Part shown: piece by piece, positions 1 to 64,000 of the stretch | Layout of the letters: each line of letters begins with the position of its first letter | Position numbering within the stretch: the stretch's first letter is position 1 | Source of the DNA: Tetracentron sinense | Lineage: Eukaryota; Streptophyta; Magnoliopsida; Trochodendrales; Trochodendraceae | Reading direction: 5' to 3' | DNA length: 64,000 bases | NCBI GenBank assembly: GCA_015143295.1 | Contig: CM026562.1 | Span: 4,006,639 to 4,070,638, forward strand | Position numbers and translations under genes: made by a program | The notes under the pieces: model-generated | Seen by the model: the letters and a program-made list of their open reading frames with translations, nothing else | Told to the model about the DNA's origin: nothing | Databases searched by the model: none

Positions 1-187
1 GACTTCTGCCAGGAAGAAGATTTGTTTTGTCAGGGGTGAACGGTATGGATTGGTACCTCCCCGTGGGAATGAGTGTGGCTGTTTCCCCTCATTACCTATT
101 CCAGTGAAGCATGGATTACTTCCTGGGCTGACAGTCAGGGAGAAAGCATTGATGATGGATTTTTCCTCAGTTTCTCTTAAGGCCTGA

Positions 188-346
188 CGGGAAGGGTGTC
201 TTCGTCCAACACCTACGATTTCCCTATTGGACCTGAGATACGGGAAGGGTGTCTTCGTCCAACACCTACGATTTCCCTATTGGACTTGAGATGCGGGAAG
301 GGTGTCTTCGTCCAACACCTACGATTTCCCTATTGGACTTGAGATG
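188..346. repeat. Three tandem copies of a 53-bp unit
   Basis: The unit begins cgggaagggtgtcttcgtcc and starts at 188, 241 and 294, so the period is exactly 53 bp. The copies differ by only one or two bases. It sits in non-coding, transposon-like sequence left of LecRK copy 1. Short tandem repeats of this kind are common inside plant LTRs and retroelement untranslated regions, but no element boundary was identified here. Confidence 0.9.
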
Positions 347-349
347 ATT

Positions 350-1078
350 ATTAGATGATTATTATCATTGCTATTATTATTATTGATATCATGATTATTA
401 CTTTAGAGGAGTGTTGCTGTCTGAACACTAATATATTACCTCAGTAGGACAGTACACCATGAAAGCGTATGACCCGCTTTCACGATGTAGTTACCAATTA
501 CTGTTGGGGGAGGATGATGAGTTGTGGTTTGGAGGGCTTAGATAGAATTTGTTAAAAGATGGATATTGAGAATACCGCTTTTAACCTTTGAAGAATATAT
601 CTGAAAGCTTTGGTCATAAAAGCTTAAAGGAGGTATAGTGACAAAACGCCTTTATCTTGATGGAATCCAATATTTTCTTTCTAAAAGACAGTTACAAAAA
701 CGGTTATGACAGTTGTACAAGTTAGTTACAATTTTGATAATCACCTATAAATAGAGGTGACCCCTCCTTGATGGAAAAAGAGATTTTTTTCGAATTCCCA
801 GAAGATTTTCCAAAAACAATCAGATTTCCAAACAGAATTTACAGAGAGAGAAAGTAAAGGATTCATCAAGAAAAAACATTCTGTCACTACTTTTCTTCAT
901 TGTTCTTTCTTCTCTCCCTCTGAATCATTTCCTTCTTTTTCCCTTTTCCTTCTTGTGTTATCTGAATCATTTCTCCCAAAAATAACTCAATTTAGAACGG
1001 TCTGGATATCGGATTTAGGCTAGATTGAGGTTGCAGTAAACCCCATATTTTCAAAGATCAAAACACCCCTCTACACCA
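350..1078 (+). mobile_element. LTR-like fossil segment with TATA box, abutting LecRK copy 1
   Basis: A TATA-type motif (cctataaatagaggtg, about 745-760) is followed by a purine-rich then CT-rich leader, the usual arrangement of an LTR promoter and R region. A possible 5' end is the tgttggggg at about 502. Sequence similarity to LecRK copy 2 stops at about 1080, so the right edge of this segment is probably an insertion or rearrangement boundary. No coding domain was recognised. The family is unknown and the element looks like a fragment. Confidence 0.4.
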
Positions 1079-2781
1079 TTCAATTGGGGATCTAAAGCAT
1101 CAAGGATCCTTTCTCTGCTGTAAAGTTCCCATACCCAATCAACAATATTGGAGTTATTACCAGGCTTTCGTCCACTTGAAACTTCGAGTATGAAGACGCC
1201 AAACCCATAAACGTCCGTTTCCACGCTTGCTATACCAGTAAAAATACATTCTGGAGCCATATAGCCAGGTGTTCCAGCTATCACATTTGTGGAGTGATGA
1301 GTTTTCCCATTTTGTTGAACTATTCGAGCTAATCCAAAGTCCCCCAACCGTGCATTGAACTCAGAATCCAACATTATATTACTGGATTTTACGTCGCGGT
1401 GCAACACTCTCTTCTCGCACCCATTGTGAAGATAATCCAGTGCAGAAGCCACTCCACAAATTATATTGTGCCTATTTTCCCAACAAAGTATAACCGCCTC
1501 TGCAATCAGGCTCTCATCGGAGAATATGAGCTTGTCTAGACTCCCTTTGGGCATGAGTTCATATACCAGAAGGAGCTCTTTGCTTTCATAGCACCACCCA
1601 ATCAATTTCACAAGATTCTTGTGACGAAGGCGGCTGATTGTTGTCACCTCCGCTAAAAACTCTTGCTTGCCATGCCTTGATTCCTTTGATAATCTTTTTA
1701 CAGCTATCTCCATGTTGTTCTCTTTCAAGATGCCTTTGTAGACCGTCCCAAATCCTCCTCTTCCAAGCTCGTTCTTGGAGTGGAAATTCCCAGTTGCTAA
1801 TTTGAGCTCCTTCAGTTGGAACTTTCGGGGCCCCATGTTTGAACCTTCAATCTCTTCTTCAATGTCTAGATCCACATCTTCATCTTTGTTCTCTGTGTAT
1901 TTCCTTCTCCAATATAGGTAACATACCAACCCACTGATCAATAAGAAGACTACCACAGGAATGGTTATCCAAAACCATATGAAATACCATGATTTTATGC
2001 AGTTAAGTTGGGTACCATCCCCTGTGGAAGCTGAAAATCCCACATAGACTTCTTCTGGAAGATAATCAGAGAGATTAAGTGGTATTGAGATTACTGGATT
2101 CGCCATGCTGGATCCAGTTCCATTATCGATGAAAACAAATAGGGTTTTTGATATCCCATCATACTGAATTATGGCTTTTACATCGGTTCCATTTGAAAGA
2201 TTGACACCGTAGCCGCTCAATGGAACTTGCACGACGGAGTTGATGCTATTCAGATCCACACCAACATGGTTGCTATCAATATCCTCCGCATAGCTCTTCC
2301 TAGTGTCAAATTCTATCGCTACTATTTTGCTTAGTGAGGAGGACCCATTGGTACTTGCATTTACGATCCCGAGCCATTGTCCATCACTGTTATTAGGGGT
2401 GCTTGGTTCCCCGGACCCAGTTAATATGAAGGCCATGCCTTCACCACCAGGTGAGGTTTTGGACAGGATATTCAGCACAAAGGTAGAGTTGAAGGATGCT
2501 GTGGTGCCTTTTCTGCTCCATAGCTTGAATGGTTTGTTACTCAAGATCCGTCCAGACAAATTTGAGATAGGGGCTCCACTTAAATCATATGTCACTTGAA
2601 GGGCATCCTTAAGTATATTTGACTCGTTGGAAATCCTGAATTCTTGCCTGTTGTTCTCCTGGAAAGTCGAATAACTTAAATTGAAGCACCCCACTTGAGT
2701 AGCAGCATCACCCAAGAGAGTGATTAGCAATAGAACCTTAACAAGCAGAGCAGACAGCACAAATAGGTTTATATAAAACAT
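1051..2781 (-). CDS. L-type lectin-domain receptor kinase, C-terminally truncated (copy 1)
   Basis: Single-exon 576-residue reading frame, as is usual for L-type LecRKs. Visible parts: a hydrophobic signal peptide (residues 1 to about 31), a legume-lectin domain (about 32-265), one membrane span (about 268-291) followed by basic WRRK, an acidic juxtamembrane stretch, then a protein kinase with GRGGFGTVYKG (about 339), AVKRL lysine (about 361), HRDVKSSN (about 460) and DFGLAR (about 481). The family perceives extracellular signals at the plasma membrane and acts in defence and development; the ligand here is unknown. The kinase best resembles the LecRK IX-type group. It stops in subdomain X/XI: the last eight residues do not match copy 2 and come from the abutting transposon-like sequence, so the C-lobe end with its conserved arginine and the tail are missing. 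Relative to copy 2 it also lacks about 35 nt just before the membrane span, so the lectin domain runs almost straight into the membrane. It may be expressed but is probably not a normal kinase. Confidence 0.85.
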   Translation of the reverse strand: MFYINLFVLSALLVKVLLLITLLGDAATQVGCFNLSYSTFQENNRQEFRISNESNILKDALQVTYDLSGAPISNLSGRILSNKPFKLWSRKGTTASFNSTFVLNILSKTSPGGEGMAFILTGSGEPSTPNNSDGQWLGIVNASTNGSSSLSKIVAIEFDTRKSYAEDIDSNHVGVDLNSINSVVQVPLSGYGVNLSNGTDVKAIIQYDGISKTLFVFIDNGTGSSMANPVISIPLNLSDYLPEEVYVGFSASTGDGTQLNCIKSWYFIWFWITIPVVVFLLISGLVCYLYWRRKYTENKDEDVDLDIEEEIEGSNMGPRKFQLKELKLATGNFHSKNELGRGGFGTVYKGILKENNMEIAVKRLSKESRHGKQEFLAEVTTISRLRHKNLVKLIGWCYESKELLLVYELMPKGSLDKLIFSDESLIAEAVILCWENRHNIICGVASALDYLHNGCEKRVLHRDVKSSNIMLDSEFNARLGDFGLARIVQQNGKTHHSTNVIAGTPGYMAPECIFTGIASVETDVYGFGVFILEVSSGRKPGNNSNIVDWVWELYSRERILDALDPQLNGVEGCFDL

Positions 2782-3790
2782 ACTGTTTTGATTGGTTTGT
2801 CTTGTTAAGATGAAAACTGTCGATCACAAGCAGGCCAAATTATAAGAGGAGAGATAATTGGGGATTCTCTATCTCAGTAACTGATTACCTGAATTGGAAA
2901 TACTTACAAGTGCCCTGGAAACGTAACTTTCAAATGATTTGCCACATAGTCCATCATATCGAAAGATCTTCGCCTCTTAGTTGCAGAAGTAATGAAAGCT
3001 GGAGATGAACATCCAAAGTTCAAAGAAGAGAGTTTATTAGGAGAAATGAAAACAATTAAGAACAATGTAATGACTTGTATAAGAGGGTAGGCTTCCTTGT
3101 TTCCTTGAAATTTCTCAAATGATTTTCTATTGTAATGACTTGCATAGGAGGAGAAGGACTTGAACGTCTTTGAACAAGTGAAGTTAATATCTAGGTGTAG
3201 GCCATTGACAGATGGGTAAATATAGGATGATACCGAGAACCTTAGAGGTTCCCGGTGCTTTCACTGTGTGACCCATCCAGATCAATCAATCCGCTTGCGC
3301 TTCTTGGATGGGCCACTGCCAGAAAACACCCAACAGTGCAGTGATCTTAACAGCCCAACGGAGCCATATCGATAAGTGCTCAGCCTAGAGGTGTTCGATT
3401 GCCAACTGGATGGTCCAAATTGATAACTATGTTGTCGACTCACTAACCTCTTTGTTGCTCAGCACTACCCTCCATTTTCTAATAGTAGATTTCATTTTCA
3501 GTGGATTATTATATTGAGTTTCTGCAAATTCCATGAAGACTAAGTCTGAAGTCTTTGCTATTTGTTTTCATTTTTTCCAATAACAGCTAGGAATAGATAT
3601 GGTAAAATCATATTCTAAGCTAAATCCAATGTTGTAGAATCAATCAACTTCACATGGATATTATAATCCACACATGCATTGTATTTTATTCATGTTCTTC
3701 TTCTTAACATTTGACAAAGAAAAATCATCGTTATCATCAGCCTTTTGGTCTTGTTTTCCTTATTGACAGATTCAATGAAGAAATAGACCT
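2782..3790 (-). promoter_or_regulatory. Upstream region of LecRK copy 1, conserved with copy 2
   Basis: Read on the minus strand, several blocks match the sequence upstream of copy 2: the ggcatcatcctatatttac block (plus-strand position about 3220-3240) and the block around gaataaaatacaatgc plus gtggattataatat (about 3660-3700). The duplication therefore carried about 0.9 kb of promoter with the gene. A weak TATA-like cttataattt lies about 60 nt before the start codon (about 2835-2845). No further element is claimed. Confidence 0.6.
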
Positions 3791-3810
3791 AATGAGCATC
3801 TTAATTTTGG

Positions 3811-4012
3811 GAAAAGATTAGCTCTGGTGGATGCCCGAGCACCCCACTCGGGCATCCACAACTCATGGGGCACCTGGCAATAATAAAGGTGGGAGAAGTC
3901 AAAATCATAGGGAGAAAATAAAATGACTACTCCCCAAATTATCGCTAGGTGCCCCATGAGTTGTGGATGTCCGAGCGCCTAGCTCGGCCTTCCACCAAAG
4001 CGAATCTTTTGC
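3811..4012. mobile_element. Foldback (MITE-like) element, about 200 bp
   Basis: The left arm (about 3811-3890) and right arm (about 3930-4012) are inverted copies: ggatgcccgagc and the long word acaactcatggggcacc on the left recur reverse-complemented on the right, and the outer ends gattagctctggtgg / ccaccaaagcgaatc also pair. The left arm holds a smaller hairpin of its own (gcccgagc...ctcgggc). A 61-residue minus-strand reading frame across the element is a by-product of the fold, not a gene. Target-site duplication was not resolved. Confidence 0.75.
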
Positions 4013-4099
4013 CTTAATTTTGAATGAAGTGGTTTATAAACATTAGAGCTTTACATGTGAGGGCATGTATCGGCAATGCTAGCTACACTTTCTTTCAAG

Positions 4100-4435
4100 A
4101 GACCAAATCCTCTAAGCTGCTAATCGGACTTGGCAAATCCGGTTATCACCCTTGAGGTCACCGCGTGCCCCTCTTGACACCCCTTTACTATGGTTAAGAT
4201 TCACCCTCCCATCCTTGGTTTTTAGAAAAAAATATTAATTCTTTTTTAAATATTTTAATATTAAAAAAACCCTAAAAAGTTTTTTAATATTAAAAAAAGA
4301 ATTAATATTTTTTCTAAAAACCAAGGATGGGTGGGTGAACCCTAGGGGTGGGGGAATCTTAATCACAATTAAGGGGTGTCAAAAGGGGCACGTGGTGACC
4401 TCATGGGTGATAGCATAGAGGATTTGGTTTCTTCT
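4100..4435. mobile_element. Foldback MITE of the 'ggttaagattcac' family
   Basis: Two arms of about 150 bp are inverted copies around an A/T-rich centre at about 4255-4285: gaccaaatcctcta, gaggtcaccgcgtgcccc, ggttaagattcaccc and ccttggtttttagaaaaaaa all recur reverse-complemented on the right. The right arm carries ggcacgtgg. The same family appears dispersed at 13.6, 15.6, 50.4, 50.7 and 51.3 kb and forms the tandem arrays at 56.5 and 58.8 kb. It has no coding capacity. Confidence 0.8.
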
Positions 4436-4865
4436 TTCAAACTCACTTTCTTTGTAAGCAAGGCATGTGTTACTGTCGTCTATTAAGAGAAAGACACGTG
4501 TTTTCCACTTCTAACACTCTCTCCAATCAAAAAGAGAGTGAGCACACTAGATATTCTTCTAGATTGGATTTGAATCGAATCTTAATTCGTCCACTTTATC
4601 CATGGGCAGCTCGCTTTAGCTTCCCAGCTTTTCTTTTCAGTTAAAAGAGGGACCACGACCAGTAACAGAAAGGAGAATCTTACGATTCTATTCACTGAGG
4701 CTATTGCGGTGAAGGAGGCACTGATAGTCTAAAAAGAAAGTGATTACCCAAAAAAAAGTCTAAAAAGAAAGTGCTAGCATTATCCATTGGGATATGTTAT
4801 CTACTTAGTTTGACAAATTGGTTGTCCAGCAAAGAAAAAGATTTATGAAATTGGTTCACATTTTG

Positions 4866-5115
4866 TAGGAGTTTACACTATAAAAGAAAGAGATTTTCTC
4901 ACAATTTATGAATTTGGCCAACATTTTCAGTAGTTTACACTATGGTTGGTTGCTGAGAAAATTGGGAAAATACATAAAATTAAGAAAAGAATAAGAAAGA
5001 GACTTTCTCACTATTTATGAATTTGGCTTAGGAGTTTACACTATAATTGGTTGCCAAGAAAGATTGGGAAAACATTGAAAAGACAAAGAAAGAGATTTTC
5101 TCACTATTGTTTGGC
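4866..5115. repeat. Degenerate tandem repeat, about three units
   Basis: The words agtttacacta, ttggttgc, aagaaagagattttctcac and atttatgaatttggc recur in the same order about every 70-130 bp. The units are diverged and no gene is seen in the surrounding 4440-5160. Confidence 0.55.
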
Positions 5116-5164
5116 TGCTAAAAAAGAAAGGAAGGAGGTTGCGAGAGAGATATTTAAAATAATA

Positions 5165-5290
5165 ATGATGATAGTGGTGGTGGTGGTGGTGGTTGTGCGG
5201 TGGTGGTAGAGGAGGCCCTAGCGATGGTTTTGGTGGAGGGGGTTATGGTGGTGATGTATGCAACTGTGGAGGAGGTGGGAGTGGTTGTTA
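5165..5290. repeat. GGT/GGA-rich low-complexity stretch
   Basis: Runs of ggtggtggt and ggaggagg suggest a microsatellite that has drifted. It could be read as a glycine-rich peptide, but no open frame with a start and neighbours supports that. It is followed by CT-rich sequence (about 5320-5365). Confidence 0.7.
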
Positions 5291-5299
5291 GAGTTTGGA

Positions 5300-6840
5300 A
5301 GGAGAGGGCTTGAAATTAGAGATATTCTCTCCCTCCCTCTCTCTTTCTTTCTTTCATTTTCCTTCTTTCTCAGCTATCCAAGCTTTATAAAAAGAATAGA
5401 ATGCTAGACCAATTTCTTTCTTTTTTCACTTTTTGCCTTTGCATCCTGTTAAAGCTTCAACATTCAAACGTCTCTCTTTCTTAATTTTAACGGGCTAAAT
5501 AGGTATCCGGGAAAAGTAATGACATTTATTAGCCCCGTCGAGAAAGTGAGGAGAAGAGAAACATGAGGCCTGAAGCTAGAATTCTCCTAAAACAAATTCT
5601 CACTTTTCAATAAAATTAAGGATTGATTATTTCCAATTTTTCTTTTTCCTAAACATTTACTTGGAAATCAAAAGTAGAATTAAGATTTTCTCATTTTTCT
5701 TTCCAACATTAGGGAACCAAGCAAAAGATTATGTAAAATGGTTAGGATCATACACTAGGGATGATATAGAGATCTTCTCTCTCCATCTCTATACTGAAAG
5801 GAAACAATACACAATATTCTTAGGCAACTTAACTTGTGCCTTGGTAGTTCTCTATATTATATAAGCTATTTAGTACTACAACTCATACATTGATATTACA
5901 GAGAGTAGCTGATACATAGGATATTCATAAAGGGAGAATTGTAATCAGTTAGGAAATCTTTCCATGGTGGGAGTTTCCTTTGTTGATTTGGTAGGATAGC
6001 AATTATCCAATAATCCTCTTCAAGTTGATGGTTAGTGAAGTATTAACTTGGATTGTAGAAGGCGAAAACATGGGCCAGCTAAGTCCTTGGTGAGGACATC
6101 ACCTGCTTGTTCATTGGTGGGTCACATTGAACAACATGTTCTCTGATGAATTAATAGTCAATCTTGATTGTTTTTGGTGGTTGACATTAACAGGGGAAGA
6201 AGGGGGCAGATGATCACCCCATACTCCAATATGTGCATGGCTTGTACCATGACTTGGGCGTACAGGACTTGACAGTTCAAACTGACTATGTCTGAGCTTT
6301 ATCTTCTTCTTTCTGGTTTTCTTGAACGGTGGTTGGTAAGAACAGCTTATGATTCTGACGTATAATGGGGTTTTAGTCTTACATTATCAGCACAAACAAG
6401 TTGTTTTACTAGATGAGAGGGGAATGTAAAATCTATTCCCAATTCAAAAGGATGACTTTTGGTGGAAAAGTTCTCTTTATATACTGTTATTATTGAAAAA
6501 TATTGACTTCCCTGACACTGTGAATTGTTTTGTTCTTCCATCTTCACCTTCATATAGTTTTAGCAGGCAGTTTGATAATCCAAGCTGATTAGAAGGAAAA
6601 TTATAATGTGCTTGGTTTACAGAAAACCGTCAGCAGTATCTTGGAATAGCATGAACTGCATTAAACTTTATTTATAAAATTAAACTCAAAAACTTGCTAA
6701 CTATATACACTTGGATATGTTCACATATATAAAACTTCAAAGATTTTCAACAGGCATCCCTTTTTTTTTTTTTGAATACAAATTCACCTTGTAATGAGAT
6801 GAAACAATTACAGTAATTTCCATAATAGCATCTACTTGAA
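5300..6840. other. Non-coding stretch, no gene recognised
   Basis: A/T-rich sequence with only short, unsupported reading frames (for example 67 codons at 5661-5864 and 68 codons at 6347-6553 on the minus strand), neither with a recognisable domain. The part at about 6050-6200 has the look of old retroelement coding sequence but could not be aligned to a domain by eye. Confidence 0.5.
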
Positions 6841-6841
6841 T

Positions 6842-7800
6842 TTAGAAGCACTGACACTGAAGAACATTATTTGACTTGGACATGAATGGTCTACCACTGA
6901 AATCTGCACTTGGAGTTAGTTGATCTCCAACAAGATGGTACTCAGACCCATCCAATACAGAAGTAGCCATGGCTGTCTGTGTAAAAGAAAGGTTCCAATG
7001 AGTAGAATTGGCAGAGCTGTTTCCCCATTGAGAACTTGCAAAGCTAGTCTCGTGGATTCGCCCGTGATGAGCTTTGGAACAACAACATGATAATCTTAAC
7101 TTAAGCACGCATTCTGCTTGCTCCTTGTCTTACTGTGTAAATTGGGATCTACAGCTTCAAGTATTTCCTCTCCCATCAAGCATTATAAACAAGGAAGTTA
7201 TTATAGTTGTTCTGAAGGTTCTGGTTACCACGCTTTTGTCCACATGCAACTTTTAGTATGGTAGAAAAAATAATGAAAAATAGAAACAAAAAGAGCAAAG
7301 ATTCAGACAGATTTACGTCGGCAAGGTGCCCTTGCCTATGTCCACAACCGCAGAGAGATCCCTTCACTAACTTGTGAAAAATAGCTTACAATTCTCTCCG
7401 CTATTCATTTCTCTTTTTTTTTTTGCATTAGTAAATAAAACTTAATGATAACGCACTAGATAGATATCCTATTCAATGATGTAAAATTACAAAAATGTCA
7501 TTGCATAACCCCTCTACGGATAATAGATAACAGTCCAAACTGACAATCAACCAGAATGCAAGCACCGACATAACAAGTATGAAGACACCGAATCGAAAGA
7601 CATCCATTTCCGCGTTTGCCCTTCCACGTTTCAAAAATCTTGTTTGTGGAGTGATGAGTTTTCCCTCCGTGCTGAACAGTTGGGGTTAATCCAGAGTCTC
7701 CTAACTTTTAAATTAACTTGGAATCCAACATGATATTATTCCCATTATGAAGATCATACAGTGCACATGCCACTCCACAAATTATTTATCCATGAAGATA
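6842..7800 (-). pseudogene. Decayed L-type lectin receptor kinase remnant (copy 3)
   Basis: Reading right to left on the minus strand, pieces match copies 1 and 2 in order: the activation-loop region and catalytic-loop surroundings (about 7580-7790, matching 1190-1490 of copy 1), then VACGQKRGNQN with NNYNNFLV (about 7180-7256, matching VACGRRPNNRKNQNTHNNFIV of copy 2), the C-lobe region, and a tail ending in QLTPSADFSGR (about 6880-6920; copy 2 has QHTPSTDLSGR). The reading frame is broken several times and the lectin domain and N-lobe were not found. A roughly 317-bp LTR-like insertion interrupts it. It lies in the same orientation as copy 1, so the locus once held a tandem pair. Confidence 0.75.
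7259..7575. mobile_element. Small solo-LTR-like insertion inside LecRK copy 3
   Basis: LecRK similarity stops after cttttagta and resumes at agtatgaagacacc. The intervening segment starts TGG and ends ACA and is flanked by a repeated agta, as expected for an LTR with a short target duplication. Its interior has the tttacgtcggcaaggtgcc motif seen in many plant copia LTRs (compare 10890-10930 and 20095-20120). Family assignment is tentative. Confidence 0.5.
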
Positions 7801-8202
7801 AACTCAGATGGATCAGGCTAGCTGTTGACACTGAGTGATCACAATGGGAAAAATACTTCAACCTCTCCTGGGATGCCCCCCATTGCTTAAGAATTTCATA
7901 ACGCGATAATGTTGGCAATAGATTAGGGGTGGCAACACATGGAATTGCCTCTAAATGCCGATATTCTATACACCAGCCAAAAATGATCAGTAGTTCTGGG
8001 GGACATTCAAAAAAGGATTGCCAGCATTTCTTAACATCAAGTCCGCTTCTATCTGCGTCTTGAACATGCCTTCGCACACAAACTGACTCGTTTCAGCCTT
8101 GGTTTTGGCCAATACAGCATTTCTAGGCTGTAAGTCTCTCTCCTTGGAAATGTAGTAAGATTTTGGTGTCGAGAAGCTCTCGCCTTGATTTAGAGCTTCC
8201 AT
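7754..8202 (-). other. Unidentified minus-strand coding-like remnant
   Basis: Two overlapping minus-strand frames (107 codons at 7754-8077 and 71 codons at 7987-8202) give sequence of normal amino-acid composition but match no family I recognise. The left end overlaps LecRK copy 3. It may be a transferred exon fragment or old transposon coding sequence. No function is proposed. Confidence 0.25.
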
Positions 8203-9170
8203 TAAAAAAATAAAAATAAAAATAAGAAAGGGAAATGCTTAACTTACTGCCGCATTAGACTATGTAGCCCCTCTTGGAAATGTACTGGTGCATGCCGATA
8301 TTTGTGGGCCAATACGTATTTTATCTCTTCATCAACCAAATGAGATATTTTATTCTCTTTATTGAAAATTATAGCAGGGTTATCTGGGTATATTTTCTTG
8401 GAGAAAAAAGTCAAAGCCTCCTTTATTTTTATTCAATTAAAAACTTTTGTTAAAAAGTAGCTAGAGTGGTCAATCTCTAAAGGCATTAAGAATGGATCGA
8501 GGTAGAGAATTTACATCGAATTTTTTTTAGAGTTTTTGCAACACAAATGTCATCAAAAGAGAGTTGACAGCTAGATATACTCCACAACAACATGACTGAA
8601 AGTAGAAATTGAACAATTATAGAGATGGCTCAGCATGTTAAAAGGTAATTAAAGGCCTTTCAAATGAGTACTATTGAGCTGACGATGTACACACATCGGT
8701 CTATATTCTCAATAAATCTCTAATAAAATTAGTGAGAAACTCCAAATTGTAGAGACGTCTCTATATGAAGCATCTTAAATTTTTTTGGTTTAAAGTCTAT
8801 GCTCATATTTCTTAAGAAAAAATAAAAATTTGATGAAAAGATAAAAATGCATATTTATTGGTTATAGCGATGAATCTAAATCATATTGACTCCACAATCC
8901 AAAAATGTGTAAAATAGTAATTTTTAGAGATGTGGTATTTGATGAGATGACAGCATGGGGATGGAGATAAAGATTTCCAATGCAAAAGGCTTTTGAAGAA
9001 CCAGATTCTACCGTGGGTCACTCTAACTCTAAATTCTCCTCCACCAAGTCTAGCTACTACAAGTTTTAGCACTTCTAAATCTAATTCTAGTGATTTTTTA
9101 TCAGATCTGATTCGCCTCCTAAAAAGGTACATTCATCAAGAGAAATATATATGATACGTGTGATGTTAAA
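8203..9170. other. A/T-rich non-coding stretch
   Basis: No domain, repeat or element end was recognised. An 83-codon minus-strand frame (8881-9132) has no recognisable feature. Confidence 0.5.
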
Positions 9171-9179
9171 TTTTTTTCA

Positions 9180-9425
9180 TGTTATATAGTCTGAAGAAAT
9201 AATAAAATTAGAAGCTTGGTTATTAACAATGAATGAAGAAATTACAATAATTGAAAGGAATCATCTAGTTGATCAGCTAAAAGAAAAAGATATCATCGGC
9301 TTAAAGTTAGTTTTCAAAACCAATTAGGATGAATATGACACAATTCAAAAACATAAAACTCGACCAGTAGTTAAAGGCTATTCTCAACAAGAAGGTACAA
9401 AGTTCATGGAAACCTTTGCCTTTTA
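9180..9425 (+). mobile_element. Copia reverse-transcriptase fragment (fossil)
   Basis: The translated segment resembles the N-terminal part of copia RT: an acidic 'M.EEI..IERN' segment, then IIGLKLVFKTN, then RPVVKGYSQQEGTKFMETFA, the counterpart of the family's ARLVAKGYSQ...ETFAP. Only about 80 codons remain and it is broken. It is cut off just before the CACTA-like terminus at 9480. Confidence 0.65.
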
Positions 9426-10129
9426 GTGGTTAATCAACTACACCACAAGGTGAGGCTGAAGGCAAATGAAACCTTTGCTCAATACAAGAAAAATTTAGGC
9501 TTCACCGATGGTTTGAAACCGTCGGTATTATTTACATTTCCGTCGGTAGAGGATATAGCGATGAATTACTGACCGACACAATACTGTGGGTAATAAGAGC
9601 ATCATTATAGCGTATAGTGACAAAAACGAGAAACCATTGCTAACTACCAACATAAATATTTCTATAGATATAAGGAAACTGTCCGTCCCTATATATGTGT
9701 TTTGTAATAACTTTCGAAGGTTACTTGCGATGATTTTCCATTTCTCCGACGGTTTATGTGTAGACTTGCGATGGTAAATTACCATTTCAAAAGAGTATAT
9801 ACTGACATAAATTTTACCGTTGCTGATTCTCCCTATACCGGCGGAATATTTACCGTCACTATAACTAGATTTTACTGATGTTAATATTTCCGTTACTTAA
9901 TAGTCCTATACTGACGAAATATAACCGTCACTACAAGTCCAATGTATTGACGGTCAGATATCCGTCGCCACTTGTTAGTTACTGATGGAAAAAAATAGTC
10001 ACTACCAAGTTTTTTAAAAAAAAACTTATTAGCGACGTAATATTTCCGTCGCTAATTCCTATTTTAAAAAAAAATAGGACCTATATACAGCAACTATACA
10101 CATGTCATGTAGAACCCTGTAACTCTAGT

Positions 10130-10714
10130 GTACTGTAGTGTGAATAGTGCTAGTGCACAAGGCTTGTAAAGGCCTAGGACCTTCCATGTATTGTTTTGTG
10201 TTCCTCAATAAACGAGGGTATTTGTATCAATCAAAGTATGTGTGTTAGTGTGTTGTAGTGTTCAAAACAAAGGGTATAAAGTACCCTAAGTGTTGATGTG
10301 TAGGAGAATGGCCAAAACAGTCCAAACCAAGCAAAACAAGGCACCACCGGTAGACGGGTTGATCCCTCCCCTCCCCTACCGGTCGACTTGTCGAATAGGC
10401 CGGTTGACCAGTGATCGCACTTTTATGTATGGGGGTTTCTTTCCAGAACCCCCTAAACTAACCGGTCGACTGGTTGACACCATCGATCGACCCTTCCTTC
10501 TCATTTTGCCTTCTTGCTGACCTTGGGGGATATTTTAAGGGTGTTTGGGTCTTTGGCAACCCCTTAGCCTATAAATACACCAACTTTCATGGGTAAGGGT
10601 TTACTTTAAACCTTTAGCAAGTTTTTGAGAGAAATTGAGAGAGAAAGAAGGGAGAGAGCTAGGGTTTTGTAAGGTTTATACTTTAATCATTGGTGAAGCT
10701 TGTTGCCCAAGGAT
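10130..10714 (+). mobile_element. LTR-like fossil segment with TATA box
   Basis: A TATA motif (cctataaatacacc at about 10569) is followed by an A/G-rich leader. Upstream are palindromic clusters of the ccggtcgactggt / atcgatcgacc type, the same style as in the LTR at 62065 onward. It is cut on the right by the minus-strand copia LTR at 10715. Only a fragment; broken. Confidence 0.45.
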
Positions 10715-12012
10715 TGGACCCTAGAAGGAGGGGGGTGAATAGGGTCTATGGCAAATTAAAAATCTTTCTACTTCCCTAAGTGGAATTTCTACTTAAACAA
10801 GTTAAAGAGAATAAAAATTTACCAATTCTACCAATAATGCAAGACAATTAAAAAAAGAGAGGAGTTATAGAGATTGCAAACACATATACATAATGTTCAC
10901 GAGGTTCGGCAAAAAAGCCTACATCCCTGCCCCAAGCTATACCCGCTAGAGGATTCACCACAATTTATACCCAATTGCATATCCTTCTTCTGGGTGAAGA
11001 CCAAACCGTTACAATCTCTTTTCAGGTAGAGATCACACCTTACAAGCTACTGGCTTAACGGACAAGACTCCTACGGACGTCTTGATTTTAACACACTTTG
11101 GATAAGTATTTTATACTCTTGAAATGCCTCTTAGATGAGCTGATATATTACAATTAAGATCCTCTATGAATCCCTCAAAGATAGGAGTTGAATAATTCAA
11201 GAACTCGATTTTGAGATTTCTAGGGTAAACTCAATAAATTTTGCATTCTAAACTTTGGAGTGATTGAATGAGTGATTGTAGTGATTGGAGTTCTTAATTT
11301 CATTCATAAATCAATCTTATTTATAGCCCTTTCAAAGATATAGCCGTTGGAGGCATCTTGAGAACTCAAAGAGTCGTTAAAAACTAGTCGTTGGGCATTT
11401 CCCACAAGCAGTCGTCAACGGGGTGAAACTGCCAAATTCAATCCCCAGCTACTGTTTCTTCACTCGTCGACGAGTGTTAAGACCACGGACCTTTGTATTT
11501 CTACAGAAAACTCATCTTTACTTAACCAATATGATAGACATGATTTTCGTGGTCTTATACCTTATCTTTAACAAGATATTTATCATGTTTTAGGTCATTA
11601 GATTAATATACAATGACTCTTAAGACACCTATGGTCAAACTTTAAAGATTTCTTACATAAATCCCAAATACTTTCAAAAACTAAATAATAAACTATAAAA
11701 CCTTCTTGAGAGTTTTCAATCTTCAATCTTGATCTTGAATAGATTTGACTTTAGCTTCAAGATCTGACTTGGACTTTGGGCATGATCTTCAATATGCTAA
11801 ACTTGATCCAATTGCTTTCTTATAGCTTGATGGAAAATCTTTCTTACTTGGTTGCTATTTTCATCTTTTTGACTGGATGATGTGTTAATGTTATTCATAA
11901 GCTGAATTACACTTAAACTCAATAGAACATTAGTACCACAAATGTCATTCTATTATTGTATTATCATCAAAATCAAAGATGTTACTTTAGATCAAAAACT
12001 TAAAGACTAACA
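10715..12012 (-). mobile_element. Copia-type LTR, minus orientation (fossil)
   Basis: On the minus strand a purine tract (about 12013-12030, aaaatggggagat) is followed by tgttag, the usual polypurine-tract/LTR junction of many plant copia elements. The LTR then runs about 1.3 kb to ...ccctccttctagggtcca at 10715, an LTR end that recurs in plant copia families. It also contains the gttcacgaggttcggc motif (10897-10912) frequent in such LTRs. The remainder of the element would lie to its right; a second LTR was not found. It is an old fragment. Confidence 0.5.
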
Positions 12013-13000
12013 ATCTCCCCATTTTTAACGATGACATAACAATGGAATGGATGGATCAAGCTCCTCCTCAATATATGATTTAAACAGAATACTTGAGGTA
12101 AGGCTCCCTCTAAGTATATGCATCAATTACATTTAAGAATTTCATTTATTTGCATGAAGTTTAGATCATCCATTCATGACAATGATATCATTAATTTGAT
12201 CAATTAGGCTCAAGATACCACTTATGATTCTAATAGGAGATTAAGTAAGATTTTAATAATTTCATTACATATTTCTCCCCTATAGCGACATAAAAAGGAT
12301 AAAACAATTAAATACTAAAGATTTTCAAGCACGAAACAAATTATTTCATTCAAATTTATAAGATATTCATTTCAAAGCATAAGTCCATACATTCAATCTC
12401 TATTCATTCATCATATAATTAATTAATATATTCAACCATATATCAAATCAAATCATTATTACAAAACATACATTGTGAGTTATTTCTGTTCTAACATCTT
12501 GAGCTTGTTAGGTAGTTGCTCTGTAATAGCCAATGTGAATACCAAAGACTTACGATACCACTCAGTTGAACATTGTGCATTGAAACATATCAAACAATTC
12601 ACATTTTATGTCATTTAATTAAGCACTATTCATCACATACATTTCAAAGCATATCATATCATAGCATCGTTCAATATATTTTCAAGTATGAAAGCATTTC
12701 ATCAAAATATCTATTTTCAAACCATACCATAAGCTCATAATATCAATTAATATATCAAAACATATACATATTATTTCATTACATCAACACATATTTCAAG
12801 CATCAAAACATATCAATCATAATCATTCAAATAATCAAAAATTTGAATTCATTCAAATTCAAGGAACACTCTTTGGTACCATAAATTTAGAGTTAGTCTC
12901 TTACAAGAACCGTTTATCGGAGAATCAATAGGGTCCCTTGCCCGTCAGAATGGTGAGTTGGTGATTAGAAAAAATTTCCAGATGCTTTACGATGGCTGGA
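12013..13000 (-). mobile_element. Probable 3' internal remnant of the minus-strand copia element
   Basis: The sequence continues from the polypurine tract as A/T-rich DNA with many dispersed catatttcaa-type words (12300-12830). No open frame or domain is visible. The boundary at about 13000 is approximate. Confidence 0.3.
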
Positions 13001-13539
13001 AACCTAATCTATTCTATATATAAAATACAATTCACCCATTAATGAACGATAATTACGGTAAAAGCCAATGGAAGAAATTAAAATTAAGAAGAAGAAGAAG
13101 TTAAAGAAAAACACAAATAAGAGGAGGAAGGTGAGCAAAAAGCGAAGGAAACACTAATTGTAACGTGCAAGTTACTTTAGAAAAGAGATATGAGTAGAGA
13201 TAGAGAGCACTTCGAGAGGGGGTTATTCTCCTTGAACAGTTTCTTTTTGATTTTCTTATAACCATTCCAAGACATCAGAGTAGATACATATAGCTCAATG
13301 ACCTCCCAATTTCACACAACTCCCATGAACACACTAAGACACTAGGTGATTCACTAATTAATAATCAACCACTACTGTCAAATACCAGCAACAACTACAA
13401 TTACTTCTATTAATTCTCAAAGTAATAGATTGAACATAAACGTGGCCACTACATCTCAAGGGCTGCATGAGTCATCCTTCATTCACGTGAAAACACACCA
13501 TTGTTCTAGCACGCAAATCTTCTAGTAGGATTGCGACGT

Positions 13540-13990
13540 GTTCCCCCATTTTTTTTTTGTTGGGATAAGTCGTGTTCCCCTTTTATCACGTATCTTCCCT
13601 TTTTAAACACCTTTAACTGTGAAGTTCACCCAGTTTTAGGGAATTTAATTTTTTTAACACTCTAGTTTGGCAAATCATTCTTAACCATAGTTGAATGTTC
13701 CCATTTTAACTCGCCACGTGTTAATTTTCACAAATTAACTATGGTTAAGTTTCACAAATTCTTTGGATTAAGCCATTTAACCTTAGTTTTTAGAAGAAAA
13801 AAATTTAAAATTTTGACCACCCTTTAACTATGGTTTAGATACAATAACCCTGTGTTAATTTTTTAACCTAAAAAGTAAGGTTAAATGGCTTAACCCTAGA
13901 AATGAGTGAAACTTAACTGGTTAAAGGGTGTTGAAAGGGAAGATAGGTGTCGAGTTAAAACTATTTAACCTTAGTTCTCAAATGACTTAA
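13540..13990. mobile_element. Diverged foldback MITE, 'ggttaag' family
   Basis: It contains gccacgtgtt, ttaactatggttaagtttcac, ccttagtttttagaaga and an inverted half with accctagaaatgagtgaaac and ttaaagggtgttgaaaggg. These are the words of the 4100-4435 element. It lies inside the candidate CACTA interval. Confidence 0.6.
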
Positions 13991-14502
13991 CCCTAGAAGC
14001 CATTTTCACACATTTGTTTTTATATTAGTGACGACCTTTAGCCATGATAGAAAATTGTCACTAAACATATTTTTAGTGACAAATATTTTCCGTCACTAAT
14101 TATTTTATTTTATTTTTTATATTAGCGACGTTAGCTTTCTGTTGGTAAATCTATTAGTTGTATAATAATTGATGACCTTTAGCGACAGATATAAAGCTGT
14201 CACTAAAAGTATCTTTAGCGAATATTTTTCATCACTATATTTTTTTTATATTAGCGATGGATATTTTCTGTCACTAATTTTTTTTTAATGAATTATTTCT
14301 ATTACACAGTTATAAAACTAAGATATCGTGAATTAGTGATGAAAATTAACGACAATTTTTAATCTATCACTAAAGATAGTTTTTAGTGACGATTTTCTAT
14401 CCGTCACTAAATTTCTGTCGCTAAAAGTGACTTTTCTTATAGTGATTTGCCCTAGAATATTTCGTACCCGCTTAATAATTCTTTACAAATCCATTAACAA
14501 TT

Positions 14503-14523
14503 CCCCCCCCCCCCCCCCCCCCC
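14503..14523. repeat. Poly-C run of about 20 bases
   Basis: An uninterrupted C run of about 20. Such runs are unstable in replication and in sequencing, so the exact length is not reliable. Confidence 0.9.
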
Positions 14524-15040
14524 TAGGGCATCGCTGATCCCAGAAGTGGTGCATGCTATCATGCAGTATGAAATGGTCATTTGTCGACTGGTAGTCAAAA
14601 AAGACAGTATGAAATAGTCATTTCACAGTATCAAATCGTTTTTTGAGGCCATAGATTTTTCAAATCTCAAAGGTATAAGACAATCAATTTTGAGATGTTG
14701 CAACTTTCTTCTCCAATGTTATCATTTTTTATTATCTACACACTTTAATTAGGATTCCAACACTCAAGACATTAAAATAGTATTAAAAGCCTGATTGTAC
14801 AATTAGTTATGAAAATTTTGAGTATTTTAATTAATTTCAAATTTATATTTTATTTATATATTTTAGAGGGATAAACGAAAATTTCGTCTTTAGGTCGTTT
14901 TTGAATTCCTTTTAGAACTATTTAGTTACTTGGATTAGCACAACTTTTTTTTTTTCTTGATTTTCCCATGAAAAGTTTAGGTTTTGACAGTGATCAAAAT
15001 ATTTCAATTGTCATCATCATGCCGCATAGAAGGAATTGAG
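14524..15040. other. Non-coding stretch
   Basis: A short local repeat (cagtatgaaa(t/a)ggtcattt, about 14563-14632) is the only structure noticed. No gene. Confidence 0.5.
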
Positions 15041-15049
15041 TCTACTGTG

Positions 15050-15114
15050 AAGAACTAAAGAGCATAGTCTGCCAGTAATATTGATGGTATGGGAGACTAT
15101 GCTCTTTAGTTCTT
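15050..15114. repeat. Perfect 21-bp inverted repeat with 23-nt loop
   Basis: Arms at 15050-15070 and 15094-15114 (aagaactaaagagcatagtc plus one t, and its exact reverse complement) flank a 23-nt loop. The stem could extend by two more pairs in RNA if G-U is allowed. It lies in non-coding sequence. Confidence 0.85.
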
Positions 15115-15589
15115 TAGGTAATGATATTACAATTAAGTTTTACCTTAGAGTGCCGTATCCGATACATAACCGATATGACAATACGGGTACGGCGATACGG
15201 GTACATTTCTATTTTCAAAGTATCCGTGCTTCTTAGACAGCTTGAAAGACTTGGTGCTCAATCAGGTCAAAATGAGATTTTCAGGCATAAACAGGATCTT
15301 TCACGATTCATGCTTCATATCATATGGAACAACAAAGTCTTCCCTACATAAGGTTAGTTTGTAGCATGGTTCTTTCCTTCCTTCATGCATCTAATGATCT
15401 CCTTGTTTTTCGTTATGCATAGCTTGCATCTCTAAGGGATAAGGTACATACGTCCCCTGTGTAGGTGTACATTTTCCCTCTTATCAATAGTAATAGCCCC
15501 TCCTACATGCGGAGGATCCCCAAAAATAAAAATAAAAAAAGAAGAGAGATGATGTCTGTCTAGGGACGTCTAAAATATGTGGGTGAACC

Positions 15590-15710
15590 CTAGGGGTGGG
15601 TGAACTTTACCCACGGTTAAGGGGTGTCAAAGGAGACATGTGGTGACCTCTAGGGGTGATAACCGGATTTGCCAAATCCGGTTATCACCGTAGAGGATTT
15701 GACTCCCTAA
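15590..15710. mobile_element. MITE half-copy with a 16-bp palindromic arm pair
   Basis: It contains accctaggggtgggtgaac, acggttaaggggtgtcaaa and acatgtggtgacc, as in the right arm of 4100-4435. It then has ggtgataaccggattt / aaatccggttatcacc separated by only gcc, and gtagaggattt. It looks like a foldback element that has collapsed to one arm plus its terminal hairpin. Confidence 0.65.
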
Positions 15711-16435
15711 AATATTATTTTCCAAGCAAGTTTCGTTGGTCAAGATTTTGAACGCAAGCATATATGTCATGTTGGTATCCAATACCAAAATTTTCTACAG
15801 GGTAGTTCATATGTCTGTGTATTATGAGGAAGATTTATTTGTACTTCTTATCTTTTACTTTAAAATTGTGGGTATCCCATTTCACATATCAGGGGGAACC
15901 ACATTTATCAACCATACATTAAGTCAAATCGATGGCGATGATCACTCTTTTGATCGATATACCATTTTGAGATGAAGTGCTTGTAGCCTTTTTGGATCAT
16001 AGGATATTAGGGTTTCTATGATTGGGCTCATATATTTATTTGACTTTGAAATCAATTTGTGATTGGATTGGATTATGATGATTTTAGCTCTGTATCTTAT
16101 AGTAGTACTTTAAACACAATATCATTTCACTTTCTTTCTTTTTTTTGCTAAAGTAAACGCTTAAACTCATAGTAGTCCCTTTCTTTCTTTGTTTTTTACT
16201 AAAGTAAATGCTTAAACAATGGTGTTCTCCTTAGGGGTTTTTTTGGTTGAAATGATATCACGTAAGTAACACTCTCTAAACACATACAACCAGACCTAAG
16301 GTAAGTGCCATAAAGGTAAGTCTAAGGAACCACTTCAAAAGGGTCAGTCTTAAGGAGGGTTGATGCCCCTTATACACCCCCGAAGTAAGTCTGATGTGGG
16401 ACTAAACCTGGGATACACCCTCTAACACAAGCTCT
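15711..16435. other. Non-coding stretch
   Basis: A 79-codon plus-strand frame (15736-15975) lacks any recognised domain. A near-duplicate pair of ttctttctttttttttgctaaagtaaacgcttaaac-like segments lies at about 16135-16220 (short local duplication). No gene is supported. Confidence 0.45.
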
Positions 16436-16439
16436 TTAG

Positions 16440-16645
16440 TTCAACATTTTTTTTTCTTTTGTAACATGGGTATCCGGGCCTCTTAGGGCACCCGACTAAA
16501 TCTCACGGGTCATGCAAACCCCCTTACTCTACACAACCAAGAAATCCGGGATAAATCTCTCAGGGTGGCCAACAAAGGGAAGAGATTCAAACTCAAGATC
16601 TCTGTCTGAGGCGTGGTCTTGGCCCCTTGTTGGTTTCCTTAGTTA
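16440..16645 (-). mobile_element. SINE-like remnant (Au-SINE type), minus orientation
   Basis: On the minus strand it shows a B-box-like gagtttgaatctc, then gggtttgcatgacccgtg and ggcccggatacccatgtta followed by an A-rich tail, the order and words of the plant Au SINE family (tRNA-derived, pol III transcribed). The 5' head is diverged. Non-autonomous, no coding capacity. The assignment rests on remembered consensus words only. Confidence 0.5.
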
Positions 16646-16662
16646 AACATATCTAAGAGAAA

Positions 16663-16665
16663 GAC

Positions 16666-16692
<27 letters not shown>
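16663..16692. repeat. TA microsatellite
   Basis: About 13 uninterrupted AT dinucleotides at the left edge of the LINE-related segment. Confidence 0.9.
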
Positions 16693-16696
<4 letters not shown>

Positions 16697-16699
16697 TAT

Positions 16700-18847
16700 A
16701 TTGTTATAGAGGGCGTGCTTTCTATCTAGATCTCTAGAACTCACCATGTGGTAGGTTGTCTTTAAATTGAACTCTAGTCTCCTGTAGATCATATAGAGTA
16801 CACTGGTGCGTTTCTGTGAGAGAAAACATGTTGCTCGAGTTATTATTGTTTGCTGTCTGTGTAACAGTAGTAGTCGTCGTGCTCGCGTGTTCAGTTCTTC
16901 CAGTATCCTGTGAGATTTCATTTCCGTATGATAAGTACTGTTCTATAAAAATCTCTCATTCTGAAAAGTAAGAAACTTTTTTGTTGTTTTTGCTTTTGTC
17001 TTCTGGTTAGCTGGATAGTACTTAGTTGATTATACGAAGAACGTCTACAGGCAGAAAAAAAACAAAACCAAAAAAAAAGATTAGTGTAGATTGTTGAAGT
17101 CATCTTCCCAGAGTGGAAGTTGTTCTTAAGCATTACAGATGGGTTTCTGGATCTCTTCAGTTCGGATGCAACAGATTTTAGGGTTTTCAGTGCTTCTCTT
17201 GCGTTGAATCTCCTTTATGGAGAAACCTATTTCTAACCGTCCAAGAGGATCAGGATCTACCTCCCGCCCACCAGACCCTAAGACCTTTGTTGCTGCTCTT
17301 TGCAAAGGATTATGCGTGGAGGAATTAGATTCTGTTCCCGTGAAAAAGCCGAGTATTCACCAAGGTGAACCAGCTATATTCTTTTCTGCTGAAGAAATCG
17401 AGATCACTTCTAAGCAATGGAAACTATGTCTGGTTGCCAAGTTCTTGAATGGCCGTCCGTTACTTGAAGAGATCCGATCTTATATCAGAACAGCTTGGTG
17501 CTTGAAATCGGACATATCGGTAGGACTTCTTGACCATCGTCATGTTCTGTTAAGATTTTTCAATGAAGAAGATTTCCTAGGCGCTTGGCTTAAAGTTCAT
17601 CACCAGATCAAGGGACATGCTTGCAAGCTCTTCAAGTGGACCCCATGGTTTAAACCAGGATTTGAACCAGCCATCGCTCCGGTATGGATTAACCTACCCC
17701 ATCTACCTTTGAATCTTTTCAATGAATCGTGCTTGAGATCAATTGCAGGCATTGTTGGACGGGTCTTGAAGATTGATGGACCCACTAAGCTCTGTTCTCG
17801 TCCAAGCCTAGCTCGTATTTGCGTCGAGTTAGACTTAAAAGCACCTAAACCAGATCGAGTATGGTTAGGCTTGGGGAGCAACGGAGGATGGCAAAAAATT
17901 CTGTACGAAAAGCTCCCACAATACTGCTCCTGCTGCTGCAAACAAGGACATTCGTTAGAATTTTGTAGACTCAAAGCTAATAAAGATTCCAGTGAGGGGG
18001 AAATCATGATGGATTTCAATCCAACTAAAAAAATGGGCATCTTTAGAAAACAGTGGGCGATCAAGGGATTTGAAGGGGATAAATTGCATGAGAGAAATCA
18101 ATCTGATCATCTTAACTACAATGTTGAAATAGAGAGATCTGTGAACAATAAAGATCAGCCTCAGCCTGGTTCTCCTTCTAATGCTGCCCGATACGAGACT
18201 AGAGAGCAAGAAGAGGAGCAAGATAATCCCAAGGAAAATGCTGAAAAATGCGAGCTTGATCAATTAAACAAGGAACCCCAATCTGCAATCAAAGATCAAA
18301 CCTGTAATTATAATTTTCTCCATCTGGAAAATAGCAGCTTGCATAGTGATACTCTCGAAGATGATCATCTGCAGTACTCAAATGTTAATGAAAACATGGA
18401 TGCTCAGTCCATGGATGTGGTCGTAGCTAAAAAAGAGACAACCTAGAAGTCGAATATAATATTTGTTGAGAATCAAAAGGAGCAAGACCATCCAGTTGTG
18501 GAGTTAGTAGTGCCTGCATCAGACGTAGCTAACACTGAAACTATAGTGAGCAAGCATGCCCAAGAAAGTCCTCACTCTAAAGATGTTGTTGTTGCATATG
18601 TGCTTGCCGCTAGTGAATGCTCTAAAAATGATAGCCAAGAGACAAAGCTTGCTCCATCTGAATTAAAACGGGTTTCGAAGAAAGAAATTGTTGTTGACGA
18701 TGTCCCAAGGAATTGCAGAAGCAGCTGGATGATGTTCTGGCGGCTAAACGAGAAAAAGGAGAGAGCTTGCGACAACTGATGAAGCCGATCAAGATTTAGT
18801 GAAGATTATAGGGGGCCGGAGTACTTCTCAATGAAGACCCATGAGGG
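16700..18847 (+). mobile_element. L1-type LINE fragment (5' part)
   Basis: A roughly 0.5-kb leader is followed by ORF1 (17217-18446) and about 400 bp of further coding-like sequence (18447-18779, in frame-interrupted form). No endonuclease or reverse transcriptase follows: the sequence changes at about 18845 into the duplicated segment that starts at 18848. The left boundary is uncertain. Plant L1 elements are normally 6-7 kb, so at least two thirds is missing at the 3' side, the opposite of the usual 5' truncation. That suggests the loss came from later rearrangement. Confidence 0.65.
17217..18446 (+). CDS. LINE ORF1 protein (DUF4283 domain and CCHC zinc knuckle)
   Basis: Open frame of 409 codons. 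The N-terminal half matches the DUF4283 RNA-binding-type domain of plant L1 ORF1 proteins: CLVAKFLNGRP, then LRFFNEEDFLGAW, then FKWTPWFKP and APVWINLPHLPL (about residues 75-165). It is followed by GRVLKIDGPT and LARICVELDL, and a zinc knuckle CX2CX4HX4C around residues 240-254 (CSCCCKQGHSLEFC). The C-terminal third is hydrophilic, rich in Asn, Gln and Glu. In the family this protein coats the element's RNA. The start at 17217 follows a leader without earlier in-frame starts. The frame is surprisingly intact for a fragment, implying a young insertion. It ends in TAG, and an open stretch without domains follows at 18498-18779. Confidence 0.8.
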   Translation: MEKPISNRPRGSGSTSRPPDPKTFVAALCKGLCVEELDSVPVKKPSIHQGEPAIFFSAEEIEITSKQWKLCLVAKFLNGRPLLEEIRSYIRTAWCLKSDISVGLLDHRHVLLRFFNEEDFLGAWLKVHHQIKGHACKLFKWTPWFKPGFEPAIAPVWINLPHLPLNLFNESCLRSIAGIVGRVLKIDGPTKLCSRPSLARICVELDLKAPKPDRVWLGLGSNGGWQKILYEKLPQYCSCCCKQGHSLEFCRLKANKDSSEGEIMMDFNPTKKMGIFRKQWAIKGFEGDKLHERNQSDHLNYNVEIERSVNNKDQPQPGSPSNAARYETREQEEEQDNPKENAEKCELDQLNKEPQSAIKDQTCNYNFLHLENSSLHSDTLEDDHLQYSNVNENMDAQSMDVVVAKKETT

Positions 18848-18913
18848 AGGTTGGGAGACCCACACGATTTAGGTAAGGCAGGTGCTTTATATGCGTGTGT
18901 GTGTATATATATA

Positions 18914-19857
18914 GAGTAGCGTTCTCATCAGCCCAACTGATGAGAATCTCTCGTAAGCGATAGCCCACTAGCCCTCAGATGTAAGGGGACTTTAATCCAA
19001 GGGTTAAAGAAAAACAACCCAGCTTTGGCCTTTTCGGTGAATTTAATTTTCACAAAACCACTCTCTTAAATGCAAAAGAGATTGTTGTTCTCCTTTTGTT
19101 CTGTCTTCTTCTCTCCTCTAATTCTCATTCTCTCCTCCTGTTGTTCTTATCTCTTTATCTGCTCTCGTTTGATTAGAAAAGAAAGCAAGTCTTTGTAAAA
19201 GGAAAAACAGTTTCTCTTGTGGTATAAGTTCTTACCCATCAAGACATTAGGGAACATAAATTGTTTTACCTAGGATCTCATTTAAAGTTCAACTCACACC
19301 ACAGAGTTTAGTGTTCTTTGGTCGACAGATCTACAAATCACCGGTGTTGGGGCCTCAGTCAGAAGTTCTTTGGTTGGTAGATCTGTACAAATCACTGATG
19401 CTGGGGCCTCAATCAGAACATGATCATCGCGATTGGGGTGTTTTGGTGCATATGACTCCATGTTGCAAGAGTCATTGGGTTGTTCTTCAAGTATTGGAGA
19501 ATGGTTTTGTGCAGGCCAGTCCAGAACTCTCTAGGACTATTAATGGCGGCATTGAGTGTGGTTGAAGAATATATTGATTTAATGGATATTCAATCTTGCC
19601 CAAGATTGACTTGATTTAATTGTCGATGCAATATGGACATGAGGCAAAGACATTTCCCCTTGAGGAGAGATTGAGAGAAGAAAGATAAGAGGAGAGAACC
19701 AGAGATTACGAGATAGTGGTTTTGTGAAAAGCAGTTTCAACTAATTTGGGTTGTTTTTCTTTGACTGTTAGATTAAAACAACCCCTAAACATCCGAGGGC
19801 TAGTGAGCTCTTGCTTACAAGAGATTCTCATCAGCGGGGCTAATGAGAACATTACTC
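18914..19857. mobile_element. Non-autonomous DNA transposon with about 190-bp TIRs (MULE-like)
   Basis: The left end gagtagcgttctcatcagcc and the right end, reverse-complemented, gagtaatgttctcattagcc, begin inverted repeats that stay alignable for about 190 bp (actagccct, aagaaaaacaaccca and cacaaaaccact are shared). Both ends abut TA-rich sequence, so a 9-10-bp target duplication of Mutator type is possible but cannot be distinguished from the microsatellite. The interior has an 84-codon frame (19311-19565) with a repeated GPQSE...LWLVDLYKS word but no transposase. A second copy lies at about 35400-36334 within the duplicated segment. Confidence 0.65.
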
Positions 19858-19924
19858 TATATATATATATGCATATACATGTTTTATGTATGCATATTTA
19901 TAAGTCCATAGAAATGTTAATGTA

Positions 19925-20261
19925 TATATATGCATAAGAATAAAATAAAATATGGTATACTATGCTTAGTATGCCATTCTATATGCATTATTTTTACTTG
20001 TCATCTTCACAATAGACTTATGTGTTAGGAAAATAATGGAATCCAACCGAAAAGAATAAACAAGCAAGCACACACACCAAGGGAACACAAGAGATATACA
20101 TGTTTTGGCAATAATCTGCCTACGCACAATTACTACTTCCTTATTCAACGAGTACAATATTTGCTCTCCTCTCATATTAAAGCTCAACTCAAGCCCAGAG
20201 CCTCTTGTACACCTCACTCAAGTCACCTTCTTAATGAACCTGAAGAATAATCCCTACCTAT
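19925..20261. mobile_element. Older LTR-like sequence split by the Tat insertion (left part)
   Basis: It contains acaagagatatacatgttttggcaataatctgcctacg, a word cluster like that in plant copia LTRs. Sequence of the same style resumes at 39182, after the target duplication cctat, so the young gypsy element landed in this older repeat. Family uncertain; fragment. Confidence 0.4.
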
Positions 20262-20768
20262 TGTAAGCACCCCAATTTTGCACCCCTTTATCTCCTTACA
20301 TACCTCTAAAATCCCTTTTAAAAATCCTTTTTTAAAACCCTCTTTTCACGTGCTTCGATTTCCGAGAAATGCCCCTTAGGTAAAAAACTGACCAAAATGC
20401 CCCTAGGGTAAAAAATGACCAAAATACCCCTGAAAAAGTGCTAAAAAGTTTTCATTTTTTTAAAAAATGAGTTCATAAAATTTTTGGTAAATTTTGGCTA
20501 TTTGTGGAGTTAAATTAAACTTAAAACGGTTGAAATTGACCGAAATGCCCCTATAGCGTAAAATGACCAAAACGCCCCCTGAAAATTGGTCAAAAGTTAT
20601 GATTTCATCCGAAACAATTTTACAAATTTTTCGGTTCAATTTTGGCTATTTTCGGGCTCAAAATAGGCATAAAACGATAAAAATAGTTTTTCGGTAAATA
20701 GGAGCATAAACAAAAAAAACCAAAAAAAACTCATTTTTGAAGACCCAAACAGGCCTTAAGGGGCAAGC

Positions 20769-21010
20769 TCGCCCTTTTAAAAGGCGCGGGACCATGTGTG
20801 CCCCACTTGCACTACAAATTTCATTTTTTATTATTTTATTTATTCATAATAAAATATATTAAATCGCGCCTTTTAAAAAGGCGCGGATTTAGAAATATCG
20901 GTTGCCGACGCGTTGCCGACTCACTGTTCATACCGCTTTACTATTCATTAAAATATAATAAATCGCGCCCTTTAAAAAGGCGCGGGCACTATTCCGAGAC
21001 CCTATAAATA
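20769..21010 (+). promoter_or_regulatory. LTR promoter: three palindromes and a TATA box
   Basis: Palindromes of the form cgcgcc-ttttaaaaa-ggcgcg lie at about 20769-20790, 20865-20885 and 20964-20984. tataaata follows at 21003-21010, 19 bp after the last one. The same set is present in the distal LTR (TATA at 37473). This is consistent with a U3 core promoter and dyad-binding upstream sites. The binding factor is unknown. Confidence 0.65.
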
Positions 21011-21244
21011 CCCCTCCTCCCTTCCTTCAAAATTCATCCATTTTCACTCCTCTCTCCTTGGTTTTTCGAGTTTCCTTTCCGAAACACTAAATTTTTAGTT
21101 TTTTTTTTTTGGAGAATCCATCTTTGTCCGAAAGTTCGCCGTACTTTCGGGCAGGTAATCCCTCTATCCCTAGTCTTGCTTTCAAGTTTTTTTAGCTTTA
21201 TTAATTGCTTAGTTTCTAGTTTTGTCTTTAATTTCTAGTTTAGA

Positions 21245-22195
21245 CTGCTTGCCTGTCGAACCTCTGCCCAAATTCCGGTTCAAATATAGCCTTGCCTGTC
21301 GAACCTCTGCCCAAATTCCGGTTCAAATATAGCCTCGCCTAGTCGAACCTCTGCCCAAATTCCGGTTCAAATATAGCCTCGCCTAGTCGAACCTCTGCCC
21401 AAATTCTGGTTCAAATATAGCCTCGCCTAGTCAAACCTCTGCCCAAATTCCGGTTCAAATATAGCCTTGCCTAGTCAAACCCCTGCCCAAATCCCGGTTC
21501 AAATATAGCCTCGCCTAGTCAAACCTCTGCCCAAATCTCGGTTAAAAACTAGCCTCGCCTAGTCAAACCTCTGCCCAAATCCCGGTTAAAAACTAGCGCT
21601 GCCTAGTCGAACCTCTGCCCAAAATCCCAGTTCAAAACTTGCCTTGCCTAGCCAAACCTCTGTCCGATTAAAGCCCTAGTTAAACCCAGTTAATCCCAGT
21701 CAACTCTAGTTAAATCTTAGTTAATCCCAGTTAAACCCAGTTAACCCTAGTTAACCCCAGTTAAACCCAGTTAATCCCAGTTAATCCCAGTTAAGCCCAG
21801 TTAATCCCAGTTAATCCCAGTTAAACCCAGTTAATCCCAGTTAATCCCAGTTAACCCTAGTTAACTCCAGTTAATCCTAGTTAAACCCAGTTAACCCTAG
21901 TTAATTCCAGTTAACTCTAGTTAAACTCTGATTAAGCCCTAGTTAACCCTAGGTAAACCCTAGTTAAACTCTAGTTAAACCCTGATTAAGCCCTAGTTAA
22001 CCCTAGGTAAACCCTAGTTAAACTCTAGTTAAACCCAATCTATTCAAACCCTCGTCAGAGCCTCAGTTCAAATCCCTACCTCGCCAGGCTCCTCAGCACG
22101 AGCTTAAAAGGCCACCTCGCTCCTCAGCACGAGCTTAAAAGGCCACATCGCTCCTCAGCACGAGCTTAAAAGGCCACCTCGCTCCTCAAATAGGA
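21245..22195 (+). repeat. Three tandem-repeat tracts in the LTR
   Basis: Tract 1 (about 21245-21660): about nine units of 44-45 bp with gaacctctgcccaaattccg. Tract 2 (about 21670-22035): a telomere-like minisatellite of 11-12-bp units, cccagttaatc and ccctagttaa. Tract 3 (about 22085-22195): units of 31 bp with ctcctcagcacgagcttaaa. All three recur in the distal LTR, with a unit-length difference in tract 2. Confidence 0.88.
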
Positions 22196-22704
22196 GCAAC
22201 AACCCTCAAACCTTTCAATCACCCGTAAACCAGTCCAATCAAATCAAACCATCAACTCCTTTCCGGAACTACGTGTGGCTTGATTCCACTAACTGTGGAT
22301 ACGTAGGCAACCCTGATCGGGTTCAGCTCTCCCTAGGATAGAATCCCTATTCCGTTTCTACTCTCTCCATCTCAATTCATGTATTTCATTTAATATTACA
22401 TTGCTCAGCATATAGATAAAATTGCAAGTTTCCTTATGCGGTTTCCTTTATTTGATTCAGACTTAGAGAGTAGGTAACCATCTCCGGATGGGAGTTTAGG
22501 GGTGCCTAACACCTTCCCCTAACTCAAATGAATCCCTTACCCTGACCTCTGATTTCCAGACTAAGCCTTATCCAACAATTTTAGGGACCTATTTCCCTCA
22601 GAACTAGATAGGTGGCGACTCTCTTTTCAATAACAATGAATCACTATTCCTTATCGGGATTTATCCTGATCGGGAAGGGAGGTTAAAATCCAGGTACTCA
22701 CAGC

Positions 22705-22722
22705 TGGCGACTCTGCTGGGGA
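22705..22722 (+). other. Primer-binding site of the Tat element
   Basis: tggcgactctgctgggga, two bases after the LTR. It ends in the complement of a tRNA CCA tail and fits a plant tRNA-Arg 3' end, the primer reported for Tat/Ogre elements. The tRNA identity is from memory. Confidence 0.8.
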
Positions 22723-23473
22723 CTCTGGTTTCGCAGACCAGTATTCAAACCAAAACCTAAGTCTCAATCAAATACCGGAAACCACATCAGAAATTTTCAG
22801 TTTCATCTATATGCTATTTCATTCATTATTATTAAAACCTCGGACATTTGTTTGCAAAACTTAGCAACATGCCTAGGGTTCCATTTTTATTCATTGCTTG
22901 ATTTTGATTGATGCATTCATATTCATTGCATAATAGAATAAAAACCATTCTCCTATCTAGCTGGATCCGGTAAGCTTACAATCGAGGGATGGTTATCCCC
23001 GATGCTGGAGCCCAAAGATCTGTGGAAAGTACTGGTTGTAGACCGAGAGATGGTTATCTCCGGTTAACGTAGCTGGTCTTTCCCACTTGCACCAATTATC
23101 CCTTTTCAGGTATGTTCTATACCGGGGAGTCGCATATACGGTCAAGTGCTCCTCAACCTTATAGTCAAAACCCTGCATACACCAGCATAAGCATGTAGAC
23201 CATAGCTTCTGTGTGGGCATAAACTAGTAGTTACCCGTCAGGAGGGACAACCTTATCCCTATTTTTGCTACTAGTTTAGGCCGCTCCTACATCATTTATT
23301 AGATATAGGGACACTCGTGTCCCTATACCTAAACCAATTTGGAGCTTGTGTAAGCCCTGCTTGATTCTTATTGTAAATTACTTCATTCTTGAAGGTTTTC
23401 CATGTTTTTATATACATATATATATACATTCATCTTAGGTTAGATATGTCTAAATTTTGTCCGCATCATGTAG
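22723..23473 (+). other. 5' untranslated leader of the Tat element
   Basis: Non-coding leader with two near-copies of a gatggttatcyccgrt segment (about 22988 and 23048). No domain. Confidence 0.6.
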
Positions 23474-25161
23474 ATGGCAGGTCCTTTACGTTCTCATAAC
23501 CTTGTCAATCTGCGGGAACGCCCAGGATGTGAATCTTCAGTATTATCAGTCATCTCCACCCTCACATCGGAGCAAAGAATGGTTTGGCAACAGGAGTACC
23601 ATCTGGGGTACACTCTAGAGCTAAGCAGAATAAATCCAGACTGGCGCCTTCTTCAAGCTGCCATCCATTGTTGGGACGAAAGGACGATGACCTTCCATTT
23701 CGGTAAACAGGAGTTGTGTCCAACCTTGGAAGAGATCAGTCACATTTCGGGTCTTAACTTAGGAGAAGATATTGTGTTTCCACAACACCAAGGGAATTAT
23801 AAGCGGACGCTGGCCAGGTTCCTCGAGGTAAGAGAAGACCAAGTGCTCAGAGGGGCAGAGGAGTCATATAGTAAATGCCCTTTGACCTACCTATTTTCCT
23901 TGTATGACCGGGACTGGGATTACACCGCCCCCAAAGTTAATGCGGGTAAATTAAATGCATTTACTTTGGCGGTAGTGGGTCAAGTCCTATTCCCCAAAGG
24001 GCCAAAACATATAGAGGCCGTATTATGCAACGTCATCAGGCAAGTCCAGGAAAGAGCTACCCTTGTCCCAATGTTACTGGCTGAGCTTCTTCGAGACATT
24101 TCGTTCTGTTCCAGTCATCAGAAGGGGGCCTTCAACAGTTGTATCGCTCTTCTACACATCTGGTTAGTTGAGCACATCCCGAGTATTGCATCGCCCCCCA
24201 CAAGGCCAATCCAGTTCAACAGCGTGGTTCTACAATTCTTGGTACAACGTCATAAGCCGGCTTCTACGAATGCAGAGCTTTACCTTGCTCACCTCCAAAC
24301 TTTGAAAGAGGATGACATCATATGGCGGCCACCTGGATGCCTAGACAGATTCAGCCGCGCCTTAGCACAGTTCGACGTACTTGTATCATTCTAGCCGGGC
24401 TTTCAGGATCAGCACCTTATGCACCTCTCCGCGTTCTCCGACAGTTGGGGTATGCCCAGTTCATCCCTACCTGGGAACCCATGCACGAAGACTTCATCGA
24501 CTTCAAGGGCACCTCAGAGCGTATGAGGCGGGAATTTGCATCAAGCTGGAGGCTCTCCCGCTGGCGGGAGGATGAAAATCTTGAATACTGTATGACTCCT
24601 CAGACGGTGGATGGCTATGATCAGTGGTTGATTTTAGAAGACCAGGCAAGCAGCATGCCAATACCCGTTGAGCTACCAACACCAGCGAGACCCCCGAGGC
24701 ATGGCACCATACCAATTGCAGCAACCACTCGACCTTGGGTGGACACATTTCTACATGCCAGCATGAGTATCAAAGCCGAGGAAAAGGAGATCGCAGTAGC
24801 AAAAGCCCGATTGGCAGCAAAAGAGCGGAAGGTGAAGAAGTATGTGCACAAAGTCCGACATGAGGTAGGCCGTTTGATGCAAGAGAAGATTCAGGCTGAG
24901 CATTTTGCAGCTTCCCTGCAAAAAGTGGTCAAGCACCAAGCCAGGAGCAAGAAAGGTCTCAAGACTCGTCTCCAATTTGCACAAGAGCAGCTAGACATAG
25001 CCAGCGATGAGCTCAGTACCAAGATACGCCAGTATGTTCAGGGAACTCAGAATGCAGCAGAGACGATTGATATGCTGGAGGTTCACATCGAGGCCCTGAA
25101 TCAGCAAATCATGCAGCTCGAGGGCGAGCCCCTACCACTGGAGTTTGACATTCCTCTTTGA
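23474..25161 (+). mobile_element. Extra 5' ORF of the Tat element (DUF7745-like plus coiled coil)
   Basis: The first part resembles the plant mobile-domain-like protein found upstream of gag in Tat/Ogre elements: LLQAAIHCWDERTMTFHFG then CPTLEEISHISGL, and a VPMLLAELLRDI helix. The second part ends in a long Lys/Glu/Gln-rich coiled coil (KEIAVAKARLAAKERKVKK, then a heptad-like stretch to the end). Its function in the element is unknown. The region is broken about once. Confidence 0.7.
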
Positions 25162-25315
25162 AGGACCTGCTTAGGGTCATGGTCATGCACTCCATATGTT
25201 TTAAAAGCACTTTTGTTATGTACATAAACTAGTTCTTTTTTGAGTATGTAAGACACTTTTTGATAAAGTGCAGTTACATCTTGTATATAAACTACTGTAT
25301 GAATAAAAACTCTTC

Positions 25316-26809
25316 TTGTCTCTCATAATGCGTCTTCATTATCAGTCATTTGTCGTATCTATCATGCGTCAACATATGACTCGATCTGTAACCGCAGCTC
25401 TCGCACGAGAAGCTCTTGCACAAGCTGCTACCCCAGGAAGTTCATCAGAAGTCGAGATGAATCAAGGCGAATTCCTAGACCCTCAGGATCTAGAAGAGGA
25501 AACAACCCGCAACACCCAGGACATCATGGAAATCAAAGGCTCGATACATGATATCTTGGAAGCTCTTAGAACTCTCAATGCTACACGAACAAATGACCAA
25601 CCTAGCTCGTCTGTTCCGCCAAATCAATCTGATCCATCTCCCCCTCTACTAAACCAAGCAAACAAGATTCACCTCAAAGTTCAACCAGAATCCTCTTTCA
25701 ACCCTAAACTAGACTTGGATGTTGATCAACATGACCAAGGTGAGGGAGAGATAAATCGACCCATATACTCTTTAGGACCACAGGTTCCTAATGCATCGGA
25801 TCCCTCTTCTCTTTTCAAAGATCAGTTTCAAGAGATGCAAGAAGAAATCAAAAAATTGAAGGCAGTACAAGATACTCCAGGTAAAGAGTTTGCGGACTTG
25901 GATTTCTATTCTAAGGTTGTAGTCCCCAAAAATTTTAAGATGCCCGATTTTGAGAAATATGATGGGAAGGGATGCCCTCATACCCACCTTCGGCTTTACT
26001 ATACAGACATGTTGGAACATGGGGACAATGGCCCTCTGCTAATTCGGTGCTTTCAAAAGAGTCTGAAGGGGGCAGCCCTTGTATGGTTCACTTCCCTTGA
26101 TATGGGACAATTCAAAACTTGGAAGGATCTAATCAGCGCATTCCTTAAGCAGTTTTCATTTAACATGGAGTTGCTACCTCATAAGGGAGATTTAGAACAA
26201 ATGACTCAGAAGAGTGATGAGTCATTCATGGAATATGCAGCCAGGTGGAGAGAGATGGCATCCAGGATGAAGATATCTCTGCCGGATGAAGAACTCATAG
26301 CTACATTCTTGGCAACACTCAGGCCACCTTATTCAACTCTCATGATAGCTCTACCAGCTACGGACTTTCCTAGTATTGCCAAGAGTGGAGTTAGAATTGA
26401 GACTGCTATTCGAAATGGCACCATTACTACCAATTTCAGTCAGTCGGCCACTCAGCAGCCAAGCACCAGTAACCGGAATATTTTCAGGAAAGATCAGAAG
26501 AAGAAAGAAGGAGAGGTACAAATGGTAGCACCAGTAGCACCAGCGGTGCCAGTACGGTTGCCCATAAATGCAACGCAACCACAGCCAGTAGCCCCGGCTC
26601 AGCCTAGTAACCTACCCCGCACTTTTGCACCTCAGCAAGTGCGAACACCGCCCAGAACTTTCACCCCTCTACCTTATCCTCTCAGCCAGCTGTTACCATT
26701 CCTTATACAAAAGGGAGTACTTTCACCCAGACCCCCAATGCCAGTACCCACTAACCCGGCAGCCAACTTTCATATGGACCAGCATTGCGCTTTCCATCAA
26801 GGTCCTTGA
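25316..26809 (+). mobile_element. gag region of the Tat element
   Basis: Open frame of 497 codons. The central capsid-like retrotrans_gag domain runs about residues 195-365: MPDFEKYDGKGCPHTHLRLY, then LKGAALVWFTSLD and ESFMEYAARWREMA. It is preceded by an acidic, Gln-rich N-terminus and followed by a Pro/Ala/Gln-rich tail. It would form the element's particle shell. The start at 25316 is only the first methionine of the open frame; the true start may lie further in. Confidence 0.85.
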
Positions 26810-26833
26810 CACCTTACTGATAGATGCTTTACT

Positions 26834-28669
26834 TTGAAGCATGCAATTCAAGATCTCCTCGACCAGAAAAAGATCGAGTTATCCCCAGGAAACACAAGCA
26901 TTATTCAAGCCCCTTTACCACCTCACAATCAGCAAGTTAATTTCTTAGAGGAAGCAGAACCCTGTGTAGGTATGATTAACCCTTTTACCTCACCTATCAC
27001 AGAATCTCCAATTCAAATCCCTTCTGATCTTCCAGTCCAAGAAGAAGTCACTTACCTGATACCATGCCCGGCCAATTGGCCACTGGCCCAGTCGACCTCA
27101 TCAGCTAGTCCCTTAATTATCCCTTTCATCCCCCCACCGGTCTATAACCTAGATCAAGTACCATATATCTACCCATCCACTTCCTACCCAACTGAGCCGG
27201 GGAGCATCGACATTGCAAGCCTCACCAGGTCTGGCAGATTGTATCCACAAAATCCTTCTGTAAATATGCCAGAAGGGAGCAAAGGGAAAGAAAAGGTAGT
27301 TGACCTGGAGAAAGAGAGAGAGGATTCAGAAGCCTTGTTAAAAGCCATTCAGAAGGCCGAAGAATATCATGTTGCTCAACAGCTCAGTAAAATCCCAGCT
27401 CAAATCTCTATAATGGGGTTGTTATTAACTTCTGACCACCATCGGAAACAATTGGTCAAAGTTTTCAATAATGCCCACGTCACTCCAGATATCACTCCAG
27501 AAAAGTTGGGACAACTAGTGGGGCAAGTGCTAGAACCAAAAGTCATATCATTTACTGAGGGAGAAATTCCTGAGGAGGACACATCTCATACCAGGGCACT
27601 ATATATTGCAGTGGTTTGCAGGGAGAAACATCTTTCTTCAGTCTTGATTGACAATGGCTCAGGATTGAATGTTTGTACTTTGAACACGTTGCGGAGCATT
27701 GGTATGGATTTGAGCCATGTGAGTAAAAGGCCTATGACGATTCGGGCATTTGATAATTCGACACGGCAGAACCTCGGTGACGTCAATTTGAATGTTACTA
27801 TCGGCCCGGTAGATTTTCTCATTGATTTCCAAGTAGTAGATGTCCCGGCATCCTTCACTTTACTCCTCGGAAGACCATGGATCCATATGGCCAAGGCAGT
27901 ACCATCCACTCTACATCAGAGAATAAAGTTTATCCAAGGGGACCAGCTGATCGTCATCCCCTCAGAAAGTTTGTTTTACTCCATTTTGGAGGTTCAAGAG
28001 GAAAGGCTAAGGCCCATGTTTGTAACTCAGCAGTTTGAGGAAGTAAGTTGTATTACACAGATTGAAGTCAGAGAAAAGAATGCTAGACAGATTCCTCCCA
28101 AATACAAGATGATGGCAAGAATGGGATATCGACCCGGTCAGGGTCTGGGAGTCCGGCATCAAGGTATAAGGAAGATCATCACTCCGTCTCGTTACACCCC
28201 GCGGTTCGGGATAGGCTACAAGCCGACATTGAAGGACTATATGGAGCAGCTCACGCCGAAGAGAGGAGGGGCAGAAATCCAGAAATACCTGCACCATCTT
28301 ACCACTTCCCAAGCTAGCAGTCCCATATCCGACCCGATACCAGAACTCGCCATCTCACCCATGCCCAAAACCATGGAACCTTCGAACCCAACCTTTCGTG
28401 TATTAAATGAGAGTTCTATGAGCATCCAGGATGAGGAGCTAATGGGAATAGAGCACCTATTTGAAGAAATGGCGATAGAGGAAGCGGCCCCAGAAATAGG
28501 AGAAGATCAAGAGGAAGCTCTGTCCGAGTATGCCGAAGCCGAGGTGTTCACTATCTCAGAAGATAAGAAGGAGACAACCAGTCTTTCACCTCCAAGATCG
28601 TGGTGGACCGAGCCCATCACCCTGGAAGCAGCCAAAGGAAGAGCGGAGATTGTCAAGAAGGTCGGTTGA
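26834..28669 (+). mobile_element. gag C-terminus, aspartic protease and G-patch of the Tat element
   Basis: The N-terminal part is a Pro-rich linker continuing gag-like sequence. A retropepsin-like domain follows (about residues 255-365): SVLIDNGSGLNVC with a DNG active-site motif in place of the common DTG/DSG, and LLLGRPWIH. It is followed by a G-patch motif (about 425-455): MARMGYRPGQGLGVRHQG. The C-terminus is acidic. The protease would cut the polyprotein. G-patch motifs next to the protease are known in some retroviruses and in plant gypsy annotations. Confidence 0.82.
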
Positions 28670-28762
28670 AGCCTTGTCAAGTCATACCATTTTTTTGTCA
28701 GCCACAGTGGCTGAAGAGTCTGTAAAAATTACTTTCAGTCGAGTCTTGTAAAAATCTTTTGA

Positions 28763-28799
<37 letters not shown>

Positions 28800-29013
28800 T
28801 GTTACTTCTCTGAAAAAATCTCAATATACCTTTTGCGTGGCTTATGATGGTATGATCTAAGACTCCCCACGAGCACTAGTGATCAGAAGCCTCCCAAAGT
28901 TTTCCTTCTCATTTCTTTGAGTATGCCCAAAAACTTCAAACAAATACTAAATTAAAATCATTGAACAGGGAATTGCTCAAACCACAACTAATCAATCAAT
29001 CGAGCTTGAACTC
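28670..29013 (+). other. Probable family-type intron/spacer between protease and RT
   Basis: A non-coding gap of about 340 bp with a TA microsatellite (about 28766-28797) lies between protease and RT. It ends in a pyrimidine-containing stretch and ttgaacag followed by the start of the pol frame, which resembles a 3' splice site. Ogre-type elements are known to splice an intron at this place. The exact ends cannot be fixed by eye. Confidence 0.5.
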
Positions 29014-32000
29014 TTGGAAGTAGAATCTGATGAAGAGCAGGAAGAGGAACCTCCCAAAGAGATCCTTGACTTTTTAGAGCAAAGCGAGAGGGAAACAGAA
29101 CCTAGTGTTGAGGATTCTGAGACTATAAATCTTGGATCTGATGACGACCCTAAGTACGTGAAAATCGGCACTTCGCTGGGTCTTGAGCAGAGGACCACCA
29201 TGATCGAATTTCTCCATGAATATCAAGATGTATTTGCTTGGTCTTATGAAGATATGCCCGGGCTCGATACAAATCTGGTAGTTCACAGACTACCCTTGCA
29301 TCCAGATATGAAGCCGGTTCGTCAAAAACTCAGAAGAATGAGACCTGAATGGTCACAGAAGGTTAAAGAAGAAGTCGAAAAACAAATCAATGCTGGATTC
29401 CTGGTAGTAGCATCATATACTGATTGGCTTGCCAACATCGTACCAGTACCAAAAAAGGACGGAAAAGTTAGAATGTGTGTTGATTACAGGAATTTGAACA
29501 AAGCTAGTCCTAAAGATAATTTTTCCCTTCCACACATTGATGTATTGGTAGATAATACGGCATGCCATGAAACGCTTTCATTCATGGATGGATTCTCAGG
29601 ATATAACCAGATTAAGATGGCTGAAGAAGATATGGACAAGACTGCATTCATCACTCCATGGGGTACTTTCTGCTATTGGGTGATGCCGTTTGGACTCAAG
29701 AACGCTGGGGCAACCTATCAGAGAGCTATGGTCGAGTTGTTTCATGACATGATCCATAAGGAGGCCGAAGTTTATGTGGATGACATGATTGTCAAATCCC
29801 TAAAGGCTGAAGATCATCCGACTAATCTAAGGAAATTCTGTAATAGACTCAGAAAATTTGGCTTAAAATTAAACCCTGCCAAGTGTGTCTTTGGCACCAC
29901 TTCTGGAAAGCTCTTGGGATTTATTGTAAGTAGAAGAGGCATCGAAATTGACCCTTCAAAAGCAAAAGCTATTATTGACATGCCTACACCACAAACTGAG
30001 AAGGAGGTTCGAGGTTTTCTTGGCAGAATTCAGTATATCAGTAGATTCATAGCGCAACTCACTCCAATCTGCGAACCTATATTTAAACTTCTCAGGAAGA
30101 ATGTACCCACAGTCTGGTCGGAAGAATGTCAACAGGCTTTCGACAAAATAAAGAAGTACCTTCTGACACCCCCAGTTTTGGTTCCACCAACACTCGGCCG
30201 ACCATTACTATTGTATATTTCGGTACAGCAAACCTCCATGGGGTGCATTTTAGCTCAACACGATGATTCTGGTAGAAAAGAGCAAGCGATTTACTACATT
30301 AGTAAACGACTTCTGGAATACGAAGAAAGATACAGTCTGTTGGAGAAAACTTGCTTGGCTTTAGTTTGGGCTTCTCAGCGTCTCAGGCATTACCTTTTGG
30401 CATACCCTGTAATTCTGATCTCCCGGATGGATCCCTTGAAATATCTCTTGGAAAAGCCAACAACTATAGGGAGAATAGCCCGTTGGTTGATGATGCTTTC
30501 AGAATTTGATATCACTTATATGACTCAGAAGTCGATCAAAGGACAAGCGATTGCCGATCACCTGGCCTATAATCCGTCATATGACTATATCTCAGTGCAC
30601 GATCAATTTCCAGACGAAGCCGTTCTCTTTACAGAAGGAGAAGAGCTAGAGCCGTTCGACTGGGAGTTATATTTCGATAGGGCAGCAAACAGTCAAGGTA
30701 GAGGAGCAGGAGCAGTATTGATTTCGCCATCCGGGGCTCACTTTCCAATAGCAGTCAAGCTAAAATTTGAATGCTCAAACAATGCTGCAGAATATGAAGC
30801 TTGTATAGCTGGCTTGAGAGAAGCTTTTGACATGGGCATAGAAGAAGTGGATGTATATGGTGATTCGTCGCTAGTAGTCTACCATGCAAATGAATCTTGG
30901 GCCATCAAAGAGGCCAGGCTGATTCCCTATTTGGCATGTCTGAAGGTGTTAATTACAAAGTTCAGGAGGATCACTTTCTGTCACAGACCAAGGTCCCATA
31001 ATCGATTTGCAGACGCACTAGCCACGCTAGCCTCAATGATTCAAATCCCAGGAGGTATTGATATAAGACTAATCGAGATCTTGCAGCAAGACAGACCAGC
31101 TTACTGTTTCGAGATAGAAGAACAATCAGTTGAAAAGCCTTGGTACACCGAGATCAAGCAATATTTAACCGAAGGAACCTTCCCTTTAGAAGCTACCAAG
31201 ACTGACAGGAGAGCACTCAGGCGGTTAGCTATTCAGTTTGTTCTCTCTGCAGGGATTTTGTACAAAAGATCACCAAACCTGGTATGGTTACGGTGCTTAG
31301 ATGCATCAGAGGCCTCTAAAGTCGTGGAAGAAGTTCATGGGGGAGTCTGTGGGCCACACATGAATGGATTGATGCTGTCCAAGAAAATTCTGAGACTGGG
31401 TTACTATTGGACGACTATGGAATCAGATTGCTGCAAGCACGTACAGAGATGCTACCAGTGTCAGATCTATGCCAATCGTATTAATGCACCACCTGTCGAA
31501 TTGCATAATCTCACTGCACCATGGCCATTCTCGGCCTGGGGCATAGATGTCATCGGCCCAATCACACCTAAAGCATCTAATGGTCATCGATTTATTCTAG
31601 TAGCCATCGATTACTTCACTAAATGGGTCGAAGCTACTTCCTATGCTAATGTCACAGCTATAGCAGTTCAAAAGTTCTTGAAGAGAGACATCATTTGTAG
31701 ATACGGTGTGCCGTATGAGATTGTCACTGATAATGCTCTCAATTTTCGCAACAAAGGGATGGTAGAGTTGTGTGAGAAGTTCAAAATCCAGCATCATAAT
31801 TCTACTCCTTACAGGCCACAAACGAATGGTGCGGTCGAAGCGGCCAACAAAAACATGAAGAGAATAGTTGAAAAGATGGTAACCAAATATTCTGCATGGC
31901 ATGAGACGCTTCCTTATGCGCTTATGGCCTACAGAACATCTATCCGCATTTCGACTGGGGCAACACCATTCTCATTAGCTTATGGGATGGAAGCAGTGTT

Positions 32001-32388
32001 ACCAATTGAGGTAGAAATTCCTTCCCTGAGAATCCTGGTAGAAGCAGAGTTGGAAGAGGCAGAATGGATCCAAGCAAGGTACGAGCAACTTAATCTGATT
32101 GAGGAAAAACGACTCAAGGCCATTAGTCATTCGCAAGCCTATCAGAGGCGTATGGCGCGAGCATTTAACAAGAAAGTCCGGCCTCGAGACTTCGAAGTAG
32201 GAGACCTTGTGCTCCGGAAGATACTACCCAATCGTCCAGATCCGAGAGGGAAATTTTGCCCCACTTACGAAGGTTCATACATTGTTCGTGAAAAGTTTTC
32301 TGGCGGTGCCCTTCGTTTGGGACATATGGACGGCGAAGACCTCCCAGAGCCAATCAACATGGATCGGGTCAAAAAGTACTATGCTTGA
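29014..32388 (+). mobile_element. pol of the Tat element (RT, RNase H, second RNase H, integrase)
   Basis: Open frame of 1124 codons. RT: VPVPKKDGKVRMCVDYRNLN, then FMDGFSGYNQIKM, the MPFGLKNAGATYQ motif and YVDDMI catalytic motif (about residues 145-320). First RNase H: about 390-500 (CILAQHDDSG, AIYYISKRL). Second, archaeal-type RNase H: about 545-675 (WELYFDRAANSQGRGAGAVL, NNAAEYEACIAGL, ADALATLASM), diagnostic of the Tat lineage. Integrase: an HHCC-type zinc region (about 770-820), then GIDVIGPI, TDNALNF and PQTNGAVEAANK (about 840-955), and a C-terminal RDFEVGDLVLRK segment. The frame is long and looks whole. Confidence 0.93.
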
Positions 32389-33387
32389 AAGCTTGCTTAG
32401 AAGTTGTCTGTACTCTTAACTAATTTGGGAAATGATAGGAGGCCATGTTGGCACATCATTCAACCTCATCTTTTGTAACCTTTCCAAATATTATCTATGA
32501 AATTCGCTAGTATGCCCTTCGAGCCTTACAAGCCTTTCTTTCATTACACTTTCATACCGGGGCACCCCTGTGAGTTGAACTACGTCATGACCTGATCCTG
32601 CAAAGGGTACGTAGGCAGCCTGAGAAACAGGCGCGGTCAAAAATAATCACCCAATTGAGCAAAAAAAATAGCCTTCATAAAAAATAAATAAATAAATAAA
32701 TAAATAAAAAAAAAAAGGAAAAGGCAAAAGTTGGTAAAAAGAGGCGCTCAAGGGAAAAATGAGAAAAGGGTGCCCTAAAAATTTCGGACCCCTAGGCCTA
32801 CGTTTCGTCCTACCTCAAGTCCTCTTAGATCCCCTAAAGGTTAAGAGTGCAGACAATGGAATAAATGAGTACTCGAGCAAGATACAAGTACCTACAAGGC
32901 AATGATGGGAGGAAAGAACAAAATCGCAGGCTCAATGGAAACCAGAAATGGCATTGACGCGCAAAATTATGTGATCCCAGACCTAATATCGTTATTAGGG
33001 GCAAAAAAGGGAGGAAATCATTACCAACTTCGCAGGCATGAGTGAAAACCAGAAATGGCCTCATGCGCAAAAATTATGCGACCCCTAGACTTGGTCATTC
33101 CAAGGGCAAAAAAGGGAAAAGTTGAGATAAGATTCAAGCGGAATCTCCGGCAAAAGGAGTTACCTCAAGTTCCAGAAGAGTATGAATCTTACCGGTCCCA
33201 GTAATCCATCTTTGGGTTCAGAGAAATTTGTCACCACCAGGGTCCAAAGCTCTTGGTACAGCGAGCAACGATTCAACGAATGGTGGGGAAGTCAAAGCTG
33301 GTTTCTACTACTTTGAGCAATGTTTCTAAGTAGGTCAGGACCTCTTGTCATTATGTTTTACTTCTTCAAGAGTAAGGGTTTGACTTG

Positions 33388-33419
<32 letters not shown>

Positions 33420-33640
33420 ATAATAATAATAATAACAATAACAAACAAACAAACTTTTTTTGATTTGGTTAGATCGACCTTATCTTGACAATCGCTCAAA
33501 GCATCAACAAAGTCTGATTCAGCCTCGATTCGAAGCAGCAGCCCGAGCAAGCGTGAGAACATCCCCAGTTTCACACCTTCAAATTTCAATCTTCTGCCAA
33601 CATTTCAAAATCGATCACTCATATGAGGAGGCGAAAAGCA
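32389..33640 (+). other. Element 3' untranslated region, proximal part
   Basis: Non-coding. It has A-rich tracts (taaa repeats at about 32682-32714; about 30 A's at about 33388-33417 then ataataat) and two similar copies of an 'aaccagaaatggc...gcgcaaaattatg' segment (about 32940 and 33045). Confidence 0.7.
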
Positions 33641-34978
33641 CCTTTCAAACCGGCTGACATCGCCCCGCTTGTCATCCACCTTTCAAACTGGCTGACATCG
33701 CCCCGCTTTGTCATCCACCCTTTCAATCCGGCTGACATCGCCCCGCTTGTCATCCACCCTTGCAACCGGCTGACATCGCCCCGCTTGTCATCCACCTTTC
33801 AAACTGGCTGACATCGCCCCGCTTTGTCATCCACCCTTTCAATCCGGCTGACATCGCCCCGCTTGTCATCCACCCTTGCAACTGGCTGACATCGCCTCGC
33901 TTGTCATCCACCCTTTCAACCGGCTGACATCGCCCCGCTTGTCATCCACCCTTCCAATTCGGCTGACATCGCCTCGCTTGTCATCCACCTTTCAAACCGG
34001 CTGACATCGCCCCGCTTGTCATCCACCCTTGCAACCGGCTGACATCGCCCCGCTTGTCATCCACCCTTTTAATCTGGCTGACATCGCCTCGCTTGTCATC
34101 CACCCTTTCAACCGGCTGACATCGCCCCGCTTGTCATCCACCTTGCAACTGGCTGACATCGCCTCGCTTGTCATCCACCCTTGCAACCGGCTGACATCGC
34201 CTCGCTTGTCATCCACCTTTCAAACCGGCTGACATCGCCCCGCTTGTCATCCACCCTTGCAACCGGCTGACATCGCCCCGCTTGTCATCCACCCTTTTAA
34301 TCTGGCTGACATCGCCTCGCTTGTCATCCACCCTTTCAACCGGCTGACATCGCCCCGCTTGTCATCCACCTTTCAAACCGGCTAACATCGCCCCGCTTGT
34401 CATCCACCCTTGCAACCGGCTGACATCGCCCCGCTTGTCATCCACCCTTTTAATCTGGCTGACATCGCCTCGCTTGTCATCCACCCTTTCAACCGGCTGA
34501 CATCGCCCCGCTTGTCATCCATCTTTCAAACCGGCTGACATCGCCTCGCTTGTCATCCACCCTTGCAACTGGCTGACATCGCCTCGCTTGTCATCCACCC
34601 TTGCAACTGGCTGACATCGCCTCGCTTGTCATCCACCCTTGCAACCGGCTGACATCGCCCCGCTTGTCATCCATCTTTCAAACCGGCTGACATCACCTCG
34701 CTTGTCATCCACCCTTGCAACTGGCTGACATCGCCTCGCTTGTCATCCACCCTTGCAACTGGCTGACATCGCCTCGCTTGTCATCCACCCTCTCAAACCA
34801 GCTGACATCGCCTCGCTTGTCATCCACCCTTTCAAACCAGCTGACATCGCCTCGCTTGTCATCCACCCTTTCAAACCAGCTGACATCGCCTCGCTTGTCA
34901 TCCACCATTTCAAACTGGCTGACATCGCTATGGTTGTCATCCACCTTTTTCAATCTGGCTGACATCGTAATATGTTGT
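33641..34978 (+). repeat. Tandem array of about 37-38-bp units in the element's 3' UTR
   Basis: About 35 copies of a unit containing ggctgacatcgccccgcttg followed by tcatccaccc and a variable 8-11-bp joint (ttgcaacc, tttcaatcc, tttcaaacc). Copies fall into subtypes (cccc versus ctcg, accgg versus actgg) in higher-order runs. Hypervariable tandem repeats just before the 3' LTR are a known habit of Tat/Ogre elements. Short reading frames on both strands are artefacts of the repeat. Confidence 0.92.
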
Positions 34979-35268
34979 CACCCCTTCTTTATGAGTACGG
35001 TTCTTTTTCCCTCTGTAATAAGGTGAAGAACTATCTCTCTCATATCTCGAATGTTTCATTACTAAGGATGAACCATCCATTTCTTCTCTATCCCCTAGCA
35101 ACTGAACAGGTTTCCTATCAACCCCATCCTCTAGGATCCCATTTATGGCAAACAGTCTAAGTATAATTTAACTTTTTAACTCTTTTGTCTTCAAAATCAC
35201 AAGTTTTTCTGCACGTACAAAATTGAGGTCTTATAACCTTTGTCGTTCACGTGCCCACACCCTCCAAC

Positions 35269-35281
35269 AAAGAGGGGCAAC
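35269..35281 (+). other. Polypurine tract of the Tat element
   Basis: aaagaggggcaac directly precedes tgtaagcacccc, the LTR start at 35282. It is the expected plus-strand primer position. Confidence 0.75.
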
Positions 35282-35331
35282 TGTAAGCACCCCAATTTTG
35301 CACCCCTTTATCTCCTTACATACCTCTAAAA
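35282..35331 (+). mobile_element. 3' LTR stub, about 50 bp
   Basis: It is identical to the first roughly 50 bp of the 5' LTR, then stops in an A run at the junction with the duplicated 5' flank (35335 onward). Confidence 0.9.
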
Positions 35332-35334
35332 AAA

Positions 35335-38300
35335 AGGTTGGGAGCCCACACGATTTAGGTAAGGCAGGTGCTTTATATGCGTGTGTGTGTATATATATAG
35401 AGTAGCGTTCTCATCAGCCCAACTGATGAGAATCTCTCGTAAGCGATAGCCCACTAGCCCTCAGATGTAGGGGACTTTAATCCAAGGGTTAAAGAAAAAC
35501 AACCCAGCTTTGGCCTTTTCGGTGAATTTAATTTTCACAAAACCACTCTCTTAAATGCAAAAGAGATTGTTGTTCTCCTTTTGTTCTGTCTTCTTCTCTC
35601 CTCTAATTCTCATTCTCTCCTCCTGTTGTTCTTATCTCTTTATCTGCTCTCGTTTGATTAGAAAAGAAAGCAAGTCTTTGTAAAAGGAAAAACAGTTTCT
35701 CTTGTGGTATAAGTTCTTACCATCAAGACATTAGGGAACATAAATTGTTTTACCTAGGATCTCATTTAAAGTTCAACTCACACCACAGAGTTTAGTGTTC
35801 TTTGGTCGACAGATCTACAATCACCGGTGTTGGGCCTCAGTCAGAAGTTCTTTGGTTGGTAGATCTGTACAAATCACTGATGCTGGGGCCTCAATCAGAA
35901 CATGATCATCGCGATTGGGGTGTTTTGGTGCATATGACTCCATGTTGCAAGAGTCATTGGGTTGTTCTTCAGTATGGAGAATGGTTTTGTGCAGGCCAGT
36001 CCAGAACTCTCTAGGACTATTAATGGCGGCATTGAGTGTGGTTGAAGAATATATTGATTTAATGGATATTCAATCTTGCCCAAGATTGACTTGATTTAAT
36101 TGTCGATGCAATATGACATGAGGCAAAGACATTTCCCCTTGAGGAGAGATTGAGAGAAGAAAGATAAGAGGAGAGAACCAGAGATTACGAGATAGTGGTT
36201 TTGTGAAAAGCAGTTTCAACTAATTTGGGTTGTTTTTTCTTTGACTGTAGATTAAAACAACCCTAAACATCCGAGGGCTAGTGAGCTCTTGCTTACAAGA
36301 GATTCTCATCAGCGGGGCTAATGAGAACATTACTTTATATTATATATATATGATATATACATGTTTTATGTATGCATATTTATAAGTCCATAGAAATGTT
36401 AATGTATATATGCATAAGATAAAAAAAATATGGTAATATGCTTAGTATGCCATTCTATATGCATTATTTTTACTTGTCATCTTCACAATAGACTTATGTG
36501 TTAGGAAATAATGGAATCCAACCGAAAAGAATAAAAGCAAGCACACACACAAGGGAACACAAGAGATATACATGTTTTGGCAATAATCTGCCTACGCACA
36601 ATTACTACTTCCTTATTCAACGAGTACAATATTTGCTCTCCTCTCATATTAAAGCTCAACTCAAGCCCAGAGCCTCTTGTACACCTCACTCAAGTCACCT
36701 TCTTAATGAACCTGAAGAATAATCCCTACCTATTGTAAGCACCCCAATTTTGCACCCTTTATCTCCTTACATACCTCTAAAATCCCTTTTAAAAATCCTT
36801 TTTAAAACCCTCTTTTCACGTGCTTCGATTTCCGAGAAATGCCCCTTAGGTAAAAAACTGACCAAAATGCCCCTAGGGTAAAAAATGACCAAAATACCCC
36901 TGAAAAAGTGCTAAAAAGTTTTCATTTTTTTAAAAAATGAGTTCATAAAATTTTTGGTAAATTTTGGCTATTTTTGGAGTTAAATTAAACTTAAAACGGT
37001 TGAAATTGACCGAAATGCCCCTATAGCGTAAAATGACCAAAACGCCCCCTGAAAATTGGTCAAAAGTTATGATTTCATCCGAAACAATTTTACAAATTTT
37101 TCGGTTCAATTTTGGCTATTTTCGGGCTCAAAATAGGCATAAAACGATAAAAATAGTTTTTCGGCAAATAGGAGCATAAACAAAAAAAACCAAAAAAAAC
37201 TCATTTTTGAAGACCCAAACAGGCCTTAAGGGGCAAGCTCGCCCTTTTAAAAGGCGCGGGACCATGTGGGCCCCACTTGCACTACAAATTTCATTTTTTA
37301 TTATTTTATTTATTCATAATAAAATATATTAAATCGCGCCTTTTAAAAAGGCGCGGATTTAGAAATATCGGTTGCCGACGCGTTGCCGACTCACTGTTCA
37401 TACCGCTTTACTATTCATTAAAATATAATAAATCGCGCCCTTTAAAAAGGCGCGGGCACTATTCCGAGACCCTATAAATACCCCTCCTCCCTTCCTTCAA
37501 AATTCATCCATTTTCACTCCTCTCTCCTTGGTTTTTCGAGTTTCCTTTCCGAAACACTAAATTTTTAGTTTTTTTTTTTGGAGAATCCATCTTTGTCCGA
37601 AAGTTCGCCGTACTATCGGGCAGGTAATCCCTCTATCCCTAGTCTTGCTTTCAAGTTTTTTTAGCTTTATTAATTGCTTAGTTTCTAGTTTTGTCTTTAA
37701 TTTCTAGTTTAGACTGCTTGCCTGTCGAACCTCTGCCCAAATTCCGGTTCAAATATAGCCTTGCCTGTCGAACCTCTGCCCAAATTCCGGTTCAAATATA
37801 GCCTCGCCTAGTCGAACCTCTGCCCAAATTCCGGTTCAAATATAGCCTCGCCTAGTCAAACCTCTGCCCAAATTCCGGTTCAAATATAGCCTCGCCTAGT
37901 CAAACCTCTGCCCAAATTCCGGTTCAAATATAGCCTTGCCTAGTCAAACCCCTGCCCAAATCCCGGTTCAAATATAGCCTCGCCTAGTCAAACCTCTGCC
38001 CAAATCTCGGTTAAAAACTAGCCTCGCCTAGTCAAACCTCTGCCCAAATCCCGGTTAAAAACTAGCGCTGCCTAGTCGAACCTCTGCCCAAAATCCCAGT
38101 TCAAAACTTGCCTTGCCTAGCCAAACCTCTGTCCGATTAAAGCCCTAGTTAAACCCAGTTAATCCCAGTCAACTCTAGTTAAATCTTAGTTAATCCCAGT
38201 TAAACCCAGTTAACCCTAGTTAACCCCAGTTAAACCCAGTTAATCCCAGTTAATCCCAGTTAAGCCCAGTTAATCCCAGTTAATCCCAGTTAAACCCAGT

Positions 38301-39181
38301 TAATCCCAGTTAATCCCAGTTAAACCCAGTTAACCCTAGTTAACTCCAGTTAATCCTAGTTAAACCCAGTTAACCCTAGTTAATTCCAGTTAACTCTAGT
38401 TAAACTCTGATTAAGCCCTAGTTAACCCTCGGTAAACCCTAGTTAAACTCTAGTTAAACCCTGATTAAGCCCTAGTTAACCCTAGGTAAACCCTAGTTAA
38501 ACTCTAGTTAAACCCAATCTATTCAAACCCTCGTCAGAGCCTCAGTTCAAATCCCTACCTCGCCAGGCTCCTCAGCACGAGCTTAAAAGGCCACCTCGCT
38601 CCTCAGCACGAGCTTAAAAGGCCACATCGCTCCTCAGCACGAGCTTAAAAGGCCACCTCGCTCCTCAAATAGGAGCAACAACCCTCAAACCTTTCAATCA
38701 CCCGTAAACCAGTCCAATCAAATCAAACCATCAACTCCTTTCCGGAACTACGTGTGGCTTGATTCCACTAACTGTGGATACGTAGGCAACCCTGATCGGG
38801 TTCAGCTCTCCCTAGGATAGAATCCCTATTCCGTTTCTACTCTCTCCATCTCAATTCATGTATTTCATTTAATATTACATTGCTCAGCATATAGATAAAA
38901 TTGCAAGTTTCCTTATGCGGTTTCCTTTATTTGATTCAGACTTAGAGAGTAGGTAACCATCTCCGGATGGGAGTTTAGGGGTGCCTAACACCTTCCCCTA
39001 ACTCAAATGAATCCCTTACCCTGACCTCTGATTTCCAGACTAAGCCTTATCCAACAATTTTAGGGACCTATTTCCCTCAGAACTAGATAGGTGGCGACTC
39101 TCTTTTCAATAACAATGAATCACTATTCCTTATCGGGATTTATCCTGATCGGGAAGGGAGGTTAAAATCCAGGTACTCACA
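35335..39181. repeat. Long direct repeat, second copy
   Basis: Counterpart of 18848-22702, made of the 5' flank of the Tat insertion (35335-36733, with the MULE-like element at about 35400-36334) and a complete LTR. The join on the left has only an A run as shared or filler sequence. Confidence 0.9.
36734..39181 (+). mobile_element. Complete distal Tat LTR (solo-LTR-like)
   Basis: 2448 bp, TG...CA, with cctat on both sides (36729-36733 and 39182-39186). By eye about ten substitutions and a few repeat-length or homopolymer differences separate it from the 5' LTR. By position it behaves as a solo LTR in a duplicated flank, or as the original 3' LTR after rearrangement. Confidence 0.88.
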
Positions 39182-39600
39182 CCTATCATCCTTTCAACTT
39201 TTTCCAAGTCCTAATATACTTAACCCTTTCTGTTATCTCTCACTCTCAATGCATAAGCATTTCCATGAGAACAATTAGGACTCTCCCCAAGAGCAAAACT
39301 CAATCTCCCTGGGAGCCCTTCACATTCACATTCACATTCTCATTAACTTAGCAAACTCTAGACCCATAAGTACATATTTATAGACCTAAACAAGATTCCT
39401 AGACAAATAGAAACAGCCCCCACTTTGAAAAGGAGTTTGCCAAAGCAAAACAAAATAGAATACTGCGTTGGCTGATTGATCGACGCCTAGCTCTGTTCGA
39501 TTGGCCTGTACCAGGATATTTCCAGATTTCTGTCGTGCCGCCAATCGATCAGTGCTCCTAGATTTTCTCAATTTGAGCCAATCCTCCCACCATGCACTTT
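39182..39600. mobile_element. Older LTR-like sequence (right part of the split repeat)
   Basis: It continues the repeat interrupted at 20261 after the cctat duplication. It contains gattgatcgacgcctagc...ccaatcgatcagtgc, the same palindromic style as other LTRs in this window. No coding part; family uncertain. Confidence 0.4.
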
Positions 39601-39649
39601 AAAATGGATTTTCTCAATTCCAGCCAATTCTCACACCATGCACTTTTAT

Positions 39650-42600
39650 ATGGAATTAAGAAATATGATATAATGAATTATGAGAACGTTATGTCATGTT
39701 GTATGATGGTTGGTTTATGTATGTTGTGATCTATTTTCAGGTAAACGAGCCTTGAATTATTGTCTTGCTCGTTCAAGTCTTTTATCATTGTGGTATGAGA
39801 CACTATGATGAATTTTTAATAGTCCTTGACTACTAATCTAAGGTGCAATTTAATTGAGGGTTATCACTTTTTACTCACAGTTAGGATAAGCACACAAGTA
39901 TGATGAAATCACGATAATAAGTAAGCCTCAAGTAAGTATGTATGTAAGATTGCATGTTTGAGTTTCTTAATGCTCGAGCACCATCAGTCTAAGATCATAA
40001 GGGTACGAGTACCTAAGAAAGTGAATCATATAAGGAAGTACGTGCGCATTGGCGAGTGCTAAGGTTGGTACCTCGGTAAGTAATGTATATCGTAGCCTCT
40101 TCACATAAATGGTGAAGAGTTATTTTAAGTTATTGCCCAAATGTATTTAAGTTGATGACATTCACAATGAAAGTAAGATAAGAATGACCTGAGTAGGATA
40201 AGAATGATAATAAGTAAGATAAGATGCTTGCATGTTCCGCACTCTGATTTATGTATGTATGCATGTTAAATTAAGCCCTAATAAATATGTTTATGCTAAT
40301 GTTTGTGATAATATTGTTTGCTAGGATTCTATGTCTACTGAGCCGCTTGTTGCTTAGCCAATACATTTTGTGTCGGCAGGTTTAGAGTTCGATGTTGCAG
40401 CTGAACCTTGGCAGGAGGAGTTTGTTGAAGAGAAAGAAGGTGACCACATAGAAGAGGAGAAGGATTTGGATTGATATCTATATTACTGAACTCTTATTTT
40501 TATTAGACTTTAATTATTGAAAGGGTTGTAATAAGAATTCATTATGGATGATTTCTAGCTTCATTTGGATGAATATTGGATTTAAGTTTAGGTTATTGAT
40601 TAGAGATTTTGATTGATGAATTCAGATTTCTAGGTTCAGTTGAATTTATATCGTGATATAGAATTGATGACATATTATAATGAAATTTTGAGTTCTCATT
40701 TTAGTATGTCTTATATGCTTTTAAGATAAGTTTAAAATAAACAGTGTCATGGGCCAAAGTTCCATTTTAGCTTGATGGAATTTTGGTGCGCAACAGAGGT
40801 AGTATCAGAGCTAAGACATTAGGTTTGCTAGGGCATAGACTTTAGTTTCATTATATGTTAGGACTATCAAAATAAGCTCGGTAACCGAAGTTGGGGAAAC
40901 GTTGGAAGAGGCGACACAAAAAATACTACAAGCGGTATTCTGCAAGTCATGGGGTCTCTTGCTGTTGCTATAACTCAGCAAGTAGAAGCAATGGCTCAAC
41001 AGACCACACTCTTCACGGCCAGGTAGTCAAATGCCACTGCAAATCATAAACTATCAGGAATAGAGGCTTTTTGAAGACTATGGCCTTTAACTTTTTATGG
41101 AAGTGAAGATTTGATCGCTATAGAAGCATGAATCCTATAATTAGAGAAGATTTTCAAGGTGATAGACTTCACCAAGGAACAGAGAGTGAACTGGGCTTCC
41201 TTTGTCATGGAAGGTGAAGCTGAACGCCGGTGGAGATTTGCAGTTAGGCTTAGAGATATGGTTCGTGCTAGACAACCCTAGACTTGGGGAGAATTTCTGG
41301 ATGTATTTTACAAGTACTTCCCAGTGTTTATGAGGGAACAGAAGGAAATGGAATTCTTTACTCTGGAGCAGGGAACTATGATTGTGGCTTAGTATGAGGC
41401 CACATTTGCAGAATTCTCTAGGGTTGCAACACACTTGATTGCTATAGAAGCCATGCGAGCTAGAAAAATTTGAAAGGGGATTGAAGGCCTTTATTCAAGA
41501 TAAGATCTCTATTCTCAAGCTAGAGGCCTTTAGTGAGATTGTTGACAAAGCCCAGATAGCTAAGAAGGATTCAGATGAATTCTTAAAGAGAAGAGAGACT
41601 AGTCAGAGAGAAAGGGGAATGACTCGAGGTCAAACAAGTAGAACTATGCCACTAGAGAAGAGGCCCATGATTGCTCCATATCAGGTCACTAGGCCAGTTT
41701 AGTCTTAGAGGCTTACACCTACACTTCCGGTTCCTCGCCCTACTACTACTTAGGAACCACGATATATGTAGCCTTTGGCTTCTGCACCTATGTTTGAGGT
41801 GGGTACTCATTGTGGAAAAAGACATAAGGTTGAAGAATGTTGGACACTCATGGGAGGATGTTTCTAATGTGGTGAACTCAGACATCGGATCAAGGATTGT
41901 CCTCCCCGCCCTCAGCAAGCCCAACCACAGAGAGAGTTGTAGCCATCTGGGCTGACGTTTCAATAGAGGCCTCCTCAACCTCCAAAGCCTCAGCAGCCCT
42001 CACAATCGCCTTGCCCAATGGCACATGGCAATGTCTTTGTCATATCAGAATAGGATGTTGATGATGTGGTGCAACGTACATTGTACTTATTATTGTCTTA
42101 AGCATGATATTTCCATGTTGTGTTGTTGATATGTTGTTTGTGAAACATGATGTGTTATATGTTGTATATGATTGTGCACTTGATTGACACAATTAGTATG
42201 TATAAAAATCATGCATCTTGCTGATTAATGAGTACCTAGCACATGTATTGATCGACACTGGATTAACTCATTCCTTCATCACACCTAGGTTTAGTCAAGG
42301 TTTTCCTTCATAACCAAGTTAACAGAATCGTGAACTGTCTATTACCACTCTGATTGGTAGTTCAATGGTCACAGACAAGGTACACCTCACTTGTGTCATC
42401 TACATTGGACAACATTAGTTACTAGCAGACTTAATCATTCTCGGATTCCAAGACTTCGTTATTATTCTTGGTATGGATTGACTTTCAGTTTACCATGGAC
42501 ACGTCGATTGTTTCGAGAAGATAGTGAATTTGAAGCCAGTTAAAGGAACTCCTTTTTATTTTAGAGCATTGAAGAATAAGGATATTGCTCGGTTTTGCAG

Positions 42601-44290
42601 CATTGAGTACTTCAAATCCAAAGGTACAAGATTATTCTATCATTCTAGTAATTAATGAATTTTTAGATGAATTTTCTGATGATTTACCTAGATTTCCACC
42701 AGATAGGGAGATTGCGTTTGTGATAGACTTAGCTCTGGGTACTTCATTGATATCTAGAGCACCTTATAGGATGGCTCCAATAGAGTTAAAGGAGTTGAAA
42801 GATCAGATTTAGGAGTTAATTGATAAGGATTTCATTCGATCAAGTGTATCACCATGGGGAGCTCATGTTCTCCTTGTGAAGAAGAAAGTTGGTTCAATGA
42901 GGATGTGCATCGACTATAGGTAATTGAATAAGGTCACCATCAAGAACCGTTATCCATTGCCGCGGATATATGACTTATTCGATGACCAAGGTCGATTTGA
43001 AGTCAGGCTATTATCAGTTGAAGATTAATTAGGACATAGAATGTTCCTAAGACTATTTTTAGAATTAGATATGGTCGGGCAATATGAATTCTTAGTCATG
43101 CCCCTTGGTTTGACTAATGCACCTGCAACTTTTATGGATCTGATGAATAGATTGTTCAAGCGAGCTTTGGATATATATGTTATGGTCTTCGTGGATGATA
43201 TTTTGATGTACTCACAGACATGAGAGGATCATGAAAGACACCTCCAGATTACACTAAAGACACTAAGAGATCATAAGTTGTATGTTAAACTTAACAAGTA
43301 CGAGTTTTGGCTAGAGAAAGTGGCATTTTTAAGCCATGAAGTTTTTGGAGATGAAATTTAAGTGGATTTTGCAAAGATAGAAACAATAGAAAGTTAGGAT
43401 AGACCCAGGAGTGTCACAAAAATCAGAAGTGTCCTAGACCTTGCCAGATATTACCGAAGATTCATGGAGGGATTTTCCAGTTTGGCAGCACCGCTCACTC
43501 ACTTGACTTGAAAGAACGCCAAGTTCACATAGGATTATAAATGTGAAGAGAGATTTCTAGAATTGAAGAAGCACCTCACTACAACACCGATTTTGACAGT
43601 ACCATCAGGTAGTGTAGGCTTTGTAGTATACAATGATGCCTCGCTCTTTGGATTAGGATGTGTTCTTATGTAGCACGAGAAAATTGTTGCCTATGCTTCC
43701 CAACAATTGAAAGATCACGAAAAGAACTATCGTACTCATAATCTAGAGTTAACAACAGTAGTTTTTGCTCTTAAGATTTGGATACACTATTTGTATGGTG
43801 GACAGTTTGAGATATTCACTGATCACAAGAGCTTGAAGTATCTGTTCTTACAGAAAGAGTTAAATTTGAGGCAATGCAGTTGGGTGAAATTCCTCAAGGA
43901 TTATAATTGCTCAATCTTGAATCACCTTGGAAAGGCTAATGTCGTGGCTGATGTCCTCATGGCAAGCCTTCTGGACTATTAACTCACATAATGGTCCAAG
44001 AGTGGAAATTATTGGAAGACATGTCTTAAAATGATGCAAACTTTAGTGTTGGCGCATCTGGAACATTGGTGGCTAACATTTCAGTCAGGCCAGCCATTTT
44101 GGACAAGATCAGAGATCTTTAGTGGTCAGATGAAGAACTACTAGCCTATTGAGACAAGTCATTCAGAAATGTCAATCAAGATTTTTCTATAATGAATGGA
44201 GATGACACTATTACTTTCAAGGGAAGATTGTGTGTTCCAGCCAATGAAGAATTAAGGTGAGAGATTTTTGATGAGTCCACTAGACTTCTT
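39650..44290 (+). mobile_element. Decayed chromovirus-type Ty3/gypsy element
   Basis: An LTR-like 5' part ends at about 40795 (...gcgcaaca), followed by a gtagtatcagagct PBS (40799-40812) of the tRNA-Met type. Recognisable parts in order: gag (about 41040-41640), a CCHC knuckle region (about 41800-41930), protease region (about 42230-42500), RT (about 42640-43220, with [13 protein letters not shown] and FVDDIL), RNase H (about 43620-43980, with [11 protein letters not shown]) and the beginning of the integrase zinc region (to about 44290). Badly broken, more than ten interruptions, and truncated at its 3' side at the junction with the next element. Old. Confidence 0.75.
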
Positions 44291-44299
44291 CAGCCTCTT

Positions 44300-47200
44300 C
44301 CTATCCTATGATGGAAGTGGAAAAACGTCATCACTCAATTAATTTAATAGTAACCTTTTCAGATGCAGACATGATGGTTCCCCATAACGATCACAATCAA
44401 CCTTTATATGTCACTGCCCTACTAAATGGGATCGAGATACGTCGTGGTTTTATAGACCCTAGCTCTTCCATCAATTTGCTTCAAATGACCACGGTCAAAA
44501 GCATGGAAATCCCACTATGCTGCATCACATCGCAGTCTATTTAAGTTGTCGGGTTCGGTAATCAGTGCCAGTTCACTGTTGGTTATATTAACATCAATCT
44601 CCAAGTTGGCAGCTTGCGTTGCGCCACGCGTTTTCATCTAATTGAGGCCGAGGTGAACTATCATTGCCTTCTCGGACGCCCATGGATCCATCGCCACCAA
44701 GTCAAGCCATCATCATATCATCAATGTTTGAAATGGAACAAAGGTGGAAAGCAATACTGGGTCTTTGCGACTATGGTTCCCTTCGAGCATTCAGAAGCAC
44801 ACATTGCTGATGCCATTTTTTATGACAAACTTGCACCCAAAGGGGAAGTGGCTCCATCCTGAACCCAAAGCACGCGTCTTTCATCGCCAAGGAAAAGAAA
44901 GATTGATGATCCCGTGACTTTAAAGTCTCGCGATGGGAAGTCCCGAGATCATCAAGGGGAGAACAAGCACCACTGGCACACACAGACACAAGGTTCCACC
45001 AGTCGAAAAAATTGGATCCGGGTCTGCCTCCCTGATGGAAGAATAGCAAACCGTTTATGACGGCCAGGACCGTCATTGGCAAGAGTCGTCGCTGAAATCG
45101 AAGGTGCCATTGACTGCGATTATGATGCAGAGACCAACTTGAAAAATGAAGGTACCAATTCAGTGAAGAAATTATGGAAGTCGAAGTAGTAGAAGCACTG
45201 GAGCATATGCAAGACGGCGTCAAGGCAGTACAGGAGGAACTCGAGACCGTTAATTTAGGAAGTGAAGAGGAAAAAAGACCAGTACTTATAAGTTCAAAAT
45301 TGTCCTCCGATGAGAGAAAATCATTATGTAATCTCCTTTCTGAAAATAAAGATGTTTTTGCTTGATCGTATGAAGAGATGTCTGGCCTAGATGCCAACTT
45401 TGTCATGCACAAACTTAATATTGATCCTTTTGCATCCCCCGTGAAGCAACTAGCATGAAACTTTTGCCCGAAAATAGCGGAACAAATAAAAGGCGAAATT
45501 GAAAAATTGTTAAAGGCAGGTTTCATTAAACCCATACAACACCCAACATGGCTCACTAACATAGTACCAGTAAAGAAGAAAAATGGCCAAATCAGGTCTT
45601 GTGTCGATTTCAGAGACCTCAACAAAGCATGTCCCAAGGACAAATTCCCATTGCCAAACATGGATTTACTCATCGACGCAACGGCAAGCCACAAGTTATT
45701 CTCCTTCATGGACGGCTATAGCGGATATAACCAAATCAAGATGGCACCATCAGATGCCGAGATAACTGCGTTCCGAACACCTGTTGGAAACTTCTACTAC
45801 ACCGTAATGCCTTTCGGCTTGAAGAACGCTGGAGCGACTTACCAACGAGCCATGACGACAATCTTCCATGATATGCTCCACAAAGAAGTCGAAGACTACA
45901 TTGATGATGTTGTTGTCAAATCTAAACAAAGGGAAGAACATGAGGCAACTCTAAGAAAATTGTTCAAGAGGTGCCGCCAGTACAATCTCAAAATGAAATC
46001 CGAAAATTTTTTGGGTTTTATCGTGCACAGATACAGAGTCGATGTCGACCCAGCCAATACAAAAGTAGTATTGACAATGCCAACGCCGCACGACTTAAAA
46101 AGTCTTAAAATATTTCTGGGAAGGATTTCGTACATACAACAGTTCATTCCTGGATTGGCACAACTAACATCACCTTTCTCTGCACTATTGAAAAAAGCAG
46201 TCAAGTTTGAATGGAGCAGAGAATGTGAAAAGGCCTTTGGAAAAGTCAAGAAAATCTTAAGTTCCACTAACACTATGATGGCACCAATAGTTGGAAAGAC
46301 ACTGAAATTGTACTTAGCATTGACTGATACGGCGATTGGAGCCCTCTTAGCACAAGATGATAAAGGAGGTGAAGAGCGACCAGTGTATTACATCAGTCGT
46401 GCTTTAAGAAATGCAGAGTTAAATTATCCTCGAATTGAAACAGTTTACCTATCACTCATTTATGTCGTTCATAAATTTCATCATTACTTGCTCCCTCACA
46501 AGGTAACAGTACTAACAAAATCTGACCCTGTCAATTTTTTGTTGTCCAGACCTATATTGTCAGGTCGTGCTGCGAAATGGCTACTCTTTCTGTCAGAATT
46601 CGACATTCATTGTGAAACAATGTGAGCCATCAAGGGACAAGCACTAGCAGATCTTCTCGCTGGTTTTCTCGAGAGATGACAGTCAAGAATTTTCAGGAAG
46701 AAGTCCTAGGAGCTCTATCTGAAGTCGCCTCCGCTAATCATGTCGAAGGAGAATGGACTATGTTTTTTGACGGATCCAAAACTAGCGAGGGCGGCGGAGT
46801 AGGAATTGTGTTAGAGGCACTCGACAGAGAAAATATATCTATGTCATTCAAGTTGGATTTCGACTGCTCCAACAACACGGCAAAGAATGAGGCTTTCCTT
46901 ATAGGGCTGACGGTAGAAAAAGAACTCGGCATCCAGAACATCAAGGTCAAAAGCGACTTGAACTTAGTAGTTAGCCAAATGAATGGAAACTTCACCCTCA
47001 AAGATTACGAATTGAATGCATTCAGAACCGTAGCACAATAATTGGAGGGCGCGTTTAAAAAGATTAGTTTCAATCACACAGGACGGACGGGTAACAAGCA
47101 TGCCGATGCATTGGCTACTTTGGCTTCCAAGTTAGTCTTTGACAACGATGCTAAGATTATCACTGTCATACGACGTATTGTCCCTACCACTTGGAACGAG

Positions 47201-50111
47201 GTTTTCACTTCGAGAAAACCCGAAGAAAATGACTGGCCTGATCCAATTGAGATGACTCTAAGAGGTGGAGGCTTGGACAATTCGCTGAAAACTATTAAGA
47301 ATTTCCTCCACCTTGACGGAACATTGTACTTTCGAGCAACAGATGGTGTACTCATGAGGTGCATCAGATAGAAGGAAGGACTTAAATGCCTAATTGAATT
47401 ACATGACAAAGTGTGTGGCCAAAGCCAACAGATTCCATTATATTGGTGTATCCAAAGGTTTGGCCTTTACTAGCTGGATATGGTAGTAGAAGCAAATGTA
47501 GTACAAAGAAATTGTCAACTTTGTCAAGCATCGTCGGATTTGATAGAGTGTTGCGCCGCCAACCAAAGGGAGGACTGGAGGCACCCGTACCTAGAATTTC
47601 TCAAAACAAAGAAACTTCCCAGAGATAAGAAAGATGCAGCCAAGGTGCAGAGGAAGTCACAAAGATTCTTCCTTTGTAATGATGATATATTTAGAAGAGG
47701 ATTGGAAGACATATCACTACGGTGCCTAGCTGGTGATGAAATAGACATGACTCTTTATGAAGCTCATGGTGGTGACTGTGGAAGCCATCATGGGAAGAAA
47801 AAGTTGTATGTTCAGCTCCTCCATTTGGGTTACTATTGGCCCACTATGGAGGTCGACACCGCAAACTTTGTCAAATCTGGCCACCAATGTCAAGTTCAAG
47901 GAAACCTCATCCATGCTCCCGCCGTCGCACTACAACAGCTCAACACTCCATGGCCTTTCCGATCTTGGGGGCTCGACTTCATAGGACCTATCAACCCACC
48001 ATCAGAGGGATACATTTGGATTTTGGTCGCCACAGAGTACTACACAAAATGGGTTGAAGCTGTTCCACTAAAGCATGCCACTAGGGGAGCCGTCGCAAAT
48101 TTCATAAAAGAAAATATCATCTGCCGATTCGGAGTTCTCCACAGGATCATTTCTGACAATGGTACCCCTTTCATCAACAAAAATGTTCGAGATTTACTCG
48201 AGCGATATCATGTCAAGCACATCAAATCCACCTGTATTATCCTAAAGGAAATGGTCAAGCCGAGGCAACGAATAAAACTTTACTAAAAATTTCAAAGAAA
48301 ATGGTGGACACGGAACACAAGAGATGGAGCAAAAAGTTCATTCAAACATTATGGGCATATCGAACTTCACCACGAGTAGCTACTATGGTGTCACCTTTCG
48401 CCCTTGTGTATGGAGTCGAGGCAACCGTCCCAATTGAACTCAAAATTTCGTCACCAAAAATCACCCTGAATGACGAAGATGATCCATCAAAGGTTGGAAT
48501 GGCAAGGATTCAAGAGTAAAACTTATCGATGAAAGGCGACAAAAGACTGAAGTGCACATGACGTTGTACCAGAAACGGGTTGCAAAAGCATACGATAAAA
48601 TGGTCCGTGGAAGAATTTTCAAGGAAGGTGACCTTGTGCTTTGAGCTGCTATTCATATCAGGAATAACACTTCGGCCCCAAGTTCGCCCCAAATTGAGAA
48701 GGGTCATACATAATACGACAAGTACAAGAGAGTGGGTATTGTCACCTATCGGATCATGAAGGTTCTATTCTACATGACCCAGTTAATAGCAAGTGGCTAA
48801 AATTGTACTATAGGTAATTATAATAAAAGTTAGATTTCATTCATTCAAAAACAAGTTGAAAGTAAAGAAAAAGGAAAAGTTATAGTTATAAATTTTCCCT
48901 CCAAAAATTGCCACAAGAGGATGAAAATTCAAATGTTCAAAATATTTCAAGAAGTTCAAACTTTCCCTCCCCAGCACCACCTCCATGCCACCGCTGCCGC
49001 AAAAAAAAAATCTTATGTCCATGAAAGATAATTAATATCTTCACGAACATGGGGGCTAAATGTTGATGGCTACTTTTGTTCGTAAAACGTGAAGAAGAAA
49101 ATGACACAGCCCGACCCTTCTGGGTGTACCATGGGTGTTGAAAATGATTAACAGTTTATTTAATATACTCATCTTATAGACCACTGCGTTTCGAGTATTT
49201 AATTATAAACAAACAATCATTAAAGTAGGCTAAACGCCTAAAATTATATACTGAACAAGTCAAGTGGGTCCTTGCACCTTGAGGGGATTAAAAAATGGTT
49301 AAGTAACTTGACCACGGACATTCGCAAAAGACGCTAGTTATTATTTGTGGGTCATGGCACCTCAAACAAGTATGCACAGCACCATTGTCAGGCTATGCTG
49401 TCTTGGTAAATTACCAGTCGACTGTGGGTTATGGCATCTCAAGACATCATGATACCTGTCGATTGTGGGTTATGGAACCTTGAGACATGGTGATACCTAT
49501 TGATTGTGGGTCATGGAACCTCACGACATATTAAATACTCGGGGAATAAAATGGGACTTGTGGTTTGGTGGTCATAGAGGATCGTTGACACAAGTAGGCA
49601 CCTTCACTCTTGCGCGCCAGGCAGCGAGACTGCAAAACAGGGTGTTACTTGTGTTAGCCCCCTTAGTGTACGAGAAAGAGTAAAGATCATCATGGGCAAT
49701 CGAGATAGAGACGCGAGATATTCGGGATTAGATAATGCTTACACTTGAGATATCCAGATTTGATAACATTAATTTGTTAGATAATGCTTATCACTTTCGG
49801 GTATGAGGTGTTTAGCCGTCTATAAATATGAAACACTCCCTATGAAAAAGGAGCAGAGATATTGGACTGAGATTCCGAACTAGGAACTCATCTTCGCCAA
49901 CTCGCTCTCCAGTTGTTCTAAGACTACTCTCGGTACTCTTCTCTCCTAAGTGTGCTCTACTATCCCCCATTTCACAGCCATTTATCTCCCCAAAACTGCC
50001 CCAGTCAGTATGGCCGTACTCAGGTTTAGGCTGACTCGGTGATCATTCCCCGTACTCTCATCTCTGCAGTGCTCACGTGGCTGTCCAGCTCGGCACTCGC
50101 AAAATCCCACA
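44300..50111 (+). mobile_element. Decayed second Tat-lineage gypsy element, 5' truncated
   Basis: Parts in order: protease region (about 44308-44865, with LLGRPWIH), RT (about 45490-46100, with FMDGYSGYNQIKM, MPFGLKNAGATYQ), first RNase H (about 46270-46600), archaeal-type second RNase H (about 46740-47130, with MFFDGSKTS and ADALATLAS), integrase (about 47750-48520, with WGLDFIGPI and KWVEAVP), then a non-coding tail and a 3' LTR. No gag or 5' LTR was found. Roughly ten breaks. It belongs to the same lineage as the young element at 20262 but is clearly distinct in sequence. Confidence 0.78.
49061..50111 (+). mobile_element. 3' LTR of the decayed second Tat element
   Basis: A purine tract catgggggctaaa precedes tgttgatggc at 49061, and the candidate end ...aaatcccaca is at 50111. 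Near 49820 a TATA motif (tctataaatatg) fits a U3/R boundary. Three diverged copies of a 'gattgtgggttatgg.acctc.agacat' segment (about 49345-49530) form a short tandem repeat. Confidence 0.6.
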
Positions 50112-50116
50112 GTTAA

Positions 50117-50270
50117 TGAAAGCATATCGAAATCTGCCATCACTTCATCAAAGAACTAGTCAAATAGAGGTTGATAAAGTTAACGTTTTTAAAAAATGAT
50201 GATCTGCTTGCAAACATATTTACTAAGGTTGTGACTACATAAAAATTATTAAGTTAAAAAGAGATCATAG
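50117..50270 (+). mobile_element. Copia RNase H 3'-end fragment (fossil)
   Basis: Translation of this stretch gives VDKVNVFKNDDLLANIFTK, the conserved end of copia polyproteins (family form: ...TEDQLADIFTKPL). Only about 50 codons remain. It directly follows the LTR end at 50111. Confidence 0.6.
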
Positions 50271-50284
50271 GAGTACTAGATTTT

Positions 50285-50625
50285 TCAAAAGAGCAATAGT
50301 TCGCTCCACGAGCGAGGAGCGAACTATTGCTCCTCGCTTTCCCAATATTGTACCTGCGTGAACTCAGGTTAATTTTTAACCCTGTAGTTAATTTTTTTTT
50401 TTTTAAACTTTTCTAAAAAGAAAGGTAGATGGGTGAACCCTAGGAGTTAGTGAACCTTAACCACAGTTAAAGGGAGTTTAAAGGGGGACACATGGCATGA
50501 AAAGGGAACCCAAGACACCCCTCCTAGCGTCACCTACCGAGGAGGTGATTATTTTCCTTTTCAAACTAAGGGGGAGTAGTAGAAAATAATTCAAACTTTT
50601 TCTAGAAGCCTTTATTAGGCATTTT
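50285..50625. mobile_element. MITE of the 'ggttaag' family, first of two adjacent copies
   Basis: It begins with a terminal hairpin (agcaatagttcgctcc...ggagcgaactattgct, 50291-50322), continues with gttaattttttttttt and gggtgaaccctaggagttag, and ends with acacatggcatgaaaaggg and cgaggaggtgattattttcc. About 340 bp. Confidence 0.65.
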
Positions 50626-50626
50626 A

Positions 50627-50945
50627 TATTAGAGCAATAATTCGCACCACTAGCCAGGAGTGAACTATTGCTCCTCACTCTCACATTGCCGATCCTTCAA
50701 CTCCCATTAACTCGGGTTAGTTTTTTTTTAGTCCTTTAGTTAATTTTATTTTTCTAAAAACCAAGGCTAAAAAAAAAGATAGGTGAACCCTAAGAGTGGA
50801 TGAATCTTAACCACAATTAAATGGGGTTAGAAGGGGGACACGTGGCTAGAAAATAGGAACCGAGACGCCCCTCCTTGTGTCACCGACGGAGGAGATGATT
50901 ATTTTCCTTTCTAGAAATAACATTTTGGTCTTTGTCGAACAATAA
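50627..50945. mobile_element. MITE of the 'ggttaag' family, second adjacent copy
   Basis: Same order of parts as the preceding copy: ttagagcaataattcgcacc hairpin, ggtgaaccctaagagtgg, ccacaattaaatgggg, acacgtggc, gaggagatgattattttcc. The two lie head to tail and are diverged from each other. A third partial copy is at 51325-51425. Confidence 0.65.
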
Positions 50946-51084
50946 AATGTATTATCTAAAAAAAGGTTCTTTCGTATTCTTAGTTGTCTTTTGGTGTTCC
51001 ATTGTGTTGTAACCAAATAAAAAAAAAATCAAATCCAAGTGTAGAGAGTGCTATCTTGTACCAAAGCATAACATTGCGGACTTT

Positions 51085-51239
51085 GCTACTGAGACCGTGT
51101 CAGGGCAGAGACCTCCGAGACCTCGCGCCCCAGCACGGGATCTCAGGTGGAGTCCATCTTCACATGGTGGGCTCCACTTGAGATCCCGTGTTGGGGCGCG
51201 AGGTCTCAGAGGTCTCGGCCCTAACACGGTCTCAATAGC
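51085..51239. mobile_element. Foldback element with about 70-bp GC-rich arms
   Basis: Left arm gctactgagaccgtgt...gcgccccagcacgggatctca, right arm its reverse complement (tgagatcccgtgttggggcgc...acacggtctcaatagc), with a short centre cttcaca. About 155 bp, with few mismatches between arms. Strikingly G/C-rich for this window. Confidence 0.8.
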
Positions 51240-51324
51240 ATTTCCCTAACATTGCAGCAGCAATTTTCTTGAGTTAACCTCTATATATATATTTTTTATT
51301 CACATCCTTCATCTTCTCCAACAG

Positions 51325-51425
51325 GGGGATAGGTGAACCCTAAGGGTGGATGAATCTTAACCACAGTTAAATGGGATTAGAAGGGGGACACGTGGCAAGA
51401 AAATAGGAGCCGAGACGCCCCTCCT
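51325..51425. mobile_element. Partial MITE of the 'ggttaag' family
   Basis: It contains ataggtgaaccctaagggtg, ttaaccacagttaaatggg and acacgtggcaagaaaatagg, matching 50770-50875 closely. Only one half is present. Confidence 0.6.
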
Positions 51426-51457
51426 GGTACTCTAGTTTTATATACCCCAGCTATATA

Positions 51458-51755
51458 CAGGGGCGGAGCCACATGGGGCCCAGGGTCTGAAGCCCCTCCC
51501 TCTCTCCCCCCACCCTGAAATTTTGAAAAAAGGAATTCTTATAGTATAGTTAATAGTGGCGTAGCCTGGGAAAGAGGCGGAGCCGAGGGGATGGGGAGCT
51601 CAGCGGCCCCTCGTAAACTTCTGAGAAAAAATATCTTCTTTACAAACGGATGTGATAGCCCATGAACTTGGCCCTCCAAAAAAAAAAAATTCTAGGGGCT
51701 ACGCCCCAAAACCCCATTGTTAGCCCCTGCAAGAGAATCCTGGCTCTGCCCCTCG
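51458..51755. mobile_element. hAT-like MITE with CAGGGGCGGAGCCA ends
   Basis: The left end caggggcggagccac and right end tggctctgcccctcg form terminal inverted repeats. The element is about 298 bp in A/T-rich flanks (atata on both sides, compatible with an 8-bp duplication but ambiguous). A second internal copy of the gaggcggagcc word lies at about 51574. This end type is widespread among plant non-autonomous hAT elements. Confidence 0.6.
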
Positions 51756-52059
51756 ATATATATGAAGGCTTATTAAATCTCATCCTCCAGAAAAATTCAG
51801 CTGTCACTCACTCCTACAAAAATTAATCCAATTAAATAGGCAAATATTTTTTGCTGGACATCCAATTTGACAAACCAAGTAACCAATCCAATCTCCTAAT
51901 ATATGTAAAACTCTGATGTTTATGGATCACTTATTTCAAAATAAAAAAACATAGTAGGTTCATTTCTTGGTTGAATCTCTACAAGGTCGAGGGGAAAGGG
52001 GGAAAGGACGTGGATTAAGGTAGTGATAAGATATGTAACCAACTGCAAATAGTCTAGAA

Positions 52060-52934
52060 AGGTTGATGATAATGATTGTGATGGTGATTATCCTTCATTG
52101 AATCCATCAAGAAGAATTATGACAGTTTTCTTCCATGAATAAAATACAGTCCTTATGTGGATTATAATATTCGTACATGACGTTGAATTTTGTTAAATAA
52201 CACTGAATGTAATTTGACACATTGTTTAATAGATAAAAAAATTGCCTAGCTGTTATTGGAAAATGGATATATCAATAGGGGACTCCAGAATGAGTCTTCG
52301 ATGGAACTTCCAGAAACTCAAAATAATAATCTGCCTAAAGTGAAGTCTAACTATGAGAAAGTGCACGGTGGTGCTAAGCAACAGAGGTTGGGTGAGAACA
52401 GGACCAGTCATCAATTAAGACCATTCAATTTACGAGCACCTCTAGGATGATCGCTGTTTGATATGGGTCTGCTGGGTGATTTAGATCGATGCACTGGTAT
52501 TATTTTCCTCCAGTGCTCTGGATGTGCATTGGTGAGTCACACAGTAGGCACTAGCAACCTCAATGGTGTTTGGCATCATCCTATATTTACTCATATGTCA
52601 ATGGACTGCACGTAGATCATGTCATCACCCGGTGTAATTGCACTTTTTCAGGGACAAGGAAGCTTCTCCTTCTATACAACTCATTACAATAGAAAATTAT
52701 TTCAGAGGAAACAAGGAAGCCTCACTTCTCATATTAAAATCTGAACTTTGTATGTTGATCTCCATCTTTCATGATTTCCACATCTAAGAAGGGAAGATCT
52801 GTTGTTGGGATGGACTGTGTAGCAAATCATTTGAAGGTTACATTTCCAGGGAATTTGTGAGTATTTCCTATTACTCAGTTATTGTGATGGAGAAAATTTA
52901 ATTTAATCCTCAATTAACAAGGCAAACTGATGAA
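52060..52934 (+). promoter_or_regulatory. Upstream region of LecRK copy 2, conserved with copy 1
   Basis: Blocks shared with the reverse complement of 2782-3790: gttgatgataatgatt with cttcattgaatcc (about 52060-52110), tgaataaaatacagt with gtggattataatat (about 52136-52170), and ggcatcatcctatatttac with atgtcaatgga (about 52570-52610). A 64-codon frame at 52256-52450 lies inside and is probably chance. Confidence 0.6.
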
Positions 52935-54915
52935 ATGTTGTGTTTTTCTCCAGTTAATGCTCTATTGCTAATCACTCTCTTGGGTGGTTTTGTTGTTCAA
53001 GTGGGGTGCCTGGATTTATACTATTCGACCTTCACGACAGAAAGCCAGCAAGATTTTTCTTTTGCCAATGATTCAGGAGTAACTAAGGAAATTCTCCAAT
53101 TGACATATAATTTCATTGGAGCTTCTATGTTAAATTTTTCTGGACGAATCTAGTATAAAAAACCATTCAAGCTATGGAACAGAAGGAAAGGCTTGACAGC
53201 ATCCTTCAACTCTACCTTTGTACTTGTTATTGATCCCCAAACCCCGCCTGGCGGTGAAGGCATGGCCTTCATATTAACCAGGGAATCAAGCATCCCTGAT
53301 AACAGTGAAGGGAAATGGCTCGGGATCGTTAATGCAAGTACCAATGGTTCCTCTCTACGAAATATTGTTGCCGTAGAATTTGACACAAGGAAGAGCTATG
53401 AGGAGGATCTAGATGACAAGCATGTTGGTGTGGATCTGAATAGTATCAACTCCATCAAGCAAGTCTCAATGAGTGACTACGGTGTCAATCTTTCAAGTGG
53501 ATTCGATGTAACAGCCAGAATTCAGTATGATGGGGAATCAATAACCATCTTTGTTTCCATGAATAATGGAACTGGATCCAACATTACAAATCCAGTAATC
53601 TCAATACCACTTAATCTCTTTGATTATCTTCCAGAGGATATTTACATGGGATCCTCGGCTTCCACAGGGAATGGTACCCAACTTAACTGTGTAAAATCAT
53701 GGCATTTCAATGGTGTAGACATAGAAGATGAAAGCTCTTCTGACTATGGGTTTGGATAACCATTCCTATCCTAGTCGTCTTCTTCATCACTGCGTTCACA
53801 AGTTACTTATATTGGAGAAGGAAACATGCCATGGGCCAGGAGGATCTAGACATGGAAGAAGAGATTGAAGGTTCAACCTTGGGATCCCAAAAGTTCAGAT
53901 TGAAGGAACTCAAATCTGCAACTGGGAATTTCCACTCCAAAAACCAGCTCGGAAGAGGAGGATTTGGGATGGTCTACAAAGGCATCATGAAAGAGATCAA
54001 CATGGAGATAGCCGTAAAAAGAGTATCGAAGGATTCTCGTCAAGGTAAGAAAGAGTTCGTAGCAGAAGTATCAATAATCAGCCGCCTTCGTCACAAGAAT
54101 CTTGTGAAATTGATTGGGTGGTGCTATGAAAGCAAGGAGCTCCTTCTGGTATATGAATTCATGCCCAAAGGGAGCCTAGACAAGCTCATATTTTCTGATG
54201 ATCAGAGCCCAATGGCAGAAGCAGTCATACTGAGTTGGGAAAGAAGGCACAATATAATTTGTGGAGTGGCTTCTGCACTGGATTATCTTCATAATGGGTG
54301 CGAGAAGAGAGTGTTGCACTGCGACGTAAAATCCAGCAATATGATGTTGGATTCAGAGTTCAATGCTCGGTCGGGGGACTTCGGATTAGCTCGAACAGTT
54401 CAACACAATGGGGACACTCATCACTCCACAAAAGAGATAGCGGGAACACCTGGTTATATGGCTCCAGAATGTTTCCATACTGGTATAGCAAGCTTGGAAG
54501 CTGACGTTTATGGATTCGGAGTCTTCACACTGGAAGTTGCATGTGGACGAAGGCCTAATAATCGAAAAAATCAGAACACGCATAATAACTTCATTGTTAA
54601 TTGGGTGTGGGAGCTTTACGGGAAAGAAGGGATCCTTGATGCTGTAGACCTGCGGTTGGACGATAACTTGGAAAGGAGCAAAAGGAATGTCTGCTAAAGT
54701 TGGGGTTGGCATGTTGCCACCCAAACCCCTATCAGAGGCCCTCCATGAGAATAGCATTGCAAGTTCTCACTGGGGAAACAGCTCCACCAGTTCTACCTAT
54801 TGAGAAACCTGCCTTTATTTGGCCAGCCATGACTGCTAATTGCTGGGATAATCTTGGGTGTTCTCTAAATGGAGGGCAACATACTCCAAGTACAGATCTC
54901 AGTGGTAGATGATTC
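52935..54915 (+). pseudogene. L-type lectin receptor kinase pseudogene (copy 2)
   Basis: Closest relative of copy 1 and carrying the C-terminus that copy 1 lacks. Order: signal peptide, legume-lectin domain, short spacer DIEDESSSDYG, membrane span and WRRK, kinase (GRGGFGMVYKG, AVKRVSKDS, DFGLAR, APE in MAPECF), QRPSMR, and a tail ending DLSGR (54912). Three lesions: an in-frame TAG at 53151-53153 in the lectin domain; a frame change just before the membrane span (about 53710-53750); and a one-base loss in an A run at 54672-54674 that shifts the frame before subdomain XI. The catalytic-loop HRD reads HCD, so the kinase would probably be inactive even if expressed. The first and third lesions could be sequencing errors, but the HCD change and the second argue for real decay. 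Upstream sequence is shared with copy 1. Confidence 0.85.
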
Positions 54916-56255
54916 ATTTCTAAGTTGCTACATGTTATATATAATATATTGTCCAATGTGTGATAGCTTAAAGGTCTATTGTACTGTAATTAAAGAGTGT
55001 ATAAGGAAGAAAATAATACAAGTTGAGGAGTGCTAGCTGTTAGAAAAGAGATTTATTGAATAAAATTGGATGAAATGATCCTAAAATAGGATTTATGCTT
55101 TATATATAGAGATATCTAGATAGACTTTATGGAAAGTAAATCAACTTAATATCATCCTCATCTAATCAAACCTAATTAAATCTATTTTATCCTTGATTCG
55201 TGATAATCTAATATTATGATAAGATACACTTGAATGATATAGTACTGTATCTCACTAATTAACCCAGTCTTACCTTTTAACTTTTTTCCAAACCCTCAAG
55301 GCATTTGTAAAATGTGTCATTGCTACCTGTTTAACAAATTCAGATTTTGTTTTTTTAAAAAGAAAGTTATGGCTTCAACCAATCTTACAAGTAACAGGTA
55401 AAAGTAGTGACTCATGTTGTACATGCCCTTGAGATTTTGAAAATGGTGAGATTGGGGCTAGTATTTCACATAAAAGTTTCAACCAAAAAGAGGGAGGAAT
55501 TCACACTCTCCATCTCCTTTTCTTATCATGCTCTTCATTTCCAATAAACTACATGGTACCATGTCAGAGCATGGGTTCAAGGGTTTTTATTTATCTTCTA
55601 TACTCCTTGTTTCGTTTGTTTCTCTTACTGACCAGGTTGTGGAAACCTTAAATCTTTCCTTGCCTAGGGTTTTCCTATACTCCGGATTTAGAGTGTACCC
55701 TAATCCCTTTTGAAATTGTAAGTGTTTAATCCCTTTATGCATAAAGAATCAAGGGAACTAAGGTTTGAAATTGACTGATTTGAAGAAAATGTTGATGGTG
55801 TACCGTGAGTGGGTTTGCAATGTGGCAAAAATAGAAATAGAAATTTATCCTCCAAAAAAAAATATATAGGTATAGAAATAATTCAAAAGCACAACACAAG
55901 ATATAAGTGGTTCAAGACTATATCCATGGGGAAAACAGTACAAGATTTCCATTATACAGAGATTACATGATGCAAACATGGCTTGCCATAGATGAACCTC
56001 TTAATCATTTTCAGCAGCTATGATATTCTTGAAAATAATTATTTTTATGACAAATTGGGTCTCCAAAACCTCAGATTTTAAGTTCCTATTTTTGTTGCAT
56101 CTACTGTTTCGAATGGGTTAGGCTCTTATGTCCCCATCATAAAGAAATATAGTTGGATTATTATGAATAAACTGGTAGGGGTCCTGCCTAACTCCCTCTC
56201 CTACACTAGGAGGTAAAAATAAAATAAAAAATACTATCTGTAGTCACTTGAAGGG
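54916..56255. other. Non-coding 3' flank of LecRK copy 2, with an LTR-like scrap
   Basis: A/T-rich. The stretch at about 55835-56000 has aaatagaaatagaaat, then acaagatataagtggttcaag and ccatggggaaaacagtac, words found in plant copia LTRs, so it may be an old LTR fragment. A 61-codon frame at 55528-55713 has no recognised domain. Confidence 0.4.
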
Positions 56256-57866
56256 ATCTTTTCTAAAAGTGTTTTTACAAAAAAAACCCCTAACTTTTCA
56301 AGTATTTGTAAATACTCCCTCGTGTTTTATGATTTTGCATTATAGTCCATTGACTTTTAAATCTTTTTGCAAATACACCATTCCATCCAAAAGTTGGTAA
56401 ACAGATGTTATATTTTGTATGAAACGACCTTTTTAACCTTATTTTGATTTTAAGGAGATTTGTAAAAACTTTTCATAAGAGAAGTTTTTGTATCATATTA
56501 ACTATGGTTAAGATTCACTCACTCTTGGGATTCATCGACTTAACCTTGTTTTTTGGAAAAAAAAGTATTAACGTTAGGTTTATTATGCTTAACCACGGTT
56601 AAAGTCGGCTCTACAATCTGGCATGTGTCCCTTTTAAGATTCTTAATTGTGGTTAAGATTCATTCACCCATACGATTCATGCATGTAACCTTGGTTTTTA
56701 GAATAAAAAAAATTAACCTTAGATTGGTTATGCTTAATCACAGTTAAAGGAGTCTCTACAAGTTGTTATGTGTCCCTTTTAATATTCATTAACTATGGTC
56801 AAGATTCATTCGCCCCTAGAGTTCATGCATCTAAACTTGGTTTTTAGAAGAAAAAAAATTAACCTTATAAATTGATTATGCTTAGCTACAGTTAAAGGAG
56901 GATCTACAAGCCGCCACGTGTCCCTTTTAATACTCACTAATAGTGGTGAATATTCACTCACCTCTAGGGTTAATGCATCTAATCTTGGATTTTAGAATTA
57001 TATATATATATAAACCTGACAATGCTTACCCCCATCTTAAGGGGGCTCTACAAACCATCACATGTCCTTTTTAACACCCACTAATTGTGGTTAAGATTCA
57101 CTCGCCCCTTGGGTTCATGCATCTAACCATGGTTTTTAGATGAAAAAAATATTAACCTTAAATTGATTATACTTAACCACAATTAAAGGAGACTCTACAA
57201 GCTGGCACGTGTCCCTTTTAACACCCACTAATTAGGGTTAAAATTCACTCACCCTCTTGGGTTCATACATCTAACCTTTGTTTTCAAAAGAAAAAAAATA
57301 TTAAGCTTAGATTGATTATACTTAACCACAGTTAAAGAAGGCTCAACAGACTGCCCAGTGTCCCATTTTAACACCCACTAACAGTGGTTAATATTCACTT
57401 AGCCTTAGGGTTCATGCATCTAACCTTCGATTTTAGAAGAAAAAAACATTAACCTGAGGTTGAATATGCTTAACCACAGTTAAAGAGAACTCTACAAGCC
57501 ACCATGTGTCCCTTTTACCACTTACTAACTATAGTTAAGATTCACTCACCCTTAGGGTTCATCCAACTAACCTTGTTTTTTAGATTTTCTTAAAAATATT
57601 AACCACTAACCTCAATTAAAGGGGATAAATGGAACACATGGTGACTTTTATAAGCATGTGTTCAATCTAAGTCATTGAAAGAAGGTTAAAAATGTCATTT
57701 CACAAAAAATTTAAAAACTGTTAACTAGCTTTAGGATGAAAGGGTGGATTTGCAAAAAGTTTTGAAACTTAGCAGGGCATAATACAAAACCACAAAACAC
57801 AAGGGGGGTTGTTACAAATAGCTTAAAAGATAGTGGGTTTTTGTAAAAAAACTCTTTCTAAAATAT
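56256..57866. mobile_element. Long-TIR element enclosing an 8-unit array
   Basis: Left TIR about 56256-56450 (ttctaaaagtgtttttacaa, ccctcgtgttttatgatttt, caccattccatccaaaagtt, cctttttaacctt). Right TIR about 57680-57866 is its diverged inverse (aaggttaaaaatgtcatttc, ctttaggatgaaagggtgga, aaaccacaaaacacaagggg, ttgtaaaaaaac). Between them lie eight tandem units (56490-57640). No transposase is seen. The TIR length suggests a MULE-like or foldback element. The family is not one I recognise. Confidence 0.6.
56490..57640 (+). repeat. Array of eight about 146-bp MITE-like units (array 1)
   Basis: The marker word gttaagattcac and its variants occur at about 56509, 56652, 56797, 56945, 57089, 57236, 57384 and 57534, a spacing of 143-150 bp. 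Each unit runs: start word, (t)agggttcatgcatctaacc, ttggtttttagaagaaaaa, ttaaccttagattgattatg, cttaaccacagttaaagg, ctctacaag, cacgtgtccctttta. The first and the inner 'ttaaccacagtta' words are inverted relative to each other, as in the dispersed MITE. Unit 4 is followed by a TA run (about 57000-57012). Confidence 0.9.
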
Positions 57867-58545
57867 AATTAAATTTAGGTGGAACCAACATTATTGGATT
57901 CCAATTTCCTAAAATAATTGAACTGGAATTACCTCATGAAAAGTAGACCAGAGCACAAAGAATTATTTCTCATCTACGTCTTCATTCAACACCAGCAAAG
58001 ACTGGAATCAACTCATGAAAAGTAAACCACAAGAATTATCTCACATCTACCATCTACATCTTTATTCAACACCAGTAAAGACTGAGTCGGGGTCTTTTTG
58101 TAGAGGCTTCTATAACATTCCATGTATACCTTTCACAGAGCTCTTGTTAAACTTATCATTTCTAAAATATTATCTTTTTTAAAAGTGTTTTTACAAAGAT
58201 AGAGGGTTTTTGCAAAAAACCATATCTAAAATATAATTAAATTTAGGTGGGATCTACATTGTTGGATTCTAGTTTCCTAAAATAATTGAACTACAATTAG
58301 CTCATGAAAAGTAGACCACGAGAATTGTTTCACATCTATCATCAACGCATTCATTCAACACCAGCAAAGACTGGAATTAGCTAATGAAAAGTAGACCATA
58401 AGGATTATCTCACAGTTACCATCTACGTCTTCATTCAACCCCAGCAAGATTGAGTCGGGGCCTTTTTGTAGCTGCTTTTACAACATTCCTTATGTACCTT
58501 TCACAGAGTTCTTTTGAGACTTATCCTTCCTAAAATATTATCTTT
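57867..58545 (+). repeat. Satellite of about 365-bp units, first cluster
   Basis: Marker gagtcggggtctttttgtag at about 58086 and its copy at about 58449 (363 bp apart). Each unit contains ataattgaactggaattagc, catgaaaagtagaccacaag and ctaccatctacgtcttcatt. The last two blocks are doubled within a unit (about 80-bp inner repeat). Confidence 0.85.
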
Positions 58546-59880
58546 TCTAAAAGTTTTTTCACAAAAAAACGCTTAACTTTTCAAGTATTTGTAAATACTC
58601 CCTCGTGTTTTAGGATTTTGCATTATAGTCCGTTAACTTTTAAATCTGTTTGCAAATACACCATTCCATCCAAAAGTTGGTAAACAGATATTATATTCTT
58701 TTATGAAATAACCTTTTTAACCTTATTTTGATTTTAAGGAGATTTGTAAAAACTTTTCATAAGAGAAGTTTTTGTATCGCATTAACTATGGTTAAGATTC
58801 ACTCACTCCTGGGATTCATCAACTTAACCTTGTTTTTTGGAAAAAAAAAAGTATTAACATTAGGTTTATTATGCTTAACCACGGTTAAAGTCGGCTCTAC
58901 AATCTAACATGTGTCCCTTTTAAGACTCTTAATTGTGGTTAAGATTCCTTCACCCATACGATTCATGCATCTAACCTTGGTTTTTAGAATTAAAAAAATT
59001 AACCTTAAATTGGTTATTCTTAATCCTGGTTAAAGGAGGCTCTACAAGTTGTCGTGTGTCCCTTTTAATACTCATTAACTATGGCTAAGATTCATTTGCC
59101 CCTAGAGTTCATGCATCTAAACTTGGTTTTTAGAAGAAACACTATTATCCTTATAAATTGATTATGCTTAGCTACTGTTAAAGGAGGATCAACAAGCTGC
59201 CACGTGTCCCTTTAATACTGACTAACAGTGGTGAATATTCACTCACCCCTAGGGTTAATGCATCTAACCTTGGATTTTATATATATATATATATATATAA
59301 ACTTGATTATTCTTACCCACATTTAAAGGGGGCTCAACAAACCGTCACATGTCCTTTTTAACGCCCATTAACCGTGGTTAAGATTCACTCACCCCTTGGG
59401 TTTATGCATCTAACCATGGTTTTTAGAAGAGAAAAATATTAACTTTGATTGATTGTGCTTAACCACAATTAAAGGAGACTTTACAAGCGGCCATGTGTCC
59501 CTTTTAACACCCACTAATTGTGGTTAAGATTCACCCACCCTCTTGGGTTCATGCATCTAATCTTAGTTTTCAGAAGAAAAAAAATATTAACCTTAGATTG
59601 ATTAAACTTAACCACAGTTAAAGTAGCCTCTAAAGGCTACCATGTGTCCCATTTTAACACCCACTAACAGTGGTTAATATTCACTCAGCCCAGGGTTCAT
59701 GCATCTAACCTTAGATTTTAAAAGAAAAAAACATTAACCTTACGTTGAATATGATTAACCACAGTCAAAGAGAACTCTACAAGCCACCATATGTTCCTTT
59801 TACCACTAACTAACTATAGTTAAGTTTCGCTCGCCCTTAGGGTTCATTCATCTAATCTTAGTTTTTTATATTTTACCACT
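58546..59880 (+). repeat. Second copy of the TIR plus 8-unit array block
   Basis: The left TIR equivalent is at about 58550-58770, followed by eight units with markers at about 58790, 58938, 59083, 59231, 59376, 59523, 59670 and 59818. Unit-specific features match array 1 in order: unit 4 begins gtgaatattcactcacc and is followed by a TA run (about 59278-59300) in both arrays. The inverted right TIR is missing; the sequence passes straight into the 365-bp satellite. Confidence 0.88.
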
Positions 59881-61830
59881 ATCTACCATCTACGTCTTCA
59901 TTCAACACCAGCAAAGACTGGAATTAGCTCATGAAAAGTGGACCACAAGAATTATCTCACATCTACCATCTACGTCTTCATTCAACACCAGCAAAGACTG
60001 AGTCCGAGTTTTTTTTTATAGGCTTACTTAACATTCCTTATATACCTTTCACAGAGTTCTTGTGAGACTTATTCTTTCTTAAGTATTATCTTTTCTAAAA
60101 TTGTTTTTACAAAGTTAGAGGATTTTTGCAATAAACCATTTATAAAATATAATTGACTTTAGGTGGCACCTACATTGTTTGACTCCAGTTTCTTAAAATA
60201 ATTGAACTGCAATTAGCTCTTAAAAAGTAGACCACAAGAATTATGTCACATTTACCATCTTCGTCTTCATTCAACATAGAAAATACTGGAATTAGCTTAT
60301 GAAAAGTGGACCACAAGAATTATCTCGTATCTACCATCTATGTCTTCATTCAATAACAGCAAAGACTGAGTCGGGATCTTTTTGTAGAGGCTTCTATAAC
60401 ATTTCTTGTATACCTTTCACAGAGTTCTTATTAGACTTTTTATTTATAAAATATTATCTTTTCTAAAAGTGTTTTTACAAACGTATAAGATTTTTATAAA
60501 AAAACGCTTTCTAAAATAATATTGAAATTAGGTGAGACCTACATTGGACTCTAGTTTCCTAAAATAATTGAACTAGAATTAACTCATGAAAAGTAGACCA
60601 CAAGAATTGTGTTACATCTACCATTTACGTCTTCATTCAACATTTGCAAAGACTGGAATTTGCTTATGAAAAGTAGGCTACAAGATTTATCTTACATCTA
60701 TCATCTACGTCATCATTCAACACCTGAAAAGGCTGAGTCGAGGTCTTTTTGTAGAGGTTTCTAGAACATTCCTTGTATACCTTTCATAGGGTTCTTGTGA
60801 GACTTATCCTTTTTAAAATATTATTTTTTCTAAAAGTATTTTTACAAAGATAGAGGGTTTTTGCTAAAAAATCATTCTAAAATATAATTGAATTTAGTTT
60901 GGACCTACGTTATTGGGTGCCAGGTTCTTCAAATAATTGAACTGGAATTAGCTTATGATAAGTAGACCACAAGAATTCTCTCACATCTACCATCTACGTC
61001 TTCATTCAATACAGCCAAGACTGTAATTAGCTTATGAAAAGTAGAACACAAGAATTATCTCACATCTACCATCTATGTCTTCAATCAACAGCAATAAAGA
61101 CTGAGTCGGGGTCTTTTTGTAGAGGCTTCTGTAACATTCGTTGTATGCCTTTTACAGAGTTCTTGTGATACTTATCCTTTGTAAAATATTATCTTTTTAA
61201 AAATTATTTTTTATAAACATAAATGATTTTTGTAAAAAACAATTTCAAAAATATAATTGAATTTAGGTGGGACCTACATGGTTGGATTCCAGTTTCCTAA
61301 AATAATTGAACTGCAATTAGCTCATTAAAAGTAGACCACAAGAATTATCTCACATCTACCATCTACAACTTCATTCAACACCAGCAAAGACTGAAATTAG
61401 CTTATGAAAAGTAGACCACAAGAATTATCTCACATCTAACAGCTACGTCTTCATTCAACATCAGTAAGACTGAGTCGGTGTTTTTTTTGTAGAGACTTAT
61501 ACAACATTCCTTGTATACCTTTCACAGAGTTCTTGTGAAACTTATCATTTCTAAAATATTATCTAGTTAATAGACTTTTTACAAAGATATAGGCTTTTTG
61601 CAAATAACTTTTCCTAAATTTAATTGGATTAGGTGGGACTTATATTGTTGGACTCCAGTTTCCTAAAATAATTGAACTAGATTTACCTCATGAAAAGTAG
61701 ACCACAACAATTATCTCACATATACCATCTACATCTTCATTTAACACAGCAAAGACTGGAATTAGCTCATGAAAAGTAGACCACAAGAATTATCTCACAT
61801 ATACCATCTACGTCTTCATTTAACACCAGC
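59881..61830 (+). repeat. Satellite of about 365-bp units, second cluster
   Basis: Markers of the gagtcgg...tttttgtag type at about 60001, 60368, 60735, 61092 and 61469 (spacing 367, 367, 357, 377). Same composition as the first cluster, including the inner doubling. About five units; no coding capacity. Confidence 0.88.
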
Positions 61831-62064
61831 AAATCTTAACTTTTAAAGTATTTGTAAATACTCCCTCGTGTTTTAGGATTTTGCCTTATAGTCCATTATC
61901 TTTTAAATCTGTTTGCAAATACACCATTCCATCCAAAAGTTGGTAAACATATTTTATATTTTTTTTTGAAATGACCTTTTTAACCTTATTTTGATTTTAA
62001 GGAGATTTGTAAAAACTTTCACAAGAGAAGTTTTTGTAATGCATTAACTATGGTTAAGATTCGC
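61831..62064 (+). repeat. Third left-TIR copy, cut by an LTR
   Basis: aagtatttgtaaatactccctcgtg, caccattccatccaaaagtt and gagatttgtaaaaac repeat the left TIR of 56256 and 58546. The following unit starts (ttaactatggttaagattc) and is broken at 62064 by tgtagcacccc. A third block therefore existed before the LTR element inserted. Confidence 0.8.
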
Positions 62065-62269
62065 TGTAGCACCCCGGACTTTCCATACTTAACGAATAGC
62101 ACTTTCGTGACTAATTGGTTTTCATCGTAGTCTAATTAATAAATAAGGGAGAAATTGGAAATTTCAAACCGTCAGAAATGTTCCTTTTTGAAAGACGAAC
62201 CCAATGCAAGTTGAATCGTCAAAATCGGACGATCGAGTCAAAAGATATGGCCAAAACAGTTCTGACCTG

Positions 62270-62465
62270 CAAAGCACCGATGGCTCGGTCCATTCAGCGA
62301 TTGATCGGTCCAAAACCGATCGATTGGTAGCTATCGACTGGTCAAAAATTTTCTATGGGGAAATTTTCCAGAGAGCATGTTTTTGACCGGTCGCTCGGTT
62401 ATAACACCGATCGCTCGGTAGGCAACCGATCGATCGGTCATAACCACCGATCGCTCGGTCTTCGC
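62270..62465. repeat. Cluster of cgatcgatcggt-type palindromes
   Basis: About eight copies of ccgatcg(a/c)tcggt with variants within 200 bp, in the LTR upstream of its presumed transcription start. Similar but diverged clusters lie at about 10370-10495 and 39475-39550. Confidence 0.8.
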
Positions 62466-63462
62466 GTTTTTGCAGAAATTTCAGTAAGGGTATTTTTGTC
62501 TTTCGGGTGCTAAACCCTTACTTCTTAAGGCTTGCCCGAGCCTTTAGGGCTTATTCAACATACTTAGAGGGTTTTTGAGAGTTAGAGAGAGAGGAGAAGG
62601 GGATTTGCACCTAGGGTTTCTATTGGAGAATGAATCAAAGGGTTTGGCAACCCTAGATCATCCTTAAACTTGGATTGCTTCAAGTTCAAGGCTCGAGCTC
62701 GTGGGGGATCTCGTTCTCAAGCTAGGGCAACATTCTCCAAGGTATTTCAAGAGGGCTTTCTTCCCCAAACCGAGTCTCCCTCAATAAAAGGTTTCCTCCT
62801 TTCAAGTTGGAGCTCAAATCAAGGTTCCTACCAAGATCAAGCCTTGATCTAAAGTTAGTACACCCTACTAACTTCCCCTAGCAATAATCTAGGTTTTCTA
62901 TGTGAAATGTGATTCATGTTAGTATTTTTCCTTCCTTGTAAAATGTATCATCTCTAATAATTATAAACAAGAAAAAGAAAAGGATATGGATGTGTGGATG
63001 AGAGATTGATTGAGGCGATAGGATGTCAAATGTATGATGTGTGATATGTGTGGTATGTGTAATGGAAAATGGAGGATGGGCATTTTACCAATAATGAACT
63101 CACTTTGATTATTGGATGGAAAATATGCACTAAAAAGAAGAAGATGAACGGTGGAGGAACATTGCATGTGATGTGTTTGACAAAATGCCTAAACTATGAA
63201 ATAATGATTTCAATGAAGAAAATGGAAATAGGCTTTATGCATGTATTCGTATGAATGGTGAATTGATTTAAATATCATATTAATTACTCAAATGGCCAAA
63301 TGAATGTACTATGAATTGAATGAATTGTGAGATCATATTTCTCTTGTTATCCTCATTTTCATGATTGTACTATTGACACGTACACGAGCATGCATGTTAC
63401 ATGAACCGAGATTTCAAGAGCATATGCATATAATAACCAACAAGAAAATATTACATGTCAAG

Positions 63463-63735
63463 GAGGTTGGTAGCCCAGGGACATTCGGGTACTAGCCTCT
63501 GGCTCACAAGAAAACCCAAAACACATATTATCAAGGAGGTTGGTAGCCCAGGGACATTCGGGTACTAGCCTCTGACTCACAAGAAAACTAAACAAGTAAT
63601 AAAAATCACATATTATCAAAAAGGTTGGTAGCCCAGGGACATTCGGGTACTAGCCTCTGGCTCACAAGAAAATCATATATCAAGGAGGTTGGCAGCCCAG
63701 GGAGATTCGGGTGCTAGCCTCTGGCTCACAAGTTA
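63463..63735 (+). repeat. Four tandem units of about 70-85 bp
   Basis: The unit contains aggttggtagcccagggaca, then ttcgggtactagcctctggc and tcacaagaaaa. It occurs at about 63463, 63537, 63622 and 63685 with variable A-rich joints. Confidence 0.9.
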
Positions 63736-64000
63736 CAAGATGCAAGGTTACAAGATGATGACAAGGCATTCATGCATGCACACATACATGATTTCTACAA
63801 GGCATACCGAGACATGAAATGGATTTTCAAGCATGAGTTTTATCAGAGTATTTGCATTCATGCACGCACGTCGAGATGATTGTATCGTTCCTTGTTTAAT
63901 ATTGTTTCTTTTGTGATGTTCCTATTACTGCTCTGTATTGTATTACTGTTGTTGTGTTTTATTAATTGTTATGGTTAGCTAGTAGCTTGTATTCGCTAAG

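Follow-up and report, generated by a model that had tools for sequence, protein, structure and literature searches.

How did two arrays of a repeat related to a MITE-like hairpin come to lie side by side within satellite DNA in Tetracentron sinense, and were they brought there by transposition or copied on the spot? The window that we analysed, a single stretch of 64 kb, holds these arrays at 56256-62064 and scattered relatives of the array unit elsewhere. The best explanation, and one that we consider probable, is a single transposon insertion followed by internal deletion, satellite amplification and then tandem duplication of the block.

Array 1 (56499-57604) and array 2 (58783-59876), both read on the forward strand, consist of seven full units (about 148 bp, with a range of 144-150 bp) followed by a partial eighth of 79 bp in array 1 and 65 bp in array 2. 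The repeat arrays described in the initial annotation are real, while its count of exactly eight units each is to be read as seven and a part. All units run in one direction, positioned in array 1 between terminal inverted repeats (TIRs), and in either array unit 4 is set apart by the private start GGTGAATATTCAC and a TA run, as had been noted. The core 13-mer GGTTAAGATTCAC matches at 23 places across the window when up to two mismatches are allowed, against a mean of 2.00 and a maximum of 6 in 100 shuffles. Eight of these matches lie in array 1, seven in array 2 (the partial unit 8 of which escapes the scan at this threshold), one where a third block begins (62052) and seven outside the blocks (4192, 4352, 13743, 13906, 50450, 50800 and 51350). 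A literature search with this 13-mer gave no paper. Exact scans of viral contigs with one piece of the unit and one of the TIR gave no match either, a result that says little about a plant sequence.

The relatives outside the blocks had been described as single copies of the array unit. They are instead hairpins at 4.1 and 13.7 kb, and single arms embedded in other sequence elsewhere. The hairpin element at 4099-4431 (333 bp, within a forward-strand segment at 4090-4440) is short and non-coding, with ends 18/20 alike and 9-bp direct repeats TTCTTTCAA, and so has the terminal repeats and target-site duplication of a MITE. The second hairpin (13735-13918, forward strand) has 59-nt arms (83%), and the single arms, all on the reverse strand, are found at 15580-15665, 50375-50510, 50725-50860 and 51325-51410, those at 50375 and 50725 within a larger repeated segment. 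The copies at 4.2, 13.7, 50.4, 50.8 and 51.3 kb were recovered by the 13-mer scan, the two earlier placed at 13.6 and 50.6 kb lying nearer 13.74 and 50.8 kb; the 15.6-kb copy misses the two-mismatch threshold and was recovered by alignment alone, as one arm of the dispersed family. The array units have an arm core in common with this family in alignment. They do not each carry terminal repeats and a target-site duplication of their own, and the outer ends of the 4.1-kb element find no site in the arrays with up to three substitutions allowed. When three of the 14 full units were folded and compared with shuffles, two folded better (z -1.87 and -2.66) and one did not (z +0.60). A palindrome, GGTGATAACCGGATTTGCCAAATCCGGTTATCACC, at 15655-15689, on the outer side of the 15.6-kb arm, is possibly part of the end structure of the dispersed MITE family. 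A direct repeat of about 280 bp (75%) at 50290-50910 carries two of the dispersed arms and the palindrome GAGCAATAGTTCGC.

Array 1 is enclosed by inverted repeats at 56256-56444 and 57678-57866 (76% over 191 columns), which bears out the earlier proposal of inverted repeats of about 190 bp. Their extent and ends fit a putative non-autonomous Mutator-like (MULE-type) element of 1586 bp at 56269-57854, with a left TIR region on the forward strand (56269-56498) and a right end on the reverse strand (57605-57854) that is an inverted repeat of the left end over 57678-57854. The element begins with GTGTTTTTACAAA on the left and with GAGTTTTTTTACAAA on the right (other strand), directly inside exact copies of the 9-bp direct repeat TTTCTAAAA (56260-56268 and 57855-57863, forward strand), which would be its target-site duplication. 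A 9-bp repeat so placed, with shifts of up to two bases, has a chance of 1.15e-4, or about 1 in 8700, under the Markov background of the locus. Since TTTCTAAAA recurs about 17 bp upstream in the satellite monomers, and since random 9-mer pairs within this repetitive locus agree at 2.6e-4, the direct repeat may predate the insertion. Long TIRs are as expected of Mutator elements, and so is a duplication of 9 bp, within the 8-10 bp of that superfamily, subject to the same recurrence of TTTCTAAAA. The notion of a non-autonomous long-TIR element is upheld, as is the relation of its internal array to a MITE-like hairpin dispersed in the window. Against our explanation we count that the locus has no coding sequence (none of the 13 window ORFs of at least 140 aa lies inside 56256-62064), that the ends were matched to no named family, and that both ends are kept in just one element copy. 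The second copy has a left TIR (58553-58782, forward strand), with TTTCTAAAA just before it at 58544-58552, and no right inverted repeat follows array 2 after 59876. On its inner side, the right end of element 1 also shows a brief inverted similarity to the flank of the unit: the sequence that follows unit 8 aligns with that flank over 32 columns with a score of 32 (at most 26 in 300 shuffles). That this sequence was once the distal half of an ancestral MITE is no more than a hint, its best score against the 4.1-kb arm being only 17, over 11 columns.

The initial annotation had proposed that the units were copied together, in which case they should group by position rather than by array, and units 1-7 do so in a unit-by-unit alignment. 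Going from unit 1 to unit 8, the same-position identities between arrays 1 and 2 are 95.9, 91.8, 92.5, 88.2, 90.4, 88.0, 92.5 and 79.7%, as against means of 76.4% among units within arrays and 76.3% across arrays at other positions. For units 1-7, the best array-2 match of every array-1 unit is its own-position partner (88.0-95.9%), and pairing by position gives the top sum among all 5040 possible pairings (639.2, with 631.4 for the runner-up). There are two exceptions: array-2 unit 6 matches unit 5 of array 1 (88.4%) marginally better than it matches unit 6 there (88.0%), and the nearest match of the partial unit 8 of array 1 is unit 1. In the unit tree, pairs 1, 2, 3 and 4 are well supported and pairs 6 and 7 less so, with 5 and 8 not resolved. 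Over 1339 columns the blocks themselves (56256-57588 and 58540-59874) have 91.2% identity, and the left ends of copies 1, 2 and 3 are 92-94% identical pairwise. Because units 1-7 pair by position, we conclude that the blocks were duplicated whole.

Blocks 1 and 2 stand head-to-tail, 2284 bp apart with satellite between them, and have the same 13 bases, ATCTTTTCTAAAA, to the left of the left end. Head-to-tail copies within one satellite and with a common left-end flank point to local tandem duplication rather than transposition. The earlier suggestion that the composite had spread by its own mobility therefore finds no support in the window, where the copies are head-to-tail neighbours with the same left-end bases.

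The satellite has a period of 368 bp, close to the 365 bp first given, and does separate the blocks as described. Between blocks 1 and 2 (57864-58552, forward strand) there are two monomers of this type, the first closing near 58.2 kb with a collapsed remnant of the element and the second entering block 2. After array 2 (59881-61833, forward strand) come 5.3 such monomers (368 bp each), in which remnant junctions occur near 60.1, 60.5, 60.8, 61.2 and 61.6 kb. The window thus holds about 7.3 monomers, the five full ones being 81-82% identical, and within the monomers a segment of about 79 bp is present as a diverged direct duplication. The monomers lead from the element's right flank to the left one, and at all six aligned junctions an element-like left end (13 bp) is joined to a right end (26 bp) and the right flank; the match is degenerate in the two junctions at 61.2 and 61.6 kb, and partly so in the one at 60.5 kb. 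Counted by eye, the monomer consensus agrees with the element in 13/13 of the first 13 bp and 20/26 of the last 26 bp, and a near-repeat of 17 bp surrounds the junction. As an apparent collapsed remnant occurs at the same site in 6/6 junctions, the element was probably in place before the 368-bp satellite expanded. A higher-order repeat was also considered, the first and last satellite pieces being 94.7% identical over 114 columns; the other six monomers, too, are 87-91% identical to the first piece over this stretch, and this reading was dropped.

To the right, a third block is represented by the left TIR of element copy 3 (61837-62044, forward strand), with its first bases missing (61833-61837), and by the start of unit 1 of a third array (62045-62064, forward strand), which is cut at 62065 by a sequence beginning TGTAGCACCCCGG. 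Judging from its first bases, this sequence is a probable LTR, and the third block was probably interrupted by an LTR retrotransposon after the block duplication. The window ends before the right edge of the tandem locus is reached. Tandem repeats with periods of 64-85 bp occur at 63458-63732, in the sequence after the break. On the left side, the 200 bp before 56256 score 17 against the satellite, while 200 simulated flanks have a median of 18 and a maximum of 31; being unlike the satellite, they place the start of the tandem locus 4 bp outside the left direct repeat. This closeness, judged after the fact, suggests a connection between the insertion point and the first duplication.

The mean K2P distance is 0.29 between units at different positions (full units only, both partial units 8 excluded), 0.21 between monomers (five full monomers from eight pieces) and 0.089 between blocks 1 and 2. 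The two larger values imply that unit expansion and satellite expansion probably preceded block duplication. Since none of the five forks in the monomer tree is well supported, the order of events is read from mean divergence alone.

A history of this kind would begin with a non-autonomous Mutator-like transposon inserted once at a TTTCTAAAA site, its interior carrying a tandem array that would have grown inside the element from one MITE-like hairpin. One copy may then have lost its interior, keeping about 39 bp of its ends, and this collapsed copy with about 330 bp of flank may have been amplified head-to-tail into the 368-bp satellite. The junctions are most simply read as the outcome of an internal deletion at A-runs, presumably through microhomology, with amplification of the collapsed form afterwards. 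A later tandem duplication of the whole block, comprising the full element and flanking satellite, would have given blocks 1-3, by unequal exchange or by replication-based template switching; we infer one or the other kind of recombination. This history takes in what we observe directly, namely the position-wise pairing of units, the satellite context, the remnant-like junctions, the direct repeats and the relative divergences. If the insertion came first, the empty site in single-copy sequence would read GGGATCTTTTCTAAAATATAATT. More tentatively, the single insertion may itself have seeded the satellite at its own insertion point, with the foldback hairpin perhaps driving repeated local re-copying, given that the locus begins 4 bp from the target duplication and that collapsed ends are present at 6/6 junctions.

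The direction of this history could be reversed if a 368-bp array with a short palindrome was the older structure, in which case the TIRs and the array would have grown within that palindrome or been inserted there. The monomers are themselves diverged (the mean K2P of 0.21 given above) and the 17-bp near-repeat surrounds the junction, as an older satellite would allow; we nevertheless hold this to be unlikely, since both parts of the junction (13 bp on the left, 26 bp on the right) extend, in alignment, into the inverted repeats of the 1.6-kb element, none of the six aligned junctions is without the remnant, and an internal deletion takes fewer steps. It is also conceivable that the TIR-plus-array composite was the mobile unit and transposed repeatedly, the neighbouring copies being separate insertions. 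That the element could once move is suggested by its long inverted ends and 9-bp direct repeats, but separate insertions would be expected to show different target duplications, and copies 1 and 2 are alike in orientation, in satellite and in the 13 left-flank bases, which makes repeated transposition a distinctly poor prospect. The transposase might, lastly, have made the tandem duplication itself by alternative transposition, using the ends of two nearby elements as in maize Ac/Ds. The left edge of the locus, 4 bp from the direct repeat of the element, speaks for such an event. As outlined in PMC3744419, alternative transposition joins an element end to a new target sequence and creates a new target duplication, whereas in blocks 1 and 2 alike the left end follows the same TTTCTAAAA and four more bases; the junctions expected of such duplications from that outline were not seen at the locus, and we regard this route as highly improbable. 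One insertion, internal deletion, satellite amplification and block duplication are accordingly the reading that we retain.

The initial annotation knew of no named family with this build, which is too strong, as Tetris, Xstir and miDNA4 have, from what is described of them, the same general build. Tetris (TIR-220) of Drosophila virilis is described as a non-autonomous foldback element for which the authors suggest the Mutator superfamily, with target-site duplications of 8-10 bp and internal tandem repeats of about 220 bp that are a source of satellite arrays (PMC4079207). The Tetracentron element resembles it, as so described, in being non-autonomous, in the suggested superfamily, in its internal tandem repeats and in its link to a satellite. 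The tandem repeats of Tetris lie within its TIRs, whereas the Tetracentron element has none inside both TIRs, its array being central, in one orientation and related to a MITE-like hairpin; unlike Tetris as described, the Tetracentron locus adds a second satellite made of flank and collapsed element (PMC4079207). In the Xstir/Xmix MITE and miDNA4 of Xenopus, a MITE, a tandem array and a MITE-array composite likewise coexist, according to review descriptions that do not mention ordered block duplication; both systems are animal, and miDNA4 is of Tc1/mariner type (PMC9659126, PMC12628747). Among plants, the SaTar arrays of guayule and rice are reported as non-autonomous MULEs in linear multimers, but of unrelated, non-nested elements with microsatellites, where Tetracentron has one tandemly copied element with an internal array (PMC5907723). 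Plant Helitron tandem arrays, as summarised in review, are also arrays of DNA transposons with truncated members, from which the Tetracentron element differs by its inverted ends and 9-bp direct repeats (PMC12628747); no Helitron end was noticed at the locus by eye. Judging from titles, abstract openings and the literature cited here, we recognised no report in which a MULE combines a MITE-derived array at its centre with a flank-built satellite. Given the precedents of Tetris, Xstir, miDNA4 and SaTar, the kind is known and the particular build is a variant.

The locus adds a small new case to the established association of transposons with satellite DNA. Satellites that can be traced to one insertion event are useful for studying how satellites originate. 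In this locus the fuller and the collapsed versions of what is apparently one element adjoin, so that the order of steps can be read and can be tested in related genomes; if the insertion did seed the satellite, the element would be its birth certificate, kept beside fuller copies. The amplification was probably neutral, with no function indicated, and the repeat locus is otherwise probably a small and neutral one.

Elsewhere in the window, an LTR retrotransposon of about 20 kb (18848-39184) has 3.9-kb LTRs that are 98.6% identical, between which lie a plant-mobile-domain ORF (23474-24394), gag, G-patch and RT/RNase H/integrase ORFs. A 38-bp/153-bp tandem array (33639-34967, about 35 copies of 38 bp) stands between its pol ORF and right LTR. 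Pfam matches among the 10 ORFs scanned were to the plant mobile domain, DUF4283, legume-lectin receptor kinase, reverse transcriptase and integrase, and suggest nuclear DNA of a flowering plant. The legume-lectin receptor kinase ORF (1051-2781) has a related inverted copy about 50 kb away (52953-54697), 80% identical over 1715 columns and with shorter ORFs. A separate hairpin at 51084-51240 has 73-nt arms, 90% complementary, and an 11-nt spacer.
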